Part shown: positions 1 through 64,000 of the stretch, one piece after another
How positions within the stretch are numbered: the stretch's first letter is position 1
How the letters are laid out: each line of letters opens with the position of its first letter
Assembly (NCBI RefSeq): GCF_918797505.1
Contig: NC_092796.1
Span: 59,302,851-59,366,850, forward strand
Length of the DNA: 64,000 bases
Source: Bemisia tabaci
Taxonomy: Eukaryota; Arthropoda; Insecta; Hemiptera; Aleyrodidae
Reading direction: 5' to 3'
Made by a program: the position numbers and the translations under genes
Notes under the pieces: model-generated
Database searches by the model: none
What the model was told of the DNA's origin: nothing
Seen by the model: only the letters and a program-made list of their open reading frames with translations

Positions 1-249
1 ACGCTCTTACGCCAACGGAGTCGCGATATCGTCGTCTCCCCGTCAAGTGAACTAAATTTCATTCCAAGGTCGCAAAATTTGTCCGAAAAAATGCAATTTG
101 TTACAAGAACATGACTTGGGAATTATCATCCTTAATTTGACCAAGTTTGGCTCTTTATTTGACGAAAACTCAGTAAAATGTTCAGTCGGAAATGCCCGAT
201 GGTTTCTCAGTCAAAGTTCGGTTTGCGAGTTGAAATTTTGCAATGTTGT

Positions 250-440
250 AGGCCTCTTGTGGTGAAGCGGTTGTAGCGACCAGTAGGTCCCGGGTTTGAT
301 TCCCGGCTAGGCGATCCGAGTTTGATGGTCTCAAACAACGGTTGCCTCGGTCTGGTTGTGTAGGAGATACTGTGATGAAGGCGTAGGGTTACCAATTGTG
401 TGGTATTTAAGGTAAAAAAAAGAAAGAAAAAAACCCCTGT
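250..440 (+). mobile_element. tRNA-derived SINE
   Basis: A tRNA-like head carries an A-box-like stretch (TGGTGAAGCGGTTG, about 260-273) and a B-box-like stretch (GGTTTGATTCCC, 293-304), spaced as in an RNA polymerase III internal promoter. A unique body follows, ending in an A-rich tail with GAAAG interruptions at 412-437. The head does not close into a proper cloverleaf, so this is a retroposed SINE rather than a working tRNA gene. The family name is unknown to me. Confidence 0.6.
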
Positions 441-1048
441 GGCATATTTACGTTTTCTCGTCAGGGGAACTACGAAAATAAATGAAATTCCGTGGTTTTC
501 TCGTTGAACTTCGGTGACGGAGCACTCCTTTAAATTTATAATGTTTCGAAATGTACTTAAAAATTCGTAGTGTTCGTGAAGTATTTGGACGTATTCATGG
601 TGATAGGAACTATATTGCACGTAAATCTTATGCACGTAGTTCTTTTTACCATAAGAACTTTCATTTCACGTTCTCGATGGCGCGCTCCACTGTGCGAGGA
701 TGCTCGCGGCCTGAGATGAGGAAAAACTGCACTCCCGAAGCGCAGCGGGTATTTTTCAAGCCACCCCCGCCCACCCCATCCGCGATGATGGAGCTCCGGT
801 CGCGGGTATGAGCGTGCCGTGTGCGTCTATGTTGGTGCTGAGTGGCTTCACAGCGAGGAAGAGGCTCTAAATGAAAAATAAATAATTTACAATTGAATGA
901 TAACACAAATCCCTAGCTCGGGAGACTTTAGCGAAATCGTTCCCGGGGAGCATTCATTCAAGCAACAGAGGCACGCAGGAAGAAGTATCGTTGCCCTTAG
1001 AATGCTCATAGAAGATCACAGGCTCTAATTTTCTAATCGTGGTTCAAA
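441..1048. other. No recognised feature
   Basis: Mixed unique-looking sequence with a short GC-richer block at about 660-830. No convincing coding frame or repeat was seen. Confidence 0.5.
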
Positions 1049-1466
1049 TGGATTATATTTTGTAACAGATCGTTTTCGATAGTGGTTCGATGTATCGTTT
1101 GGTTCAAAACAATAGAACATAACCTCAAACGAAACTTTCAGGATTTCAGTCGGAAAAGCTGAAAATGAGAAAATTCCTCACTATTTCACCTTGCGATGCC
1201 ATTTAGTACTCATAAAAATCAAAAATCTATCAGAAAAACTCCCGTTTCCTCAGAATACTCGATTGATTTTTGAGGCTATGTTTACATGTTGAACCAATCG
1301 ATATCGATACAATCTCACCTATTTGATGTATCGAAAACGATCTATAAGGAACCACTATCTCTAGCCCATTTTAGAAACAACATACATGCCATTTGTTTCC
1401 CAATACAGATATGTGCTTTTATAGCAAAGCCAGAGATAGTATTTCCTTACTGCAGAATGTAATCCA
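1049..1466. mobile_element. Family D palindromic MITE, interrupted
   Basis: The left end resembles TGGATTATATTTTGTAA and the right end resembles TGCAGAATGTAATCCA, the diverged arms of family D (consensus end TGGACTACATTTTGCAAT). The inner AAGGAACCACTATCTCT motif begins at about 1346. About 277 bp of foreign sequence (1067-1343) splits the left arm, which explains why the copy is three times the usual 140 bp. Confidence 0.6.
1067..1343. mobile_element. MITE nested in a family D copy
   Basis: Begins AGATCGTTTTCGATA and ends with the exact reverse complement TATCGAAAACGATCT. It sits where the family D consensus reads continuously across the join. The short flanks (GTAAC on the left, ATAAG on the right) suggest a small, possibly TA, target duplication. 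No coding capacity. The superfamily is not clear. Confidence 0.6.
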
Positions 1467-1489
1467 AATGTTACTTCGGCGATGACAAT

Positions 1490-1961
1490 TTTTGGCTCAG
1501 GGATGTAACAAGGGATCATGAAAAAGGCAGAATCACGATAGCGCCTTCATTTTCACGTGATACTCTCCGCCTCATTCCGAAGTTAGTTTAGTTGCCCAGC
1601 CGATCGAAACCTAACTAAAGCAACAGAAATGAATATTTTAGTTTAAGAGATCTCAAAAAAGAGAGGGCCACGATTTCGCCTTCGATTCGCGCGATACTCT
1701 ACGCCTCGCTTTGAAGTTAGTTTAGTTGTCTTGTCACCTAACTTCAGCAACTGAATGTTTCAGTTTGAGGGATCCATAGGAAAAGACGGTCACGAATTCC
1801 CCTTCATTTTTACGTGATACTCTACGCCTCATTACGAATTTAGTACAATTCCACAGTCGATCCAAATATAACTTGGGTAACCAGGATGAATATTTCAGTC
1901 CCAGGGGTCTTATGAAAGACACTATCGCTATTTCACCTACGTTGTCTTGTGATACACTGGG

Positions 1962-1993
<32 letters not shown>

Positions 1994-2230
1994 ACATTGG
2001 GTCTAGAGTCCAGACTCTTGAAAACATTGACAAGAAAAAATACTCTTGATTCTATCAGATCTTTGCTTAAATCAAAAGGAAATCCACTCAAATTAAGAGG
2101 TTTGGTCCTTGATTTAAGCAAAAATCCGATTGAATCAAGAGTATTTTTTCTTGTCAATGTTTTCAAGAGTCTGGACTCTAGATCCAATGTGTTTTTTTTC
2201 CAGTATACTCTACGCTTCGCCCCAGAGAGC
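1490..2230. repeat. Diverged tandem repeat, about 120-138 bp unit
   Basis: Units begin near 1531, 1669, 1791 and 1923. Each contains a variant of CACGATTTCGCCTTC, then GATACTCTACGCCTC, then AGTTTAGT, then a late GATCTCA/GGATCCAT part. A partial unit may precede 1531. The fourth unit is split by a family A MITE exactly inside GATACTCTACG. Unit identity is low, so the array is old. Confidence 0.6.
1955..2205 (-). mobile_element. Family A MITE, copy 1
   Basis: CACTGG...CCAGTA ends flanked by TA on both sides (1953-1954 and 2206-2207). The arms carry TCTAGAGTCCAGACTCTT and its reverse complement. The centre orientation is opposite to the copy at 13775. Removing the element and one TA restores GATACTCTACG, which matches the surrounding tandem unit. 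A poly-A run of about 30 makes it longer than usual. Confidence 0.85.
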
Positions 2231-2639
2231 TAGCACTCAAGCCTGTTACTTGCATAATACATTGCATTGTAATAAAACATTGTAAGCATCGTAAGATAAC
2301 TGTTTTTGCCAACTTTTATTTGTCATAAGCTCCATAAAACTCAACGGAATCCGTCACATTGAGAAATTAAGCCTTGTCGTTCCAAAATCTAAAGAATGAA
2401 ATTCATTTGTTTCAGATCGCGTCGCGCACTGATTTCATTACTCTTCTATCAACATATGGACCTGCTGTCATAACTTCAGATTGATTTGGTGAGTGTCTCA
2501 TCTATTTTACCATTCAAGGAATAATTAAATATTTTATTTTTAAGAAAGCAATGTCAAATAGAATGATAGATCATTCCGTGAATAGATAATTCGCTGGTGT
2601 TCTGAAATTTGATGAATTTCGTGTTTAAGTGGAAACCAT
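2231..2639. other. No recognised feature
   Basis: AT-rich unique-looking sequence without a credible frame. Confidence 0.45.
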
Positions 2640-2742
2640 TGAGTGAACTGAACACGAGGATACTCTTCGTTTCTTTATTTATAACAATTATTATTGGAGG
2701 AGAAATGACTAAATAACTGAATCTGCTACAATAAATGTGTTT
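2640..2742 (+). repeat. Dispersed repeat X, copy 1
   Basis: Shares an ordered series of words (ACACGAGGATA, TTTCT, ACAATTATTATTGGAG, GCTACAATAAATGTGTTT) with the tandemly duplicated sequence at 42990-43182. No termini could be set for this diverged copy. Confidence 0.45.
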
Positions 2743-2909
2743 CAATGCGCAATGAAACGAGCAACTATTCGAACTCCGGAGTGGGTATGTGGTATCACGC
2801 GAAATTGAAGGAAAATCTTAGCTTTTCGCCTATCCCAAGTTACTGACTTCTATGAATTTCATGCTCGCATCGGTACAAAAATTGCATGTATTCCGCGATT
2901 TTTTGGTGA

Positions 2910-3170
2910 AAATTGGATTGCATTTTGCAAAAAGGAACCAAGAGTATTCCGATGTCGCTAAGATTGTGCAACTTGTTTCTTGTTGCAAATAAAAACTGAT
3001 CATCTATATGTAAACAGGTTTTATCTCCACCCCCGAGCCCCGATAAACTATGAATTCAAGACAAAAATTACTTTTGTGAATTTAATTTTTGTCGAAGAAT
3101 GCAAGTTGCACAATCCTAGCAACACTGGAATTCTCTTGGTTTCTTTTTTTGCAAAATGCAATCCAATTGT
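2910..3170. repeat. Inverted repeat with about 60-bp arms
   Basis: TTGGATTGCATTTTGCAAAA at the left mirrors TTTTGCAAAATGCAATCCAA at the right. The arms continue through AACCAAGAG/CTCTTGGTT and GATTGTGCAACTTG/CAAGTTGCACAATC. A central part of about 125 bp is not paired. The ends look related to family D, so this is probably an expanded relative of it. Confidence 0.6.
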
Positions 3171-4654
3171 GTGGTGGTATGCGTACTTTATCAACCGCTG
3201 AAAAATTCGCAAATTTATCGTGAAATTGAGGTGAATAACGAGAAATTTTTAACGATTTTACAAAACCGCTGAAATAATCATGTTGCCGCGATACGGCGGT
3301 GATTATCAATACGTGATGGACTACACGACGAATGTTTACACCCCTTTTTAGGGTCGTAGAATCCAAATGTAAAGTTTGCTGCCTCGTAGCTATATGGTGC
3401 TTTCCGCGCAATTGGAAAAAACGTTGACAAATTTCAGTTATTTCAATTTCTGGTTTATAACTTTATATATGATCTAAAGATCTAAAACTCGTTTGCACGA
3501 CGTGAAAAATTGTAAAATTCCAAGACATTGACTCATGCATGTTCTATTTTAACATCAAAATCGACAGAGCCTCCACCACTTGCGCCGGGGCGTTTTTCTG
3601 GCTCGCGAAGAGCACTGCACCCTCAGCGGAGGTTATGCAGCGCGGCCGTCCAGCATGCCGTTTCTGGCATTTTATTTTACTCGTACCCATTTTATGGCCC
3701 TTCCAGCATGTCTTTTGGTTATTTTGTCCTTCGTGGCTCCTCTAATGTCACTTATGTCATCGACAGTAGCACGCAAGTCTTGAAGGCTCCTTACTGATAC
3801 ATGTGTCTGGAGGACTTGGGATTTAGCGCCTATGTCCAGTAATCATAGGGTTGTCGTATCGGTACGCGAGACAACTCAACTCACATTGCTCATATCATTG
3901 CTTCAGAAGTAAAAATTATTATTCAGCCACTTTTTGTCTCTGTGAAAGTGTTCCTTTCAGTTTTTTCACTCTAAATAGGTACACGAAAACAACGTGTTTC
4001 ATTCGTCGGAGGTCATTTTTAAATTCTCAGTTCGGGAAGTTAAACTAAAAGGTGTTCAGTCTTGTGATGCGCTGCAAGTCAAAAGCGGAAAAACGATAAA
4101 ATTTCATTTTTGCAAGGACTAAAAACAATTGAAGTACACGAGCGGTGTCATAAAACTGCGGAACGGCCAAATCCATAAAAGCCTATTCACGTGTGACACC
4201 ACCATCCGCGCATCCAGTGATTTTGCGCCCACAGAATGAGCAACGTTTCGAGCATAAAGCTGCTGGTTTCTTGTTCGGGGAGAAAATCGGAGGAAAACTT
4301 TTCAGCGCTTGAAATGAACTTGCTCGTGGCAATATGAAAGTTACCTCTCGCAGAAAAGCTTTCAACGTCGCGCTGATAATTGGTTGCGAAATAGAGTTTT
4401 AGACAACTTGAAAGGTCGCAATGATTCTGAAAGTGTCGCAATTAAACAACGGTTTGATCTAATGGAGGATCTGCTCGCGTAAATATTTCCGTCTCATAAC
4501 AATCTTTTTAATGATTTAACTATGGTCCTTTATGTTTAAAAGAGAGCAATTAGGAGGAAATAATGGATTTTCAAAGAGAGTCAGCAAATTAGTCTGGTAA
4601 TGGGCACGGTAAAGTAAAAGAACGGACTATTTGTTGAAATGAGTGGTTCTGATA
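3171..4654. other. No recognised feature
   Basis: No repeat pair or gene-like frame was found. The short overlapping frames at 3528-3797 span a GC-richer patch but match no family I know. Confidence 0.45.
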
Positions 4655-4821
4655 GATTAAGAGGGTGAATGATAGACAAACTTTAGGGTCTCTCGTGGGT
4701 TGCCGTTAGTTAGTCTATTACCTACCTGCAACCACCCGCTTCCGCCAAAAAGATCCTTCCATATCCCTTTTGACTTCTTCGTCTATAGCTTTGTCTATCA
4801 ATTTCAACAATCATCCCGCAG
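4655..4821. mobile_element. Family I element, copy 1 (partial)
   Basis: Contains GGTCTCTCGTGGGTTGCC, TTAGTTAGTCTATTA, AACCACCCGCTTCC and the terminal TTTCAACAATCATCCCGC typical of this family (compare 56788-57002 and 58795-59045). The left arm is degraded. Confidence 0.55.
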
Positions 4822-5141
4822 GTACTCTAGTACGTTGGAACCAACTAGAGTCCCTTTATAGAAAGATTTGAGACAACGCGGCCTATGGATGTCACAAACG
4901 GGAAATAAGAATACACAAATCGGACGTTTTCTGTAATCTTTGATCAACCTATTCCCGAATTCCTGTCTCCGTTCCCTCTCTCATTCCATTTGTTTTTTGC
5001 CGCACCTCCGATTCCCCGGTCCACTCTAGTTTATAATCTTTGCAATTGGTGAAAATGTGATATTTATTCCCGTTTGTGACATTGTGAAGGCCTAAAATAC
5101 GGGAACCAATCAGAAATGGATTCGCATTGTCCTCACTCATA

Positions 5142-5668
5142 GAGAAAAAAAGGAGGTGTTTGCATTTCGGGATCTTGGAATTTTTTTGATGACGTAGGTC
5201 GGCACAACGATTTTTATCATCGATTTTCTTGGAAATGGTGTAATGTGTAAAAGTCATCCTATGAAACGTGCTTGAAATTATATCATGAGTTGATTTGGCA
5301 GAAAGGAACCAAGCCACATCAGCTTTTGCCAAATTTAACTGGGCAATAAAATTTTTACGAGAGAACGTTTGTGCAGATTCCTTTGAAATTTTTAAGGAAT
5401 TTGCATCAAACTATGGAGAATTTTCACTGCATTTGGCACGGAAATCCGCAGAACCGTTTTCATGTAAAAAATCAAGTTGCCCAATTAAATTTGGCAATAG
5501 CTGATGTGGCTTGGTTCCTTTCTGTTTAACGCGGTCGATTTAAGCCAAAAAATGGGACTTTATGGTCCGTTTTTCATGCTTCGAATTCCGGATTTCCCTC
5601 GCCAGGTTGTACCGACCTACGTCACAGGGTGATCAAACCTCAAGATGCAAACACCTCCTTTTTTTCTC
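5142..5668. mobile_element. Foldback element M nested in family L
   Basis: Begins GAGAAAAAAAGGAGGTGTTT and ends with its reverse complement, with TA on both sides. The arms continue through GACGTAGGTCGG and CCGACCTACGTC. Another element (N, 5299-5524) lies between the arms. Only one copy is seen here, so the ends are inferred from symmetry and from the resumption of the L sequence. Confidence 0.65.
5299..5524. mobile_element. Family N MITE, copy 1
   Basis: CAGAAAGGAACCAAGCCACA at the left and its near-exact reverse complement at the right, with the subterminal words CAATAGCTGATGTGGC and TTGCCAAATTTAACTGGGCA. The second copy at 37940-38187 shows that the family's inverted ends extend about 12 bp further; here only the right side (AACGCGGTC, to 5535) keeps that extension. 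Confidence 0.7.
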
Positions 5669-5736
5669 TACGGTCTTTACTCTCAGTATAGGAGGGCTCG
5701 AGAACCAACCTCCCAATTTTGTCATCGTTGGTGCGG

Positions 5737-6042
5737 TAGAGTCCCTTTATACTGAGAGTCAAGACAACACCCCTCATGGAGTCCAAACGGAATAAAGATT
5801 ACACAAATTGAACGTTTTTCGTAATCTTTGATCGGCTCATTCTTAAATTCCTTTCTCCGTTCCTTCTCTCATTCCGTTTGTTCCTCGTCGAACCGAATTC
5901 CTAGGTCCATTCCAGATTATAATCTTTGCAATCGGTGAAAATGCAATCTTTATTCCGTTTGTGACACTGTGAAGGCCTAAAATCGGTTAACCAATCAGAA
6001 ATGGATTCGCATTGTCTTGACTCTCAGTATAAAGGGACTCTA
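5737..6042. mobile_element. Family L element, intact copy
   Basis: TAGAGTCCCTTTATACTGAG and a mirror-image right end give perfect TIRs of at least 30 bp on a 306-bp element. Flanks TGGTGCGG (5729-5736) and GGGTGCGG (6043-6050) match at 7 of 8 positions, supporting an 8-bp target duplication. No coding capacity; presumably mobilised by a transposase encoded elsewhere. Confidence 0.8.
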
Positions 6043-6425
6043 GGGTGCGGTAGCGGCAACGGCGCGGCGCTTTGCGGGACGGTTGACTCGCTCGTCGTCG
6101 CTTTGCGTCCCGTGCGTTGAAGGGGTCGTAAGGACCCGTTTCAATTACAGGGGCCCTAATGAGCACCCCGAAACTTGTCTCGCCGTCCTCGCTCTTGATT
6201 CCAGTCTCAATTAAATGTCGCCCTCTCGTTTCAGCTCCAGCCGGAGCCCGCTCCCGGCGCATTCGCCCCCCCCCCCCCCCCCGACCCCCCTCCCGCCTCC
6301 CGCGCTCCCCCCCGCCGGCGTCGGTGTCGCTGACGGTGTCTGTCTCCTCGCCCCCCCCCCCCCCCCCCCAAGAGATGAGATCGTCGTGATTTTTTCCGCT
6401 TCCTTTTCCAAACGGGCCCCGCCAA
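6043..6425. other. GC-rich tract with long poly-C runs
   Basis: Strongly GC-rich, with two C runs of about 19 near 6267 and 6351. Frames reported across it are compositional (proline or glycine runs) and are not credible genes. It could be an old CpG-rich regulatory block, but nothing specific supports that. Confidence 0.4.
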
Positions 6426-6508
6426 CGTGAAGTTTGACAGTTTGACCCAGAAACAATTTGAGGGAAGGTTATGCAATCTGAATCGAATCCAAGGGCTGTA
6501 CAGCCTGC

Positions 6509-6827
6509 TAGAGTCCCTTTATATTGAGAGAGTCAAGACAATGCGAATCCACTTCTGATTGGTTCAGCCGATTTTAGGCCTTCACAGTGTCCACAAACGG
6601 GAGATAAAGATTACATTTTCACCAATTGCCAAAGATTATATTCTGGAATGGAACGAGGAATTTCGGGTTCGACAAGGAACAAAAGGAATGAGAGAAGGAA
6701 CGGAGAAAGGAATCTTATAGAATGAGCCGATCAAAGATTACGAAAAACGTTCAATTTGTGTAATCCTTATTCCCGTTTGTAACTCCATGAGGGGTGTTGT
6801 CTTGACTCTCAGTATAAAGGGACTCTA
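6509..6827. mobile_element. Family L element, copy 3
   Basis: TAGAGTCCCTTTATA at the left and TATAAAGGGACTCTA at the right, with the same interior as the copy at 5737 (GGCCTTCACAGTG, AAAGATTACGAAAAACGTTC) in the opposite orientation. No clean 8-bp duplication was found. The right end lies against a family J element that begins at 6829. Confidence 0.75.
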
Positions 6828-6828
6828 G

Positions 6829-7085
6829 CACTGCCGTGCTAAGGAAGAACGCCGTATGAACTTTCGAGGGTTGCCAAATTTCCTTCGAGAAAATGTTTAT
6901 TTATGAAGAACGTTGTGAAGATTTTTCCTTGAAATTTGCAGGAATCTTGGTGGAGTTGGGGAAAAAATTATATGAAAAATTGGAAGGAAAATATTCACAA
7001 GTTTACCAGGGAAATTCGTGTTGTATCAAAGGAAATTTGGAAACGCCGTAAGGTTCATACGGCGTTTTTCCTTAGCACGACAGTG
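6829..7085. mobile_element. Family J element, copy 1
   Basis: CACTGCCGTGCTAAGGAAGA at the left and CTTAGCACGACAGTG at the right. The words AACGCCGTATGAA and TTCATACGGCGTTTTTCC mirror each other. AT-rich interior of about 180 bp. Related copies lie at 11297, 26584, 27175 and 51549. Confidence 0.7.
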
Positions 7086-7758
7086 CGAGTCCTCGAAAAG
7101 TCGGAGTGAATCTTGCCCAACCGTGAAAAGGAAAGTTTCCTGTCGACCTTTGAAATGTCCTGTTGAAACTTTTTTGCAGTTCCGATCTTATTCGTACACG
7201 GACAAAAAGTTCGGTCATCGCAGGGGTTGATTTGAAAAACTGAAGGTGCGCCCCTTGGAATTTACGTGGCCCAACCCCAAAATGGCGCTTCGCGCCCCCT
7301 AAGGCCTGCTTCGGGGGCGCCCGTGGATTTATCTAAATTTAGCGGGCTCATTTAGCGACTATCTTGTATGCGTAGCGGCAAAAATCATGAAAATAATAAA
7401 TCCGATAGACCTCCAGAACAAACTGTAACAACGAATGACTTTTTGCATCAGTTTGACAGGAGAATACTAAGTGCGGAAAGCCCAAAAAATTCCACAAATC
7501 GTCAAATTCGTGGAATATGACGTTTCTTCGTGACTGGGGTCAACTGAATTCTATTAGGACGATAATTTTTGGTCAGCCTCTTGTTGGAGAGCGTTGAAAA
7601 ATGAAGCAATGTTAGCAGTAATATCTTGGATTTATTTTATCATTTTGCTAATCACGTTGACCAATGAAAGATCTCGATCATACCAATAGAGATGTCACCT
7701 CAAAGCAATTAGAATTCGTGAACTCTTGTCTTTCTTTAAGCCCTCGGTTGGAACGTGG
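7086..7758. other. No recognised feature
   Basis: Unique-looking sequence. A local GC-rich symmetry at about 7265-7320 (GGCGCTTCGCGCCCCCT... GGGGGCGC) is the only structure noticed. Confidence 0.45.
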
Positions 7759-7922
7759 CAGTGGCGAGGCTTAAGTGATCGATTATCGATATTTCATCAT
7801 TTGAAACCATGGTAAAGAATCGATTATTAAGGTGTTCGTTGCGAACACCCTGTTAATCGATCCTTTTTCATAGTTGTAAATGGCAAATCAATCGATTTAT
7901 CGCAAAGCACACCAAGCCACTG
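7759..7922 (-). mobile_element. Family B hAT-type MITE, copy 1
   Basis: CAGTGGCGAGGC at the left and CAAGCCACTG at the right, with the family's central hairpin GGTGTTCGTTGCGAACACC. The central sequence reads in minus orientation relative to the copy at 21609. Length 164 bp. Moderately diverged, no clear flank duplication. Confidence 0.75.
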
Positions 7923-8477
7923 AAACGTGGGGCCTTTGGGGCAGGGGTAGGGTGGCGAGGCAAAGAAGAAAAAAAATGTGCCGGCTACGTGTCATCAAAG
8001 ATTATCCTGCTCTCAAGTTAGGTAAAGTATCTCCCAAGATGAGGGCAGAGGGTGGAAAATGGAGGCTGAAAGGACGAAAATTGCCTCGATAGCTATTGGT
8101 TCCCTCGCCTGGGCCCTCGTTAGCGCTAATTCATTCAGTTCTTGAACTAGATTATATTCAGCGATGGCTTTCCCGGCTGGGCTGTTGTTGAGCTTTTCAC
8201 AGGCATCTCTAACTTTTTAATTGTTTTTTGCGGACGCTGTGAAAGGCTGCGTTGCATAATTTGCCTCAGACGGCAAGCACGTTCGCTGCTCCCTCTATGG
8301 CTCCGACAAGCAGGCTCTGAATGAAATGAAGTGCTGACGATCTCTTTTAGCTTCTAACTTGGTCAAGTTTTGTTTCAATTTTCCCCATTCATTCCATCGT
8401 CTTGCTCGTTCGGTCAAGTTTTGCTTCAGTTTTCCCTCATTCATTGGGGTTTCAAATCCCGTTCATACTCTCTGATT
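7923..8477. other. No recognised feature
   Basis: Unique-looking sequence. The short related words TTCAGTTTTCCCTCATTC and TTCAATTTTCCCCATTC near 8375-8450 suggest a small local duplication. Confidence 0.4.
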
Positions 8478-8618
8478 TGGACTACATTTTCCAGTTAAGA
8501 ACTGCAGTTTCTGACTCATCCGTAAAAGGACTTATGTGCACAGGGAACCTAATGGCGCAAATAGGTTGTTTCTAAACTTAGCCAGGAATTGTTGTTCCAA
8601 ATTGCAAAATGTGGTCCA
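8478..8618. mobile_element. Family D palindromic MITE, copy 2
   Basis: TGGACTACATTTTCCAGTTA at the left and TTGCAAAATGTGGTCCA at the right, 141 bp, with mirrored internal words CTGACTCAT and a diverged TAGCCAGGAATT. Family D has roughly ten copies in the window. Confidence 0.75.
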
Positions 8619-8924
8619 TTCAGTCATTGGTACCACACTGTTAAAAAAAACGGAGTGAGACTCAGCACAAGCGCGAGTAAGAACGGGCCCTCACTTCGCC
8701 GGACCGAGGAGTCACTCCGACGGAGAATCGGCTGGACGGATTTTGGGTGCCGTACGCATAGAAATCACTCCGACGCCGGACGGATTCGCGGGAGCCGCAA
8801 ATTTAGGGGTTCGCAGCTAGGGGATGGTGGAAAGGGGTTAATTGTGGAAATAATTTTTGAAACCATGAAAAATAAAAATAATGAAACCATTGGTACGTGA
8901 TTTAACCGATTTTGAAGGTTAGAA

Positions 8925-9005
8925 ATTTTCTACCTACATTGGGAATTGAACCCGGGACCTACCTAACACTAACCGACGACCCTACCGATTGAGCTATAGC
9001 GAACG
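8925..9005 (-). mobile_element. tRNA-like SINE remnant
   Basis: On the minus strand an A-box-like TAGCTCAATCGGTAG and a B-box-like GGTTCAATTCCC are spaced as in tRNA genes. Acceptor and anticodon stems do not pair properly, so it is a degenerate tRNA-derived piece and not a functional tRNA. It lies inside element V. Confidence 0.55.
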
Positions 9006-9089
9006 ATGCATGAAAGTGACACAAAAACGGTATTTAACGTCGATTTGAACGGGCCGCTAAAATATTTTCAATCTACCTGGATTTGTCGT

Positions 9090-9550
9090 GTATTTAGTTT
9101 ACTTTACTATATTTTTTAACTATATTTTATTGTTTTACTTTGTTTTATTTCCTTGTTGTCTCTATTTTTTCTTCACTCTATTTTATTTTTTCAAGCACTT
9201 CATTTTTTTCTCTTTAATTATTTACTTCTCATTCCTTTACTTTGTTTTATATTTACTGTGATTTCTTTTAATACTTCATCATAATTTTTGGACTTCACTT
9301 TACTCTTAAAATTCATTCTATTCTTTAACATCATTTAGTTGTTTCCCTTATTTTATTTTTTTCTTCATCTCCTTGCTCCCTCTAATTATTTACTTCAATT
9401 TAGTCTTTGACTTCATTTTATCATATATTTGATTTACTTTATTTTATTTCTTTTCTTTTGTCTCTGTTATACCATAATTTCGACTATTCTATTATTTCCA
9501 CTATTCTATTATTTTTTCTATTTTTTTCTCTTTAAATTTTTCATTTTCAT
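9090..9550. repeat. T-rich low-complexity tract
   Basis: Irregular repetition of TTTTATTT, TTTACTTT and TTCATTTT words over about 450 bp. No fixed period. Downstream of the tRNA-like piece in plus coordinates but upstream in its reading direction. Confidence 0.6.
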
Positions 9551-9766
9551 TCTGAGAGTGGTAGGCTTAAAGGGGAGGAGAGACAGTATATAGCGCTAGT
9601 GCGAGGGAGAGAAGGTGCGCGTGACTCCGGGCCGTACTGCAGCTCCGGTGCGGAGTGCTTTGACTTCACATGCAGCCCGTCCCAGCACCTACGCGCTGAA
9701 CCGCACTCCCGCGTTCATTCTCACTCCGGATTTTCCGTCGGACGGAATCAACGATTTTTAACAGTG

Positions 9767-11296
9767 CACTGCATAGGAAACTGCATCAAGAAATGTACTT
9801 TCTAGATCTGAGCTCCGTTAAAACTCCATCCAAAAAACTGATAATGGAATGGCAGTTTGAATTCCGAAACCTGGAACCCTCCAGTTTTGAAATCAAACAC
9901 AGCAAATTTCGAGGAAGAATTATAATGTTGATTACCCTCTGAAAAGAAAGAAGGGGGAAAAAAAAACTTCAATGCCTTTTTTAGAGATCGACAACTATTG
10001 GTAGACTATTGAATCATAAACGTATACCTAAAATAATTGGAGAGGGTTTCCTATTAAAAACCCACTTTTGACTATTTCCGCAAAAATCGTCATTCCATGT
10101 AGATGCTGCCTCCTTTTCAGGCGCCAATCGCGTATTTTTCGTCCAAAATAATAGCTCACGTTTCTCTTTCCAATTTCAACGCGCACTTATCAATGCGTGA
10201 TGGAGGAAACGCTCCTCGTTTAGAAAGAATTTCACATTATTCACTGCTTGGCATGAATTTTCTTTTTTGTTTGACATCGCATTACCGCAAGGCGCATCGC
10301 GGTGCATCGTCGTCAGACCACCAAGAGTGTCAAAGCCAAAGGCACCGGAGCCCTAGCTGGCAGCGGCCTATAGAATACGTTATTGATTACCAAGGAAACC
10401 CTGCATGAAGGACCTTTCTCATGGCAAAGCCCATTGCACTCATTGCAGCTTCACACACTTGCAACTAACTTTTTTTTACTCTCTCCTCTCTTCTCCCTCC
10501 CATCTCCAAGTGCCGCGCTGCCAAAACGCAGGGAAATGGGCGGTTTCTCTCATTCTACGGAGGCTAATTCTTACCCCTGAATCGTCAACAATGCTCCCTC
10601 CCGGTGTCACGCGGACTCTCGCTCCAGTTTGCTTGCTGCCACCTTCCAAAATTACAAATTCATTGATCTCTGGTCGTTGGTCGTCGGGGCGATGCCACCC
10701 GGGGGAGAAACCTCCGAATTTCCATCGGAAACCGGCCGGACCCTCGGTGGATTCCGTGCAAACGTTGGCAACTTTAATGTAATCGCACATTCATCGGAGT
10801 CGGCCGCACCCTCGTTTATACGTTCAGTCAAGGGTCAATTTGTGTACCAGGCAGAGGGTGAAAAGCCAGTCGGGTCCAGAAAAACAAAAGCTCCCGGGTA
10901 ACAATGTGAGGCTGCACGTTTGCACGTCGAACATGAATGAAAGTTTAATCAGTTTGCTCGTCCTATAGCTTTCAATCAAAAGGCTCCGTTGGTTTAGCTC
11001 GGTACGGTGGTACGTACGGTAAAGTGAATTAGACAGGATACGGTACGTTCGGTTCGGTTAAGCACAGTTCGGCATGATGCGCTGCTGCATTGGGCGCGCA
11101 CGCTTACCCCGAAATTGCTGGTGTAATTGATGTTTTTTGCACCGTATGAGAGTGATGTATGCGAATTGGGCTTTTTTAATCGCTGTGAAAAATGCTCAAA
11201 TCACAAGTGCGAAATTCACACGAATTTAGATTTGTGGCGGTTTTCGAACATTTCGCAGTTTCCCTATCTCTCAACTATTCATCGGTGGTAAGCTAT
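9767..11296. other. No recognised feature
   Basis: No credible frame. The overlapping 90-125 residue frames at 10400-10900 lie in moderately GC-rich sequence and match nothing I know. A short CGGTACG-type simple repeat occurs at about 10998-11060. Confidence 0.4.
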
Positions 11297-11543
11297 CGCC
11301 GTGCTAAGGGAAAACGCCGTAAGAGCATTCCAGTGTTGCTAAATTTCCCCGGATAAAAAAAAATTTGAAGAAAGTTACGCATATTTTAACGTGAAATTTT
11401 CAGATATTTTTAATTGAATTGCGACGAAGATTGCCTGGAAAATTGGAATAAAAATACATACAGCTTTTCCAGTGAATTCGCATCTTATCAAAGAAAATTT
11501 GGCAACGCCTGAAGGCTCATATGGCGTTTTTCCCCAGCACGTT
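11297..11543. mobile_element. Family J element, copy 2
   Basis: CGCCGTGCTAAGGGAAAACG at the left and a diverged ATGGCGTTTTTCCCCAGCACG at the right, with the AT-rich interior and TTTGGCAACGCC word shared with 6829-7085. Confidence 0.65.
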
Positions 11544-12229
11544 GGTTTGTCACTATAGGTACTTTCAAGAACCGCTCATTTTTGCTATAGCTCTCTAAAA
11601 ATTCGGAAATCTTTCACTCTGCAATCTTCGTAATAGTAATTCACAGAGCACACAGTGAACACACGAGAAAAACCAACAATGCAAAACCCTTGGACAATCC
11701 TAAAAACCGCAAATACAGAGGTTTGTAATGTCTCGGTCAATACGTAACTTCAATATAAGCATTGAAATTGAATTGATTTCAAGAGATAGTAATTGGATTC
11801 GTAATTTAAGAACTTCAAGCTCCTTCTTTCCCCCCTAACACCCCCCCCCCCCCGTCCCGCACCGCCGCATTCATCCCATTTTATTCCTCCTACTTCTCCA
11901 CCCCTTTTTCCTGTAACAATCTTGCCCTCCCACAGTTGCATCCTAGTCTGCGCTGGTGATAATTAATAATGAATTAACAAAAATAAAAAAAAAAGCGAGG
12001 GGGAAAAAAAGACCGACAAGTTTTTACCACCTAACCACTTGTCGCGTCGGGAGTGTAATGAAATCAGGAGGCTGGAAGAGGACGAATGGGGTTTTATGTC
12101 GCCGGACTTAATTGGATTTACAGGGAGCTCGCGACACCTTTTAAAGTCCTCGAATGCACTTGACTTGAATTTGCCAGCCCTAGAGCATTCTTGAATTTCG
12201 GGAAATCGCCCGAACGTACACTCGCAAGT
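11544..12229. other. No recognised feature
   Basis: Contains a C run near 11836 and A-rich 11983-12010. No gene-like frame. Confidence 0.45.
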
Positions 12230-12376
12230 CAGTGGCGAGGCGTGAATGCCCCATTTGAAGCCATGGTAAAGAATCGAATATTTAGGTGTGTGTTTCGTTT
12301 GCCATGTTAATCGATCCTTTTCCATCGGTTTGAATGGCAGATCAATCTATATATCGCGAAGCACGCCCCGTCACTG
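12230..12376 (-). mobile_element. Family B hAT-type MITE, copy 2 (diverged)
   Basis: CAGTGGCGAGGCGTGAATG at the left and CCCCGTCACTG at the right. The central hairpin has decayed (GGTGTGTGTTTCGTTTGCC). At 147 bp it is about 18 bp shorter than the family. Confidence 0.7.
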
Positions 12377-12479
12377 CAGCTATTAGCTGATTAGCCTTCG
12401 CCATCCTTTGCACTTTTCTTGAGTTGATGAGACTTGATTTTTCCTACCCAAATCGAACGTGGTATAACGAACAATTGGA

Positions 12480-12535
12480 AGACATTTTGCAATTGAGAAC
12501 TAAATTTCCGGCTCAATTTAGAAACAACGTCTATT
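12480..12535. mobile_element. Family D fragment
   Basis: ACATTTTGCAATTGAGAACT followed by TTTCCGGCTCAATTTAGAAA matches one arm of family D. The other arm is missing. Confidence 0.45.
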
Positions 12536-12609
12536 CCGTTATTTTCCCTATTCCTATCAGGGCTGTCACTCATTTGTTTCAATTTTTCGACCCCCCCCCC
12601 CCCCTCCCT

Positions 12610-13035
12610 CAGGCCTTGTCTCCACGGGACGTTTTCATGGGATTTGTCCCAAGTTCGAATCGCAGGAATGAAACTTCTGGGATTTTTCCCAGTTACCGTC
12701 TCCACGGGACGGGGCTCATACAGTCCTGCGACTAGTTTTCGCGGGAAGATAAATTGGTTAAAGTCGAGTATTTAACCGGGATTAAATAATAATTGCACTC
12801 AATTGACAATTGGACACATTATTTTAACTAAACAAACATTATCAATGTAGTAATGAATAAAATATCGCACAATTCGTTTTCACTTCTTCTTCTTCTCTCA
12901 GTGGGTCCTAGGGGTACAAGTGCCATACTTGGTACTGGGAAAAATATTGATTAACTCAATATTTTTCCCAACTTCGTAAGTAGGATTTTTCCCTGGGACA
13001 AATCTCGTGAAACGGCTCGTGGAGATAAGGCCTTA
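12610..13035. mobile_element. Inverted-repeat element S
   Basis: AGGCCTTGTCTCCACGGGAC near the left mirrors CGTGGAGATAAGGCCTTA at the right, and TGGGATTTGTCCCA mirrors GGGACAAATC. The long arms are imperfect. About 425 bp, AT-rich centre, no coding frame. It is the only copy in the window. Confidence 0.6.
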
Positions 13036-13699
13036 GTCACCGTATCCAACCGCCAACAACTACATGACCCCTCCCTCCCTGAAAAGCTTCACGTATATTG
13101 GTAGTAGTAGTTCGGTCGGTCAAATGTAGCACACCGGCGAGTCAGGTCGGAACCATTATCGAAGATCACCGGACCGGTGAATAATCTCGCCGTAGGAAAA
13201 CCGAAATGATGGACCGGCGACAGTAAAACCCTGAGATTAAATCAATATGCCATTTTTTCTCCTCCTGTCTTCGAGGCACGCGCTTTGCTGCAGGATAGTA
13301 ACAAAAGAGGCTTTCAGGGAGGACGCTATGGCCGGAGAGGTGGGGGGGGGGGGGTGGTGGGAAGATGAGGTGAAGTGAAGTGCCGGGATGAGAGGATATC
13401 CTGCATGCTTGCGTTTTTGAGGAGGATGCTGCAAAGCATAAAGAGCCAACTCAGCACCGAGTCGAAAGGCTCGTTGAAGCTGTTTACAAAGCTCTGTCTC
13501 TTAGGAACGTCTACGAAGGGGTTGACTCGCGGCTCACGATGGGAGTGACAAGTGGACCCCGGTGAGACGGGAGTCTTCGTCGAAATTCATGGAAATCGGT
13601 TAATGGGGGATTATCGGGGTAAATATGTTGTCTTGAGATGAGCTTGGGTTAAACGATCAAGTTGCGGTGGCGTGGATTGCAAATCCGCGAAAAATGACT
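13036..13699. other. No recognised feature
   Basis: Unique-looking sequence with a G run of about 10 near 13341. Confidence 0.45.
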
Positions 13700-14185
13700 T
13701 GAGAGGCTCGGAGAGCAAGGCGCATTAGTGCCTTTTTTTTTTTAAAAAAAATGAGTTATTAATGATTTCAAGTACACTGTGAAAAAAAACACATTGGGTC
13801 TAGAGTCCAGACTCTTAAAAACATCGACAAGAAAAAATACTCTTGATTCAAGCAGAATCTAGCTTAAATCAAGAACCAAGCCTCTTAATTTAAGCGGATT
13901 TCGTTTTGATTCAAGCAAAAATCCGATTGAATCAAGAGTATTTTTTCTTGTCAATGTTTTCAAGAGTCTGGACTCTAGATCCAATTTTTTTTTTCCAGTG
14001 TAAAACTAGCCTTTCTGCATACTCTGTGTAACAAATTCGCTCCCTAATTCAAATTTTTAGCATTAAAAACCAAGTCAGTTTGAACGGTCTCTGCGCCATA
14101 AGGATCCGTGTAATTTCGAACTTTAACATGTATTTCTCGTAAAAGTAAAAACTGCACTTATGCGCTTTGTCCTCCAAGCCTCTCA
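13700..14185 (-). mobile_element. Family Y palindromic element, split by family A
   Basis: Ends TGAGAGGCTCGGAGAGCAAG and GTCCTCCAAGCCTCTCA are inverted and match those of the intact copy at 22931-23180, which it resembles in the opposite orientation. A family A MITE at 13775-14000 interrupts it. Without the insert the element is about 260 bp. Confidence 0.75.
13775..14000 (+). mobile_element. Family A MITE, copy 2
   Basis: CACTGTG...CCAGTG, 226 bp, flanked by TA on both sides. Removing it with one TA gives TTTCAAGTAAAACTAG, which equals the uninterrupted sequence in the other family Y copy. The asymmetric centre CCAAGCCTCTTAATTTAAGC defines the plus orientation used for this family. Confidence 0.9.
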
Positions 14186-15475
14186 CTAGAAGTTTCCTCT
14201 CCCTTCTCCTTCCTTCACAAATAACTTATCTTTTTGGTTAGTTGGTCGGCACCGCAAAATAGTTTGCTCGACTTTTATTCAGGAACTAAGATACCTCAAC
14301 AGGGTCCAGACATCCAATATCATCGGAGGTATCGTCCTTTGAAAAAAAAAAAAAAAAAAAAAAAACAAGCGGGAAAGTTCTAATACTGTCGTATTAGAAA
14401 AGCGCTCAGGTGTTAGTAAATGTATTTAATGAAGAAAGGACGTATAAACTCCGTCGACTTGGCTGGGAAATGGAAATAAAACATCAGCTGATAGCAAACA
14501 AAGGTTACCAAGGAAACCGTAAACGCGTATTTTTGTTTCCCGAAAATGAGCTCACCGTTGAGCTAATCAGGCGCGTTTTTTTTAGGCATCATTTGAGTTC
14601 AACGATCAATTTCGATAAGAATTACTCTACCACTAAGAAATTTTCTTATAGACAAACGATCGAAACTACCTTCGCATTACGTTAAAAGCATAAAATACAG
14701 TTTTCACAGCTTTATTTATTTTAAAAATGGACCCCCCCCCCCCCCCAAAAAAAAAAGCCGATACACATCTGGATGAAAATAACTCGAATTTGCTAAATTT
14801 CAGCCGTTGGGCGATGACTGTTGACTTCCACATTCAGCTGCTAAATTCAGCGTCTGATTGCGGCAATTTTGATCTGATCAAGCAGGGATGAGTGTTGTTA
14901 AGTATGAAGAAAAAATTGTAGCTTTATATCTCCCAACCGTTTAAAAATTACAAGCCAAAACCTATTTTTTCTGTGACTCCTACCAGTGACGTGCTTTGCG
15001 ATATGTCACCTTTCTCCTCATTTTTCTTCTCTCTCCTCCTTCATTTTCCTTACCTTCTTTTCTTCTCTCTTTTTTTCTGCTCCTCTCTCTCTACTACTTT
15101 ATCTTTCTCTTCCTCCTCTTCTCCAACAGATTAAATCTCGATCAATTGATAAATTATTTCTACGCAAAATCAATGGCAAATCTTTGGACGCTCGTCACTA
15201 CAAAACTTCTAAATTTATATTTGAGAAAGGAGCATTTTAGCCCCAAAATCAAAATCGTATTGATGAAAAAGCTAAGATGCTCTAATTCATGTGTTCTGAT
15301 ATTTTATTTGTTAATCATCTGTGTTTTTTCTAGGCATATAATTATTTGTCTCCTGAAATATATTATAGAAATCAATAAGATGAATGAATAAGTTATAGAA
15401 ATCGTGAGAATGGTCAAAAACTATAAGTCAAAGATGTATTCATCTGAAAAAGGTGCTACCAGGGGTCATGAAACA
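14186..15475. other. No recognised feature
   Basis: Includes a poly-A run at 14341-14364, a C run near 14730 and a pyrimidine-rich stretch at 15030-15125. The 91-residue frame at 14410-14685 resembles nothing I know. Confidence 0.4.
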
Positions 15476-15531
15476 TCAAATAGACTGAAGTATCGACCCC
15501 TGTGTATTACTACCAAAACTAGCACCAATTT

Positions 15532-15603
15532 TGTCGGCGTTTAGCCGAGGGTAAAACCCTCGTTTCCACCGTCCACCACGAGGAGGAACCGACATCAGAC
15601 GGC
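15532..15603 (-). ncRNA. HDV-like self-cleaving ribozyme A (predicted)
   Basis: On the minus strand the 72-nt sequence folds into the nested double pseudoknot of hepatitis-delta-like ribozymes. P1 is 7 bp (15597-15603 with 15568-15574) and starts with a G-U pair at the expected cleavage site. P2 is 6 bp (15589-15594 with 15532-15537). P3 is weak (15585-15587 with 15575-15577, two C-G pairs). Loop 3 is UCCUCGU, and its CC can form P1.1 with GG at 15566-15567. P4 is a perfect 7-bp hairpin (15546-15552 with 15556-15562). J4/2 begins GCUAA, giving a candidate catalytic C at 15544. Cleavage would fall just 5' of the base complementary to 15603. The weak P3 is its main defect. Activity is inferred. 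Confidence 0.75.
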
Positions 15604-16729
15604 ACGCTTCCACCGTCCAACTTACAACTCCCATGGCATACGTTAATTTGAAATTCAAAATTTTGAAGAAATTTTGAAAAAATGGAGAAGAAATTTTGAA
15701 AAATGGAGAAGAAATTTAAAAGACAAAGGCATGGGGCTCATGCCTTTGTTGTTAGTGAGATTTAATAAGGATAACCTTATTTTTAAAATTTTTTTTAAAT
15801 TTAATAATTATTGAAGATCTCATGCCATGAAGAGTTGGGTTGGCGTTCTGGGCGCACCCTCACTCACAACAGTGAACAATTCGCCAATGACCGAATGCAG
15901 GGAACTCCTCTACCACCGTGCGATCCAGCAGTGAGACAACAAACTCGTAGCTGGATACTCTCTACAGAGATAGAGATTGCTGAAACTTTGTCCGGCTTGT
16001 TCGGCCCAGGAGAACAGAATACCCTGAGCCACGAGGCCCCGGAACTCTCGTGAAGTATTCGGCTCGTCCTGCATCAAAACCTACTTCAATCTGCAACATC
16101 GCCTCAACCACCAGCCCGTTTGAGAGGTGTCCGACCCTCCGGTTCCGACTTTGCCTGGTCTAAAGTGTCCCGGGGGGGATGACGGCTTTAGACTTAATGC
16201 GCAAGCATCGGCAGATACCGGAGGTTGACCAGTACAGGATTGCCAGGCTTCGATCGGTCACCCCTGCAATTGGTCACTGACGAATCGCGCAAAGTCGGTC
16301 ACAGATCGGGATTTTCAGACCACTGTGTACCGGTTGATCCTTGCACCTCGCGGTTCAAGGATATGGCCTAACTACTATCAGTGGTCCTCTGAAGATCATC
16401 GTTCCCCTCATGTTCCTAAGGTTCCGCTTGATCTCTTCCGTAAGCCAGGGATATGGGCTAACAACCAAGGTAATAACGTACCAAGGTTCCGCTTGATCCA
16501 AGGCTGCAATGGATATGGCCTAACATCCAAGGTGTAAACAGCCCTGCTGCGCGCGAAGCAGGGCACCGAGGAAGTGGTTGATCCATGCCCGAGCGTATTA
16601 GGGATATGGGCTAACAACCAAGGTAATAACGTACCAAGGATGCGCTTGATCCTAAATTGCTCGTTACGATGTGTGAAGAGATATGGGCTAACAACCAGAG
16701 GCGAGGGAGGGTGCAGAATCACAACAGTT
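15604..16729 (-). mobile_element. Possible body of a non-coding retroelement
   Basis: This stretch lies directly downstream of ribozyme B on the minus strand and stops at ribozyme A. It holds a short tandem array (16359-16697), a moderately GC-rich middle with no domain-bearing frame, and a hairpin near 15725-15750 (AAAGGCATG... CATGCCTTT). HDV-like ribozymes usually mark the 5' end of non-LTR elements, so this may be such an element's untranslated body or a non-autonomous derivative. The 3' end is not defined. Confidence 0.35.
16359..16697. repeat. Interspersed ATATGGGCTAACAACC repeats
   Basis: Five copies of a word like GGATATGGGCTAACAACC start at about 16359, 16449, 16510, 16603 and 16679. 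Two are followed by AAGGTAATAACGTACCAAGG and a GCTTGATC word. Spacing alternates between about 60 and 90 bp, as in a degraded higher-order tandem array. They lie just downstream of ribozyme B in its reading direction. Confidence 0.65.
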
Positions 16730-16797
16730 TGCCGGCGTTTGGCACGGGTCAGAGACCCGCCCCAGGTCCACCACGAGGAGGCTCCGGCACCAGACCC
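16730..16797 (-). ncRNA. HDV-like self-cleaving ribozyme B (predicted)
   Basis: Minus-strand fold with the same plan as ribozyme A. P1 is 6 bp (16792-16797 with 16764-16769) with a terminal G-U pair. P2 is 6 bp (16784-16789 with 16730-16735). P3 is 3 bp (16780-16782 with 16770-16772). Loop 3 is again UCCUCGU, with GG at 16762-16763 available for P1.1. P4 is 6 bp with an AGA/UCU loop (16745-16750 with 16754-16759). J4/2 contains GCCAA with a candidate catalytic C at 16742. Compared with A, P1, P2 and P4 differ by compensating changes while core bases stay the same. P1 is 1 bp shorter than in HDV. Confidence 0.78.
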
Positions 16798-16825
16798 TTT
16801 TCTCTCTCTTCTCACGTTTCCTCTC

Positions 16826-17114
16826 GCTTTTCCTCTCGATTTTCTTCTCACTTTTCTTCTCGCTTTTCCTCTTGCTTTCCTTCTCGCTTTCCTTCTCGCT
16901 TTCCTTCTCGCTTTCCTTCTCGCTTTCCTTCTCGCTTTCCTTCTCGCTTTCCTTCTCGCTTTCCTTCTCGCTTTCCTTCTCGCTTTCCTTCTCAATTTCC
17001 TTCTCGCTTTCCTTCTCAATTTCCTTCTCAATTTCCTTCTCGCTTTCCTTCTCGCTTTCCTTCTCAATTTCCTTCTCGCTTTCCTTCTCAATTTCCTTCT
17101 CAATTTCCCTCTCA
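16826..17114. repeat. 12-bp minisatellite, CTTTCCTTCTCG unit
   Basis: About two dozen near-identical copies of CTTTCCTTCTCG, with an AATTTCCTTCTC variant concentrated in the right half. The pure pyrimidine strand gives long frames in several phases (for example SRFP or RRKA repeats), which are artefacts of a period divisible by three. It lies immediately upstream of ribozyme B on the minus strand. Confidence 0.9.
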
Positions 17115-17594
17115 CTGTTTTACTGTGTGCTTTCACTGTTTTATTCTCTTTTATGTTCTCTCTATTCTTCTCTTCTTCTTCTCCCATGTCTCTTCTTTTC
17201 TCTCCTCTCTTCTCTCTTTTCTTCCTGTTCTTTCTCTTATCTTCTTCCTCCTCTTTCTATTCTTCTCCCTCTCCTCAAACTTTGATTTTACCCTATACGA
17301 AGAGGTACTTTCACGAATGAGCCGTAAATAGTAGTTTTTTTTATCGTAGAATATAGTCTATTTGATCCCCAGGGAATCTAGTAGCCAGTAATAGACTTCT
17401 GACAGTGCTTCAGAAGACAAACGCATACTCCGTCACCGAGACAGAGAATTGACGAAGGAAGTGATTCGGTCACTTCATTCGAAGTTAGGAAAAGTCTCAA
17501 AATGGTGAGCAATAGAAAAATGTTGAACATCTTATTTATAATCAAGAATCTCATTCCTAGACAAAAGTCCTGAGGACAGAAGAACTCGCGATCC
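17115..17594. other. Pyrimidine-rich sequence, then nothing recognised
   Basis: The CT-rich composition continues without a fixed period to about 17275. The rest is unique-looking. Confidence 0.45.
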
Positions 17595-17759
17595 CAGTGG
17601 CGTGGCGTGAATTGCGATATATCGATTGTTATGCCATTTAAATCCATGGTAAAAAATCGATTATTAAGGTGTTCGCTACGAACACCCTGTTTATCGATCC
17701 TTTTCCATAGGTTTAAATGGCCGATAAATCGATATATCGCAAAGCACGCCACGCCACTG
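17595..17759 (-). mobile_element. Family B hAT-type MITE, copy 3
   Basis: CAGTGGCGTGGCGTGAATTG at the left and CACGCCACGCCACTG at the right, 165 bp, with the central GGTGTTCGCTACGAACACC hairpin. Flanks CGCGATCC and CACGAGCC match at 6 of 8 positions, suggesting a decayed 8-bp duplication. Confidence 0.85.
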
Positions 17760-18269
17760 CACGAGCCGTCCATTTTTCATCATTTATTCCGGTAGAAATA
17801 ACGTTGAATCAATAAGAAACTCAATGAAACACAACTACACCGAAACACACTCGTTCATCATATGTATGAACTGATATTAATCAAAATTAATCATTTATTG
17901 TCTCAAACTGTGTTTTTTGCTAAGTCCTGACGACGGCTGAGGCCGAAAAGCTTCGACTATTAAGTTCCTGAATTTCAAGTTAACGTGAGTTAACAGTTTA
18001 TTTTAACCCATAGCACTGGCTACCCAACAAACCAAAAATTACACAAAAACTACTACCATAATGTTGTAAATCAACACTTTCAATACAAATTGTCATTGAA
18101 AGAGCAAAATTGACCAAGACGGATTATAAATATTAGTCGTAAAACAGTAACCTCAGGCGGAATTTTTTTCGTTTTGCAAAACAACCTCTAGTATAGCAAT
18201 AATGAAAGTTTTGGTGGTTCACTTGCCTCGGCACAGTAAAACTAAACTTAAGAGAGCTCATCGTTTCCC
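17760..18269. other. No recognised feature
   Basis: AT-rich unique-looking sequence. Confidence 0.45.
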
Positions 18270-18547
18270 GCATGAAAGAACGTAACTTCATTTCAATGTT
18301 GCCAAATGTCCCCTCGCAAATTGCATATTAAGTAGGAGGATCTTGAACTTTCCTAACTGGAAATTTCATTGATAATTTTCCCCGAGATTTCATGCAAAAT
18401 TAAAATAAAAATTACACAGGCACATTTTCATTAATTTGTTTTACAAAGTTGTGCCTGAAAATTGCACAGGCATAACTTTGTAAAATAAATTAATTGTTTG
18501 AGTCAATTTGGTGACCTTGGAATGGAGTTACATTCCTTCGTACGGGA
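18270..18547 (+). repeat. Family F repeat, copy 1
   Basis: Left end with GAAAGAACGTAAC and AATGTTGCCAAAT, right end with CCTTGGAATGGAGTTACATT, arranged as imperfect mirror images around an AT-rich middle. The middle has its own small palindrome (CACAGGCA... TGCCTG) near 18416-18475. Related copies lie at 22198, 36410, 52640 and 56461. Confidence 0.6.
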
Positions 18548-18608
18548 GACAAGTTTTACATTTAAACGTCTGGTCAGTTCTACTTATATGTGACAGACGA
18601 GGGTTAAA

Positions 18609-18747
18609 TGGACTACATTTTGCAATTAGGAACTAAAATTTCTGGCTCATCCTTAAAAACACTTTTGTGCATCGGGAAACTAATGGCTCATAAGTTATTT
18701 CTAAACTGAGTCAGAAATTATAGTTCCCAATTGCAAAATGTGGTCCA
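18609..18747. mobile_element. Family D palindromic MITE, copy 4
   Basis: TGGACTACATTTTGCAATTA at the left and its reverse complement (with TGTGGTCCA) at the right, 139 bp, with internal TTTCTGGCTCAT and mirrored TGAGTCAGAAAT. This is one of the best-preserved copies. The stretch from 18748 to 19042 holds nothing I recognise. Confidence 0.85.
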
Positions 18748-19042
18748 AATGAGTCTGGAGGCTATTGGAGCGGAGGAAAACTTATTATTCATGTGGAAGC
18801 TACCTTTCATAACAATATGCCGGGCCCCTTTTACTAGTGACCAGATCTGTAAGAGGAGACCTATCTTTCTGGGGACAAAATTCCTTTACTCAGGAAATTT
18901 GATCCTAAATCTCAAAAACTGTCGTGAAGCTTGAAGACAAAAATTCCTAGGTTGTAGAAAAATGTTGTTCATGTGTTCGCAAAAAGTTAAGAACAATTTT
19001 CTCCCGGAGGAGAAGCTCTTTTTACACAGATCCACACACAAA

Positions 19043-19184
19043 TGGACTGCATTTTGCAATTGAGCACTAAAATTTGTGTCTCAAGTTTAGAAACAACGTA
19101 AGTACCCATAGTATCATATGCACATAAGTGTTTTTATAGATGAGCCAGAAATTGTAGCTCCGAATTGCAAAATTTAGTTCAAAT
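19043..19184. mobile_element. Family D palindromic MITE, copy 5
   Basis: TGGACTGCATTTTGCAATTG at the left, and GAATTGCAAAATTTAGTTCA at the right, somewhat diverged. The CAGAAATTGTAG word matches the other copies. Confidence 0.75.
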
Positions 19185-19407
19185 TAAGTAACGTTGACTC
19201 AGACCGCTCTCGGCGCTCTCTGCTCAATCTTCACCAGATTGAAGGCAAGAAGGAAGTAAAGCAGTCGATAACCTAACAAGGTTTAACAGTTAATTTCCAC
19301 CACGACGCACTTTTAGACCCCGGCTCGTCAAAAATTCTTCCAAAGACACGAGGCACTCTGGAAATTCATGAATAATCATCCAAAATTGTTACATATTGTT
19401 ACTTTGC

Positions 19408-20644
19408 TCTATGATGACCCATGTCTCCAGTAAAAATCTTAGCTTGAGGATACGTCTGGTTTTAGAAATACAGCGTTGACAAGTTTCCATATTTAAGCTT
19501 TAAAGATTATCGTATTATCAAGTATCTTACTTTCTGTAAACAACTGTCATTGGATGTTTCATGATATTTTAAGACATTTTATCAACAGTCAGTGTACATT
19601 TTTCTAAAAAAATACGTTAATAATAAATAATTTTTCTACGTTAATGCTGTTAATTCTGTTGATACAACGTTGCAAACTTGACATCACAGACCTATAAAAA
19701 TGCTCATTTTGTTCCGTTTTTTGAATTAAAAAACGAACTTATTGACCACCTAAAGGTATGATAATGTGGTTTAGCTGAAATTCTATGATAAGATTAGTCT
19801 TGTGTAAAAGTTTTACCGCGAGTGTAAGTATAGATTTAACGATACAGCGTTGCAAAGTTTATGTATATAAGCTTTAAAAATGTTTTTATTTTTAAGTTCA
19901 GTGTTTGTTTGTTTGTTTTTTTTGTTTTTTTTTGTTTTTTTTTTTTTTTTTTTTTTTATGAAATAAACCATTAACGTTATCTGCAGATGTAAGATTGATT
20001 TGTAGTGATACAGCGTTGCCAAGCTTACAATTTTGAACTCAACGAAATATGATTTTTTTTAAATTTTTTTTTTCCAGTTTAAGATAAAATCAATGGGTAT
20101 CATCCCTCATATCAATCCAAAATATCAAGGTCTGATGTCTGTTCCAAGTGACAATTGGTTTTTGCAATAATACTTTCGCCAATTTTATTCACAATTCTCT
20201 CCAAGCAATAAATAATAGACGATTTTAAAATAAAGATGCTTCCAGTAGTTATTTGATTTTGCTTATTTTTTTATTTACATTGACATTTTTTTTTCTTTCA
20301 TTTTTATATGACTTTCTACCGTACATTATTTTTCATTTTTTTTTATTTTTGTATTTTTTATAGTTTTTTATCTCCTTCCTTCAAAATATTTTATTCATGT
20401 GATGCTTCAGTATCAGTCCTGTCTTGCCTTCAAATCTATAGAAAACGCCTCAGCATGATGCCAATTTTAAACTTTCACCCTCCAAAAGTCATTTTTAAAT
20501 AATTTTAAAATTCTCTCTTAAGGAGGCGTCTGGGTTTTTTATACATTAACGCAACAGTGATTTAAATATTCTATTTAGGTTTTAAATTATATTTTATTGT
20601 TTTGTTGGTGTATTTATTATTTTTCGTTCATTTAATTTACTTTG

Positions 20645-20681
<37 letters not shown>

Positions 20682-21832
20682 TTCTTTAATATTTTCAAAA
20701 TCTTCCATTCTTACGTTCAACATACTCAGTTTTTTAAGGCATAATGAATGTATCGTCTGTATCAAGATTTATTTCTACTTAAAAAAACCCAAACGCCTCC
20801 ATATTCTATGTTAGTTTCTTCATTACACCTAAAAAAGGTTGAATTTGCAACTAAGTCTAGGCAGAATATTTCAGATCTTGAAAGCAACGCTGATGCTGAA
20901 TCATCCATTGTATTCCAAAAATCCTCTGGAATTACATTTTAAAGTAAAATAACTATTGGAAGTATCCTTATTTTTAACTAATTTTATACAATCGAATGTT
21001 AAAAGAAAAGCAGATAAAATTTGCAACGATGTTATTTTAATGCAATTGTCACCCAGGATCAACATAAAGCCTCCACATTTCGCTTCACACTATTAACCAT
21101 TAACTCATATTGTATCTTGTCTCCAATACAATAACAAGAAAAAGTAGACATTTTCATAGATGAAAGATGTAAACTTTGCAACGCTGTATTGCCCAAAATT
21201 ATCGTATACTGATTAAATCTATGCTATACGTCTAAACTTTGCAACGCTGCATTGCCTAAAATTATCGTATACTGATATAAATTTTACTATGAGTCTGCGA
21301 GTATCTCTAATTGTATATTTTATGTCTCAAATACTGCTACAATATACAAAACTATAAAAAATGGGTATTTTTAAAGGGCAAGAATGTAATTTTTGCAACG
21401 TTGTACTGCTATTAACGGCTCATCCACAATTTGAAACTTTTACTACGGATTTTCTTATAATTTTTCAGTTACGCGTCATGTTTACTTGAAACTTACATTA
21501 CTTGTTACTTACATTACTTTGAAATTGGCTTTTGGAAGAAATTCTTCAAAAATATGAAGATTTTTAAGACTCAAACATGCAAACTTTGCAACGCTGTAGC
21601 TCCAAAACCAATGGCGTGGCGTGAATTGCGATATATCGATTGTCATGCCATTTAAACCTATGAAAAAGGATCGATAGACAGGGTGTTCGCAGCGAACACC
21701 TTAATAATCGATTCTTTACCATAGCTTTAAATGGCATGAGAATCGATACATCGCAATTCACGCCACGCCACTGTCCAAAACCAAACGTATCCTCAAGCTA
21801 AAATTTTTACCGGAGGCTTGTCTCATCATAAG
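19408..21832. mobile_element. 2.4 kb AT-rich foldback element with motif array
   Basis: GTCTCCAGTAAAAATCTTAG and GAGGATACGTCTGGTTTTAG near the left end have mirror images at the right end (CTAAAATTTTTACCGGAG, CCAAAACCAAACGTATCCTC). Inside, the motif ATACAGCGTTGCAAAGTTT recurs in forward orientation at about 19468, 19661, 19841 and 20007, and reversed at about 21019, 21169, 21231, 21388 and 21578. Spacing on the left is about 165-195 bp. The centre is AT-rich with poly-T at 19917-19957 and 20648-20681. No credible frame. A family B MITE is nested at 21609. The exact outer ends are uncertain. Confidence 0.65.
21609..21773 (+). mobile_element. Family B hAT-type MITE, copy 4
   Basis: CAATGGCGTGGCGTGAATTG at the left and CACGCCACGCCACTG at the right, 165 bp, flanked by a perfect 8-bp duplication TCCAAAAC (21601-21608 and 21774-21781). 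Without the insert the right arm of the surrounding foldback element reads continuously. The ends and the duplication length fit hAT transposons. No coding capacity. Confidence 0.9.
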
Positions 21833-21880
21833 GTTTCATTTCGGTCACGTACGAATGAAATCCCCGGGTTTCAAAAAAGG

Positions 21881-22000
21881 TCGCTCCTCTGACATTAGGA
21901 CGTATCTCACTTTTCACATGAACCGCAGAAAGCATGGATTTGAATGTGACCCAGGGCTCACGAGGAAATTGAGATTCGCCCTTTCGTCAGAGGAGCGACG
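21881..22000. mobile_element. Family E palindromic MITE, copy 1
   Basis: TCGCTCCTCTGACATTAGGA at the left and CCTTTCGTCAGAGGAGCGAC at the right, about 120 bp. A near twin lies at 22735-22857. Confidence 0.75.
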
Positions 22001-22050
22001 AAACGGGGCCACTCATTGGGAGGCTTTTTAATCTATTTTCCTCCCTCAAT

Positions 22051-22190
22051 TGGACTGCATTTTGCAATTTGGAACTATAAATTCTGGCCCGGTTTAAAAA
22101 AAACGCATGTGCCATTAGTATCCCTATGCACATAAGTGTTTTTTTCAGATGAGCCAGAATTTATAGTTCCAAATTGCAAAATGCAGTCCA
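22051..22190. mobile_element. Family D palindromic MITE, copy 6
   Basis: TGGACTGCATTTTGCAATTT and its exact mirror AAATTGCAAAATGCAGTCCA, 140 bp, with GAACTATAAATTCTGGC and GCCAGAATTTATAGTTC inside. Very well-preserved termini suggest recent activity. Confidence 0.85.
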
Positions 22191-22197
22191 ATTCGTC

Positions 22198-22572
22198 GTT
22201 ACCTCCCACGAAAGAACATAACTACATTTGGATTACATTTTGCAATAAGGAACCACTATTTCTGACTCTTCCATAAAACCACCGTTCTGCACAGGGAAAC
22301 CAATGGCATATACGTTGTTTCTAAAATGAGCCAGAAATAGTGGTTCCTTTTTGCAAAATGTGGTCCATTTCATTGTTGCCAGATTTCGCCTCGTAAATTT
22401 GAATTTGTAAAGGAAAATGTTAGGTATTAATTGTACATTTCACTGATTTTTCCGCTGATCTCATGAAAAACGAAAATAAATTTTGGATAAAGATTTCGCT
22501 TTCTCGTGTTTGTGAAAAATTGAATTCTTTGAATCAATTTGACAACCTTGGAATGGAGTTACGTTTCTTCGT
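22198..22572 (+). repeat. Family F repeat, copy 2, with family D insert
   Basis: CACGAAAGAACATAACTACA at the left and ACCTTGGAATGGAGTTACGT at the right match the copy at 18270. A family D element (22229-22367) interrupts the left arm between ACTACATT and TTCATTGTTGCC, where copy 1 reads straight through. Confidence 0.65.
22229..22367. mobile_element. Family D palindromic MITE, copy 7 (nested in F)
   Basis: TGGATTACATTTTGCAATAA at the left and TTTGCAAAATGTGGTCCA at the right. It lies inside a family F repeat, and comparison with 18270-18547 suggests a target duplication of about 3 bp (TTT). Confidence 0.8.
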
Positions 22573-22734
22573 CCGGGAAATGACAAAAAATGAAGCTGAA
22601 TCCTGTCGTAGCGAATTCAGTGAATAGTTTATTCTGCAGAATCTTGGAAAAATAAGACAGTTTCAAGGCATTATGTTCCGTAGTTCTGCAGTATTACAGA
22701 AACAGAACATCAGGAAAAACTAAGCACCGTCAAA

Positions 22735-22857
22735 TCGTCGCTCCTCTGACGTAAGGGCGTATCTAGATTTTTGCATGAGCCTTAGAAAGCATAGAGTTAT
22801 ACGGAGCACAGGGGTCACGTAGAAATCAAGTTACGCCCTTACGTCAGAGGAGCGACG
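22735..22857. mobile_element. Family E palindromic MITE, copy 2
   Basis: TCGTCGCTCCTCTGACGTAA at the left, TTACGTCAGAGGAGCGACGA at the right: a perfect 20-bp terminal mirror. The middle is unpaired. The word CTTCTCCTCTGACGTAA at about 49446 may be a fragment of the same family. Confidence 0.8.
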
Positions 22858-22930
22858 AAATGTAGTTAAGTTGATTCTACCTAAAATCGCCCGAATGATG
22901 ACAGCGGCGATGATCAGCGTTGAGGAAGAA

Positions 22931-23180
22931 TGAGGGGCTTGTAGGACAAAGCGCGTAAGTGCAGTTTTTGCTACCTCGAGAAATATGTGTTTGAAGTTTT
23001 GAAATTACATGGATCCTTATGGCGGAAAGAAAGTTCAAACTGACTTTTTGAAGCTTAAAAATTGAAATTTGAGAGGGAATTTTTCACAAAACATGCACTT
23101 AGACTAGTTTTACTTGAAATCATTAAAATCTCAACTTTTTCAAAAACTGCACTTATGCGCCTTGTCCTCCAAGCCCCTCA
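22931..23180 (+). mobile_element. Family Y palindromic element, intact copy
   Basis: TGAGGGGCTTGTAGGACAAA at the left and TTGTCCTCCAAGCCCCTCA at the right, continuing through TAAGTGCAGTTTTT and AAAAACTGCACTTA. Length 250 bp. It serves as the empty-site reference for the interrupted copy at 13700-14185. Confidence 0.8.
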
Positions 23181-23241
23181 AATTTTTTAGCAGCCCATTT
23201 CAAAAATTGAAATTATTGACAGTAACCGATTCATTAGAAGT

Positions 23242-23668
23242 TGAGGTGATTCAATGAACGCCATATTTTGTGCCAGAACGACATGCGAAATATCGCGTCG
23301 ATTGGTTTCATTTTTTCAGCTACTCGTCATTTTTCTCGAATTTTGAGATCGCAATTCTGTTGTCAGGAGACTAAAGAATTCACCTACCAAATTTTGACAA
23401 ACAAATTCATCGTAATGAAGTCGTGGGTTTTTTTTATGAGACAAAATATTCCATTCGAATGCAGTATTTTTCCTCTATTTTCCTCACGCCTTTAATACTT
23501 TGAATTTGTTCATCAAAATTGGTAAGTGAATTATTTAGTCTCCTGACAATAGAATTGCGATCTCAAAATTCGAGAAAAATGACGAGTCGCCGGAAAAATG
23601 GAACTAATCGATGCTATATATCGCATGCCGTTCTGTCACAAAATATGGCGTTCATCGAATCACCTTAA
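23242..23668. mobile_element. Family O inverted-repeat element, copy 1
   Basis: Arms of about 190 bp: TGAGGTGATTCAATGAACGC at the left, GCGTTCATCGAATCACCTTA at the right, continuing through TTGAGATCGCAATTCTGTTG and its mirror. The ends are TTGA and TTAA, which would fit a TTAA target with GGTGATTC TIRs. No frame of interest. Confidence 0.75.
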
Positions 23669-24009
23669 TTTTCGAAATAGGAGGAAGCTTGAGAGATCTT
23701 ACCGTGAAGAAGCGATGATCTGCAAGGTCAGGAACAGCTCTGATGCGGAGGGTGAAGATTTCCATCCTCGTTCATCCCCTTCTCGAATGTTGGCTGCAAA
23801 GAAAAAAATTAAACCCTTTTAGAGATAAATTCAACGTAACGCATTGTTGCACATTGTCTAGTATATGGAACAGCTTAACAAATAAATTGAAATAATGTTG
23901 AAAAATAATGGAATAAAACTGCTTTTTTACCACAAAATTACAATATTCTCACATAATGTATTCAATAATAATCAATTTTCAACGATTAAAACATTTTCAT
24001 ATCGACGAC
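23669..24009. other. No recognised feature
   Basis: AT-rich spacer between the two family O copies. Confidence 0.45.
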
Positions 24010-24456
24010 TTAAGGAGATTTGATGGACGCCATATTTAGTGTCAGAACGGCATGCGATATATCGCATCCATTGGTTCCATTTTTTCAGCTACTCGTCATT
24101 CCTCTCCAATTTTGAGATCGCAATTCTGTTGTCAGGAGACTAAAGCACTCGCTTACCAATTTTAACAAAGAAATTCAACGTAATAAAGGCGTGGTTTTTT
24201 TAGAGAGAAAATATCGCATTCAAGTGCAGTTTCGATATCAGTATCGAATGCGATGTTTTCTCTCTAAAAAAACCACGCCTTTAGTACGTTGAATTTCTTT
24301 GTTAAAATTGGTAAGTGAGTGCTTTAGTCTCTGACAACAGAATCGCGATCTCAAAATTGGAGAAAAATGACGAGTAGCTGAAAAAATGGAACCAATTGAT
24401 GCGATATATCGCATGCCGTTCTGACACAAAGTATCGCGTCCATCGAATCACCTTAA
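24010..24456. mobile_element. Family O inverted-repeat element, copy 2
   Basis: TTAAGGAGATTTGATGGACG at the left and CGTCCATCGAATCACCTTAA at the right, 447 bp, TTAA at both ends. The arms are almost perfect mirror images (about 220 bp) meeting near 24232. The copy is more symmetrical than the one at 23242. Confidence 0.8.
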
Positions 24457-24982
24457 GTGTAGAAACACGCGTTTCCGTCTGCTACTCAACAGATTTTCTG
24501 TCATACTTCATTTTTTCTCGGGGGAACTGGTCTACCTAATTTCTTTAAAACTTCCGTGATTTTTTTTTCAATGTTTGCAGAATACTTTGTATAAATTTCA
24601 AGCTATGAAGTTTGCTTGTTTCTCTTCGAAAAAATAAAATAAAGGTGGAAATTTTATGACACCACAATAGAAATGCATGATTTTCCACTTTGGCCATCGA
24701 TTTATGAAGAAGTTAGGTACTTCGCAAATGCAAAAAATTGCAACACATTTCAATACGCTGAATACCTCGATAACTCCACTGTTGTGAAAAAAATCTCGAG
24801 AAAATCAAAAGATTATCGCCCACAGGGATTCTCAAATTATATATCGATGGCCGAAGTGCGAAACCACCTATCTCCGTCTGCGACGTCCCGGACCTCCTGT
24901 TACACTTTATTTTTTCTTAGTAAAACTAGTCAACTTATTCTTGAAAACTACCTCGATTTTTCCTCTCTTTTAGCAAAATATT
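24457..24982. other. No recognised feature
   Basis: The 112-residue frame beginning at 24673 has no recognisable domain and runs into the following transposon. Confidence 0.45.
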
Positions 24983-25212
24983 CACGGGAAAAAAAAACAC
25001 ATTGGATCTAGAGTCCAGACTCTTAAAAAAACATCAACAAGAAAAAGTACTCTTGATTCATTCAGAATCTAACTTAAATTAAAAACCAAGCCTCTTAATT
25101 TAAGCGGATTTCGTTTTGATTCAAGCAAAAATCCGATTGAATCAAGAGTATTTTTTCTTGTCAATGTTTTCAAGAGTCTGGACTCTAGATCCAGTGTGGT
25201 TTTTTTTCAGTG
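24983..25212 (+). mobile_element. Family A MITE, copy 3
   Basis: CACGGG...CAGTG with TT on both sides (24981-24982 and 25213-25214). The arms carry GATCTAGAGTCCAGACTCTT and its mirror, and the plus-type centre CCAAGCCTCTTAATTTAAGC. Confidence 0.85.
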
Positions 25213-26070
25213 TTCTGTAAAGATATCAAGCCCAAACAGTCGACTTAATTTTCCTCGAAAAAATAAAATGGTAGCATAAATTTTACTGGAAATACGTGGT
25301 TTCACACTTAAGTCACCGATATTAAATGTAACCACACTTCTCTCGTAAAAAAAAGAAGAAAAGAAAAAAAACATTTTGTTGATGACATCAAGCGACTTAC
25401 CGAATCAACGCTGAGGAATACACGTGAGCAAATTGACTTCCGAAACGATATCCTCAAATCAAATTTCACAGAAATATCACTGAAAAGACACTACCGAAAA
25501 TTCGCACGATGACAACCGACACGAGTGACAAATACTACTTCCACTTATTGTAAAACACGGCAAACTATCGCACTGGACGGAAAAAGTAGAGGCTTGCAGA
25601 CTAAAACTTTCGGCGGATAGAAAACTTGCGAAAAGTAAGGTTGTTCAACTATTCACTGCACCTTCTATATTCACGAAATAATTCACAGAGAAAAATTTTA
25701 ATAATAAAGTACTGAACACGAAACTAAATTACCGAACACGAAACTATAGTACCGAACACGAAACTACACTGATGGTAATGCACTTAAATAACACGACTAT
25801 CACACGCGGTCCCGAGATGAATATATTTCCGATAAAATATACTTCCGATTTGATTATCCTCTACGCTCAAGCTCAACCCCTACGGCTGCGCGACTTCGAC
25901 TGACCAAAGTTCCAGAAGTTCCGAGCCCTCGAGGTCTCCAAAGTTTTCCTTGTTGTTCTCGAAAACAAAAGAGTGGCTTCGATTTCCAAAATATCCCTAC
26001 TTTTCGGGTTTCCCAGGTGAAAGGTCAGTGCAAGCTCACAAAAGAAAATGTCTTCATTGAACTGAAAACT
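25213..26070. other. No recognised gene; one short tandem repeat
   Basis: At 25711-25767 the phrase GAACACGAAACTA occurs three times with a period of about 20 bp. The rest is unique-looking. Confidence 0.5.
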
Positions 26071-26200
26071 AATTGGATGTATTTCTATCAAACGGAACTA
26101 TGTGCGTTAAGACATTAGCCCTTAGACCCATACGAATATGTCCATAACAGGGCTCACGTCATAATGCACGTAGTTCCGTTTGATAGAAATACGTCCAATT
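26071..26200. mobile_element. Family H palindromic MITE
   Basis: AATTGGATGTATTTCTATCA at the left and TGATAGAAATACGTCCAATT at the right, 130 bp, with arms continuing through AACGGAACTA and TAGTTCCGTT. A half fragment with the shared word ACAGGGCTCACG lies at about 27305-27341. Confidence 0.75.
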
Positions 26201-26583
26201 ATTACAATAATTAATGAGGGTACCTGGATTTCCCGGATTAATTCATCTCTCACTTTTCACAACTTCCCTTTTTTTGTTGAAAAGTAGTGCGGGTTCGTCC
26301 ATGAATTACAGAACCCATTTTTCCCGACCTTTGACCTCTCCTTCTCCCTTTGTCCTAGATGTCACTTACCTTCACACCCCCCCCCCCCCCGAAAATTTTT
26401 TTCATTACAAGCGTGCCTCCCTCTTTTGCGTAGGTGTGGGTCGTCACGAACCCTTGCCACGGGTGCATCACATATGAATTCAAGTGTTTAAATGACTCAA
26501 AAACAACATAAATCACATAGGAAAAATCTAGAATCCACTCCTCCTTCAAGGCATTTCTTGATTGTAATCGGCTCGGCTTGAAT
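26201..26583. other. No recognised feature
   Basis: Contains a C run near 26379. Confidence 0.45.
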
Positions 26584-26774
26584 TCTGCCGTGCTAAGGAA
26601 GAACGCTGCACGAAAATTCGAGAGTTGCCAAGTTTCCCTTGATAAAGCATGTATTTTTTACGACATTTATGCATATTTTTCCTTTAAAATTTCAGATATT
26701 TACATTAAATTGCGTGCAAAATCGTCTGAAAATTTCGGGGGAAAATATTCACAATTTTCCCGGTAAATGGTTCA
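26584..26774. mobile_element. Family J element, truncated copy 3
   Basis: TGCCGTGCTAAGGAAGAACG and TTGCCAAGTTTCCC match the left half of family J. The right half is missing because element K starts at 26775. Confidence 0.6.
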
Positions 26775-27174
26775 GTTGCGTTGGTCACAAAATCGTGGTT
26801 TTATGCTTGAATTCTTGTGGTCAGCTAAAAATAATAAGATCCGTCCAAACAGCAACTTTCTACGTTCAATATTAACAGAGATATCGCCCTTTGAAAAGAC
26901 AGGTTTTTGATGTCATCCATCGCGGTGGTGACACCCTTGGTTTTTTCACCTTGCTTTCATCCAAGTATCACGCTGAGTAACCAGTGCATCACTGACTGAT
27001 AAAAGCGAGGTGGAAGAAACCAAGGGTGTCACCACCGCGGTGGATGACGTCAAAATCCGGCTTTTTAAAAGGCGATATCTCGGCTAATATTGAACGTAGA
27101 GAGTTTGGATGGTATTATTTTTAGCTGATCTACAAGAATCAAGCATCGAAACACGATTCTGTGACCATCGCAAC
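26775..27174. mobile_element. 400-bp foldback element K
   Basis: Arms of about 170 bp: GTTGCGTTGGTCACAAAATC at the left, GATTCTGTGACCATCGCAAC at the right, continuing through ACGTTCAATATTA/TAATATTGAACGT and CCACCGCGGTGGATGA. The unpaired centre is about 40 bp. No second copy in the window. Confidence 0.75.
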
Positions 27175-27290
27175 TCTGCCGTGCTTAGGAAGAACGCCGT
27201 ATGAACATTCAGGCGTTGCCAAATTTCTTACGGCAAATCACCACTTTTCTGGAAAATTTGTAAAGATTTTCCTTCCGATTTTTCCGATAA
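27175..27290. mobile_element. Family J element, truncated copy 4
   Basis: CTGCCGTGCTTAGGAAGAAC and ATGAACATTCAGGCGTTGCC match the left half of family J. It follows element K directly and has the same orientation as the fragment before K. Confidence 0.6.
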
Positions 27291-27599
27291 TTTTGTTCTC
27301 AACTCCATAAGTGTATGCGTATTACAGGGCTCACGGCATAAATTCAGGGTTCCCAGCGATCTGGAAAACCTGGAAAAGTTAGGGAAAAAAATGGCCTGGA
27401 AAACATGGAAAAGTCAGGGAATTTGCTCCAAAAGTCTGGAATTTTTTCAAGTACTGAGAACTAAAAATTTGATAAGTAAACAAATAAAAATAAAATAATT
27501 AAAATTGAAATTGCAATTCCTCCGTTGTATTTTGAATTTTCCGCCAACTCATCCTCTTTATCGGCATTCGTAACGAATCGGAACTACTCGGAAGTGTTC

Positions 27600-28409
27600 G
27601 GTGGCTCCCCCCGCAGGTCAGTCATAATGATGGGGGCATCTTGTGCGACCGGTTGCGTCTAATGAAAAAAGAGATCGCAGGAGCTAGCCACTCCTCTTCG
27701 ACAGAGGCGTAGGAAGGGGGGGGCTGCCCCCCCCCCCCTAGAATTGGAAATAGTATCATCTGCCCCCCCCCCCCCAGAAATTTTGGATGTTGCAAAAAGA
27801 CCTTCTTCAATGGTAAGTCTCTGTCGCCGTGGCCCGTGAGAGGATGCCTATAAATAGAAAAACCTGTTGAATGCAACAATTTCAAAGTATTTTAACCTTA
27901 GAATGTAAAAAACTGGGTGATTTTTAGGCTGAAATTGAAGGAAGATTAGCGCCACAAGTGCCTCGAGATCCGATTAAGTAGAGTTAAAATTTCAAAAATT
28001 TTCCTCGGTGGCTCCCCCGCAGGTCAGTCATAATGATGGGGGCATCTTGTGCGACCGGTTGCGTCTAATGAAAAAAGAGATCGCAGGAGCTAGCCACTCC
28101 TCTTCGACAGAGGCGTAGGAAGGGGGGGGCTGGCCCCCCCCCCCTAGAATTGGAAATAGTATCATCTGCCCCCCCCCCCCAGAAATTTTGGATGTTGCAA
28201 AAAGACCTTCTTCAATGGTAAGTCTCTGTCGCCGTGGCCCGTGAGAGGATGCCTATAAATAGAAAAACCTGTTGAATGCAACAATTTCAAAGTATTTTAA
28301 CCTTAGAATGTAAAAAACTGGGTGATTTTTAGGCTGAAATTGAAGGAAGATTAGCGCCACAAGTGCCTCGAGATCCGATTAAGTAGAGTTAAAATTTCAA
28401 AAATTTTCC
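27600..28409. repeat. Recent direct duplication, two units of about 405 bp
   Basis: Units 27600-28004 and 28006-28409 are almost identical. They differ mainly in C and G run lengths. Each includes about 100 bp of sequence before the hAT-type element plus its left part, so the duplication followed that insertion. Both units contain the words GCAGGTCAGTCATAATGATG and GATCCGATTAAGTAGAG. Confidence 0.9.
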
Positions 28410-28521
28410 GGGGGAGGCCCCCCGAAGTCCCCCCTGAGCTGGGGGGTATTCCCTACCCCCCAGACCCCCCGGTGGTGGGAAGCCAGGCCCTCCCTAGCAA
28501 AATGACCTAGCTACGCCTATG
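27702..28521. mobile_element. hAT-type element with CAGAGGCGTAG ends
   Basis: CAGAGGCGTAGGAAGGG at the left and CTAGCTACGCCTATG at the right, flanked by CTCTTCGA (27694-27701) and CTCTTCGT (28522-28529), 7 of 8 identical. The interior is rich in C/G runs. Part of its left end is repeated inside because of the 405-bp duplication. No coding capacity. Confidence 0.65.
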
Positions 28522-29189
28522 CTCTTCGTTTGGGTAACTCTCAATCTTCAATGTAAAAGTTTCAAGTACACTCACTAGGATATCTTGCGCTTAGCTGAGA
28601 ACTATGTATGCATGCTAAGGTAGAGGTTATTTTTTTTGTAACTCTGCCTTTTTTCCCTGGACAATACGCTCATTTAAAAAAATATATATGCATTTCTCAG
28701 TTTTTTTAAGAATAATTCTTAATAGTCTGCAGAACGAAGACTGCAGGTTGGATTATTTTTTAAAAGAATCTGTTCAGTGCTCTTTTCCTTAGCATAGCAG
28801 CAATACCATGATGGGATTTATTTTTCAAATCCAATACTACTATGAGTGAATGAAACAAATTGAAAAATCATTTGCTTTCACCAATGCATGTATCGTTTAA
28901 GAAGGCGTTTATATTTCGCCCATTTTTTTTTCCAACAGATTTTAAGTTTTTTTGTGATTTCATTCGTGTTTATCCTAGCCTGGTTCTTATAAAAAAAAAA
29001 GCTGAACCAGATCAAAAATTGATGAAAATAGAGGAGTTTTTACAAAAACCGAAAAATGCGCGCGCTGTCTCTTTTAGGGCAAATTATTTGAGTTTTTTCC
29101 ACGGAAAAAGGCCTGGAGAAATTTTCATTTTGGCCTGGAAAACCTGGAAAAGTCAGGGATTTTTTTTCCAAAGTTGACTGGGAACCCTG

Positions 29190-29348
29190 GATATATCGAT
29201 TAATCTTCCATTTAAACCTATGGAAAATGATCGATGAAAAGGAAAAGTGTATATAGAGGCATGCATTGCGAACACCAAAGTAATCGATTCTTTACCACAG
29301 CTTCAAATGGGGAAATATCAATAATCGATCATTCACGCCGCGCCACTG
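29190..29348 (+). mobile_element. Family B hAT-type MITE, copy 5 (5' end missing)
   Basis: Starts at GATATATCGATTAATC, lacking about 20 bp of the left end, directly against the terminal CAGGG-type repeat ending at 29189. The right end CACGCCGCGCCACTG is intact. The central hairpin has been replaced by unrelated sequence. Confidence 0.7.
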
Positions 29349-30805
29349 ACTCCTACCCTCTTCAAAAAATTCTACCATGTTTGGACGTCCCATCTCCCAT
29401 ACCATGCTTTTCAATGCCTGAGAAGATGAGAAGATTGCATTCTGGGCCCAGTTCCAGCGGCAGACGGAACAACCTCTGTGCGTTTTTTTTGTTTCCCGCT
29501 TCAGAGCGTATATTATGGCAAAACACATAATTTGATACAGGCGCGTATCACCGCGGTTTCACAACTCCTGGCAAAAATTAAAAATAGCATTCATGTGACA
29601 CAATTCCTCAGTAAAAACAACCAACAAAAGAACTTTCACTTAATAAACTGAAATTTAAAAGCAGGATCGAGGAGTTGTCGGATAAATGGCCGTTGTCGTG
29701 TTGTTTGTTTTGAGCTGAAATACTGCGACACACGACGACAACTATTTTCAGTCTCGTTTGGAGTTGAGAAACTAAGGTGACTGACTTACCTTTATCAAAT
29801 TATGTCCTTGCCATAGTGTAACTCTTTGAAGCGGGAAACTGTAAAATGCGCCAATTTCGCACGCAGATGGCGAAATAAGGAGTTTATCTTGCTGACTTCT
29901 CCGTTGTATTCATTAAGATTTTTGAGCCTCTTTCTAAAAGAAGTAATATTTTGTTTTCTCCTTCAAAAGCTTGCCTCAGACCATTTGTCTAACGGATGAG
30001 ATCCGTGCAAGTACAGTACACGTACGTACTCAGATGGTGCTTAGGAACGTGGGGTTTTTTCCAGCGATATCTTCGCTTAGCGATGCCACCGCTTTGGTGC
30101 GCCTTCAATTTTACGAGGTATGCAACCCGAGCTCCTACGAGTCGAAATAGTGGTATGACCCAACCGAACCTAAGCTGGTCATGAAACGACGGATTTGTGC
30201 AGCTCTTGCTAAAGGTAGCTCGTGAATTTTGTGCAAAATCAAGCACCGCTTTGGAGTTGGCGGGTGTACAATACTACTTATTAAGTGGTACTTACGTAGA
30301 AGGGCGGTGGATGATGATATCATTTTCTGAGCTCGGATCCCTTCAAGATTCCAGGGACGGTGAGCGTACCGGAAATAAAAAAGTAAAAACCAAGTAGAAG
30401 ATTTATTTAAAGGTCAGGGAAAGCCAGGAAAAAGTTAGAGAATTGGAAAACGAAGAAAGTATGAAAGCCCTCGTATCATCAGTTTGACATTTTTGAAACG
30501 CGAAACGTTGTTCGGGCTTGATCTTGTCCAAAGCCAGTGAGCTACGAAATTACCTCCCCGAGGTTGTCCTCGCTTGAACGGGAGAGGGAATAATTCAAGC
30601 AATTCATCATTTTTTCTCTCTGTATTGTTTTATTTTTCCTTCTAATTATTTATTTTTATTTTATTTTTTTGTTTTCGATAGAATCAAGTTTCGACTGGCA
30701 CCTGATCTCTGGTCCTTCGTCATCCTACTTGCATTCAACATTTCATGGTAAGAGTACTTTGCTAAGCTTCATGTAACCCCCCGTCCCGTCACTCATGGTC
30801 ATAAA
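29349..30805. other. No recognised feature
   Basis: Unique-looking sequence. A T-rich patch lies at 30610-30680. Frames of 60-85 residues around 29990-30400 overlap on both strands and match nothing I know. Confidence 0.45.
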
Positions 30806-30944
30806 TGGACTACATTTTGCAATTTGGACCTGTAGATTCTAGCCCGGTTTAAAAACAACGTATGTGTCATTAGTTTCCCTATGCACATAAGTGTTTTTCC
30901 AGGAGAGCCAGAATTTATAGTTCCAAATTGCAAAATGCAGTCAA
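30806..30944. mobile_element. Family D palindromic MITE, copy 8
   Basis: TGGACTACATTTTGCAATTT at the left, TTGCAAAATGCAGTCAA at the right. GAGCCAGAATTTATAGTTCC inside is shared exactly with the copy at 22051. Confidence 0.8.
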
Positions 30945-31219
30945 AATGTAGTTCTATGCGGACTGCGGAGTTTCTAGCGATTTTTCTTACAATGTTTTCG
31001 TTTTCAGAGCGAATCTAAACAGCTCCTCTCCTGAGGAGAGGCGGGAGAGGCCGTACATGGTTTAAATTTTGATCCAAGGAGCTTCAAAATGATCTTAAAG
31101 ATAACATGCATCATAGAAAGGACGACTTTTGCCACCCTCCAGAAAATTCAGCGATACAACTCTTCAAATGGAATACAATGATGAATTATATTTGGCGAGT
31201 TTTTTAAATTTCAAGGTAG

Positions 31220-32150
31220 TGGCACCTACCTTGAAGTTAATCAAATTTTCTCCTCCGTATCTTGTACTTTTTGCAGTGACAATGAAGCTTCGTAATCCCT
31301 TTCCAGCGAGCTGATTGTTGAAATTGGTAGACATAGCTGTAGCCATAGAAGACAACAGGGATATTCAAGGGATCCTATCCGTGCAAGCGAGTGGTTGCAA
31401 TCGACAAATGAGCTCCTACCGTAAAGTTTATCAAAGTCATAGAATTTTCCCTTCCTTATCGTATACTTTTTGCAGGGACAAAGCGTTGTAATCTCTTTCT
31501 AGCCGGCTGATTGTTGAAATTGGTAGACAAAGCTACAGACAAAGAAGACAAAAGGGGTATGGAGGGATCCTATTAGTGGAAGCGGGTGGTTGCAATGGAC
31601 AAAGGCAGTAGGTAATAGACTAACTAATAACCGACGGGAGACCCGATAGTTAGTCCATCATTGTCTCCCTTAGTCTGTAAGAACCACCCATTTCAACCAA
31701 TATGATCGCTCCGTACTCCATATATCTTCTTTGTCTATAGCTTTGTTTACCAATTTCAACAATCAGCCCGCAAGACCTATTTCCAAGGTTATTCTGCCGA
31801 ATTCTTCTCGAGGCTGGTAAAAATGGTCAAAAAGTAAAGTTAAGGCTTCCGTAAACCTCCCTTAATCACAATGTAACCAAAAGGGCCTGCTAAAGAACTA
31901 GGAGCTGCTTAGGAACAACCATGATCGCTTCATACTTCATATGTCATCTTTGTCTATCGGTTTGTCTCTCCATTTCAACAATCAGCCCGCAAGACCTATT
32001 TCCAAAGTTATTCTGCTGAATTCTTCTCGAGGCTGGCAAAAATGGGCAAAAAGTAAAGTAAAGTCAAGGCTTTGTTAAACCTCCCTTAATCACAATGTTA
32101 GCTAGAAGGGCCTCCTAAGGAGCTAGGAGCTGCTTAGGAACAACCACGAA
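31220..32150. repeat. Complex of family I elements with two tandem duplications
   Basis: CTGATTGTTGAAATTGGTAGACA occurs at about 31311 and 31509 within direct repeats of about 190 bp. The mirror CAATTTCAACAATCAGCCCG (near 31750) recurs near 31970 within direct repeats of about 220 bp that share TTCTTCTCGAGGCTGG and CTAGGAGCTGCTTAGGAACA. The centre near 31610-31660 carries the family I words TAATAGACTAACTAA and GGAGACCCGATAGTTAGTC. So each arm of one inverted element has been duplicated separately. Confidence 0.6.
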
Positions 32151-32362
32151 TACGACCCTTAAGTCTTATTGGACTTTACGTAGAGGATTTCAGTCAATAT
32201 TAGAGGGTTTTCGGAGACATTGTAAAGTTTCGTCCTCCTCCAAGATTAAACGGAAACGAAGCCCCCACGAGTCGGCGTCGTTGCCGCGTCCTCGCTTCCG
32301 ATCTTTTGTTCCCCCCGGAAACGTCGGAGGCTCCATTAGCGAGTATCCCTCGTTACGAGGAC

Positions 32363-32527
32363 CAGCACCGTCGGGTGCTTTGCTGATATATCGATCCATC
32401 GGCCATTCTAACCTATGGAAAAGGATCGATTAACAGGGTGTTCGCAGCCAACACCTTCATAATCGATTCTTCACCACAGCTTCAAATGGGGAAATAACAA
32501 TACTCGATTATGCAAGCCTCGTTACTG
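32363..32527 (+). mobile_element. Family B hAT-type MITE, copy 6
   Basis: Diverged left end CAGCACCGTCGGGTGCTTTG, right end CAAGCCTCGTTACTG, with central GGTGTTCGCAGCCAACACC. The 8 bp before it, ACGAGGAC (32355-32362), recur at 32869-32876 after a cluster of three family B copies. Confidence 0.75.
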
Positions 32528-32531
32528 TCGT

Positions 32532-32696
32532 CAGTGGCGTGGCGTGCTTTGCGATATATCGATTGATCTGCCATTTAAACTTAGGGAAAAGGATCGATTA
32601 ACAGGGTGTTCGCAGCGAACACCTTTATAATCGATTCCTAACCGTAGCTTTAAATGGCATAACAATCGATGTATCGCAATTCACGCCACGCCACTG
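32532..32696 (+). mobile_element. Family B hAT-type MITE, copy 7
   Basis: Full length (165 bp), CAGTGGCGTGGCGTGCTTTG to CACGCCACGCCACTG. It is separated from copy 6 by TCGT and from copy 8 by ACGA, which are reverse complements. Its own flanks are not direct duplicates. Confidence 0.85.
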
Positions 32697-32700
32697 ACGA

Positions 32701-32864
32701 CAGTGGCGAGGCGTGAATGATCGATTTTCGTTGTTTACCCATTTGAAGCTGTGGTGAAGAATCGATTATGAAGGTGTACGCTGCGAACACCCTGTTTATC
32801 GATCATTTTCCATAGGTTTAAATGGCAGATCAATCGATATATCGCAAAGCACGCCGCGCCACTG
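32701..32864 (-). mobile_element. Family B hAT-type MITE, copy 8
   Basis: CAGTGGCGAGGCGTGAATGA to GCCGCGCCACTG, with a perfect 8-bp duplication ACTGACGA (32693-32700 and 32865-32872). The first four bases of that target are the last four of copy 7, so copy 8 inserted across the edge of the older copy. Confidence 0.9.
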
Positions 32865-32869
32865 ACTGA

Positions 32870-33400
32870 CGAGGACCCGACGGCGAGCGGGCAACGGTGT
32901 ACGCATTTGCAGCGGTTGGCCGGGGTAAATCTCGAGGGGGCGGCGACGGCGGCGGCCGAGGGGCGAGAGGGTGGAGAGGGGGACGAGCGTCTAGAGGTCT
33001 AGAGACGAGCACGAGATGAAAACAGAAAGGAATCAAAGTGCATAAGTAATGCACCTCTCGGCGGTCTGCGCGCTATGCTCGCGTCGGCGCGTGCGCGGCC
33101 TCCGGTCCGGACGCAACGCTGGGACAGGAGCAATCAATACGTACCCCCCCCCCCCCCCTTCGTCTCCCCCCTTGTGGTACCCCGTTCATAAAATATCCAT
33201 CGACTTTTATGAATTGGTCGCGGCACGTCTTCATCATCACCTCTGTGCCGAGGAGAATTTTAAAGCGGATGCACCCGCGCGGGGGATTGCACCGGGCCGA
33301 AATGGGCCAGCGGAGGAGGATCCGGAACAATATTCGTGCGAATTCCGGATGCGGATCATGCGATAGCGAAATTCGTTGTTCCCCGGACGAAGGGACGCAA
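32870..33400. other. GC-rich, CpG-rich block
   Basis: Many CpGs around 32880-33120, a C run of about 16 near 33144, and the word CCCGTTCATAAAATA at about 33181 (see 36526 and 46540). It could be a regulatory region or a transposon edge. Overlapping frames on both strands are not convincing. Confidence 0.35.
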
Positions 33401-33498
33401 CGCCGTTCCAAGGTTGCGAAGTCAGGATGTCCAGCGTTAGGATTTTCCCAATTCTACCAGGATTTGAAGAAAGATCGGTCGTAAAATCAGGATTTGAG

Positions 33499-33655
33499 CA
33501 GTGGCGTGGCGTGCATTGCGATGTATCGATTGTTCTGCCATTTAATCTATGTAAAGATCGATTATTAGGTGTCGTTGCGAACACCTGTTATCGATCCTTT
33601 CCATAGGTTTAAATGGTATAACAATCGATACATCGCAAAGCACGCCACGCCACTG
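33499..33655 (-). mobile_element. Family B hAT-type MITE, copy 9, with run-length deletions
   Basis: Intact ends (CAGTGGCGTGGCGTGCATTG, CACGCCACGCCACTG) and a perfect 8-bp duplication GATTTGAG (33491-33498 and 33656-33663). Between about 33540 and 33605 it lacks about eight single bases relative to other copies, each one a shortened run (for example CCC to CC, AAGG to AGG). Length 157 instead of 165. Confidence 0.9.
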
Positions 33656-33839
33656 GATTTGAGAAAAGTCGGCCGTCCGATCGGATTTTTAAACACTTTC
33701 GCATACGTTTACGTAGGAATTGTAATTTTTCATCGCAAAAAATCAGAGGATTTTGAAAAATTGTGAAATTAGGATTTAGCAGTCAAAAATCAGGGAAAAT
33801 CAGGATTTTCCCAAAGGAAAGGATACTAGACACCCTGAA

Positions 33840-34350
33840 AGTTGACTCGAACAGTTCAATTTTGGACAAGGATGTGCCCGCGTAATTTTTGTTGAGAATT
33901 CGCTTGGTTTTTGCATGGGATCAGAGGAAGAATCAGTGAAATTTGCGATTCGAAATCCCCACGATCAGGGTTGCCACGGTCAAGGAATACTGGGAAATGT
34001 CAGGGAATTTTAAATAGTCAGTTACAACCTGGGAATGTCAGGGAATGTGACGAAAATGTCAGGGATATATTGTCAAGACACCTTTGTTTGCTTTTTATAA
34101 TGGGTTTGATGTTTCGAATAACACATTTCGCCAGAGATTGATTTCTAATGTTGTCATTTTAACCATTTTGCGTACAGTCAACTGTCAAGGAATTGCGCCA
34201 AAGTAAAGCGGGGAAATGTCAGGGAATTTCATTCTCTAAATCCTGTGGCAACTCTGCAAAATTCTCCTGGTAAAAGTGCAATTTGCGTGGGGAAAAGCAG
34301 CATCGAAAAAGGGTTACGTTCGTTCTAGAGAGAAGCGACGACTTAAGTTC
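33840..34350 (-). repeat. Family F repeat, split by family C
   Basis: TTTTTGCATGGGATCAGAGG and GAAGAATCAGTGAAATTT at the left, AAAGTGCAATTTGCG and a diverged TTACGTTCGTTC at the right match family F in reverse (compare 56461-56725). A family C element at 33966-34256 interrupts it. Confidence 0.5.
33966..34256. mobile_element. Family C element, copy 1
   Basis: CAGGGTTGCCAC at the left and GTGGCAACTCTG at the right, 291 bp, with subterminal AAATGTCAGGGAATTT on both sides in the same orientation. The words ATTGTCAAGACACCTTTGTT and TTTGATGTTTCGAATAAC are shared with copies at 35709 and 60271. The ends are hAT-like, but no 8-bp duplication is visible. Confidence 0.7.
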
Positions 34351-34676
34351 ACTGTTACCGGCTAAACCGAATAATCCGGTAAATAACAATAACGGTTATA
34401 TTCACCGTTGTTCCTTAAACAGTCACTTCCTTTAGATAGCCCCATTTGGTTTACAGTGTGATTAAGGGAGGTTTAAGAAAGCCCTCTTAATCCATGGGAC
34501 TGCAAAATATGGAAGCTAATCATTTCCCAAAACGTTTTGAGACCACATGCACAAGAATTGATGACAAAATGAGCTCGTGACATCATACTTATTGTTAGTT
34601 ATCAAATCCGCCCACCCTCCTGCCTATTCCCCGCAGATTCCCGTGTAATTTCTTCCAATCATTCATTTTGGAGGTT

Positions 34677-34902
34677 CACTGGAAAAAAACACTTTGAATC
34701 TAAAGTCCCGACTCTTGAAAACATTGACAAGTAAAAATACTCTTGATTCAATCGGATTTTTGCTTGAATCAAAACGAAATCCGCTTAAATTAAGAGGCTT
34801 GGTTCTTGATTTAAGCTTGATTCTGATCGAATCAAGAGTACTTTTTCTTGTCGATGTTTTTAAGAGTCTGGACTCTGTATCCAATGTGTTTTTTTTCCAG
34901 TG
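34677..34902 (-). mobile_element. Family A MITE, copy 4
   Basis: CACTGG...CCAGTG, 226 bp, TT on both sides (34675-34676 and 34903-34904). The centre TCCGCTTAAATTAAGAGGCT is in minus orientation. Confidence 0.88.
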
Positions 34903-35708
34903 TTATGTTCGTTAGGTGTGGCTTATTTCGACTTTCGAGGTACTGAAACTCTATCGATATATGACGTCACACTAAATGCGTCCACATCGGGACACCCGGC
35001 GACACCGGCGTACTCTATTGTGGCGGAGAACTTTACCCATTGTCTCTCTTGAAAGAGGCCTGTCCGTCGGTTTACGACTCATAAAAGCGGCGCTCGGACC
35101 AGGGTTATTATCAAGAGGAGACCAGTCGAAATAATTATCAAACTTCAAAACGAAATTTTACGACACGCGCGCGCAGCCGAATCATTTAATTTCCGCGTAA
35201 TACGCCTCGAGTCGTAATCGGTTAAGTGCATAATTAATAATTATCCCGGAGGACGAAACAGTAGCAGGAGCCCCCCGATGTTACGGGAGACAGTCGCGGC
35301 GGCCTCGCAGGTCGACTTGCGGAAGGCCGCCCCCCCCCCCCCTCCCCCCCGAATCGCAAGGGGTGGTAGCCCCTGTCGTGGGAGTGGGGGCCCAGCGTCG
35401 AGCCCAAGCAATAAATCTCGGTGCAGGAGAGGTCGCGAACTCACTGAATGTGCAATCCCCCCCCCCCGCTCCTCGCCCCCTCCGTTACATTTTTCCCCGA
35501 CGGTTGACACCTGCTATTCGTTAATACCGCTGTCGCCGCGAAAGTACGCGTCGCTCTCATCTCCATTAGCGATACCCCCTCGATGCCCGCAGTGCAGCGG
35601 GCGCCGACGTCTGATACCGCCGTTTCGTTTCCTCGATGAAAGAACGTAACTGGGAACTTTTCAATCGCACATCAATGTATCCTCACATAAAGAGTGGCAG
35701 GCAACCGA
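34903..35708. other. GC-richer sequence, no gene recognised
   Basis: CpG-containing and GC-rich at 35160-35640, with C runs near 35331 and 35457. Frames across it are proline/arginine-rich on one strand and glycine-rich on the other, which reflects composition. Confidence 0.4.
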
Positions 35709-36407
35709 CAGGGTTGCCACAGTCAGGGAACACCGGGAAATGGCCGGGAATGGAGATGTTCCATGTGTGAGGAATTTGCGATTTGACTGTCGATTCTTAT
35801 GTAAAAGTTCGCGAAAAACACGATGGTCTCACTGGTTTTCTCTGAAATCAACTCCCAAGCTCAAAAAAAGCTCTCAAGATGAGGCCAAATAGCAGGGTTG
35901 CCGTGTTTTCAGTTTTGGAGTCCCCAAATAAAGTAGCAGCCCTGTCAATGTATTTGCTCCCTATCTTTGCATGGAGAGTTTGTCTTGATGTAGAGGTGGG
36001 CTCTCAGGATAGCGTGGGATATCCCCTCCATTTTGGCCTCAACTTGAGAGCTTTTTTTGAGCTTGGGAGTTGATTTCAGAGAAAACCAGTGGCTCCATCG
36101 TGTTTCTCGCGAACTTTTACGTAAGAATTAACAGTCAAATCGCAAATTCCTCACACTGCAACATCTCCATTTTAAGAAGCGAAGGAAAATGACGAAAATT
36201 TCCGGGAAAAATTGTCAAGACACCTTTATTTACTTTCTAGAAGGGGTTTGACGTTTTGGGTGACTAATTTTGCCCAAAAACTTTTTCAAATCATGTCTTT
36301 TTAAGCATCTGGCGTATCCTCAATTGTGAGGCAATTTTACCAAGATGTGACGGAGAAATCAGGGAAATGTCCGGGAATTTCATTCTCTTAATTTTGTGGC
36401 AATCCTG
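35709..36407. mobile_element. Family C element, copy 2, with a palindromic insert
   Basis: CAGGGTTGCCACAGTCAGGG at the left and TTTTGTGGCAATCCTG at the right, flanked by AACCGA on both sides (35703-35708 and 36408-36413). ATTGTCAAGACACCTTTATT aligns with copy 1. A long inverted repeat (35752-36169) separates the left end from the rest. Confidence 0.7.
35752..36169. mobile_element. Long inverted repeat G nested in family C
   Basis: Arms of about 138 bp pair almost perfectly: GGAGATGTTCCATGTGTGAG with the right end, GAGGAATTTGCGATTTGACT, TCAACTCCCAAGCTCAAAAA and AGCTCTCAAGATGAGGCC with their mirrors. The loop is about 140 bp (35890-36031). Placed where copy 1 of family C is continuous. Transcripts would form a long hairpin. 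Confidence 0.8.
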
Positions 36408-36409
36408 AA

Positions 36410-36830
36410 CCGATTCCGCTGAATATTTTTCTGATTTCACGCAAAAATCAGTGAAATGTTGCGTAGGAACTGCAGTTGTATACTTATGAAAATTTAAATT
36501 CGGTAAGTCAATTTTCAGCCTTGGAGGCCGTTCATAAAATACATACTACTCTGGATGGAGGGGGGGGGGGGGTCGAGTAGCGCTACGCCAATTTGTTTTT
36601 GCGTGTTCCAGGAAGGATAATTGGGGATCTACGTGCCCCAAGTGCTGCCAGCAACTGTAAATGCTCCGAAGCAGCTGAAATTGTCTGTTCTCATAATGAA
36701 AAGACAACTAATGAAAAAATTAGAAAAATTTTGGACAGTAATTTTACAGGTATATTCTTGAAAAAAAAAACTCGAATTTCCTGTAGTCAATTTTGCAACC
36801 TTGGAATGGAGTTACGTTCCTTCGTGCGGG
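36410..36830 (+). repeat. Family F repeat, copy in two parts
   Basis: The right part (36740-36830) has ACCTTGGAATGGAGTTACGT and CTTCGTGCGGGAAAG. The left part (36425-36525) has TTTCACGCAAAAATCAGTGA. In between lies unrelated sequence that starts with GGCCGTTCATAAAATAC and includes a G run of about 12 near 36560, probably another insertion. Confidence 0.45.
36526..36600. repeat. GGCCGTTCATAAAATAC motif with poly-G
   Basis: The motif followed by a G run also occurs as its reverse complement GTATTTTATGAACGGCC at about 46551 beside a C run, and in part at about 33181. From memory, similar words end a widespread insect repeat, but I could not check this. Confidence 0.4.
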
Positions 36831-37117
36831 AAAGTACGATTCGTCCGAAAAGTTGAATCACTCCGGAAGGAAACCCGAGAGAAACCCCTCCTGAAACATG
36901 TTCGAATTTAAATCCAAGCCGCTACACCGTGCGCCGCGGTTTCTGTTCAGGAGGTGGATGAAAGCCCCCCGCCCCCGATTAAGCGTCGATCTGACTTCGT
37001 CTAAGCGGAATCTCGACCTATCAAAACTGCGCTCTCTTCCGCTCAATCGTGGAGGGAAGAGAGGTGCGGAGGGAGGGATAGGTACAGAACGAGACGCGAC
37101 GCGACGCTACTACCAGT

Positions 37118-37281
37118 CAGTAGCGAGGCGGGAAAAATCGACTATCGATATTCCCCCATTTGAAGCTATGGCAAAGAATCGATTATTAGGGTGTTCGTTG
37201 CAAACGCCCTGTTTATCGATCCTTTTCCATAGGTTTAAATGGCGGATGGGTCGATGTATCGCAAAGCACGCCAGGCCGCTG
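37118..37281 (-). mobile_element. Family B hAT-type MITE, copy 10
   Basis: CAGTAGCGAGGCGGGAAAAA to CGCCAGGCCGCTG, flanked by CTACCAGT (37110-37117) and CTACCGGT (37282-37289), 7 of 8 identical. Length 164 bp. The interval 36831-37117 holds nothing recognised. Confidence 0.85.
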
Positions 37282-37501
37282 CTACCGGTACAGAAATGAT
37301 ACCAGAGGAGCTTTCGTGGAGATGCCGCTTAGCCGCTGCTCGCTAATCGTCTTTGCTAAATCTTGGCAATCCTCTCATACTCCTCGAATCAACTGGAGCT
37401 CCTGCCGGGGCTGGATTCAGCTGAAAGCAGCCAGATTGCTGAGGAAACAAAGGGGCTCCACGCTAGTTTGTTGATAGAATTCCCCACTCGCAGGAGTCTG
37501 T

Positions 37502-37665
37502 CAGTGGCGTGGCGTGCTTTGCGATATATCGATTGATACGCCATTCAAACGTATGAAAAAAGATCGATTATCAGGGTGTTCGCAGCGAACACCTTGGTAA
37601 TCGATTCTTTACCATAGCTTCAAATGGCGAGATATCGATAATTGAATATTCACGCCACGCCACTG
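37502..37665 (+). mobile_element. Family B hAT-type MITE, copy 11
   Basis: CAGTGGCGTGGCGTGCTTTG to CACGCCACGCCACTG, with a perfect 8-bp duplication GAGTCTGT (37494-37501 and 37666-37673). Near-consensus sequence points to a fairly recent insertion. Confidence 0.92.
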
Positions 37666-37939
37666 GAGTCTGTGTAAACCGAGTCAGACTTACAATTACC
37701 TAGTTCCGTTCCCCCGCATTAAGTAAAACGAGTAACGCAGCGAAACCAGCGCCGAACACTATGAATAGATTAATTAATGTGCTAATGCCGCTGAAATTGA
37801 ATAAACACGAACGAACTACGGTCAGCAACTAACATTCCTCCCGATCGATCAAATTTCCTGTGCAAATTAATAAAGGCAGGCCCGGTGAAACGAACGCAAA
37901 CGCCGCATGTAGAGAGACGTACGCGCGCTTCTGTAATTG

Positions 37940-38187
37940 GACCGCGCTAAGCAGAAAGGAACCAAGCAACATCAGCTAATTGCTAAATTCTACTGGGCAA
38001 TTTAATATTTTACAAGAGACCGTTCGTGCGGATGTTTTGAACGTTTTCAGGAATTCCTTCGTTCTATGATAAAAAGTCATAATTCGCACACAAATTCGTA
38101 CAACCGTTTTCATGTTTAAAACTACATTGCCCGAGGAAATATGGCAATAGCTGATGTGACTTGGTTTCTTTCTACTGAACGCAGTCT
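37940..38187. mobile_element. Family N MITE, copy 2
   Basis: GACCGCGCTAAGCAGAAAGG at the left and a diverged TTTCTACTGAACGCAGTC at the right. The words ACCAAGCAACATCAGCTAAT and GCAATAGCTGATGTGACTTG show the same arms as 5299-5524. Confidence 0.7.
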
Positions 38188-38213
38188 AATTATATATCAG
38201 TGACTTGCTAAAA

Positions 38214-38545
38214 TGCTGTAAGCAACTATTCCACTCCTAAGCCGATCAGATTGCCTAATCGAGTTCTTGAAGGCGAACTGGTGTGAGTCCATGTCGCCGT
38301 TTTGCTTGCCAATTGTTTCCTGAGGACGAATGATCGGGAACGAGCACAAACTGCGTCTGGAATTGGAACCCTTAACAGGTGTACCAGCAGCAATAGCTGC
38401 TTAGAGTAGCTCAAATTTGTTCATTTAGTTTTATTTACATTACGGTATGAAGCGGCAAGCAGCGCTCCAATCAGTGCGCCTTCAAAAGCTCGTTCAGGCA
38501 ATTTATTCGCATTGGGAGCAGCAATAGTTGCTTGTATGAAATTTC
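38214..38545. repeat. Family Q repeat, copy 1
   Basis: Begins near GCTGTAAGCAACTATTCC, contains GCCTAATCGAGTTCTTGAAG, CCAGCAGCAATAGCTGCTTA and ends near GCAGCAATAGTTGCTTGTAT. The same words in related order and inverted pairs occur at 44982-45307, so it is a dispersed repeat with internal inverted structure. Confidence 0.6.
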
Positions 38546-38644
38546 TCTCAGTTCTGTTCCATCTGTAGAGGCTCATAACGTTCTACTCATACTGTTTTCT
38601 GCGCTCATTTTGCACTGTAAATGAAAGCAATAAAGCTGCTCGCC

Positions 38645-38876
38645 CAGGGTGGCTAGACCGGGAAGACGGGAAAAGTCAGGGAATTTTTTGTGGAGCTGGG
38701 TCCACATGAAAATCGGGTTCGTGGCAGGCCAGGTGATCGCGCTTTTGTGCCAACGTTTTGACCACATAAATAAAGTGTCCTTACGTTATCGTAAAAAAGT
38801 CAGAGAATTTCATTAGAAGAAGTCATCAGGGAAAAGTTGTCAGGGAATAATAAATGAAATTTTGCCAGCCACCCTG
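38645..38876. mobile_element. CAGGGTGGCTAG-ended element (C-like)
   Basis: CAGGGTGGCTAG at the left and CCAGCCACCCTG at the right, 232 bp, with GTCAGGGAATTTTTTG and GTCAGAGAATTTCATT inside like family C. No target duplication found. Confidence 0.6.
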
Positions 38877-40206
38877 TCGCTGTCGATCAGTTGCTCGAGG
38901 TCTCAAGTTCAGCTACTTGCTGATGAAGTATCTTAAAATTGAGAAATTATCAATCGATCAATCGACTATTGTATCTTCCTTTGAAGTGCTACAGATTCTT
39001 CTTAATGATTACCTTTGTTAAAAAGAAAATAAAACAGTATGAGTAGAAAACTTCAAACTATGACGGATCAAAAATTGACAGCCTTTGTAGTAAACGGGCC
39101 CGAAGAGGAGAAAAAGCGTCGAAGCTAGCGGACTGGCAATCAGTTTTATTATCAGCCCGCTTTTGCGCTTTCGCGTCTACGATGAAAGAGTATGAACTTT
39201 GATTTTGTCTCTCCGAATGATCAAAAGAGAAATTAAAAAATAATAGAATATGAAAAAGAAATAGAGAAATAAAGGAACGAACAGTTTCACTACAATAAGT
39301 TGGATAGCGCGCCGATATCGAGGTTTAAATTAGCTGAGGCTTCATCCATTTTGAAACTGAATTTTGTTCAGTTTCGCATGTTAGTTTCGCAATTTATTCT
39401 TTTGAAAAGATATCTCAATTGCATAGTTGGATAATTTCGAATAACAGCATCTTATCTTAAACCATCGGATTTGAAAATTTGAGTTACAATTCCAGTTTGC
39501 CGTCGAAAAATGCCACCTGGTATGAAGTTTCACAAAAAGCGATCAAACAAAAGCCGCATATCGTAAGACCAGTAGGACTCCGCGCAGTGGTGAACGATAC
39601 CAGTCCATTCACAAACGGTAGTGCGCCTTCATTTTCGTCTGATACTGTGCAATACTTCCGAGGCGGAATAGTTGCTCAAAGCGCCTTGTACAGTGTCGCT
39701 TCCACTAGACGTTAGGAGATGAGGATTACCGCTAAGGTTGCGCCCTCTGGAGCGTGCGCAGTTACACATTACCTCATCACTGACGGTGAAGTTAAAAACA
39801 TTCGTACATTCTCAATTTACGACGTTGCAAGTTTTTGGAACTTAACTTTTTTAAGTTTTTGAAGTTTTTTTTCGCAAGAAACGTTGTGTGAGTGCATACA
39901 TTTTTTTCAGTGTACAGCTCCAAGAATCAAGAAATTTCTCCTCGCGTGGGGGGGGGGGGGGGGCTGCTGTGTTTTATTTTAAGGTTCACGTCATTCGAGT
40001 TCTTACAGCTTGATAGGAGTCCTTGAGCTTTTACGGAAGTTAAAGGAATTTTTGTTAAAATTGAAGAGTCATAGGTTCTAGCTATGACATTCTTCTTCCT
40101 TTTGGCACTTAAAAAGTTATGTAAAGTGATTTCTGAAACCCCCAGTAGCTCCCCTGGCCTCATCTGGCCTTAGTTCACTAAATACGTTTTCATTTTGAGG
40201 TCAGGG
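38877..40206. other. No recognised feature
   Basis: Contains a G run of about 13 near 39950. TTTTTTTCAGTGTACAG at 39902-39917 looks like the right end of a CACTG-type element, but no matching left end was found. Confidence 0.45.
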
Positions 40207-40502
40207 TTCTCAACTTGCGGTCGGCTATAAACCAACAAGATTTGGGCCCAGGGCCCGAAGCTTGTTGGCAGAGTTGCGGTCGGCTGCAAGCTGAGGCAAG
40301 GATGTTGACTTTGTTATCGGTCACTGATTAATAGTTCGCAACGCTGAGAAACTAAAGATGGCTCGACCCTGCTGTAAAAAAGCTCAACTTGCGTGCAGCT
40401 TGAGTTTAGAATATATAGTGTTATCGCGACTGGAAGTCGAATATAGAGGTTAGGTTTCTCAACTTGCGACCGACCGTAAACCAACAAAATTTGGGCCCAG
40501 AA
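40207..40502. repeat. Direct repeat of a 45-bp phrase
   Basis: TTCTCAACTTGCGGTCGGCT then AAACCAACAAGATTTGGGCC at 40207-40253 recurs, diverged, at 40455-40502. A third shorter echo, AGTTGCGGTCGGCTGCAAGC, lies near 40272. Confidence 0.6.
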
Positions 40503-40654
40503 GTCTGTCGCTATTTTGTTTGTTCATACTAGGCCAAACTAGGAGCGTAGGTCTTATCAGGGAAGCTTAGAACCCACCGATGGGCCGTCCAAGCAGGGAG
40601 CGGCACACTTCCCAGGTAGTAACTTAGGAAGTGTGCAGGTGCTCCCCCCACCCT

Positions 40655-41044
40655 CCGAATGATCGATTATTGATATATCCCCATTTAAAGCTACACCGGG
40701 AAAAAAAAAAAAAACACATTGGATCTAGAGTCCAGACTCTTAAAAACATCGACAAGAAAAAGTACTCTTGATTTCATCAGAATCTAGCTTAAATCAAGAA
40801 CCAAGCCTCTTAATTTCAGCGGATTTCGTTTTGAGTCAAGCAAAAATCCGATTGAATCAAGAGTATTTTTTCTTGTCAATGTTTTTAAGAGTCTGGACTC
40901 TAGATCCAATGTGTGTTTTTTTCCAGTGTATGTTAAAGAATCGTTTACTAAGGTGTTCGTTGCGAATACCCTGTTCATCGATCCTTTTCCATGGGTTTAA
41001 GTGGCAGATCATTCGATATATCGCAAAGCCCGCCACACTACTTG
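40655..41044 (-). mobile_element. Family B hAT-type MITE, copy 12, split by family A
   Basis: The left part (GAATGATCGATTATTGATAT, CCCATTTAAAGCTA) ends at 40693 and the right part resumes at 40929 (TATGTTAAAGAATCG). Both match family B, including GGTGTTCGTTGCGAATACC. The terminal bases are diverged. The interrupting element is a family A MITE. Confidence 0.8.
40694..40928 (+). mobile_element. Family A MITE, copy 5 (nested in B)
   Basis: CACCGG...CCAGTG with TA on both sides (40692-40693 and 40929-40930). Removing it with one TA gives AAGCTATGTTAAAGAATCG, nearly the uninterrupted family B sequence AAGCTATGGTAAAGAATCG found elsewhere. Confidence 0.9.
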
Positions 41045-41094
41045 GCCCTCCATCAAAATGCAGTTAAAACAACGTAGCCTGGTAACCTTATGGC

Positions 41095-41600
41095 ACGCGT
41101 CATGGAAGTGAGAGTAGAGGTAGGTGCAGGTGATGGGCTCGGCGCGGCGGTGATCCCGCGGCCGGGGGCGTCGCGGCGCAGCCGAGCGGAGCGCGGCTCG
41201 GCGTAGGCCGACGCAGAAGAGGGTGAGGTAGGCTGGCGGTGGTGGTCGCAACGGCGGGGCGCCCGCGCGGGGGTGCAGCGGCCGCCGCGAGTCGCGAGTG
41301 CAAGTGCAGCAGTCGCGAACCTCCCCCGCCCCCGCCCGACGCGCGGATCCCCCTCCCCCGCTCGGATTCGCAACTCGGAGCGGGTGCTACTATCGCTCTT
41401 ACTCGGATGCCGTCGTCATGGCGACCGGCAGCCAGGAGGAGGGATCAATGAAAACTAGAAGCGTCGCTGCCGGCTCGCGCCTCAGCCTCACCCGCCGTCC
41501 AGAATTCCAGACATGAAGACTCGTTCGGCGGGATTGCTCCCTCATCGCCCGGGCCAGGATAGGGAGAGGATGCGTCTGTTGCACTCGAGACGCACAGCCG
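41095..41600. promoter_or_regulatory. CpG-rich block, possible promoter
   Basis: Very CpG-rich over about 400 bp and not repetitive, in contrast with its surroundings. It includes GCGGCCGCCGCGAGTCGCGA and CGTCGTCATGGCGACCGG. Both strands are open by composition. Unmethylated CpG-rich sequence often marks insect promoters or first exons, but no exon structure can be proved here. An AGGGTGAGGT near 41218 could serve as a splice donor. Confidence 0.35.
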
Positions 41601-41619
41601 TGTTGAGAGACGTCTGAGG

Positions 41620-41800
41620 GGTGATATGACACGAAAATTACGATGGTAACAGCCTCAGGTTAAAATCTACGCCTTAGGCTCATTTTGCGGAGTTTGCATC
41701 ACGCTTTTTCAAATTTTCCGTGTTTGGGGGTAGGTCCAGTCCATGTATCTGGAATCAAGCAATGACAACTTTTAACACACCTGAAAATTTGAAAAGCCTG
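41620..41800 (+). repeat. Diverged extra copy of an element Z arm
   Basis: CACGAAAATTACGATGGTAA, GGCTCATTTTGCGGAGTTTG and GTATCTGGAATCAAGCAA appear in the same order, diverged, at 41965-42125, which is an arm of the foldback element Z. Confidence 0.5.
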
Positions 41801-41954
41801 GAGCATGGATGCGCCTAAATCCTTCGATGTCCGCGGACAATGGACTTAGTCTAAAGTTGGCTGTGGGTGCTAGACACAAAACCATAAAACAGCAGAAAAA
41901 GAAAAAAAAATCTTGAAACGCTCGTAAAAAATACAGCCGTGTGAACTGACCTCA

Positions 41955-42456
41955 AAGTAGTGGTAAAGTAGCACGAAAATCATGATGGTGATATTGAAAT
42001 AGTCTGTAATCTACTTATCAGTGCGCAATTCGCGTAGTTTGCAACTTGCTTTTTGAATTTCTCGCGTCTGGGGGCAGTTTTCAGTCACCGTATCTGAAAA
42101 CAAGAAACGGCAACTTGCGGTTAACGAAATTTGACAATTCTAAGTATATTAATCAAAATAAGCTGCTGATCAATGAAACGGAGAGATAATATGCGAGGAC
42201 ATGGATCATTATCAAAAATCATGTTTTGTTTGTAAACAAAATAAGTGAACAAGAACGACCAATCTGCACCTGAACTGCAATCATCGAGACAGCCTGAAAT
42301 TGCCGTTTGATCGTTTCTGGTCTCTGGAAAACTGCTCCCAGATGCTGTAAATTTGAAAAAGCCTGCTCCAAGCTAGGCTAATTGCGCACGAATTAAGGAG
42401 CGAATTTCTGACTTTTTTAGAGTGACCATCATGATTTTCAAGTCATTTTACCCGGT
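41955..42456. mobile_element. Foldback element Z, about 0.5 kb
   Basis: The left arm (41960-42130: AAAATCATGATGGT, AGTGCGCAATTCGCG, GGGGGCAGTTTTCAG, GAAACGGCAACTTG) is mirrored by the right arm (42293-42455: AAATTGCCGTTTGATCGTTT, GAAAACTGCTCCCAG, AATTGCGCACGAATT, ACCATCATGATTTT). The arms are diverged, so this is an old element. Confidence 0.55.
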
Positions 42457-42989
42457 TTATGTATACTTACTTGGCTGCATTTCTTGATGGGGCTGACCCA
42501 TTCTTTTTTTTAAACAACGAGACCACCATTATGGTATGATTGATGGATTGCCAGCCAATCAGTTGTGCCTAACGTGATGTGTGTGGCTTTGTACCTACAT
42601 GATGGACTCTGTCACGTATCTGATTGTTATTGCATTGGACTCATAAATGATAACTTGCACAGCAGGAACTTGGGCACTCACGTTGAATCGTGCGTTCCTT
42701 GAAACCACTAATTAGGGAGGAAACCACAATGGGTGACAGTTCGTGGAAACCTGGAAAAGTCGGGGAACTATGAAGATACGTAAGTGAAAATTCAGTGGAA
42801 AGAACACCTTACTAAGCGTTTTACTGTTTCTGAGAAGTCGGGGTATTTTACACAAATTATCAGGGATTTTCTGTTGGGAAAGTTACTGAGTTGTGGTATT
42901 TTCAGTCGTCACCCGGTTGATAATGACATTCGTCAATGTAATAGAGAATTTGCAAGTGTCATAAATTTTGTGAATTTCATCTTTAAAAT
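42457..42989. other. No recognised feature
   Basis: A short C-like phrase, ACCTGGAAAAGTCGGGGAA, at about 42750 is the only repeat word noticed. Confidence 0.4.
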
Positions 42990-43182
42990 GATACTGCCAG
43001 GAAAACTGAGTACGAGGATATCCTTGGTTTCTAAATTGAACAATTATTGGAGAAAATATGACAAAATAACCTTGTCTGCTAAAATACATGTGTTTAAATG
43101 GGATCCTTGGTTTCTAAATTGGACAATTATTGGAGAAAATATGACAAAATAACCTTGTCTGCTAAAATACATGTGTTTAAAT
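42990..43182 (+). repeat. Dispersed repeat X, copy 2, with an 83-bp tandem duplication
   Basis: ATCCTTGGTTTCTAAATTG through ACATGTGTTTAAATGG (about 43018-43099) is repeated almost perfectly at 43101-43182. Only one base differs near AATTGAACA/AATTGGACA. The unit is related to 2640-2742. Confidence 0.8.
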
Positions 43183-43831
43183 GGGAAATGCCGCCAGATG
43201 ACGTCACAAGGCGGTGCATTTTCTCATTTTTATATTTATTTTTCTCCAATTTCCCATGTCAGAAAAAAATTCTGAAAAATACTGCGAACGCAGCTCATTA
43301 GGCACTCTCACATGCAGCAATAAAATGTTGTGCGGATTCTCCATTGTCGGAAGAGTGCTGGAAATGGCAAGGAAGTGATAGGGAAACTGCACTTTCTGGT
43401 GGCGAAACGGCACAGTCAAAGTATGGTGCGTTACGCATCACAAAATGGATTTGTAAAATGGTGCAACTCGCACATGAACCGACCTATCCTTAAAACTCAG
43501 AAGTCTTGTGTTTCCATTCCAGACGCTTGGTGTCCGACATACTCTAGGAGAGCGATTGTTACCCCAGGGGCTGAATTTCGTCGGTCCTCTCACCGCGTAC
43601 TTAAATATACTTAAGACGAGTCGCGACCGCACTGAAGTCCGACATAGCGCTTCTGATTGGTCGGTGGTGCGGTTTGGACTCATCGTCGTCATCGAGTTTG
43701 TCTTCTTTTCGATTGCGATTTTCGCTCAAGACGTACTTACGGAGTTATTTCAAAATTTTTCGATGTCACATATTGTGTATAAATACCTTATGGACTTCTA
43801 CGTAATGTACTTCTCGAAGAATTTAATGCGC
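43183..43831. other. No recognised feature
   Basis: The 138-residue frame starting at 43508 (plus strand) has hydrophobic stretches but no domain I recognise; its end overlaps the next inverted repeat. Confidence 0.4.
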
Positions 43832-44107
43832 TGGTTACACGCTCAAATTTCCATCAATTTCCGATCAAATGGTGACTGGTGCGCACCATCTACCATCAAA
43901 TTTCTGTGGCCTGCAAAAATTTGATGGTAGATGATGGAGCTGTGGGGCTCATCCTTCATCTGATTTCCACACAACCGTGCTTATTTCGTGCTTATTTCAA
44001 TCGACACGCTGTTTTAATTAATTTTACTCATCAATCTAGATAACTATCAATCGCCATCTTGGTCATCATTTTGATTGGAATTTGACGGGAATTTGATCGT
44101 GTAACCA
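43832..44107. mobile_element. Inverted-repeat element with TGGTTACACG ends
   Basis: TGGTTACACGCTCAAATTTC at the left and GGAATTTGATCGTGTAACCA at the right. A smaller perfect palindrome, CTACCATCAAATTT and AAATTTGATGGTAG, lies inside at 43889-43930. Confidence 0.65.
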
Positions 44108-44601
44108 GGCCATAAAGGAACGTCAAAAATCCAGAAACTTTCAACTGATCGATCGACTATCAAATCATTCTTCTAAGTGTTGAGGTTACACCTTAAGGAG
44201 GACCATTGACATTTTTGAGACAGAGATCTATTTGGTGATCGATTGTTAAGTTTCCGATTTTCAGATATTTCTAAGAATATGTACGTCGCATCACGTTGCC
44301 TTCCGTTAGGTATTTGTTCACAATATGTACCCGAAAAAGAGTTTGAAATTATTTTAAAACTACATCCCGGGTGAATACCGCAAATCCGAAAAAAAATAAA
44401 TGAAAAAGACATTTATACTCGAAATTTATTCCCATAGCCGATACGTTACGTGCCCCAGCGTGATTTGACCTCCGGAGATTTTCCTATTTTAATGCTTTGA
44501 AATCATCAATGAATTGATCAACTGTAGAATATTCCTCCTAAATGCTACAGAAGTGCCTGTAAATGTTAATTGCCCTTAAGTCGCTCAAGCAGAACAATCT
44601 A
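44108..44601. other. No recognised feature
   Basis: AT-rich unique-looking sequence. Confidence 0.45.
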
Positions 44602-44828
44602 CACTGGCAAAAAACACATTGGATCTAGAGTCCAGACTCTTAAAAACATCGACAAGAAAAAGTACTCTTGATTCAATCAGAATCTAGCTTAAATCAAGAA
44701 CCAAGCCTCTTAATTTAAGCGGATTTCGTTTTGATTCAAGCAAAAATCCGATTGAATCAAGAGTATTTTTTCTTGCTCAATGTTTTTAAGAGTCTGGACT
44801 CTGGATCCAATGTGTGTTTTTTCCAGTG
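44602..44828 (+). mobile_element. Family A MITE, copy 6
   Basis: CACTGG...CCAGTG, 227 bp, TA on both sides (44600-44601 and 44829-44830). Close to consensus: ACATTGGATCTAGAGTCCAG, plus-type centre. Confidence 0.9.
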
Positions 44829-44981
44829 TACAGCAAACAGATTTGCCGCTCTCATTTGGAGCATTTTGCCGTGGCGACTTCGTGGAGGCAAACTTGTTAC
44901 ACGTAGACCACTGTAAGGATGGAGTTTCAGAAATGAGCTTCCGCACTGCAGTCGGAATAACAGAGGAAACGTGCTCAAATC

Positions 44982-45307
44982 GCTGCAAGCAGCTATTGCT
45001 GCTCCCGAGCCGTTTAAATTGCCTGATCGAGTTTTTGAAGGCGAGCTGATTAGAGCGCTGCTCGCCGCTTCGTGGGAACTGAACCTCATATCCTAATGGT
45101 AATAAAACTAAACGAACGTGGTAGAACTTACTGCAAGCAGCTATTACTGCTGGTAAATCTATCGGGGGTTCCACTTTCTGCTGCGATTCGTGCTCTTTCC
45201 CGTTCATTCGTTCTCAGTGAACCATTGGCACGGACACAGACTGAGGCACTCGCGCCTTCAAGAACTCGATTAGGCAATGTGATCGACTTTGGACCAGTAA
45301 TAATAGA
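44982..45307. repeat. Family Q repeat, copy 2
   Basis: GCTGCAAGCAGCTATTGCTG, TTGCCTGATCGAGTTTTTGA, CTGCAAGCAGCTATTACTGC, TCAAGAACTCGATTAGGCAA and CCAGTAATAATAGACTG. The two TCGAGTT words are inverted relative to each other, so the unit is partly palindromic. Compare 38214-38545. Confidence 0.6.
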
Positions 45308-46077
45308 CTGATTTAGTGGCTGCGCGATAGTTCAAAGGTAAACAAATACATGACCTTTTCTCTGATTTGCCATTGCGCCATGGTGGTAAAATCGATGCGT
45401 CCAAGTGCTTCTTGCGATCGAAATCTCTAGTGTCTAATGAGTCCTTAATTAATTTATGATTTGCCGATGACTAAATAGTAATGAATTTATTCAGCCAACT
45501 CTCTCAGAATTTCTGCACGAGGTTATGATTTTTGTTTCGGTTTGAACCACTGAGTTTGATATTATATCGAATAACGAAGTCTCTAAATCAGTCTATCGTT
45601 TAAGGCGCTTTGGATACGTCACTCACAGGTAGCTTTGTTACTAGCGTAGGTTTACCTACGCTTACCTATGCTCGTAGCACGGCTACCTTAACCTAACCTT
45701 GGCGTGTAACTTTCCGGAGCAGGTCATCTGAATTTTGACAATCGCATCGGGAAGGGATGCAGAAAGTCCTTGACTTTCCCACTTTTCAAATTGGCCTTCC
45801 CGCTCTAAAAACCGCTTTTTCCTCAGATATTTCCATAATATGACCTTCTAATGATTCGGTACGTATTAAATGCTTCGATCTTTCAAAAAACGCGTGACTT
45901 CCACCGCGGTTTTGCGAATAACGACGACACATAGTCGACCTTCCCATTATTTAAAACCCATTTACTGGTAGAGTACCTGTATGGGGAGAGTACTGGCATA
46001 TCGGTAATTTTCAGGGTTAGGTCCCGTAGCTCGTTGGACCCCAAAGGGCAGCCAATAAATAAACTCAAATTGTCCAG

Positions 46078-46120
<43 letters not shown>

Positions 46121-46622
46121 TCTATTTGAGGATTCTGCAACCTTGAATAAACATCAAGTTAGGGTATTACTACAACTGTTACGACTCGTTGTTCGTAAAG
46201 CTAACTTGGTTTTTGCACAAATTTTCTCATTTTTGCGGAAGGACGCTAACTTATGAACATCCTTGGCCATCTTGGTCTGATCAGAATATTGGCAATGACT
46301 TTTTTCGTGTGAGTAGGTTGGCTGCCCCTTTGGGCTCTAAGAGCTCCATATTTCGTCATGTCGTCCGCACTCTCTCCCTACACACGTACTCTATTTACAG
46401 GGCCACTTCATTTTATCTCGCGACCCGCCTGGTCTCGTGGTCAAGAAGTTTTTGAGCCTTTGGCATCGCGGGGGAGGCGCTTTTTTATGGGTGTATAAAC
46501 GAAACGAAACGGGGTGTACTCCCCCCCCCCCCTCTTCTCAGAGCATCAGGTATTTTATGAACGGCCCCGAAGATGACGATTAGGAGCCCATGTTATCGTC
46601 CGGTTCCAGCCGCGACGTGATG
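45308..46622. other. No recognised gene; poly-T tract
   Basis: A poly-T run of 37 lies at 46081-46117. At 46505-46572 a C run is followed by GTATTTTATGAACGGCC, the motif also seen at 36526. Otherwise unique-looking. Confidence 0.45.
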
Positions 46623-47290
46623 ACTATTAACGTCCTTTGAGGACTCGGGGGAGGCTAGCCGCTATTGGCGCGAATTGGCATCGCGGAGCTGGAAGCCTGG
46701 AAGGCGGAGGTTGGGGCGGGGCGGGGGGCGGCGGGGAGGGCGCTCGCGCGGGTTGGCGCCCGGAGCCCGCGCCGAGTACAACGAACGAGCGAGCGAACGA
46801 GCGGCCGGCACGCGGTGTAGGCAGGCGCAGAGACGACAGACGCGCAGCAGACTGCACGACGTCGACGACGACGGAGCTGCCCTCAGTCGCGTCCTCGCCC
46901 TCGTCCTCGCTGCGCCGCCGTCGCCCCGTTGCCCCGGTGTGACGTCACTTTCCTCCCTCGTACCGTACGCAACCCCCGCGCCCACCACCACCCCCCCCGC
47001 CCCGCCCCGGGCCCCCGTAGTAGTCGACACACGTGCTCTCGCTCCGCCGCCGCGCCGCTCTCCTACCTGTCCCGCCGCCGCGACGCGCCGCCCGATTTCC
47101 GTGTCGACCCCATCGACGTGATCTGTGCGCGGCTTATTGCCACTAATTGTGACCCCCCGTCCCCCCGTCGGCCCCCCCGTCCGTGAACCCGGGAGTTCGG
47201 ATTTTTCGCCGTCGCCGCCGCCGCCGCGTGTGTAGTGGTTCCCGGATCGGAGCTCCCCCGCCGTACCCCAGGAAGCCCCGTCAGGTTTGT
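46623..47290. promoter_or_regulatory. CpG-rich block, best promoter/5' exon candidate
   Basis: About 650 bp of non-repetitive, extremely CpG-rich sequence, the largest such block in the window. A full TGACGTCA (CRE/ATF-type) site lies at about 46941. GCCGCCGCCGCCGCG repeats occur near 47211-47227. CGTCAG followed by GTTTGT at about 47280 could be a weak splice donor on the plus strand. Frames on both strands are long only because stop codons are rare in GC-rich DNA. A promoter with a non-coding first exon is the most reasonable guess. Confidence 0.4.
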
Positions 47291-47465
47291 CTGCATTTCG
47301 TCCCTTCAATATCCCATGATCGCCGCCCGAGTGTTTTTACTGATCTTTTATTGAGGTTCTCTACGTCGTTCGAAATTTCCGTGTTTATGCTTAGTGTTCC
47401 ATCCAGACTACTCGGGATTCGTTAAATACTCGACATTTGGCAAGGAAAACTCGCCGAGTGCCGTG

Positions 47466-47694
47466 CACTGGAGAAAAAACACACTGGATCTAGAATCCTG
47501 ACTCTGAAAAACATCGACAAGAAAAGATACTCTTGATTCAATCGGATTTTTGCTTGAATCAAGAACCAAGCCTCTTAATTTGAGCGGATTTCCTTTTGAT
47601 CCAAGCAAAAATCTGATTGAATCAAGAGTATTTTTTCTTGTCGATGTTTTCAAGAGTCTGAACTCTAGATCCAATGTGTTTTTTTTTTCCAGTG
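47466..47694 (+). mobile_element. Family A MITE, copy 7
   Basis: CACTGG...CCAGTG, 229 bp, plus-type centre (CCAAGCCTCTTAATTTGAGC). Flanks are TG on the left and CA on the right, so no direct 2-bp duplication is seen. Confidence 0.85.
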
Positions 47695-50683
47695 CATAGT
47701 ATAGAGCCAGCTTAATACTCTGAGACTGTTAGTGTATTTTCTTCCGAAAATACTGCACTCGCTAAAAATAATATTGCATCCTCTCGTGGTGTCAGTTGTC
47801 GGTCGATTCAACAGAAGGACTTGGTTAATAGACTTAATTTTTAGTTGATCTGGGGATGAAGGAAGCGTCCTGCTGAACCAATTTCTCTTTTCTCTCCATG
47901 CGATACAAAGGTTGCGCCTCGCGAGTGGCTAGCGCTCAGGACTATCATTAATACGATCCTGGTTTTATCCTGGCGGTTTGCGCCTTCTTTTGAACGATGT
48001 TGCAAATTTTCAATTCAAAGATTTAGTCAATGCAACCCGAAGAAAAACAGACCCAAAATTAACAGCGCACGTTTACTTCTTGGTTTTGGTTGCATTTGAA
48101 TTATCGCTCCCCAGTCAGACTGGAATCATAACAGAAAGTGTCGTAGAAGCTTTAAAGTAAGGCATGGGAAAACCGAAAAGCGTCAAGGATTACCTGAAAG
48201 GTTGGAAAATTTGGAAAGGAAAACTCTTGAACAATAACTTAAAGCGCTCTAGGCTTTTTGTCGCGATGAATTTTATCTAAATTAGTAATTTTCCGAGTGG
48301 CATCGACTAGGAACAGTAACCTAATTTTTTTAGAGGGCTGTTCACTGATTTTTTAGATATCTTTTGAGGGACTTTCAGGGAGACTTCTCTTTTAATGAGA
48401 CTTATTTTTCAAATGTGTACGCAAATCTTTTACGTAACCGATTTCAGTATTTCACCGACCTAATAGCGACTTACAGCATGATTCCGGACTAAACAGAAAC
48501 CAAAATCGAGTGCAGTCATCGTTGTCTAAGTGTGACGTCGTCTTTGCCACCATAAAGGTTGAGTGAACCCGATCTTAACTGTAAAATAGGATATTTCTAG
48601 CAGAAGTTTAAGCAAAAATTCTAACATACCTGCCAGACTTAAATGTTGCTAGGACACCTCTCTAAAGCTAATTATTTTCATAACCCTCTTGTTTAAATCG
48701 CATCTAAACACATGCACTCAACACCTTTTATTTGCAACACCTGTACTTGTGACTTTATTCATAAGACTCTCAATCACAATGCCAAGAACTTACAGCTTTT
48801 TAAACTATTACTGAAGAGAAAACATTTTAAATGAATATTTTGATAATCATGTATGTTGTGACAGAGGTTGAGATGACACTTTCAATCTGTGACAGTGACA
48901 GTTCTTATCATCGGGTGTTAACTGGCCTGACTGCAGATGACGGGTTGTTAGTGTCACGCATGGTGTTCGTTCTTTGCGAAGAATTGCAGACTTTAGAAAA
49001 ATAATCTTCTAAACCATTGAGTATGAGAGGTTTAGGGTGATCATATAAAAACTCGGAAAATTTTTAAAATCCAAAAGAAGTGAAATAATATTTTAATTTT
49101 TTTCAAACCTCATCCTATGTCCAGATTCACTATCAGATGAAAAGTTCAGAAAATGTTATAAGTTCGCAATTCTAAAATAATCTTAGAATCCCTGTAAAAT
49201 ATTCTTTCATCGGGATTTTCGGAAACGGGAAAATGCTTGACATCCTCCAGACACTTTTTTTCGGTGCAATAATTTGAGAAAAGCGCTCGTAAAAGAGTTT
49301 AAAGTCTCCTCTTGGCACGGATTATCAAAGCATGCAAATAAAATCAATCAATCAATCAATCTATTATGGAAGTGAATCATTTCCTAGAAACAAATATTAG
49401 TGAACTCATCCCATTTGAATCCAGTCGTAACGACATTATTTTTGCTTCTCCTCTGACGTAATAAAACTGAATTTTTCCTCCAAGCAGCTCATTTGTTAGT
49501 TGTTTTAGGAATGCTTTCGTAGATAAACGAGGCTTCTATACTAATCGTGAATAAAACAATCTGAAAAAATACACACAGGCATTGATATCAATAAGCACAG
49601 AATATTGAGCAATAAATTAGATATTGGCTTCGGTCAGTAAAATTCTCAAAAATAAAACGAGCCCTTTTTTTTTATACACGTGCAATTGGTTAACTACATA
49701 ACGTTTCCCTGACTTTTAAAAAGTCTGGGAAATTTCGGTAAAGTCACTGTTTATATCTCAACCATGAAAGAGCCCTGCACAAGTGCACAAAGAGGGCCGC
49801 AAGTAGCCGAACATGTTTCAATCAATGCCTTCAGAAATGAGTGAAAATCGGGGACTCCCCCCCCCTCCCCCCCCCCCCCCCTCCAATATCCCGAAAACGG
49901 TTCTCATACTCATTTTAAATTTTTAGTATGTGTGAATGATTCTAAGGATGAAAAAAAAACCTCATACCGACCCCAATCCCGAGGGCCGAAGCTTTGCAAG
50001 TCCACCTTGAATTTCCCCGTCCCGTCGAATATTCTTATAAGTGGCGCCAAGCACACCCGTTACGCTCTATTGGCAAAGCTCAAAATTCTCGCGAAATGTG
50101 CCCCGTGAAAATTATCTTCATTCCACTACATTCCGAAAAAGTCCGAAAATTCTTGGCTCAAAAACCTTAAACCCCGGGGCAATTTTAGAATTCAAGGGAG
50201 CTTGTCACCCGGCTAAGAATTTATGGCTTCGGGGAGGCTGAATTGTGAAAGGCGGAGTGATTTTGATTTTCTCGCTGCTCCCCTCCACCAGTTCTCTTTG
50301 CTCTTTGATTTATCATCACTTGTTGGACAGCTTTTATCCGCGAAAGCTCGCGTATTTCGCGGAGCAGTGGTTTTGGGCAAAGCCCTCCATTCTCTCGAGT
50401 GCATGCACGATTGCACGCACACGCAGCGTGGCTGCATCTTTAATATAGACCGCGGGAGCGACACAACCATATATCAAGCGTTCGAGACAGCATTCTTGTC
50501 TCCGCAATTGTCTTGTCTAAGTGCTGCCGCGTTTAACAATCAAATTACCCAAAATCGCTCACTTACTGATAATGCTCGAATTGAGCTCGTTCTCTCTATG
50601 TAACAGCTGACGTTTTTCTCTCTTTCTTGTTTTCCTTTCCATTTTTACACTACTGCAGCATTTTTCCTGTGTCTTAGGCTCTT
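47695..50683. other. Longest stretch without recognised repeats
   Basis: About 3 kb of mostly unique-looking AT-rich DNA. The only repeat-like items are CAAATAAAATCAATCAATCA at 49336-49360, which looks like the 3' tail of a non-LTR element or SINE, and C runs at 49857-49882. The 126-residue frame at 50223-50603 matches no family I know. Confidence 0.45.
49300..49362 (+). mobile_element. Possible retroelement 3' tail with AATC repeats
   Basis: GGCACGGATTATCAAAGCAT leads into four AATC repeats. Short tetranucleotide tails are typical of some insect non-LTR elements and SINEs. Upstream sequence shows no reverse transcriptase frame, so the piece would be a heavily truncated copy. Confidence 0.35.
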
Positions 50684-50940
50684 CCCGGGTTGTTGGCGGT
50701 CTGGAAACCCGGGAAAATCAGGGAAAGTCGGGAAATTCGCAATGATCGGGAAAAGTCAGGGAGTTTCGGACACATCTACCGATCATAGTGTAACAATAAT
50801 CGGCGAATTTTTTTAAAGAATCAAAAAAGGAAGAAATTTTTTTTTTAATAAAATGTAAATTTGGTTCTAAGGTTAGGGAAAGTCAAGGAAAAGCAAAAAG
50901 AGTCAGGGAATTTGAACGTGAAGAAATTATGGCAACCCTG
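50684..50940. mobile_element. Family C-like element
   Basis: Left end near CCCGGGTTGTTGGC, right end TATGGCAACCCTG. Inside, AATCAGGGAAAGTCGGGAAA and GAGTCAGGGAATTTGAA follow the family C pattern. The left terminus is diverged. Confidence 0.5.
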
Positions 50941-51548
50941 CTCCCTATTCTTACTTTCACACTTTTTCTTGCAAACTTAATTTATTTATGTAAAATGCCT
51001 ATTTTGTAATAAAACCTATGACCTAATTGCAGATAGGAAGAGCATAGTTACAAATACCCATAAAAAGTTACACAAATACTATACTACCACTACTTTCTTA
51101 CTTTGTCTTTACATACGGCCCCCAAATGCACCGATGTGTAAATAACGCGTGTTTTTAGCGCATTTTTTGAAAATAAGTGTGGTATGCTATTTCCTCTATG
51201 CCTTCTCAAATTTTTCAATTTCATGCGCTGCATTAATTTCTGCCCTGCATTTTCTTTCGGTTTCCTTTTCTTTTTTTGGTGGTTCTGTGTTTTTCTTGGC
51301 TCAAGACTTACTTACCTCTCTTACATCTCAAATATTCACTATGAATTCCACCTCCTTTTCCATAGTTATATGGGAGTGTGATGGTGCGTCGTTTCTGAAT
51401 CTTCTATCAGGAAGTATCTCTCCTAGGTGAAACTCTTATAGATGAGTGTCAAAATGCCAATGGAATCAAATCCACTAATCGCAAATGACATCATAACTGT
51501 TCAACTGGCGTTTCGATATCGTTTGGTATGTCATTTTTATGAAGACTG
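50941..51548. other. No recognised feature
   Basis: The overlapping 65- and 93-residue frames at 51149-51430 are rich in Ser and Phe and match nothing I know. Confidence 0.45.
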
Positions 51549-51841
51549 TACTGCCACGTTAAGATAGAACGCCGTATGAACATTCGAGGGTTGCCAAAAT
51601 TCCCTCGATGAATTATTTAGCTGAGAGAATTTGCGTATATTTTCACTATGAGTATTTTTGAGGAAACTCATACATTTTTCTCCTTGAAATTTTCAGATAT
51701 TTTAGATTAAATTGCGCAAAAAAATGCCCGAAAACCCCCAAGTAAAATATTCTCAATTTTCCCGTGAATTCGTATTTTATCGAAGGAAACATTGCAACTT
51801 TTGAAAGCTCATACGGCGTTTTTTCTTAGCACGGCGGTGCA
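51549..51841. mobile_element. Family J element, copy 5
   Basis: CTGCCACGTTAAGATAGAAC at the left and CTTAGCACGGCGGTG at the right, with ATGAACATTCGAGGGTTGCC and CTCATACGGCGTTTTTTC. About 293 bp. Confidence 0.7.
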
Positions 51842-52431
51842 ACCTCCTGCCCCCCCCCCTTCCTTCCCAATTTTCCTAGTTCTGCTCATAACCGAAGTTC
51901 TAAAGCGATCTGCTCGCGTGCAAAATGACTGGAAACTTATGAAGTGAGGTTTATGAGGTCTGAAAATTACCCCTTCGGTCACGGGGAAGTCGATTTCTTT
52001 TTCGGCGGGCGTAACAGCTGGAGCCTCGGGTTCTGCCCCGAAAGTTGAAGCGAAAGTTGTAAATCGCCCGGCCGTTTGCCCCTCTCGAAGGAGCCGAGAC
52101 GCTCGCCTTAATTACTCAGCCAATAAATCCCGATAAGCAGAGCAGACCCATGGCCGCAGGGGCTCGGCCAGGGGGGATGGGGGGGGGGGGTCGTCTGCTG
52201 AATTGCATTATTTTCGTCAGCGGCCGATAAATTAAGCGTGGCTCTCGCGGGGCGCGCGGAGAGGGGGGTCGCGAGGGCTTATTCGTCGCCTTTTGTTGTC
52301 GCCTCGCAAAGGTGCGAGTAATTAATCCGCCAACTTGAGCATATTTTCGTTCGCTGCCACCGTCCCGCGACATTCGTCTCCGGACGCCCCCCCCCCCCCC
52401 GCTCCAAACCCCCCTCGCGTCCCCCCTAATT
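51842..52431. other. GC-rich sequence, no gene recognised
   Basis: G and C runs near 52182 and 52387. The 108-residue minus frame across 52116-52442 is compositionally biased. Confidence 0.4.
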
Positions 52432-52504
52432 GGTATCCGCACCGGGGATCGAACGAGTTCATAACTCAGCCTCCGATTTACCGCCTCGCTGAACCACTGA
52501 TACC
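52432..52504 (-). mobile_element. tRNA-like sequence, SINE head or tRNA pseudogene
   Basis: Exactly 73 nt on the minus strand. It begins GGTATCA and ends GGATACC, giving a 6-bp acceptor-like stem, with a B-box-like GTTCGATCCCC and an A-box-like AGTGGTTCAGCGAGG. The T and anticodon stems pair poorly, so a functional tRNA is unlikely. It may be the promoter head of a SINE whose body is not recognisable. Confidence 0.45.
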
Positions 52505-52639
52505 GCGCTGCTTACGCGTGCGTTTCCTTCCCTGGTTTGACAGCTTTCAGTTGAAAAGTTCGCAGCTCGGAAGCTGAAGACGTCGTTGTAATTTTGATCA
52601 AATTTCATCAAATTTTTATATAGTTTATAACCGAAATTT

Positions 52640-53095
52640 TGTCTGATTTCGTCGTTTCCCCCATGCACGAAAGAAAGTACCTGCATTTCAAAGATTCCGA
52701 ATTTCCCTTGTAAGTTGCACTTCTTTACCTGGAGAATCTGTGGACATCTCTAACCGAACATTTCACTGATTTTTCATCTGATCTCATGAAAGACTCATGA
52801 ATTGAATTTCATCAAAGTTTTCTACAGTTTAACCGAAATTTTGTCTATTTTCGACGTTTCCCCCACGAAAGAACGTATTTGCTTTTCATTGTTTCCGAAT
52901 CATCCCTTGTAAATTGCATCTGTACCAGGAGAATCTTGGACTGTTCTAACCGAAAACACTGATTTTTCATCTAATCTCATGAAAGAATCAGGAAAATTGT
53001 GAACGCAAATTGCATTTGTATATTCTTGTAGAAAATCGAATTGTTTGAGTAAATTTTGCATCCCCGGAGTGGAGTTATGTTCCTTCGTCCAAGAA
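52640..53095 (+). repeat. Family F repeat, two diverged copies in tandem
   Basis: GTTTCCCCCATGCACGAAAG near 52650 and GTTTCCCCCACGAAAGAACG near 52855 start two similar stretches, each with TCACTGATTTTTCATCT or a variant and TCTCATGAAAGA. The second continues to the family F right end near 53060-53095 (GGAGTGGAGTTATGTTCCTT). Confidence 0.55.
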
Positions 53096-54777
53096 ACGAC
53101 TACTTTTCAATCTTTAGAATTTAAATAGATCTGCTTAAGTTTTCATTTCTAGATTTTCAACTGTGCAACAGTGTAGATGTAAACCAGGGTGTTATATCTG
53201 TTGGGGGGGGGGGGGGGGGGATCTCACGCAGACCCAATCATTTCTCTATGATCCTTATTTTGGAACCAGTAGACAAATCATGCCATGAGAAATCGTGGAA
53301 TGCATAAATCAAGTTTTACGCGGAGAATTTCATGTTCTTGATCAGTAGTAATTGAATGGAATTGTATAAAATCTCGTATGTTTTTTGAGTATTTCAACGG
53401 GTCATAATTAATCCTAAACATAACGTATTTGAAATGTGATACCTTATTAGACGAGTGATTTTAGCCATTAATGAATATCCTTCTTGTAGTAGGTTTCAGC
53501 CTCAGCTTTATGTTAATTTGTAGCGTGACGTCATTATAAAGGTTATTCAAAATATTATATTGAAGATACATAGCATAAGATAGAAAACAATAAATAACTA
53601 TGTCGACGTACTACCCGCCTCTGCCGGTGGTTCTCTCTCCAAAGCATGTTTTAAATCATACATTTCTACGCGTGCAACTATTTCAACTCCTGAGTAGGTT
53701 TTCTTGCATAGCTGATCAATTGAAGGCGCATGACATGCAGCGAGCGATTTCATGCTTCCTCCTGTCTGCTTTTCAACCCGGCGCGCGCGGCGAGGTGCTG
53801 CAAGCCGTCTGACAGCATCAGCAAAGATTTTAATCTCTTCAATTCATACTTTTATATTTCACCTCAAATGTATCCTTCCCTCAGAGCGTGCATTAAAATG
53901 TTCAGATATGAAGCGCCATCCCTAAAGGAGCTTTCACCCGAAGGAATCCCATGAATTTCTCACTGAATTGGAAAAGTTTATGTTTGAACTGAGGTCTTAT
54001 TGCTCAGACCATACCTCATTTTGTCGTTCTCAGACGAAAGGACGTAGCCCTTTTTGTGATCGAAAAACTGACTTAACTCAAACTATTCAATTTCTTACGG
54101 GAATAGGACCGTACAGCCAAAATTTTTCTCATTTTCTAGTCTAGTCGAGAAGGAAATTGATTAAATTTTTGACTTGAAACCCTCGACAGTCTCTCACAGT
54201 ATGACAAGTTCTTGAAAAGTTCGAAAATTTTGGAATCCAAGAAAAAATGAGTTTATCCAGTCCTAGCTAAAGAGGAATTTGCGCTTGGAAATCGAGTAAT
54301 GTTGGGATGTAATTTGCACCCTAAATTCCCTTAACTCTCCATTTTTTTGCTCGTTGAAGGTTTATTTTGACGGAATTCGCCATGATTTTATCTTTTTCAG
54401 TCTCTCTTCTGGTTTAAAACTGGCCTAATCGTGGTTCTGAGGGCTGATTTTGCGGGTTTGTGGTTGAATGCCGAAAAATCTGCATCTTTCGCCGAGATCG
54501 ATTCTCAGACTCATATTTAGGCTTGTATTTGACTCGAATCGAGATAAAAAATGACCAAATCATGGTGCATTCCGTTAAATATATGACTTCAAAGTGCCAA
54601 AAATCGTGGAGTTGAGGAAATTCAGGGTGGGCCCAAAAACTTCCCACTCAATATTCCTCCGTCCATTTAAAATATTGGGAAAAAGTCGGGAAAATCTAAC
54701 ATGAATTTTCAGTAGATACACTGGAAAATAAACTCTGGCCGTGGAATCCGTACTTACGGTATATACGTATAGACATA
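53096..54777. other. No recognised feature
   Basis: A G run of about 17 lies near 53204. No convincing gene or repeat. Confidence 0.45.
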
Positions 54778-55005
54778 CACAGGGAAAAAACCACATTGGA
54801 TCCAGAGTCCCCACTCTTGAAAACATTGACAAGAAAAAGGACTCTAGATTCAATCAGATTTAAGCTTAAATCAAAAGAAAATCCCCTCAAATTAAGAGGC
54901 TTCGTTATTGATTTAAGCTTAAATCTGATTGAATCAAGAGTGTTTTTTCTTGTCGATGTTTTTAGGAGTCTGGACTCTAGATCCAATGTGTTTTTTTTTC
55001 CAGTG
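54778..55005 (-). mobile_element. Family A MITE, copy 8
   Basis: CACAGG...CCAGTG, 228 bp, minus-type centre (CTCAAATTAAGAGGCTTC). Preceded by TA and followed by TG, so the duplication is imperfect. Confidence 0.82.
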
Positions 55006-55023
55006 TGGAGGTTATGTTCGTCC

Positions 55024-55165
55024 AGTGTGCCGTCCACGTTCCGAGCTCAGAGACTGAAAGTTCCAGGTGTAGCAGTCGAAGCTACAGCTCCAGCACCAGG
55101 ATACTTACGGTCTCTGAGCCCGGAACGGACGGTATGTCTATTTAGCCCGTAATGTTTTTTTCAGC
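55024..55165. mobile_element. Palindromic element related to that at 56122
   Basis: GTTCCGAGCTCAGAGACTGA and GGTCTCTGAGCCCGGAACGG form arms around ACAGCTCCAGCACC. Terminal TTTAGCCCGTAATG and TTTTTTTCAGCGCA resemble the element at 56122-56321. The left terminus is unclear. Confidence 0.5.
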
Positions 55166-55594
55166 GCACCATGTGATGCCCGAAAGTTAGTTTGCCGGGT
55201 TTGAGCGGTCATTAGAGTGGCAGTTGCCGAAGGTATTCGGTCTCTCGCCGCATGGCTTGGAGCAAATCGGGCTCGGAGTCCTTTGAGCTGTCGCGGCGCG
55301 GAGCTCAACATGCACAATTGCACAATCGAGCATTTAAAGTGCTCGTGTCCGTCCGCGCATTTGATGTGTGTTCTTTTCGATTCGTGGCAATCCGCCTCTC
55401 GACAGTGCATCATGCAAATGGCAGATTTATGCTCGATCCGTTTCACCTGGTTATAAATAAAAGCGACTAAATTTAAACCTGAATCGGCGGCTTTGTTACC
55501 GCCGCGCGGGACCGGGGTGGCGGCTCATGTAGGCTCTGCAATTGAGCCCCGCTCCAGAAGTCGGCTTCGAGGCTCCCGGCTATCGAGTCCTGCA
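55166..55594. other. No recognised gene; TATA-like sequence
   Basis: TTATAAATAAAAGCG at about 55451 resembles a TATA box, but nothing downstream identifies a gene. Confidence 0.35.
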
Positions 55595-55712
55595 TCCCTC
55601 CTTTCGCCTCTTCCGCCTCCTTCCTTCGCCTCTTCCACCTCCTCGATTCTCCTCTTTCGCCTCCTCGATTCTCCCCTTTCGCCTCCTCCGTTCGCCTCTT
55701 CCGCCTCTACGT
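55595..55712. repeat. CGCCTCTTCCGCCTCC pyrimidine minisatellite
   Basis: Irregular repeats built from CGCCTCTTCC, CGCCTCCT and CGATTCTCC over about 118 bp. Frames across it are Pro/Ser/Leu-rich artefacts. Confidence 0.65.
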
Positions 55713-55721
55713 CTTGGGTCC

Positions 55722-56121
55722 TTCCTTCCTCTCCTCCGTGACCTCCAACGCAAAGTTACGTTTTACGTTACCAGAAGTCTTGAGCCTCTCTCCTATACGC
55801 AGATTCGACCTCCTCCTGCGAGAGAGGCAATGGATCAGTGGGCCAGTCATGCGTATCGCAACACTGCGTTTTCATAGTTAAATCTTGAGAGGCACAGGAA
55901 CAAATTGACTGCATTTTGCAATTCTTTCCTCTCCTCCGCGACCTCCAAAGTTACGTTTTACGTAACCAGAAGTCTTGAGCCTCTCTCCTAACGCAAGTGT
56001 TCCGACCCATTTGATCTCCTCCTGCAAGAGAGGCAAGAGATCAGTGGACCTGTCATGCGTATCGCAACATCGCGTTTTCGTAGTTGATTCTTGAGAGGCA
56101 CGAGAACAATAAATTGAACTA
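55722..56121. repeat. Tandem duplication, two 200-bp units
   Basis: Units 55722-55921 and 55922-56121 share CAAAGTTACGTTTTACGT, CCAGAAGTCTTGAGCCTCTC, GTCATGCGTATCGCAACA and TCTTGAGAGGCAC. Each ends inside the left arm of a family D element (AATTGACTGCATTTTGCAA in the first), so the duplication copied a piece of that element. Confidence 0.8.
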
Positions 56122-56460
56122 CACTGACAAAAAGTTACGGGCTATATAGACTTACCATCTGTTCCGGGCTCAGAGGCCGAAACTTCCGGATGCTGGGGCC
56201 GTAGCTTCGATTGATCCGGGTGCTACCCCCGGAACCCACGGCCTCTTGGCCCGGAACGCGGACAGTATTTGTAATTAGCCCGTGAGTACGGCTCCCACGG
56301 CCGGAGTTTTTTTTTTCAGTGTACATTTTGCAATTAGGAATTACACTTTCTGGCTGCTTAGTTTAAAAACAACGAACGTATACTATTAGTCTCCCTCAGC
56401 ATGTTAGTATTCTTATAGACGGGCCAGAAATTGGAGTTCCTAATTGCAAAATGTAGTCCA
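56112..56460. mobile_element. Family D palindromic MITE, copy 9, split
   Basis: The left end TTGAACTA is separated from CATTTTGCAATTAGGAATTA by an insert at 56122-56321. The right end TAATTGCAAAATGTAGTCCA is intact. Without the insert the element is about 149 bp. Confidence 0.8.
56122..56321. mobile_element. CACTG-ended palindromic MITE nested in family D
   Basis: CACTGAC...TCAGTG, 200 bp, with TA on both sides (56120-56121 and 56322-56323). Removing it with one TA restores GAACTACATTTTGCAATTA. The interior is GC-richer than family A and is palindromic around ATTGATCCGGG (TTCCGGGCTCAGAGGCC against GGCCTCTTGGCCCGGAA). Confidence 0.8.
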
Positions 56461-56725
56461 ATTCGTCTATTTCCGGGCTATGGAACGTAACTGCATTCCA
56501 AGTTGCAAAATTGCCATTGCCTCAAACAATTAACTTTCTACAAGAGTGCACCTGCGTGATTTTTGTGCAACAATGTCTGATTTTTGCATGAGAATAGAGG
56601 AAGAATCAGTGATATTTTCAGCTAGAAAGACCAAGATTCTCCCGGCAAAAATGCAGTTCTTGAGGACAAATTCGGCAACATTGAAATGTAGTTGCATTTA
56701 TAATGTCGGAAACGACGAATTGGAT
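56461..56725 (-). repeat. Family F repeat, minus-oriented copy
   Basis: GGAACGTAACTGCATTCCAA and GTTGCAAAATTGCC at the left, TTTTTGCATGAGAATAGAGG in the middle, AATGTAGTTGCATT at the right. Reads as family F reversed (compare 33840-34350). Confidence 0.5.
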
Positions 56726-56787
56726 CATTGAGCAAACCAGTCATTGTCATATCTGCATTGAGGGTTTTGAAAAAGAGCCTTGTTGCG

Positions 56788-57002
56788 CGCGGGCTGTTTA
56801 TTAAAATTGATAGACAAAGAGAGGTAAGAGAAAATGCCGGAGCGATCCTTCTGGTGGAAGCGGGTGGTGGTTGCATAATTGATAAAGGATATAATTAACG
56901 GATTAACACAAGGCAACCCACGAGAGACCGTACATTTAGTCCATTATTTTTCCTTTCTCTCATGTCTATAGCTTTCTCTATCGATGCCAATAATCAGCCC
57001 GC
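56788..57002. mobile_element. Family I element, best-preserved copy
   Basis: CGCGGGCTGTTTATTAAAAT at the left and a mirror-type CCAATAATCAGCCCGC at the right, flanked by TTGTTGCG (56780-56787) and TTGGTGCG (57003-57010), 7 of 8 identical. The arms carry GATAGACAAAG and its partner, and GGAAGCGGGTGGTGGTTGC. An 8-bp duplication fits hAT-like transposition. Confidence 0.7.
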
Positions 57003-57615
57003 TTGGTGCGGCTTCTTTTTTTATACCCACTGACTCACGATAATGAAAATTTGACCAAAGTTAGAACGTGTATCCAAAGCAAACAAGTTTCATTTTAATT
57101 TGAGTTGTGTCGAGCAGGAACGGCGCTCATACATTTTTTAACGATCAGTTTTAGCTCTAGTTGCAAGCAAACAGTCTACATGACGTCAACCAAGTTCAGC
57201 GGAAGGGAAAATGATAGAAGTTCAGGACATGGAGAAAGCTAGATAATAGGAAAGCATGGGGAAAAGGTCGGAAAAATTGAACTAGAAATTCAGAAAAGTT
57301 CGCAATGAGGGTTTCATGAATGGGTGATTTCAGATTTAATAATTTGTTTCCTGCAGAGAACTATGCAAGGGAGGAACGAAAAGTCGAGCTTTATATTCGA
57401 CTGTTTTTCTCGTCTCTGAACCCTCGAACGCCCCTCCCCCGCGCTATTGAAGAACAAAGGAGAGAGAATAAAAGAATTCGAAAATGAATGAAAACGCGAG
57501 GTATAAACTCGACTTTGTCCGGCCTCGGATGAGTTTCCAAGCCTCATCTCTTCAAAGATGGCTCTACTGAAAGTTGCCGCGACGTTGCCGCGTAGAAGCG
57601 GGAAAGTCGGAAAAT
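57003..57615. other. No recognised feature
   Basis: The 121-residue minus frame spanning 57314-57679 shows no domain I recognise. Confidence 0.45.
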
Positions 57616-57745
57616 TGGACCGCATTTCGTAATGAGGAACTATACACTTGTTAGTTCCGGTCAAGAACACCGTATGCACCGTCAGTTTCCTTATGCAAGT
57701 TTTTTACGGAAGAGCCAGAAATTGTATTTCCTAATCGCAAAATAA
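57616..57745. mobile_element. Family D palindromic MITE, diverged copy 10
   Basis: TTGGACCGCATTTCGTAATG at the left and TTCCTAATCGCAAAATA at the right, with AGAGCCAGAAATTGTA. Diverged but with correct length and spacing. Confidence 0.55.
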
Positions 57746-58794
57746 CCGAAAGTAGAACTGATTTTTTTAGGCGGTTCGTAAGTACTGAGAAAGTGCGGAA
57801 ATTCCGCAAGGAGGTACGCAATTATTACCTTCATATACCTCGCGTATTTTTTAATGAAACCTGAAAAGTATCCAATCCCCTGTGCGTTGATTTTTAGATT
57901 ATTGTTTGCCTGCAAGATCGCGAAGCTAATCTTTAAGCCACTGATTAAATTTGGTGTCAACGTCATTTTTTCGTGATTTGATCGAGAATTTCAAGCTTTC
58001 ACCATTTTTTTTTAATTTCGTCGGTACTGAAAAAGTACTGAATTTTTCTGTTGCGGAGGTACTGAATTTCTTGGGAAAGTACTGAAAAAACACTGTGAAA
58101 GTACTGATTTTCGGTCAGTCTATTTTGGTAGACTTTCCAGCTTTGTCTTCCGGTTCACTGTCCCGCCCGAGTTGGCAACAGCGTAGAGCACGTAGACCTC
58201 TAGGGATTCGTCCTATCCGTCCGTATGCGGGGACCATCAAAGAAGCGACTTTTTCAGAGTTTTTCCGAGCGGTGTGTCGCGAAAGTCGGTGCAGCGTTGC
58301 TGAATCTCGTGCCAAAATCCATCTATTTCTCATTGGTTCCCTGGGAAAAGCGGCAAGCCTGAATGGGAGGTGTCGAGAGAGAATAAATGGGCAGGAACGG
58401 GCGGGAACACCCTTGCCGCGCGACAGCTCAATCCGTTTTACCATGGCGTTTTGACGGGATGATTTCGAGTAAATCTGGCAACGTGGGGAGGGACCGGGGT
58501 CCGCGAGCGGGGACAACGTACCATCCATTTCCTGCCTCGTGAAAAATGGCCACGGGCGTCGATATCGCTCCCCGCTCGCCGCGCAAATTCCGTCGCTTTT
58601 CGCAATAGATTTCTGTTAGTCGAGCTTTGAAAGCTTTGAAATATGGGGGAAACCTCAGTTTTTCATGTGTTTATTTTTCCCCATGTTAAGATTACGCCTG
58701 ACCCTTTTCGGCTCTGGGTCAGTTCGTCGGAGATTACAGTTCGGTGCGAAGGCGGTATCGAGGGATTTTCCTCCTCAACAGACCGATTAATAAA
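57746..58794. other. No recognised gene
   Basis: AAGTACTGAA-type words recur at about 57778 and 58023-58110 and may mark a further diverged transposon. GC-richer sequence lies at 58130-58580, where frames of 119 and 137 residues overlap on opposite strands without recognisable domains. Confidence 0.4.
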
Positions 58795-59045
58795 AATTTT
58801 AGGGCAAAGCTTTACACAGAAAAGACGAAGGGACAATGGAGCAATCCTATTGGTCGAAACGGGCAACTGTAAAAATAATGGACTAACTAAAGGGCCTCTC
58901 GCGTCGCGGGTTTCCATCAGTTAGTCTATTGTTTACCTCCTCTGTCCATTCCAAACACCCGGTTTCACTAATAGGATCGTTCCATTCTCCTTTTGTCCTC
59001 TTTGTCCATCCCTTTATCCATTTTCAATAATCATCCCGCTGGTCT
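58795..59045. mobile_element. Family I element, copy 5
   Basis: CAATCCTATTGGTCGAAACG and its mirror-type CGGTTTCACTAATAGGATCG, TAATGGACTAACTAA and CAGTTAGTCTATTG, and the end TCAATAATCATCCCGCTGG. The left end is decayed. Confidence 0.65.
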
Positions 59046-59497
59046 GGAAGATTCAGAATTAGTACTATTTTTTGGGGGGGGGGGGAAGGGGGGGGAAGCA
59101 CTGAATAACAATACCTCAACATGGCTCTCTCCTCTCCTCCAGATGTCTCAGAGTAGCCTTTGGTTTCGGTCGATTTAACCAAAAATTTGGTCGATCGACC
59201 AAGTCCTATCCATTTGGTTGATCTGACGGTAACTAATTAACTTAGAGTGAGCCAAAGTAATAAAAATGGACACGGAAATTTTGAACTGTGCCGTGGCAAC
59301 TTTCGAGAAGACCGTGAATACTCAAAAATTTGACCCTCGCCCCAAAAACCAGCCTCGCTTTTGTTTATTTATGCGTATTTTATTTATTTTATTTCTTTAA
59401 ATTTTTATCGGTACTTAAACTGCCCTTTTTCGCGCAAAAACGGCACGAAAATTACGTGGCTTATCTAGTCATAATTGACGGGATTTTAAGGTACCCT
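59046..59497. other. No recognised feature
   Basis: Two G runs near 59073-59096. T-rich from 59360 to 59400. Confidence 0.45.
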
Positions 59498-59758
59498 GGG
59501 TCCTTTTACAGGAACGCCTTTAAGGATACAATTATACATACGCCACGGATGTCCGTGTTGCATGCACAAGAAATTGCAGGCACCTGGACTTGTAAAAAGT
59601 TTACTTATTGTTAGTTGGCTGTATCTCTTTGGGTCCTTTTACAGGAACGCCTTCAAGGATACAATTATACATACGCCGCGGATGTCCGTGTTGCACGCAC
59701 AAGAAATTGCAGGCACCTGTACCTGTAAAAAGTTTACTTAGTTGGCTGTATCTCTTGT
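59498..59758. repeat. Tandem duplication, two units of about 130 bp
   Basis: GGGTCCTTTTACAGGAACGC begins units at 59498 and 59631. Both contain AGGATACAATTATACATACG, GATGTCCGTGTTGCA and AAAAAGTTTACTTA. The second lacks five bases (TTGTT). About 95 percent identical by eye. Confidence 0.85.
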
Positions 59759-60270
59759 AAGCAACACAGCCATTCGTCTTCCTTTTTTCGAAAGGAGCTG
59801 CCGGGAACTTGTCGAGCGGGTACATTTACGCATAATACACCTGCTCGGGCCACTTGTTTGCGACGAAGGTAAATGATGGTCCAAGCCTCGACCCGAGGAT
59901 GATCTGTCGAACGAGTGGCCACTTTTTCTCCTCTGGATGCGGGGAGACCGAGAGGGCAAGGGTGATTGACTTTTGACACACTCCCCGTCTCGTCTCGGCG
60001 CGTCGCTTTATCTGCTCGCGTCCAGTCGCGCGCTCCTTCCCCGCAAAACCCGCAGCTTGGGCTCCGTCGGGGGTGAAAAACGAAAAAATATACTCGCCCT
60101 CTATAATTTACGCTAGGGTTCGGTGGGAAAGCGAGCTCGGGGTCGTATTGTTGTTAATCTTCGTCCCCGCGGGTTCTCACCCTCTATTCCACCGAATTTT
60201 TCCACGTTTCCTCTTCGTAATCGGTGGCGTTTTACACTGATATAAATCGAGGAGTGAAATTCGGTGTACG
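59759..60270. other. No recognised feature
   Basis: Somewhat GC-rich at 59960-60180. No credible frame. Confidence 0.45.
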
Positions 60271-60744
60271 CAGAGCTGCCACGGTCAGGAAATTTTTAAA
60301 AGTCAGGGAAAATGCACTGGAAAAAAAAAACATTGGATCTTGAGTCCAGACTCTTGAAAACATTGATAAGAAAAAATACTCTTGATTCAATCGGATTTTT
60401 GCTTGAATCAAAACGAAATCCGCTTAAATTAAGAGGCTTCGTCCTTGATTTAAGCTAGATTCCGATTGAATTAAGAGAACTTTTTCTTGTCGATGTTTTT
60501 AAGAGTCTGGACTCTAGATCCAATGTGTTTTTTTTTTCCAGTATGACGAAAATGTCAGGGGAAAATCCTGAAGTTACCTTTATTTGCTTTCTAGAAAAGG
60601 TTTGACGTTTCGAACAACAAAGCCTGGAAAATAATTATTTCTTTTTCACCATCTGGCATATTTTCAATTGTCAGGGGATTCCACCTAAATTTTTCAGGGA
60701 AATGTCAAAGAATTTCATCCTCTAAATTCTGTGGCAGCCCCGCA
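60271..60744. mobile_element. Family C element, copy 3, split by family A
   Basis: CAGAGCTGCCACGGTCAGG at the left, TGTGGCAGCCCCG at the right. GTTACCTTTATTTGCTTTCT and GGTTTGACGTTTCGAACAAC match the other copies. A family A MITE lies at 60315-60543; outside it the element is about 245 bp. Confidence 0.7.
60315..60543 (-). mobile_element. Family A MITE, copy 9 (nested in C)
   Basis: CACTGG...CCAGTA, 229 bp, with TG on both sides (60313-60314 and 60544-60545). Removing it gives AAAATGACGAAAATGTCAGG, close to GAATGTGACGAAAATGTCAGG in the family C copy at 33966. This shows that a TG target is also used. Confidence 0.88.
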
Positions 60745-61267
60745 ACTTATTCAGGAGTCCACCTAGTGCCCTGAGGACCCGACCGATATGAATGTAAATC
60801 GTTTGCTCCGTATAGCGTACGAAAATTCCTATCAAGGGTAGATTTCGGTCCGTATAAAAAGTCATTCCGTAAAAAGAGTCCTACCCCGCATTCATAATAT
60901 CACGCGAGTTCTTCGGGCGCTGTATAGACCCTGGCACCGAATTTCCTTCCAAAATTTTTAACAGTGTAAGATAATTCGGAGAATTTCTAATTGTAGCTGC
61001 ACGGAACTTTACCATTGACGTGTCTGTGTGTGAAAAGGAATTACGGACACATGTTTTCAATCAAAAAGAACTTTTCGTGCGGCAGAATGTACATATTTGT
61101 AGGAACACTATGTCTAATCCTTGAGCTGAAAAATAAATTAAGGTGTTCAGTAAGTGGTTTAAATGAAGGGTTTAAATTAAATTGACGCTTATGATTTGCC
61201 TTTTATGGTAATCTACAGTTGGACGATTCATCGAAGAAAATCTGATCAAGATACACGGTAAAATAAA
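60745..61267. other. No recognised feature
   Basis: TTTTTAACAGTGTAAG at about 60957-60972 looks like the right end of a V-type element; no partner was found. Confidence 0.4.
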
Positions 61268-61630
61268 CCAGATTTCTTGTAGTTCTACTTAACCCAATGC
61301 TCAAATTACGGAGATAATTCAGGCATTCAGGCGGGAATATATACGCAGTCAAGTCAGTTCCATGTTCAAAGATCGTAATAACTTGAAGCCATTTAGCCCT
61401 CTACTGGCCATTCTCGGTAACAAAGTCGGAGGACCCACCATATAAGAAAAAAAACTATATTTTCTCGCACTCCAAGCCAATTTTAGTCCCATCAAGAAAC
61501 ATTGTAAAATGAAACAGGTTGGTATTTCTACACTCTAACACAACGCTCAAATTGAGAAAAAAATTCAGGCAGGAATACATGTGCAGGTTTGTTCCGTGTT
61601 GGAAGATCCTGCCAACTCCAAGCCATTTTG
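61268..61630. repeat. Diverged direct repeat
   Basis: AACCCAATGCTCAAATTACG then AATTCAGGCATTCAGGCGGG (61268-61397) is echoed by AACACAACGCTCAAATTGAG then AATTCAGGCAGGAATACATG (61511-61630). Both end with a variant of ACTCCAAGCCATTT. Confidence 0.6.
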
Positions 61631-62169
61631 AACTTTTGAGGTTAGAAACGTCTAATATCGTGCATTCCGGATGACAGGACACCCTAATGCAACTGCGCGT
61701 CGGTCGAAACTTGAGGTGTTAGTATTGAGCCTCCGACTTGTGACAAGGTATTTTTTTCAGGGAAACCCTACGGCTCCAACTCCTCACGTTTCACTCGTTT
61801 CCAAATCGCGTCGCGCATAATTTGCGATTTCACCTCGTTTCCCTGTCAGTTCCCAATCGCTTCGCACGTGCATATTCAAGCATATTTGGACGCCAAAATC
61901 GAACATTAATTTTGCTCGAATCATCATCGTCATCACGAGACTCCTCTAACACTGTACTTCCTAGGATGTATCCCTTGGGTAACTGTTTTTGTCCCACGGA
62001 ATCGAGACGAATCTAGCGCTCAAACTCGCACGAGTGAGTGTTGGAGCAAAGTTCGCCTGCATTTAAGCGAATAGGCAGTAAAAATCCTTCACGTCGAAAT
62101 AGTGGTATCCGGTGTGATTGACCGGCGCGGCGTCCTGTATGTTCGTGCCTAAACTTGTATCCAGCAATA
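61631..62169. other. No recognised feature
   Basis: Unique-looking sequence. Confidence 0.45.
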
Positions 62170-62424
62170 CACGGAAAAAAGTTGAAGGGGTTTTCCCCTA
62201 AAATTGTGCTACTACCCAAAGATTGATGATATGGACATTTCCAATTAATTGTAGTAGTACCGCAATTCAAGTTGAGGTTGTACCGCAACATTTGGATTCG
62301 TAACCTAATTTATTGGGGTACTACCACAATCAGTTGGGGCACTACCGCAAGTAATAGGGGTTCTACCACAATCAATTGGAAATGTCCATATCCTCCAACA
62401 ACCTCGTGCTTTTTTTTATCCGTG
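62170..62424. mobile_element. CACGG-ended palindromic MITE U
   Basis: CACGGAAAAAAG at the left and TTTTTTTATCCGTG at the right, TA on both sides (62168-62169 and 62425-62426), 255 bp. The arms contain GATATGGACATTTCCAATTA and its mirror GATTGGAAATGTCCATATC-type sequence. ACTACCGCAA words repeat near the centre. The same target rule and similar ends to family A suggest a shared mobilising transposase. Confidence 0.7.
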
Positions 62425-62741
62425 TACCAATACAATTATTATTAAATGGGATTTCCCCTTTCTCCAGTGGCTTAACTAGGAATTCTTGGGGGGGGGGGGG
62501 GGGGGTCACTCACCGGGGGTTCTGGGGGATTCTTCCAAAAGGTAAAAGTTGTGGCCGAAACAGCAACTCAATCCTGCATTATTCAAAAACGTGACGGTGC
62601 ATTTTACATTGTTTTGTGCACGTCCCAGATAATATTTTATGTCTGCCCCCCAAAATTAAAAAAGAGGCACAATTAGAGAGGCTAAGGGGGGGGGGGGTCC
62701 AGACCCCCTGGCCTTCCTCATCATTTTTGAAGTATGTAGTA
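62425..62741. other. No recognised feature
   Basis: G runs near 62489 (about 16) and 62688 (about 11). Confidence 0.45.
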
Positions 62742-63006
62742 CACTGGAAAAAAAAAAAACACATTGGATCTAGAGTCCAGACTCTTAAAAACATCGACAA
62801 GAAAAAATACTCTTGATTGAATCAGATTTCAGCTTATATCAAGAACCAAGCCTCTTAATTTGAACGGATTTCCTTTTGATTTAAGCTTAAATCTGCTTGA
62901 ATCAATTTAAGAGTCCTTTTTCTTGTCAATGTTTTCAAGAGTCTGGACTCTAGATACAATGTGTTTTTTTTTTTTTTCTTCTTTTTTTTTCCTTTTTTTT
63001 CCAGTG
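62742..63006 (+). mobile_element. Family A MITE, copy 10
   Basis: CACTGG...CCAGTG, 265 bp because the right-hand T run has expanded to about 45 bases with a few C interruptions. TA precedes it and TC follows. Plus-type centre. Confidence 0.85.
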
Positions 63007-63783
63007 TCCCTACAGATGACTATAGATTCCTAACTTACTTTATAATAAAAGAATAGTAGCCAAATTAATTTCCCCAATAAAAGAAGAAAAGAATCCACCA
63101 GCCTGATTTTTCCTTACTCTCAATTCGCAACTGAAGACCTCTGATCTGCCATCGTACTCACAACGCGCGTAGACCTATTCGGCTTGGACTCTCGGAGTTG
63201 TACACGGAGAAAATCAAGCTTTGGTTGAAACGAATCTTAATCTCAAATTCTAAGTAGTGAAATCTTTATCCGGCTTAAAACTGATTTTCCGCGTGAAATT
63301 TTAGTATCTTTCAATTCGCGTTCGTCCACTGCCCTATTTTTCTCGATCCCTCACACAGACACAGGTTTCCTCATCGAGAAGGCGCTTCGTAAGGAGGCCA
63401 ACCGGTTTTGCCGAGAGCCGCTCGGGAGTCCGGGGGCTCTCACGGAATGATCCGGATCATAGGAGCCTTTATCCGCGGGATTAGGACAGCTCCCGGTCGT
63501 AAGACAACAAGACGCCGAGGGATCAACCCTTCCAATTTAGCGCACCTTTTGTTATTCTCCCTCGCAACCTTTTTTCACGGCTTTATTCCGCGGGATATCT
63601 CGGATCCTGGACTCGGAGCCGTTGTGCTTAAGAATTATTCAGTTGTGCTTTTGTCGCGGTGGAGAAGTCCCCTCCCCCACGTAAAAAACACTGCCTGCTC
63701 ATACAGAAAGCCCAAATACAGTGAGAGCTCTGGCGTCGGAGTCGCTGCAGACCTGGGAAATCTGGAAAATGCGAGGAGCTAAA
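63007..63783. other. No recognised feature
   Basis: TACACGGAGAAAATCAAGC at about 63190 resembles the left end of a CACGG-type element, with no matching right end in the window. The 124-residue frame at 63408-63782 has no recognisable domain. Confidence 0.4.
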
Positions 63784-64000
63784 TGGACTACATTTTGCAA
63801 TAAGAAAATATAAATGTCTTCAACAATCAGCCCGTTGGCAACTTACGATGGCCTCATGCAGCTTGATGAAACACAGTTTAAAATCGGATTTTACATTTTG
63901 CAATCAGGAACAACGATTTCTGGCTCATACTTAAAAAACACCTATCTACATTGGGATATTGATGGTACATGAAGCTTTATCTGTGATTAGCTGGAAATTG
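63784..64000. mobile_element. Family D pieces at the window edge
   Basis: TGGACTACATTTTGCAATAA at 63784 breaks off into a family I word (TTCAACAATCAGCCCG, 63818-63834). A second family D left arm (TTTTACATTTTGCAATCAGG, TTTCTGGCTCATACTT) begins near 63889 and runs to the end of the window. Confidence 0.6.

What the first reader, a model, noticed from the sequence alone, without database searches (positions are those of the whole stretch)
16730..16797. Second HDV-like ribozyme with compensating changes relative to the first
This copy keeps loop 3, the GG for P1.1, the AAACG of J4/2 and the candidate catalytic C, but helices P1, P2 and P4 have different bases that still pair. Examples: P2 UGUCGG/CCGACA becomes UGCCGG/CCGGCA, and P4 CGAGGGU becomes CGGGUC with a matching partner. 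Covariation between two divergent copies 1.2 kb apart is strong in-sequence evidence for a selected RNA structure.
Basis: seen in the sequence. Interest (0 to 1): 0.92.

Follow-up and report, generated by a model that had tools for sequence, protein, structure and literature searches.

The report
Twin delta-like ribozymes bounding noncoding RNA
This stretch is one end of a repeated, non-protein-coding DNA unit in a large genome whose two ends each carry a different hepatitis-delta-type self-cutting RNA, so a defined RNA of about 1.2 kilobases may be cut out at about 110 places, a layout that is known from hammerhead ribozymes.

Summary
Window 16797-16730 (minus strand) folds as an HDV-like double pseudoknot, as does copy 1 (15603-15532). 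The two differ by compensated changes in P1, P2 and P4; a weak spot is the outer P3 pair (U.U in copy 1). In the window's own genome the loop-3 16-mer occurs 224 times (reversed control 1), and 98 of the 100 places listed form same-strand pairs 971-3,475 nt apart. In all 31 loci read (one is the window; about 112 exist) the upstream member is ribozyme A (this finding) and the downstream one the different ribozyme B. The block between them is noncoding, about 98% identical even between loci whose upstream flanks do not align, starts exactly at A's predicted cleavage site and ends 3 nt past B. SNPs and a length allele are shared across flank families, so the block is exchanged or homogenised. 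Best reading: a dispersed, retrozyme-like unit whose two HDV-like ribozymes release a 1.0-1.3 kb structured RNA. Cleavage, circularity and mobility are inferred, not shown; a competing hairpin at B's cleavage site in 23 of 31 copies could silence B. New variant of a known kind.

The parts
16730..16797 (-). Ribozyme A (the finding). P1 16797-16792 with 16769-16764; P2 16789-16784 with 16735-16730; P4 16759-16754 with 16750-16745; candidate catalytic C 16742; predicted cleavage just 5' of 16797
   Evidence: present in 31 of 31 loci read
15532..15603 (-). P1 15603-15597 with 15574-15568; P2 15594-15589 with 15537-15532; P4 15562-15556 with 15552-15546; candidate catalytic C 15544
   Evidence: 31 of 31 loci carry it, 30 of 31 fit the descriptor
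15604..16797 (-). 1,194-nt RNA that cleavage at A and B would release: ribozyme A, GC-rich core, AT-rich spacer; noncoding
   Evidence: fold -429.5 kcal/mol, z -7.3 against 30 dinucleotide shuffles; codon-position test negative
15604..15627 (-). Sequence just upstream of B that can pair with the P1 5' strand of B (GGACGG with CCGUCU), a possible attenuator over the cleavage site
   Evidence: GGACG upstream of B in 26 of 31 copies; hairpin of -9.0 to -11.0 kcal/mol in 23 of them, -11.0 in the window copy
15452..15526 (-). Tail hairpin downstream of B (GGTGCTA...TAGCACC, with CAGGGGTC/GACCCCTG inside); diverged but alignable in three t2 tails tested
   Evidence: sequences; three tails of family t2 align here at 73-78%
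16798..17270 (-). Purine-rich minisatellite (12-nt unit) directly upstream of A; right limit by eye; other purine-rich arrays stand there in other loci
   Evidence: the 200 nt upstream of A are 77-92% purine in 31 of 31 loci
15007..27307 (-). About 12.3-kb repeat (family t1) that carries the block near its 3' end
   Evidence: aligns in blocks at 95-98% with L062+L031, the only other copy read in full; both start and end at the same base; 10 of 31 loci reach the same 3' end

Best explanation
The finding is the 5' ribozyme of a dispersed twin-ribozyme block: HDV-like ribozyme A, about 0.95 kb of GC-rich noncoding RNA, a variable AT-rich spacer, then the distinct HDV-like ribozyme B. When a transcript runs through the locus, A cuts just before its own first G and sheds the purine-rich leader; B cuts just before its own first G and sheds the downstream RNA. 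This leaves an RNA of 970-1,300 nt (26 of 31 copies; longer in 5) with a 5'-OH and a 2',3'-cyclic phosphate, ends that a cellular ligase could join into a circle, as for hammerhead retrozymes. The block is embedded in larger repeats (family t1 is 12.3 kb) and is exchanged or homogenised among its loci, either through its RNA or by ectopic gene conversion. Shown: the folds on paper, the A-core-B coupling and order in the loci read, the block limits at the ribozyme limits, and the cross-family exchange. Inferred: transcription, cleavage, circularity, mobility.
For: Genome counts, up to one mismatch: 16-mer 224, ribozyme-B 20-mer 112, core 20-mer 109; reversed controls 1, 0 and 0. Among the 100 places listed, 49 same-strand pairs and 2 singles. 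On C1-C8, 80 of 83 listed exact core sites have a same-strand B downstream at 447-778 nt, clustering near 454, 672 and 774; 1 opposite-strand neighbour. Order A then B in 31 of 31 loci. Positions +1 to +20 from A's predicted cleavage site are identical in 31 of 31 loci, while -1 to -4 agree in 29, 19, 18 and 18; downstream, identity runs 3 nt past the last P2 base of B and then drops. Core identity between families t1 and t2 is 0.979 (216 of 216 pairs) while their upstream flanks align in 0 of 216 pairs. In 27 copies: one fixed difference, 17 shared polymorphisms, 184 of 496 four-gamete violations, Rm 13. The short allele, with the same breakpoints, is in t1 (L045, L058, L059) and t2 (L033, L054). 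In L046 B carries a P4 insert that can pair with itself.
Against: No biochemical or RNA evidence. A hairpin covering B's cleavage site is predicted in 23 of 31 copies. The nested lowest-energy fold of the 1,194-nt RNA pairs part of A's loop 3 with the 3' end of the RNA and does not show the ribozyme; the program cannot draw pseudoknots. A and B differ, so the locus is not a tandem array of one circle as in known retrozymes. The core shows no convincing covariation: 7 pairs with double changes against 34 with broken cells, on an alignment with a misplaced gap. Within each ribozyme type the selection signal is weak: of 11 substitution events counted by hand, 2 (both in L036) break a pair or key base where 49-59% would by chance, P 0.009-0.035; if one P1.1 pair is read in the register it is 3 of 11, P 0.04-0.12. 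No target-site duplication and no solitary block were identified.
Confidence: 0.55

Rival explanations
1. 5'-end processing as in R2, RTE or L1Tc-type non-LTR elements: A, or both A and B in series, only free the 5' end of a longer retroelement RNA from its host transcript; the tandem is a 5'-UTR duplication and the released 1.2-kb piece is a by-product.
For: HDV-like ribozymes are known at such 5' ends (start of the abstract of PMC3774820 in a search listing; passages of PMC4035085, which also reports two in-tandem Pr77 hallmarks in SIDER2). The conserved block starts exactly at the predicted A cleavage site.
Against: A motif scan found no reverse-transcriptase motif in the six frames of 31 loci or the window, and one LINE-like zinc-knuckle fragment 2.1 kb past B in L034 only. 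The block lies near the 3' end of the 12.3-kb t1 repeat. Solo ribozymes, expected from truncated LINE copies, are rare: 2 of 100 listed places, and one of these has a partner with one mismatch.
Confidence: 0.2
2. A host noncoding-RNA gene family: the block is a functional RNA gene with self-processed ends, kept similar by purifying selection and gene conversion, and spread by segmental duplication.
For: Within t2 the core is 98.1% identical (66 of 66 pairs) but the upstream flank 88.4% (61 of 66 pairs aligned) and the downstream flank 85.6% (55 of 66). Some copies are neighbours, 22-69 kb apart (list).
Against: About 112 copies, on contigs C1 to C10 at least and on both strands; a large carrier with the same two ends in two loci looks like a transposed repeat; no independent covariation in the core.
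Confidence: 0.15
3. The ribozymes are fossil: fold-competent but not cleaving, carried along in a repeat homogenised by gene conversion alone.
For: A and B are nearly invariant because the copies are recent or homogenised, so conservation alone is weak evidence of function; the competing hairpin at B; the weak within-type selection signal.
Against: A and B keep distinct but paired helices after diverging; the block limits fall on ribozyme limits.
Confidence: 0.1

Closest known systems
Retrozymes (hammerhead retroelements of plants and animals; PMC7229834 and PMC7761336, passages seen)
   Same: Small self-cleaving ribozymes in direct orientation bound a noncoding, highly structured unit of some hundred nt to about 1 kb; many non-autonomous copies
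   Different: Ribozymes are HDV-like, not hammerhead; the two differ from each other and keep their order; unit mostly 1.0-1.3 kb; carried inside larger repeats; no circRNA data here
HDV-like ribozymes at the 5' ends of non-LTR retrotransposons (R2, L1Tc/ingi, SIDER; PMC3774820 listing only, PMC4035085 passages)
   Same: Same ribozyme fold; conserved block begins at the predicted cleavage site; SIDER2 also has two in-tandem Pr77 hallmarks
   Different: No reverse-transcriptase motif nearby; here the two ribozymes flank about 1.2 kb and lie near the 3' end of the carrier
Rfam RF02682 HDV-F-prausnitzii
   Same: Copy 1 aligns end to end; 7-nt L3 and a P3 of type nCC/GGU
   Different: 30.3 bits, below the gathering score of 44; copy 2 not listed
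Deltaviruses (described in PMC7761336, passages)
   Same: HDV ribozyme fold; a structured RNA of kilobase size
   Different: Genomic DNA repeat, both ribozymes on one strand, no conserved long open frame, predicted fold branched rather than rod-like by eye

Membership tests
HDV-like ribozyme | Nested double pseudoknot of P1, P2, P3, P1.1 and P4, cleavage at the first nucleotide of P1 | tested here: met
   Fold only, not cleavage. Descriptor: 2 hits in the window against 2 in 392 shuffled windows; 31/31 A and 30/31 B copies, 0 of 20 viral contigs that share only the 16-mer. Outer P3 pair missing in B. Architecture as in PMC4908430, passages
HDV-like ribozyme | Catalytic C in J4/2 followed by N-A-A | tested here: met
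   GCCAAACG in the 31 A copies; GCUAAACG, GCUAAUCG or (L036) GCCAAACG in the 31 B copies. The role of the C is recalled knowledge
HDV-like ribozyme | Match to a curated Rfam HDV family at gathering score | tested here: not met
   0 matches in the window; copy 1 sub-threshold, copy 2 not listed
HDV-like ribozyme | Self-cleavage in vitro | not testable with these tools
   no assay possible
Retrozyme | Two direct-orientation self-cleaving ribozymes bounding a noncoding unit | tested here: met
   layout only; self-cleavage untested
Retrozyme | Ribozymes are hammerheads | tested here: not met
   both are HDV-like; no Rfam hammerhead match in the window at gathering score
Retrozyme | The ribozymes are copies of one repeat unit | tested here: not met
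   A and B are distinct in 31 of 31 loci
Retrozyme | Expressed as circular RNA | not testable with these tools
   no RNA data
Retrozyme | Target-site duplications | tested here: inconclusive
   Ends of the 12.3-kb carrier compared by eye in two copies, no duplication seen; no solitary block at hand
Non-LTR retrotransposon with 5' HDV ribozyme | Reverse transcriptase encoded downstream in full-length members | tested here: inconclusive
   No RT motif in 31 loci of 5.1-8.6 kb or the window; a motif scan, not a profile search; autonomous members may lie elsewhere

The most novel reading that the evidence does not exclude
A delta-type retrozyme: a genomic family in which two non-identical HDV-like ribozymes excise a 1.0-1.3 kb RNA that circularises and acts as the intermediate by which the block spreads and overwrites resident copies in unrelated carrier repeats, with an upstream hairpin switching the second ribozyme on or off.
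Probability: 0.25. Interest if true: 0.9.

Novelty: new variant of a known kind. Interest (0 to 1): 0.74.

Why it matters
In the passages I read, genome-encoded ribozyme-bounded RNA units carry hammerheads, while HDV-like ribozymes appear as 5'-end processors of LINEs and in deltavirus-like agents. A dispersed block with an HDV-like ribozyme at each end would join these two worlds, give a natural counterpart of the ribozyme-flanked RNA constructs used in the laboratory (recalled), and offer about 110 similar loci in which release, circularisation and RNA-mediated homogenisation can be tested directly. It also bears on where delta-like circular RNAs could come from.

Tried and rejected
Rejected: chance similarity; a protein-coding core (variable sites 15/16/15 by codon position in the sense frame, open in 9 of 27 copies; 9/8/9 and 11 of 27 in the antisense frame); an endogenised deltavirus (both ribozymes on one strand, branched fold by eye, no conserved long frame); a recent insertion of the block into a pre-existing T1 tail repeat, because no clear empty site turned up: of 25 tail matches on C1-C8, 22 lie within 800 nt of a listed same-strand B; the other three are a short match to part of the query (C7:43095268) and two places that could not be read (C3:6749011, C4:3382907), so empty sites are not excluded. 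One search scored 40 of 129 candidates. The model R1 was built but found no use: the genome search does not take it. Ribozyme A by its own 20-mer was never counted; about 112 is the difference. The 30 loci (L001-L030) were not analysed. No tool named the species; an early guess (whitefly) rests on nothing tested.

Full report
The sequence. On the minus strand, 16797-16730 reads as a compact HDV-like ribozyme (called A here) and 15603-15532 as a second one (B). Order of parts in A: P1 GGGUCU, J1/2 GG, P2 UGCCGG, P3/L3 (GCC UCCUCGU GGU), P1' GGACCU, GGGG with the P1.1 pairs, P4 CGGGUC-UCU-GACCCG, J4/2 UGCCAAACG, P2' CCGGCA. In B: P1 GCCGUCU, GA, P2 UGUCGG, P3/L3 (UCC UCCUCGU GGU), P1' GGACGGU, GG, AAA, P4 CGAGGGU-UUU-ACCCUCG, GCUAAACG, P2' CCGACA. 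B has one more P1 pair, and its outer P3 pair is U.U where A has G.U.

Is it more than chance? A descriptor of the helices plus the C-N-A-A of J4/2 hits only these two sites in the window, and 2 sites in 392 shuffled windows. It was written with the two copies in view, so two outside tests count for more. First, loci were then picked from the genome by the L3 16-mer alone; 31 of 31 A and 30 of 31 B copies pass the whole descriptor (one locus, L055, is the window itself), while 0 of 20 viral contigs that share the same 16-mer pass. Second, with the stated structure on 14 distinct variants, 97.2% of cells pair against 38-50% after sliding; six pairs (one in P1, one in P2, four in P4) change on both sides; covariation score 0.275, 0 of 500 shuffles as high; but the number of pairs with double change and the number of pair types do not exceed the shuffles. 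MAFFT placed the one-base P1 gap so that the next P1 pair could be counted in B only. All double changes belong to the A/B split. In one copy (L046) the B P4 carries an insert that can extend the helix. Rfam lists neither at gathering score; copy 1 is a sub-threshold match to the F. prausnitzii HDV family, copy 2 is not listed.

The genome. The window lies in a 610-Mb assembly of 151 contigs. The L3 16-mer with up to one mismatch occurs 224 times against 1 for the reversed pattern. Of the 100 places listed, all exact, 98 form 49 same-strand pairs 971-3,475 nt apart; of the two singles, one proved to have a partner with one mismatch (L047). Ribozyme B by its own 20-mer occurs 112 times, which leaves about 112 for A; a 20-mer from the core occurs 109 times. 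On C1-C8, 80 of 83 listed exact core sites have B downstream on the same strand, at distances that cluster near 454, 672 and 774; three do not; six of 87 B sites lack an exact core 20-mer.

The loci read. All 31 have A upstream and B downstream. A-to-B lengths are 970-978 (5 loci), 1,181-1,300 (21 loci), and 1,608-3,474 (5 loci). By the last bases of the left flank I sorted them into t1 (18 loci; L037, L046 and L060 placed by hand, L060 with a diverged flank), t2 (12) and L035 alone. All 31 have a purine-rich array just upstream (77-92% purine over 200 nt), of different repeat units. Family t1 is a repeat of about 12.3 kb (window 27307-15007, minus) that aligns in blocks at 95-98% with one other locus and begins and ends at the same base in both; self-comparison showed no long terminal or inverted terminal repeat, and by eye there is no target-site duplication. 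Ten of 31 loci reach the same 3' end.

The block. Counting from A's predicted cleavage site, positions +1 to +20 are identical in 31 of 31 loci, whereas -1 to -4 agree in 29, 19, 18 and 18. Positions 1-16 were not part of the search word. On the other side identity continues 3 nt beyond the last P2 base of B, then falls (there the last 8 bases of B served as anchor). In 29 loci (L050 and L056 left out) diversity per 20 nt is 0.00-0.08 in most of the interior, up to 0.35 in the AT-rich spacer, 0.08-0.09 in the first 30-40 nt past B, and about 0.3-0.6 beyond on both sides. Core identity is 98.7% within t1, 98.1% within t2 and 97.9% between. Upstream flanks, where they align, are 96.0% identical within t1 (136 of 153 pairs) and 88.4% within t2 (61 of 66), and align in 0 of 216 pairs between them; downstream flanks align in 65 of 153 t1 pairs (98.0%), 55 of 66 t2 pairs (85.6%) and 11 of 216 pairs between (96.2%). 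The last figure may reflect exchange too: L036 has a t2 left flank and a t1 tail. In the first 0.8 kb of 27 copies (L035, L046, L056 and L060 left out) there are 32 informative sites, one fixed t1/t2 difference against 17 shared polymorphisms; 184 of 496 site pairs fail the four-gamete test, and the minimum number of recombination events is 13. The short allele has the same breakpoints in t1 and t2. So the block bounded by the two ribozymes has been exchanged between carriers that otherwise differ. Selection alone would not share alleles in this way; gene conversion or RNA-mediated copying would. These data do not separate the two.

What the core is. It is not protein-coding. The unit folds more stably than shuffled sequence (z -7.3, 30 shuffles), with the two ends of the GC-rich part paired to each other (nt 74-94 with 934-952), but the predicted structure shows no convincing covariation among the copies, and this nested fold pairs part of A's loop 3 with the 3' end of the unit rather than showing the pseudoknotted ribozyme. 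No reverse-transcriptase motif was found in the 31 loci or the window. Downstream of B a hairpin (GGTGCTA...TAGCACC) is diverged but alignable in the t2 tails tested; by eye, 11 of 11 t2 loci with a t2 tail have AATAAA shortly after it, and the T1 tail does not at that place.

How it most likely works. Read-through transcription from the purine-rich side would let A remove the leader and B remove the trailer, leaving a 1.0-1.3 kb RNA with the end chemistry that small ribozymes produce (recalled knowledge), which in hammerhead retrozymes is followed by ligation into circles (PMC7229834 and PMC7761336, passages seen). Here none of this is measured. A warning sign: 26 of 31 copies carry GGACG just upstream of B, and in 23 of them a hairpin of -9.0 to -11.0 kcal/mol pairs it with the first strand of B's P1 across the cleavage site; the five short-allele copies lack GGACG there. 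B may therefore be slow, regulated, or silent in the long alleles.

Place among known things. As ribozymes, A and B meet the structural features of the HDV-like class (architecture as in PMC4908430, passages) but not the Rfam score. As a unit, the layout is that of retrozymes, with another ribozyme class and with two unlike ribozymes, so I do not file it as a retrozyme. In the paper searches that I made (open-access PMC library only) no listing that I saw reports a dispersed unit bounded by two HDV-like ribozymes; the nearest is SIDER2 with two in-tandem Pr77 hallmarks at one end (PMC4035085, passages).

Noticed in passing
window 17920-17975, + strand (antisense to the ribozymes): CUGACGA...GGCUGAGGCC...GAAA, which resembles the hammerhead core boxes as I recall them; no Rfam match at gathering score in the window. 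It lies inside the 12.3-kb carrier.
   Followed up: no
window 12211-12376, 17594-17759, 21608-21773 and other sites: A roughly 166-bp, near-palindromic repeat in many copies, MITE-like; other repeats of about 140, 220 and 450 bp also recur inside and around the carrier.
   Followed up: no
L036, about 440 nt upstream of A: The start of ribozyme A with its leader (GAGAGCGGAGGGTCTGGTGCCGGAGC) occurs a second time inside the purine-rich array, cut off there.
   Followed up: no
L034, about 2.1 kb downstream of B: A LINE-like C-terminal zinc-knuckle fragment (CECGSIGNLEHILFQC), the only retrotransposon-like coding trace found by the motif scan.
   Followed up: no
window 18426-18498, + strand: A long AT-rich imperfect hairpin that several miRNA models hit far below their gathering scores (mir-355 32.7 bits against 70.3); probably a repeat palindrome.
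   Followed up: no
G000 C5:48240795 and 48244190; C8:1301257 and 1303250: Pairs of B ribozymes 2.0-3.4 kb apart on one strand, perhaps tandem units.
   Followed up: no
G000 C5:52995371, C8:41097021, C8:45506840: Exact core words with no listed same-strand B within 3 kb downstream; not read.
   Followed up: no
L046, ribozyme B: The insert in P4 of B (GGGTACTTCAAGTACCC) can lengthen the helix by self-complementary sequence.
   Followed up: partly
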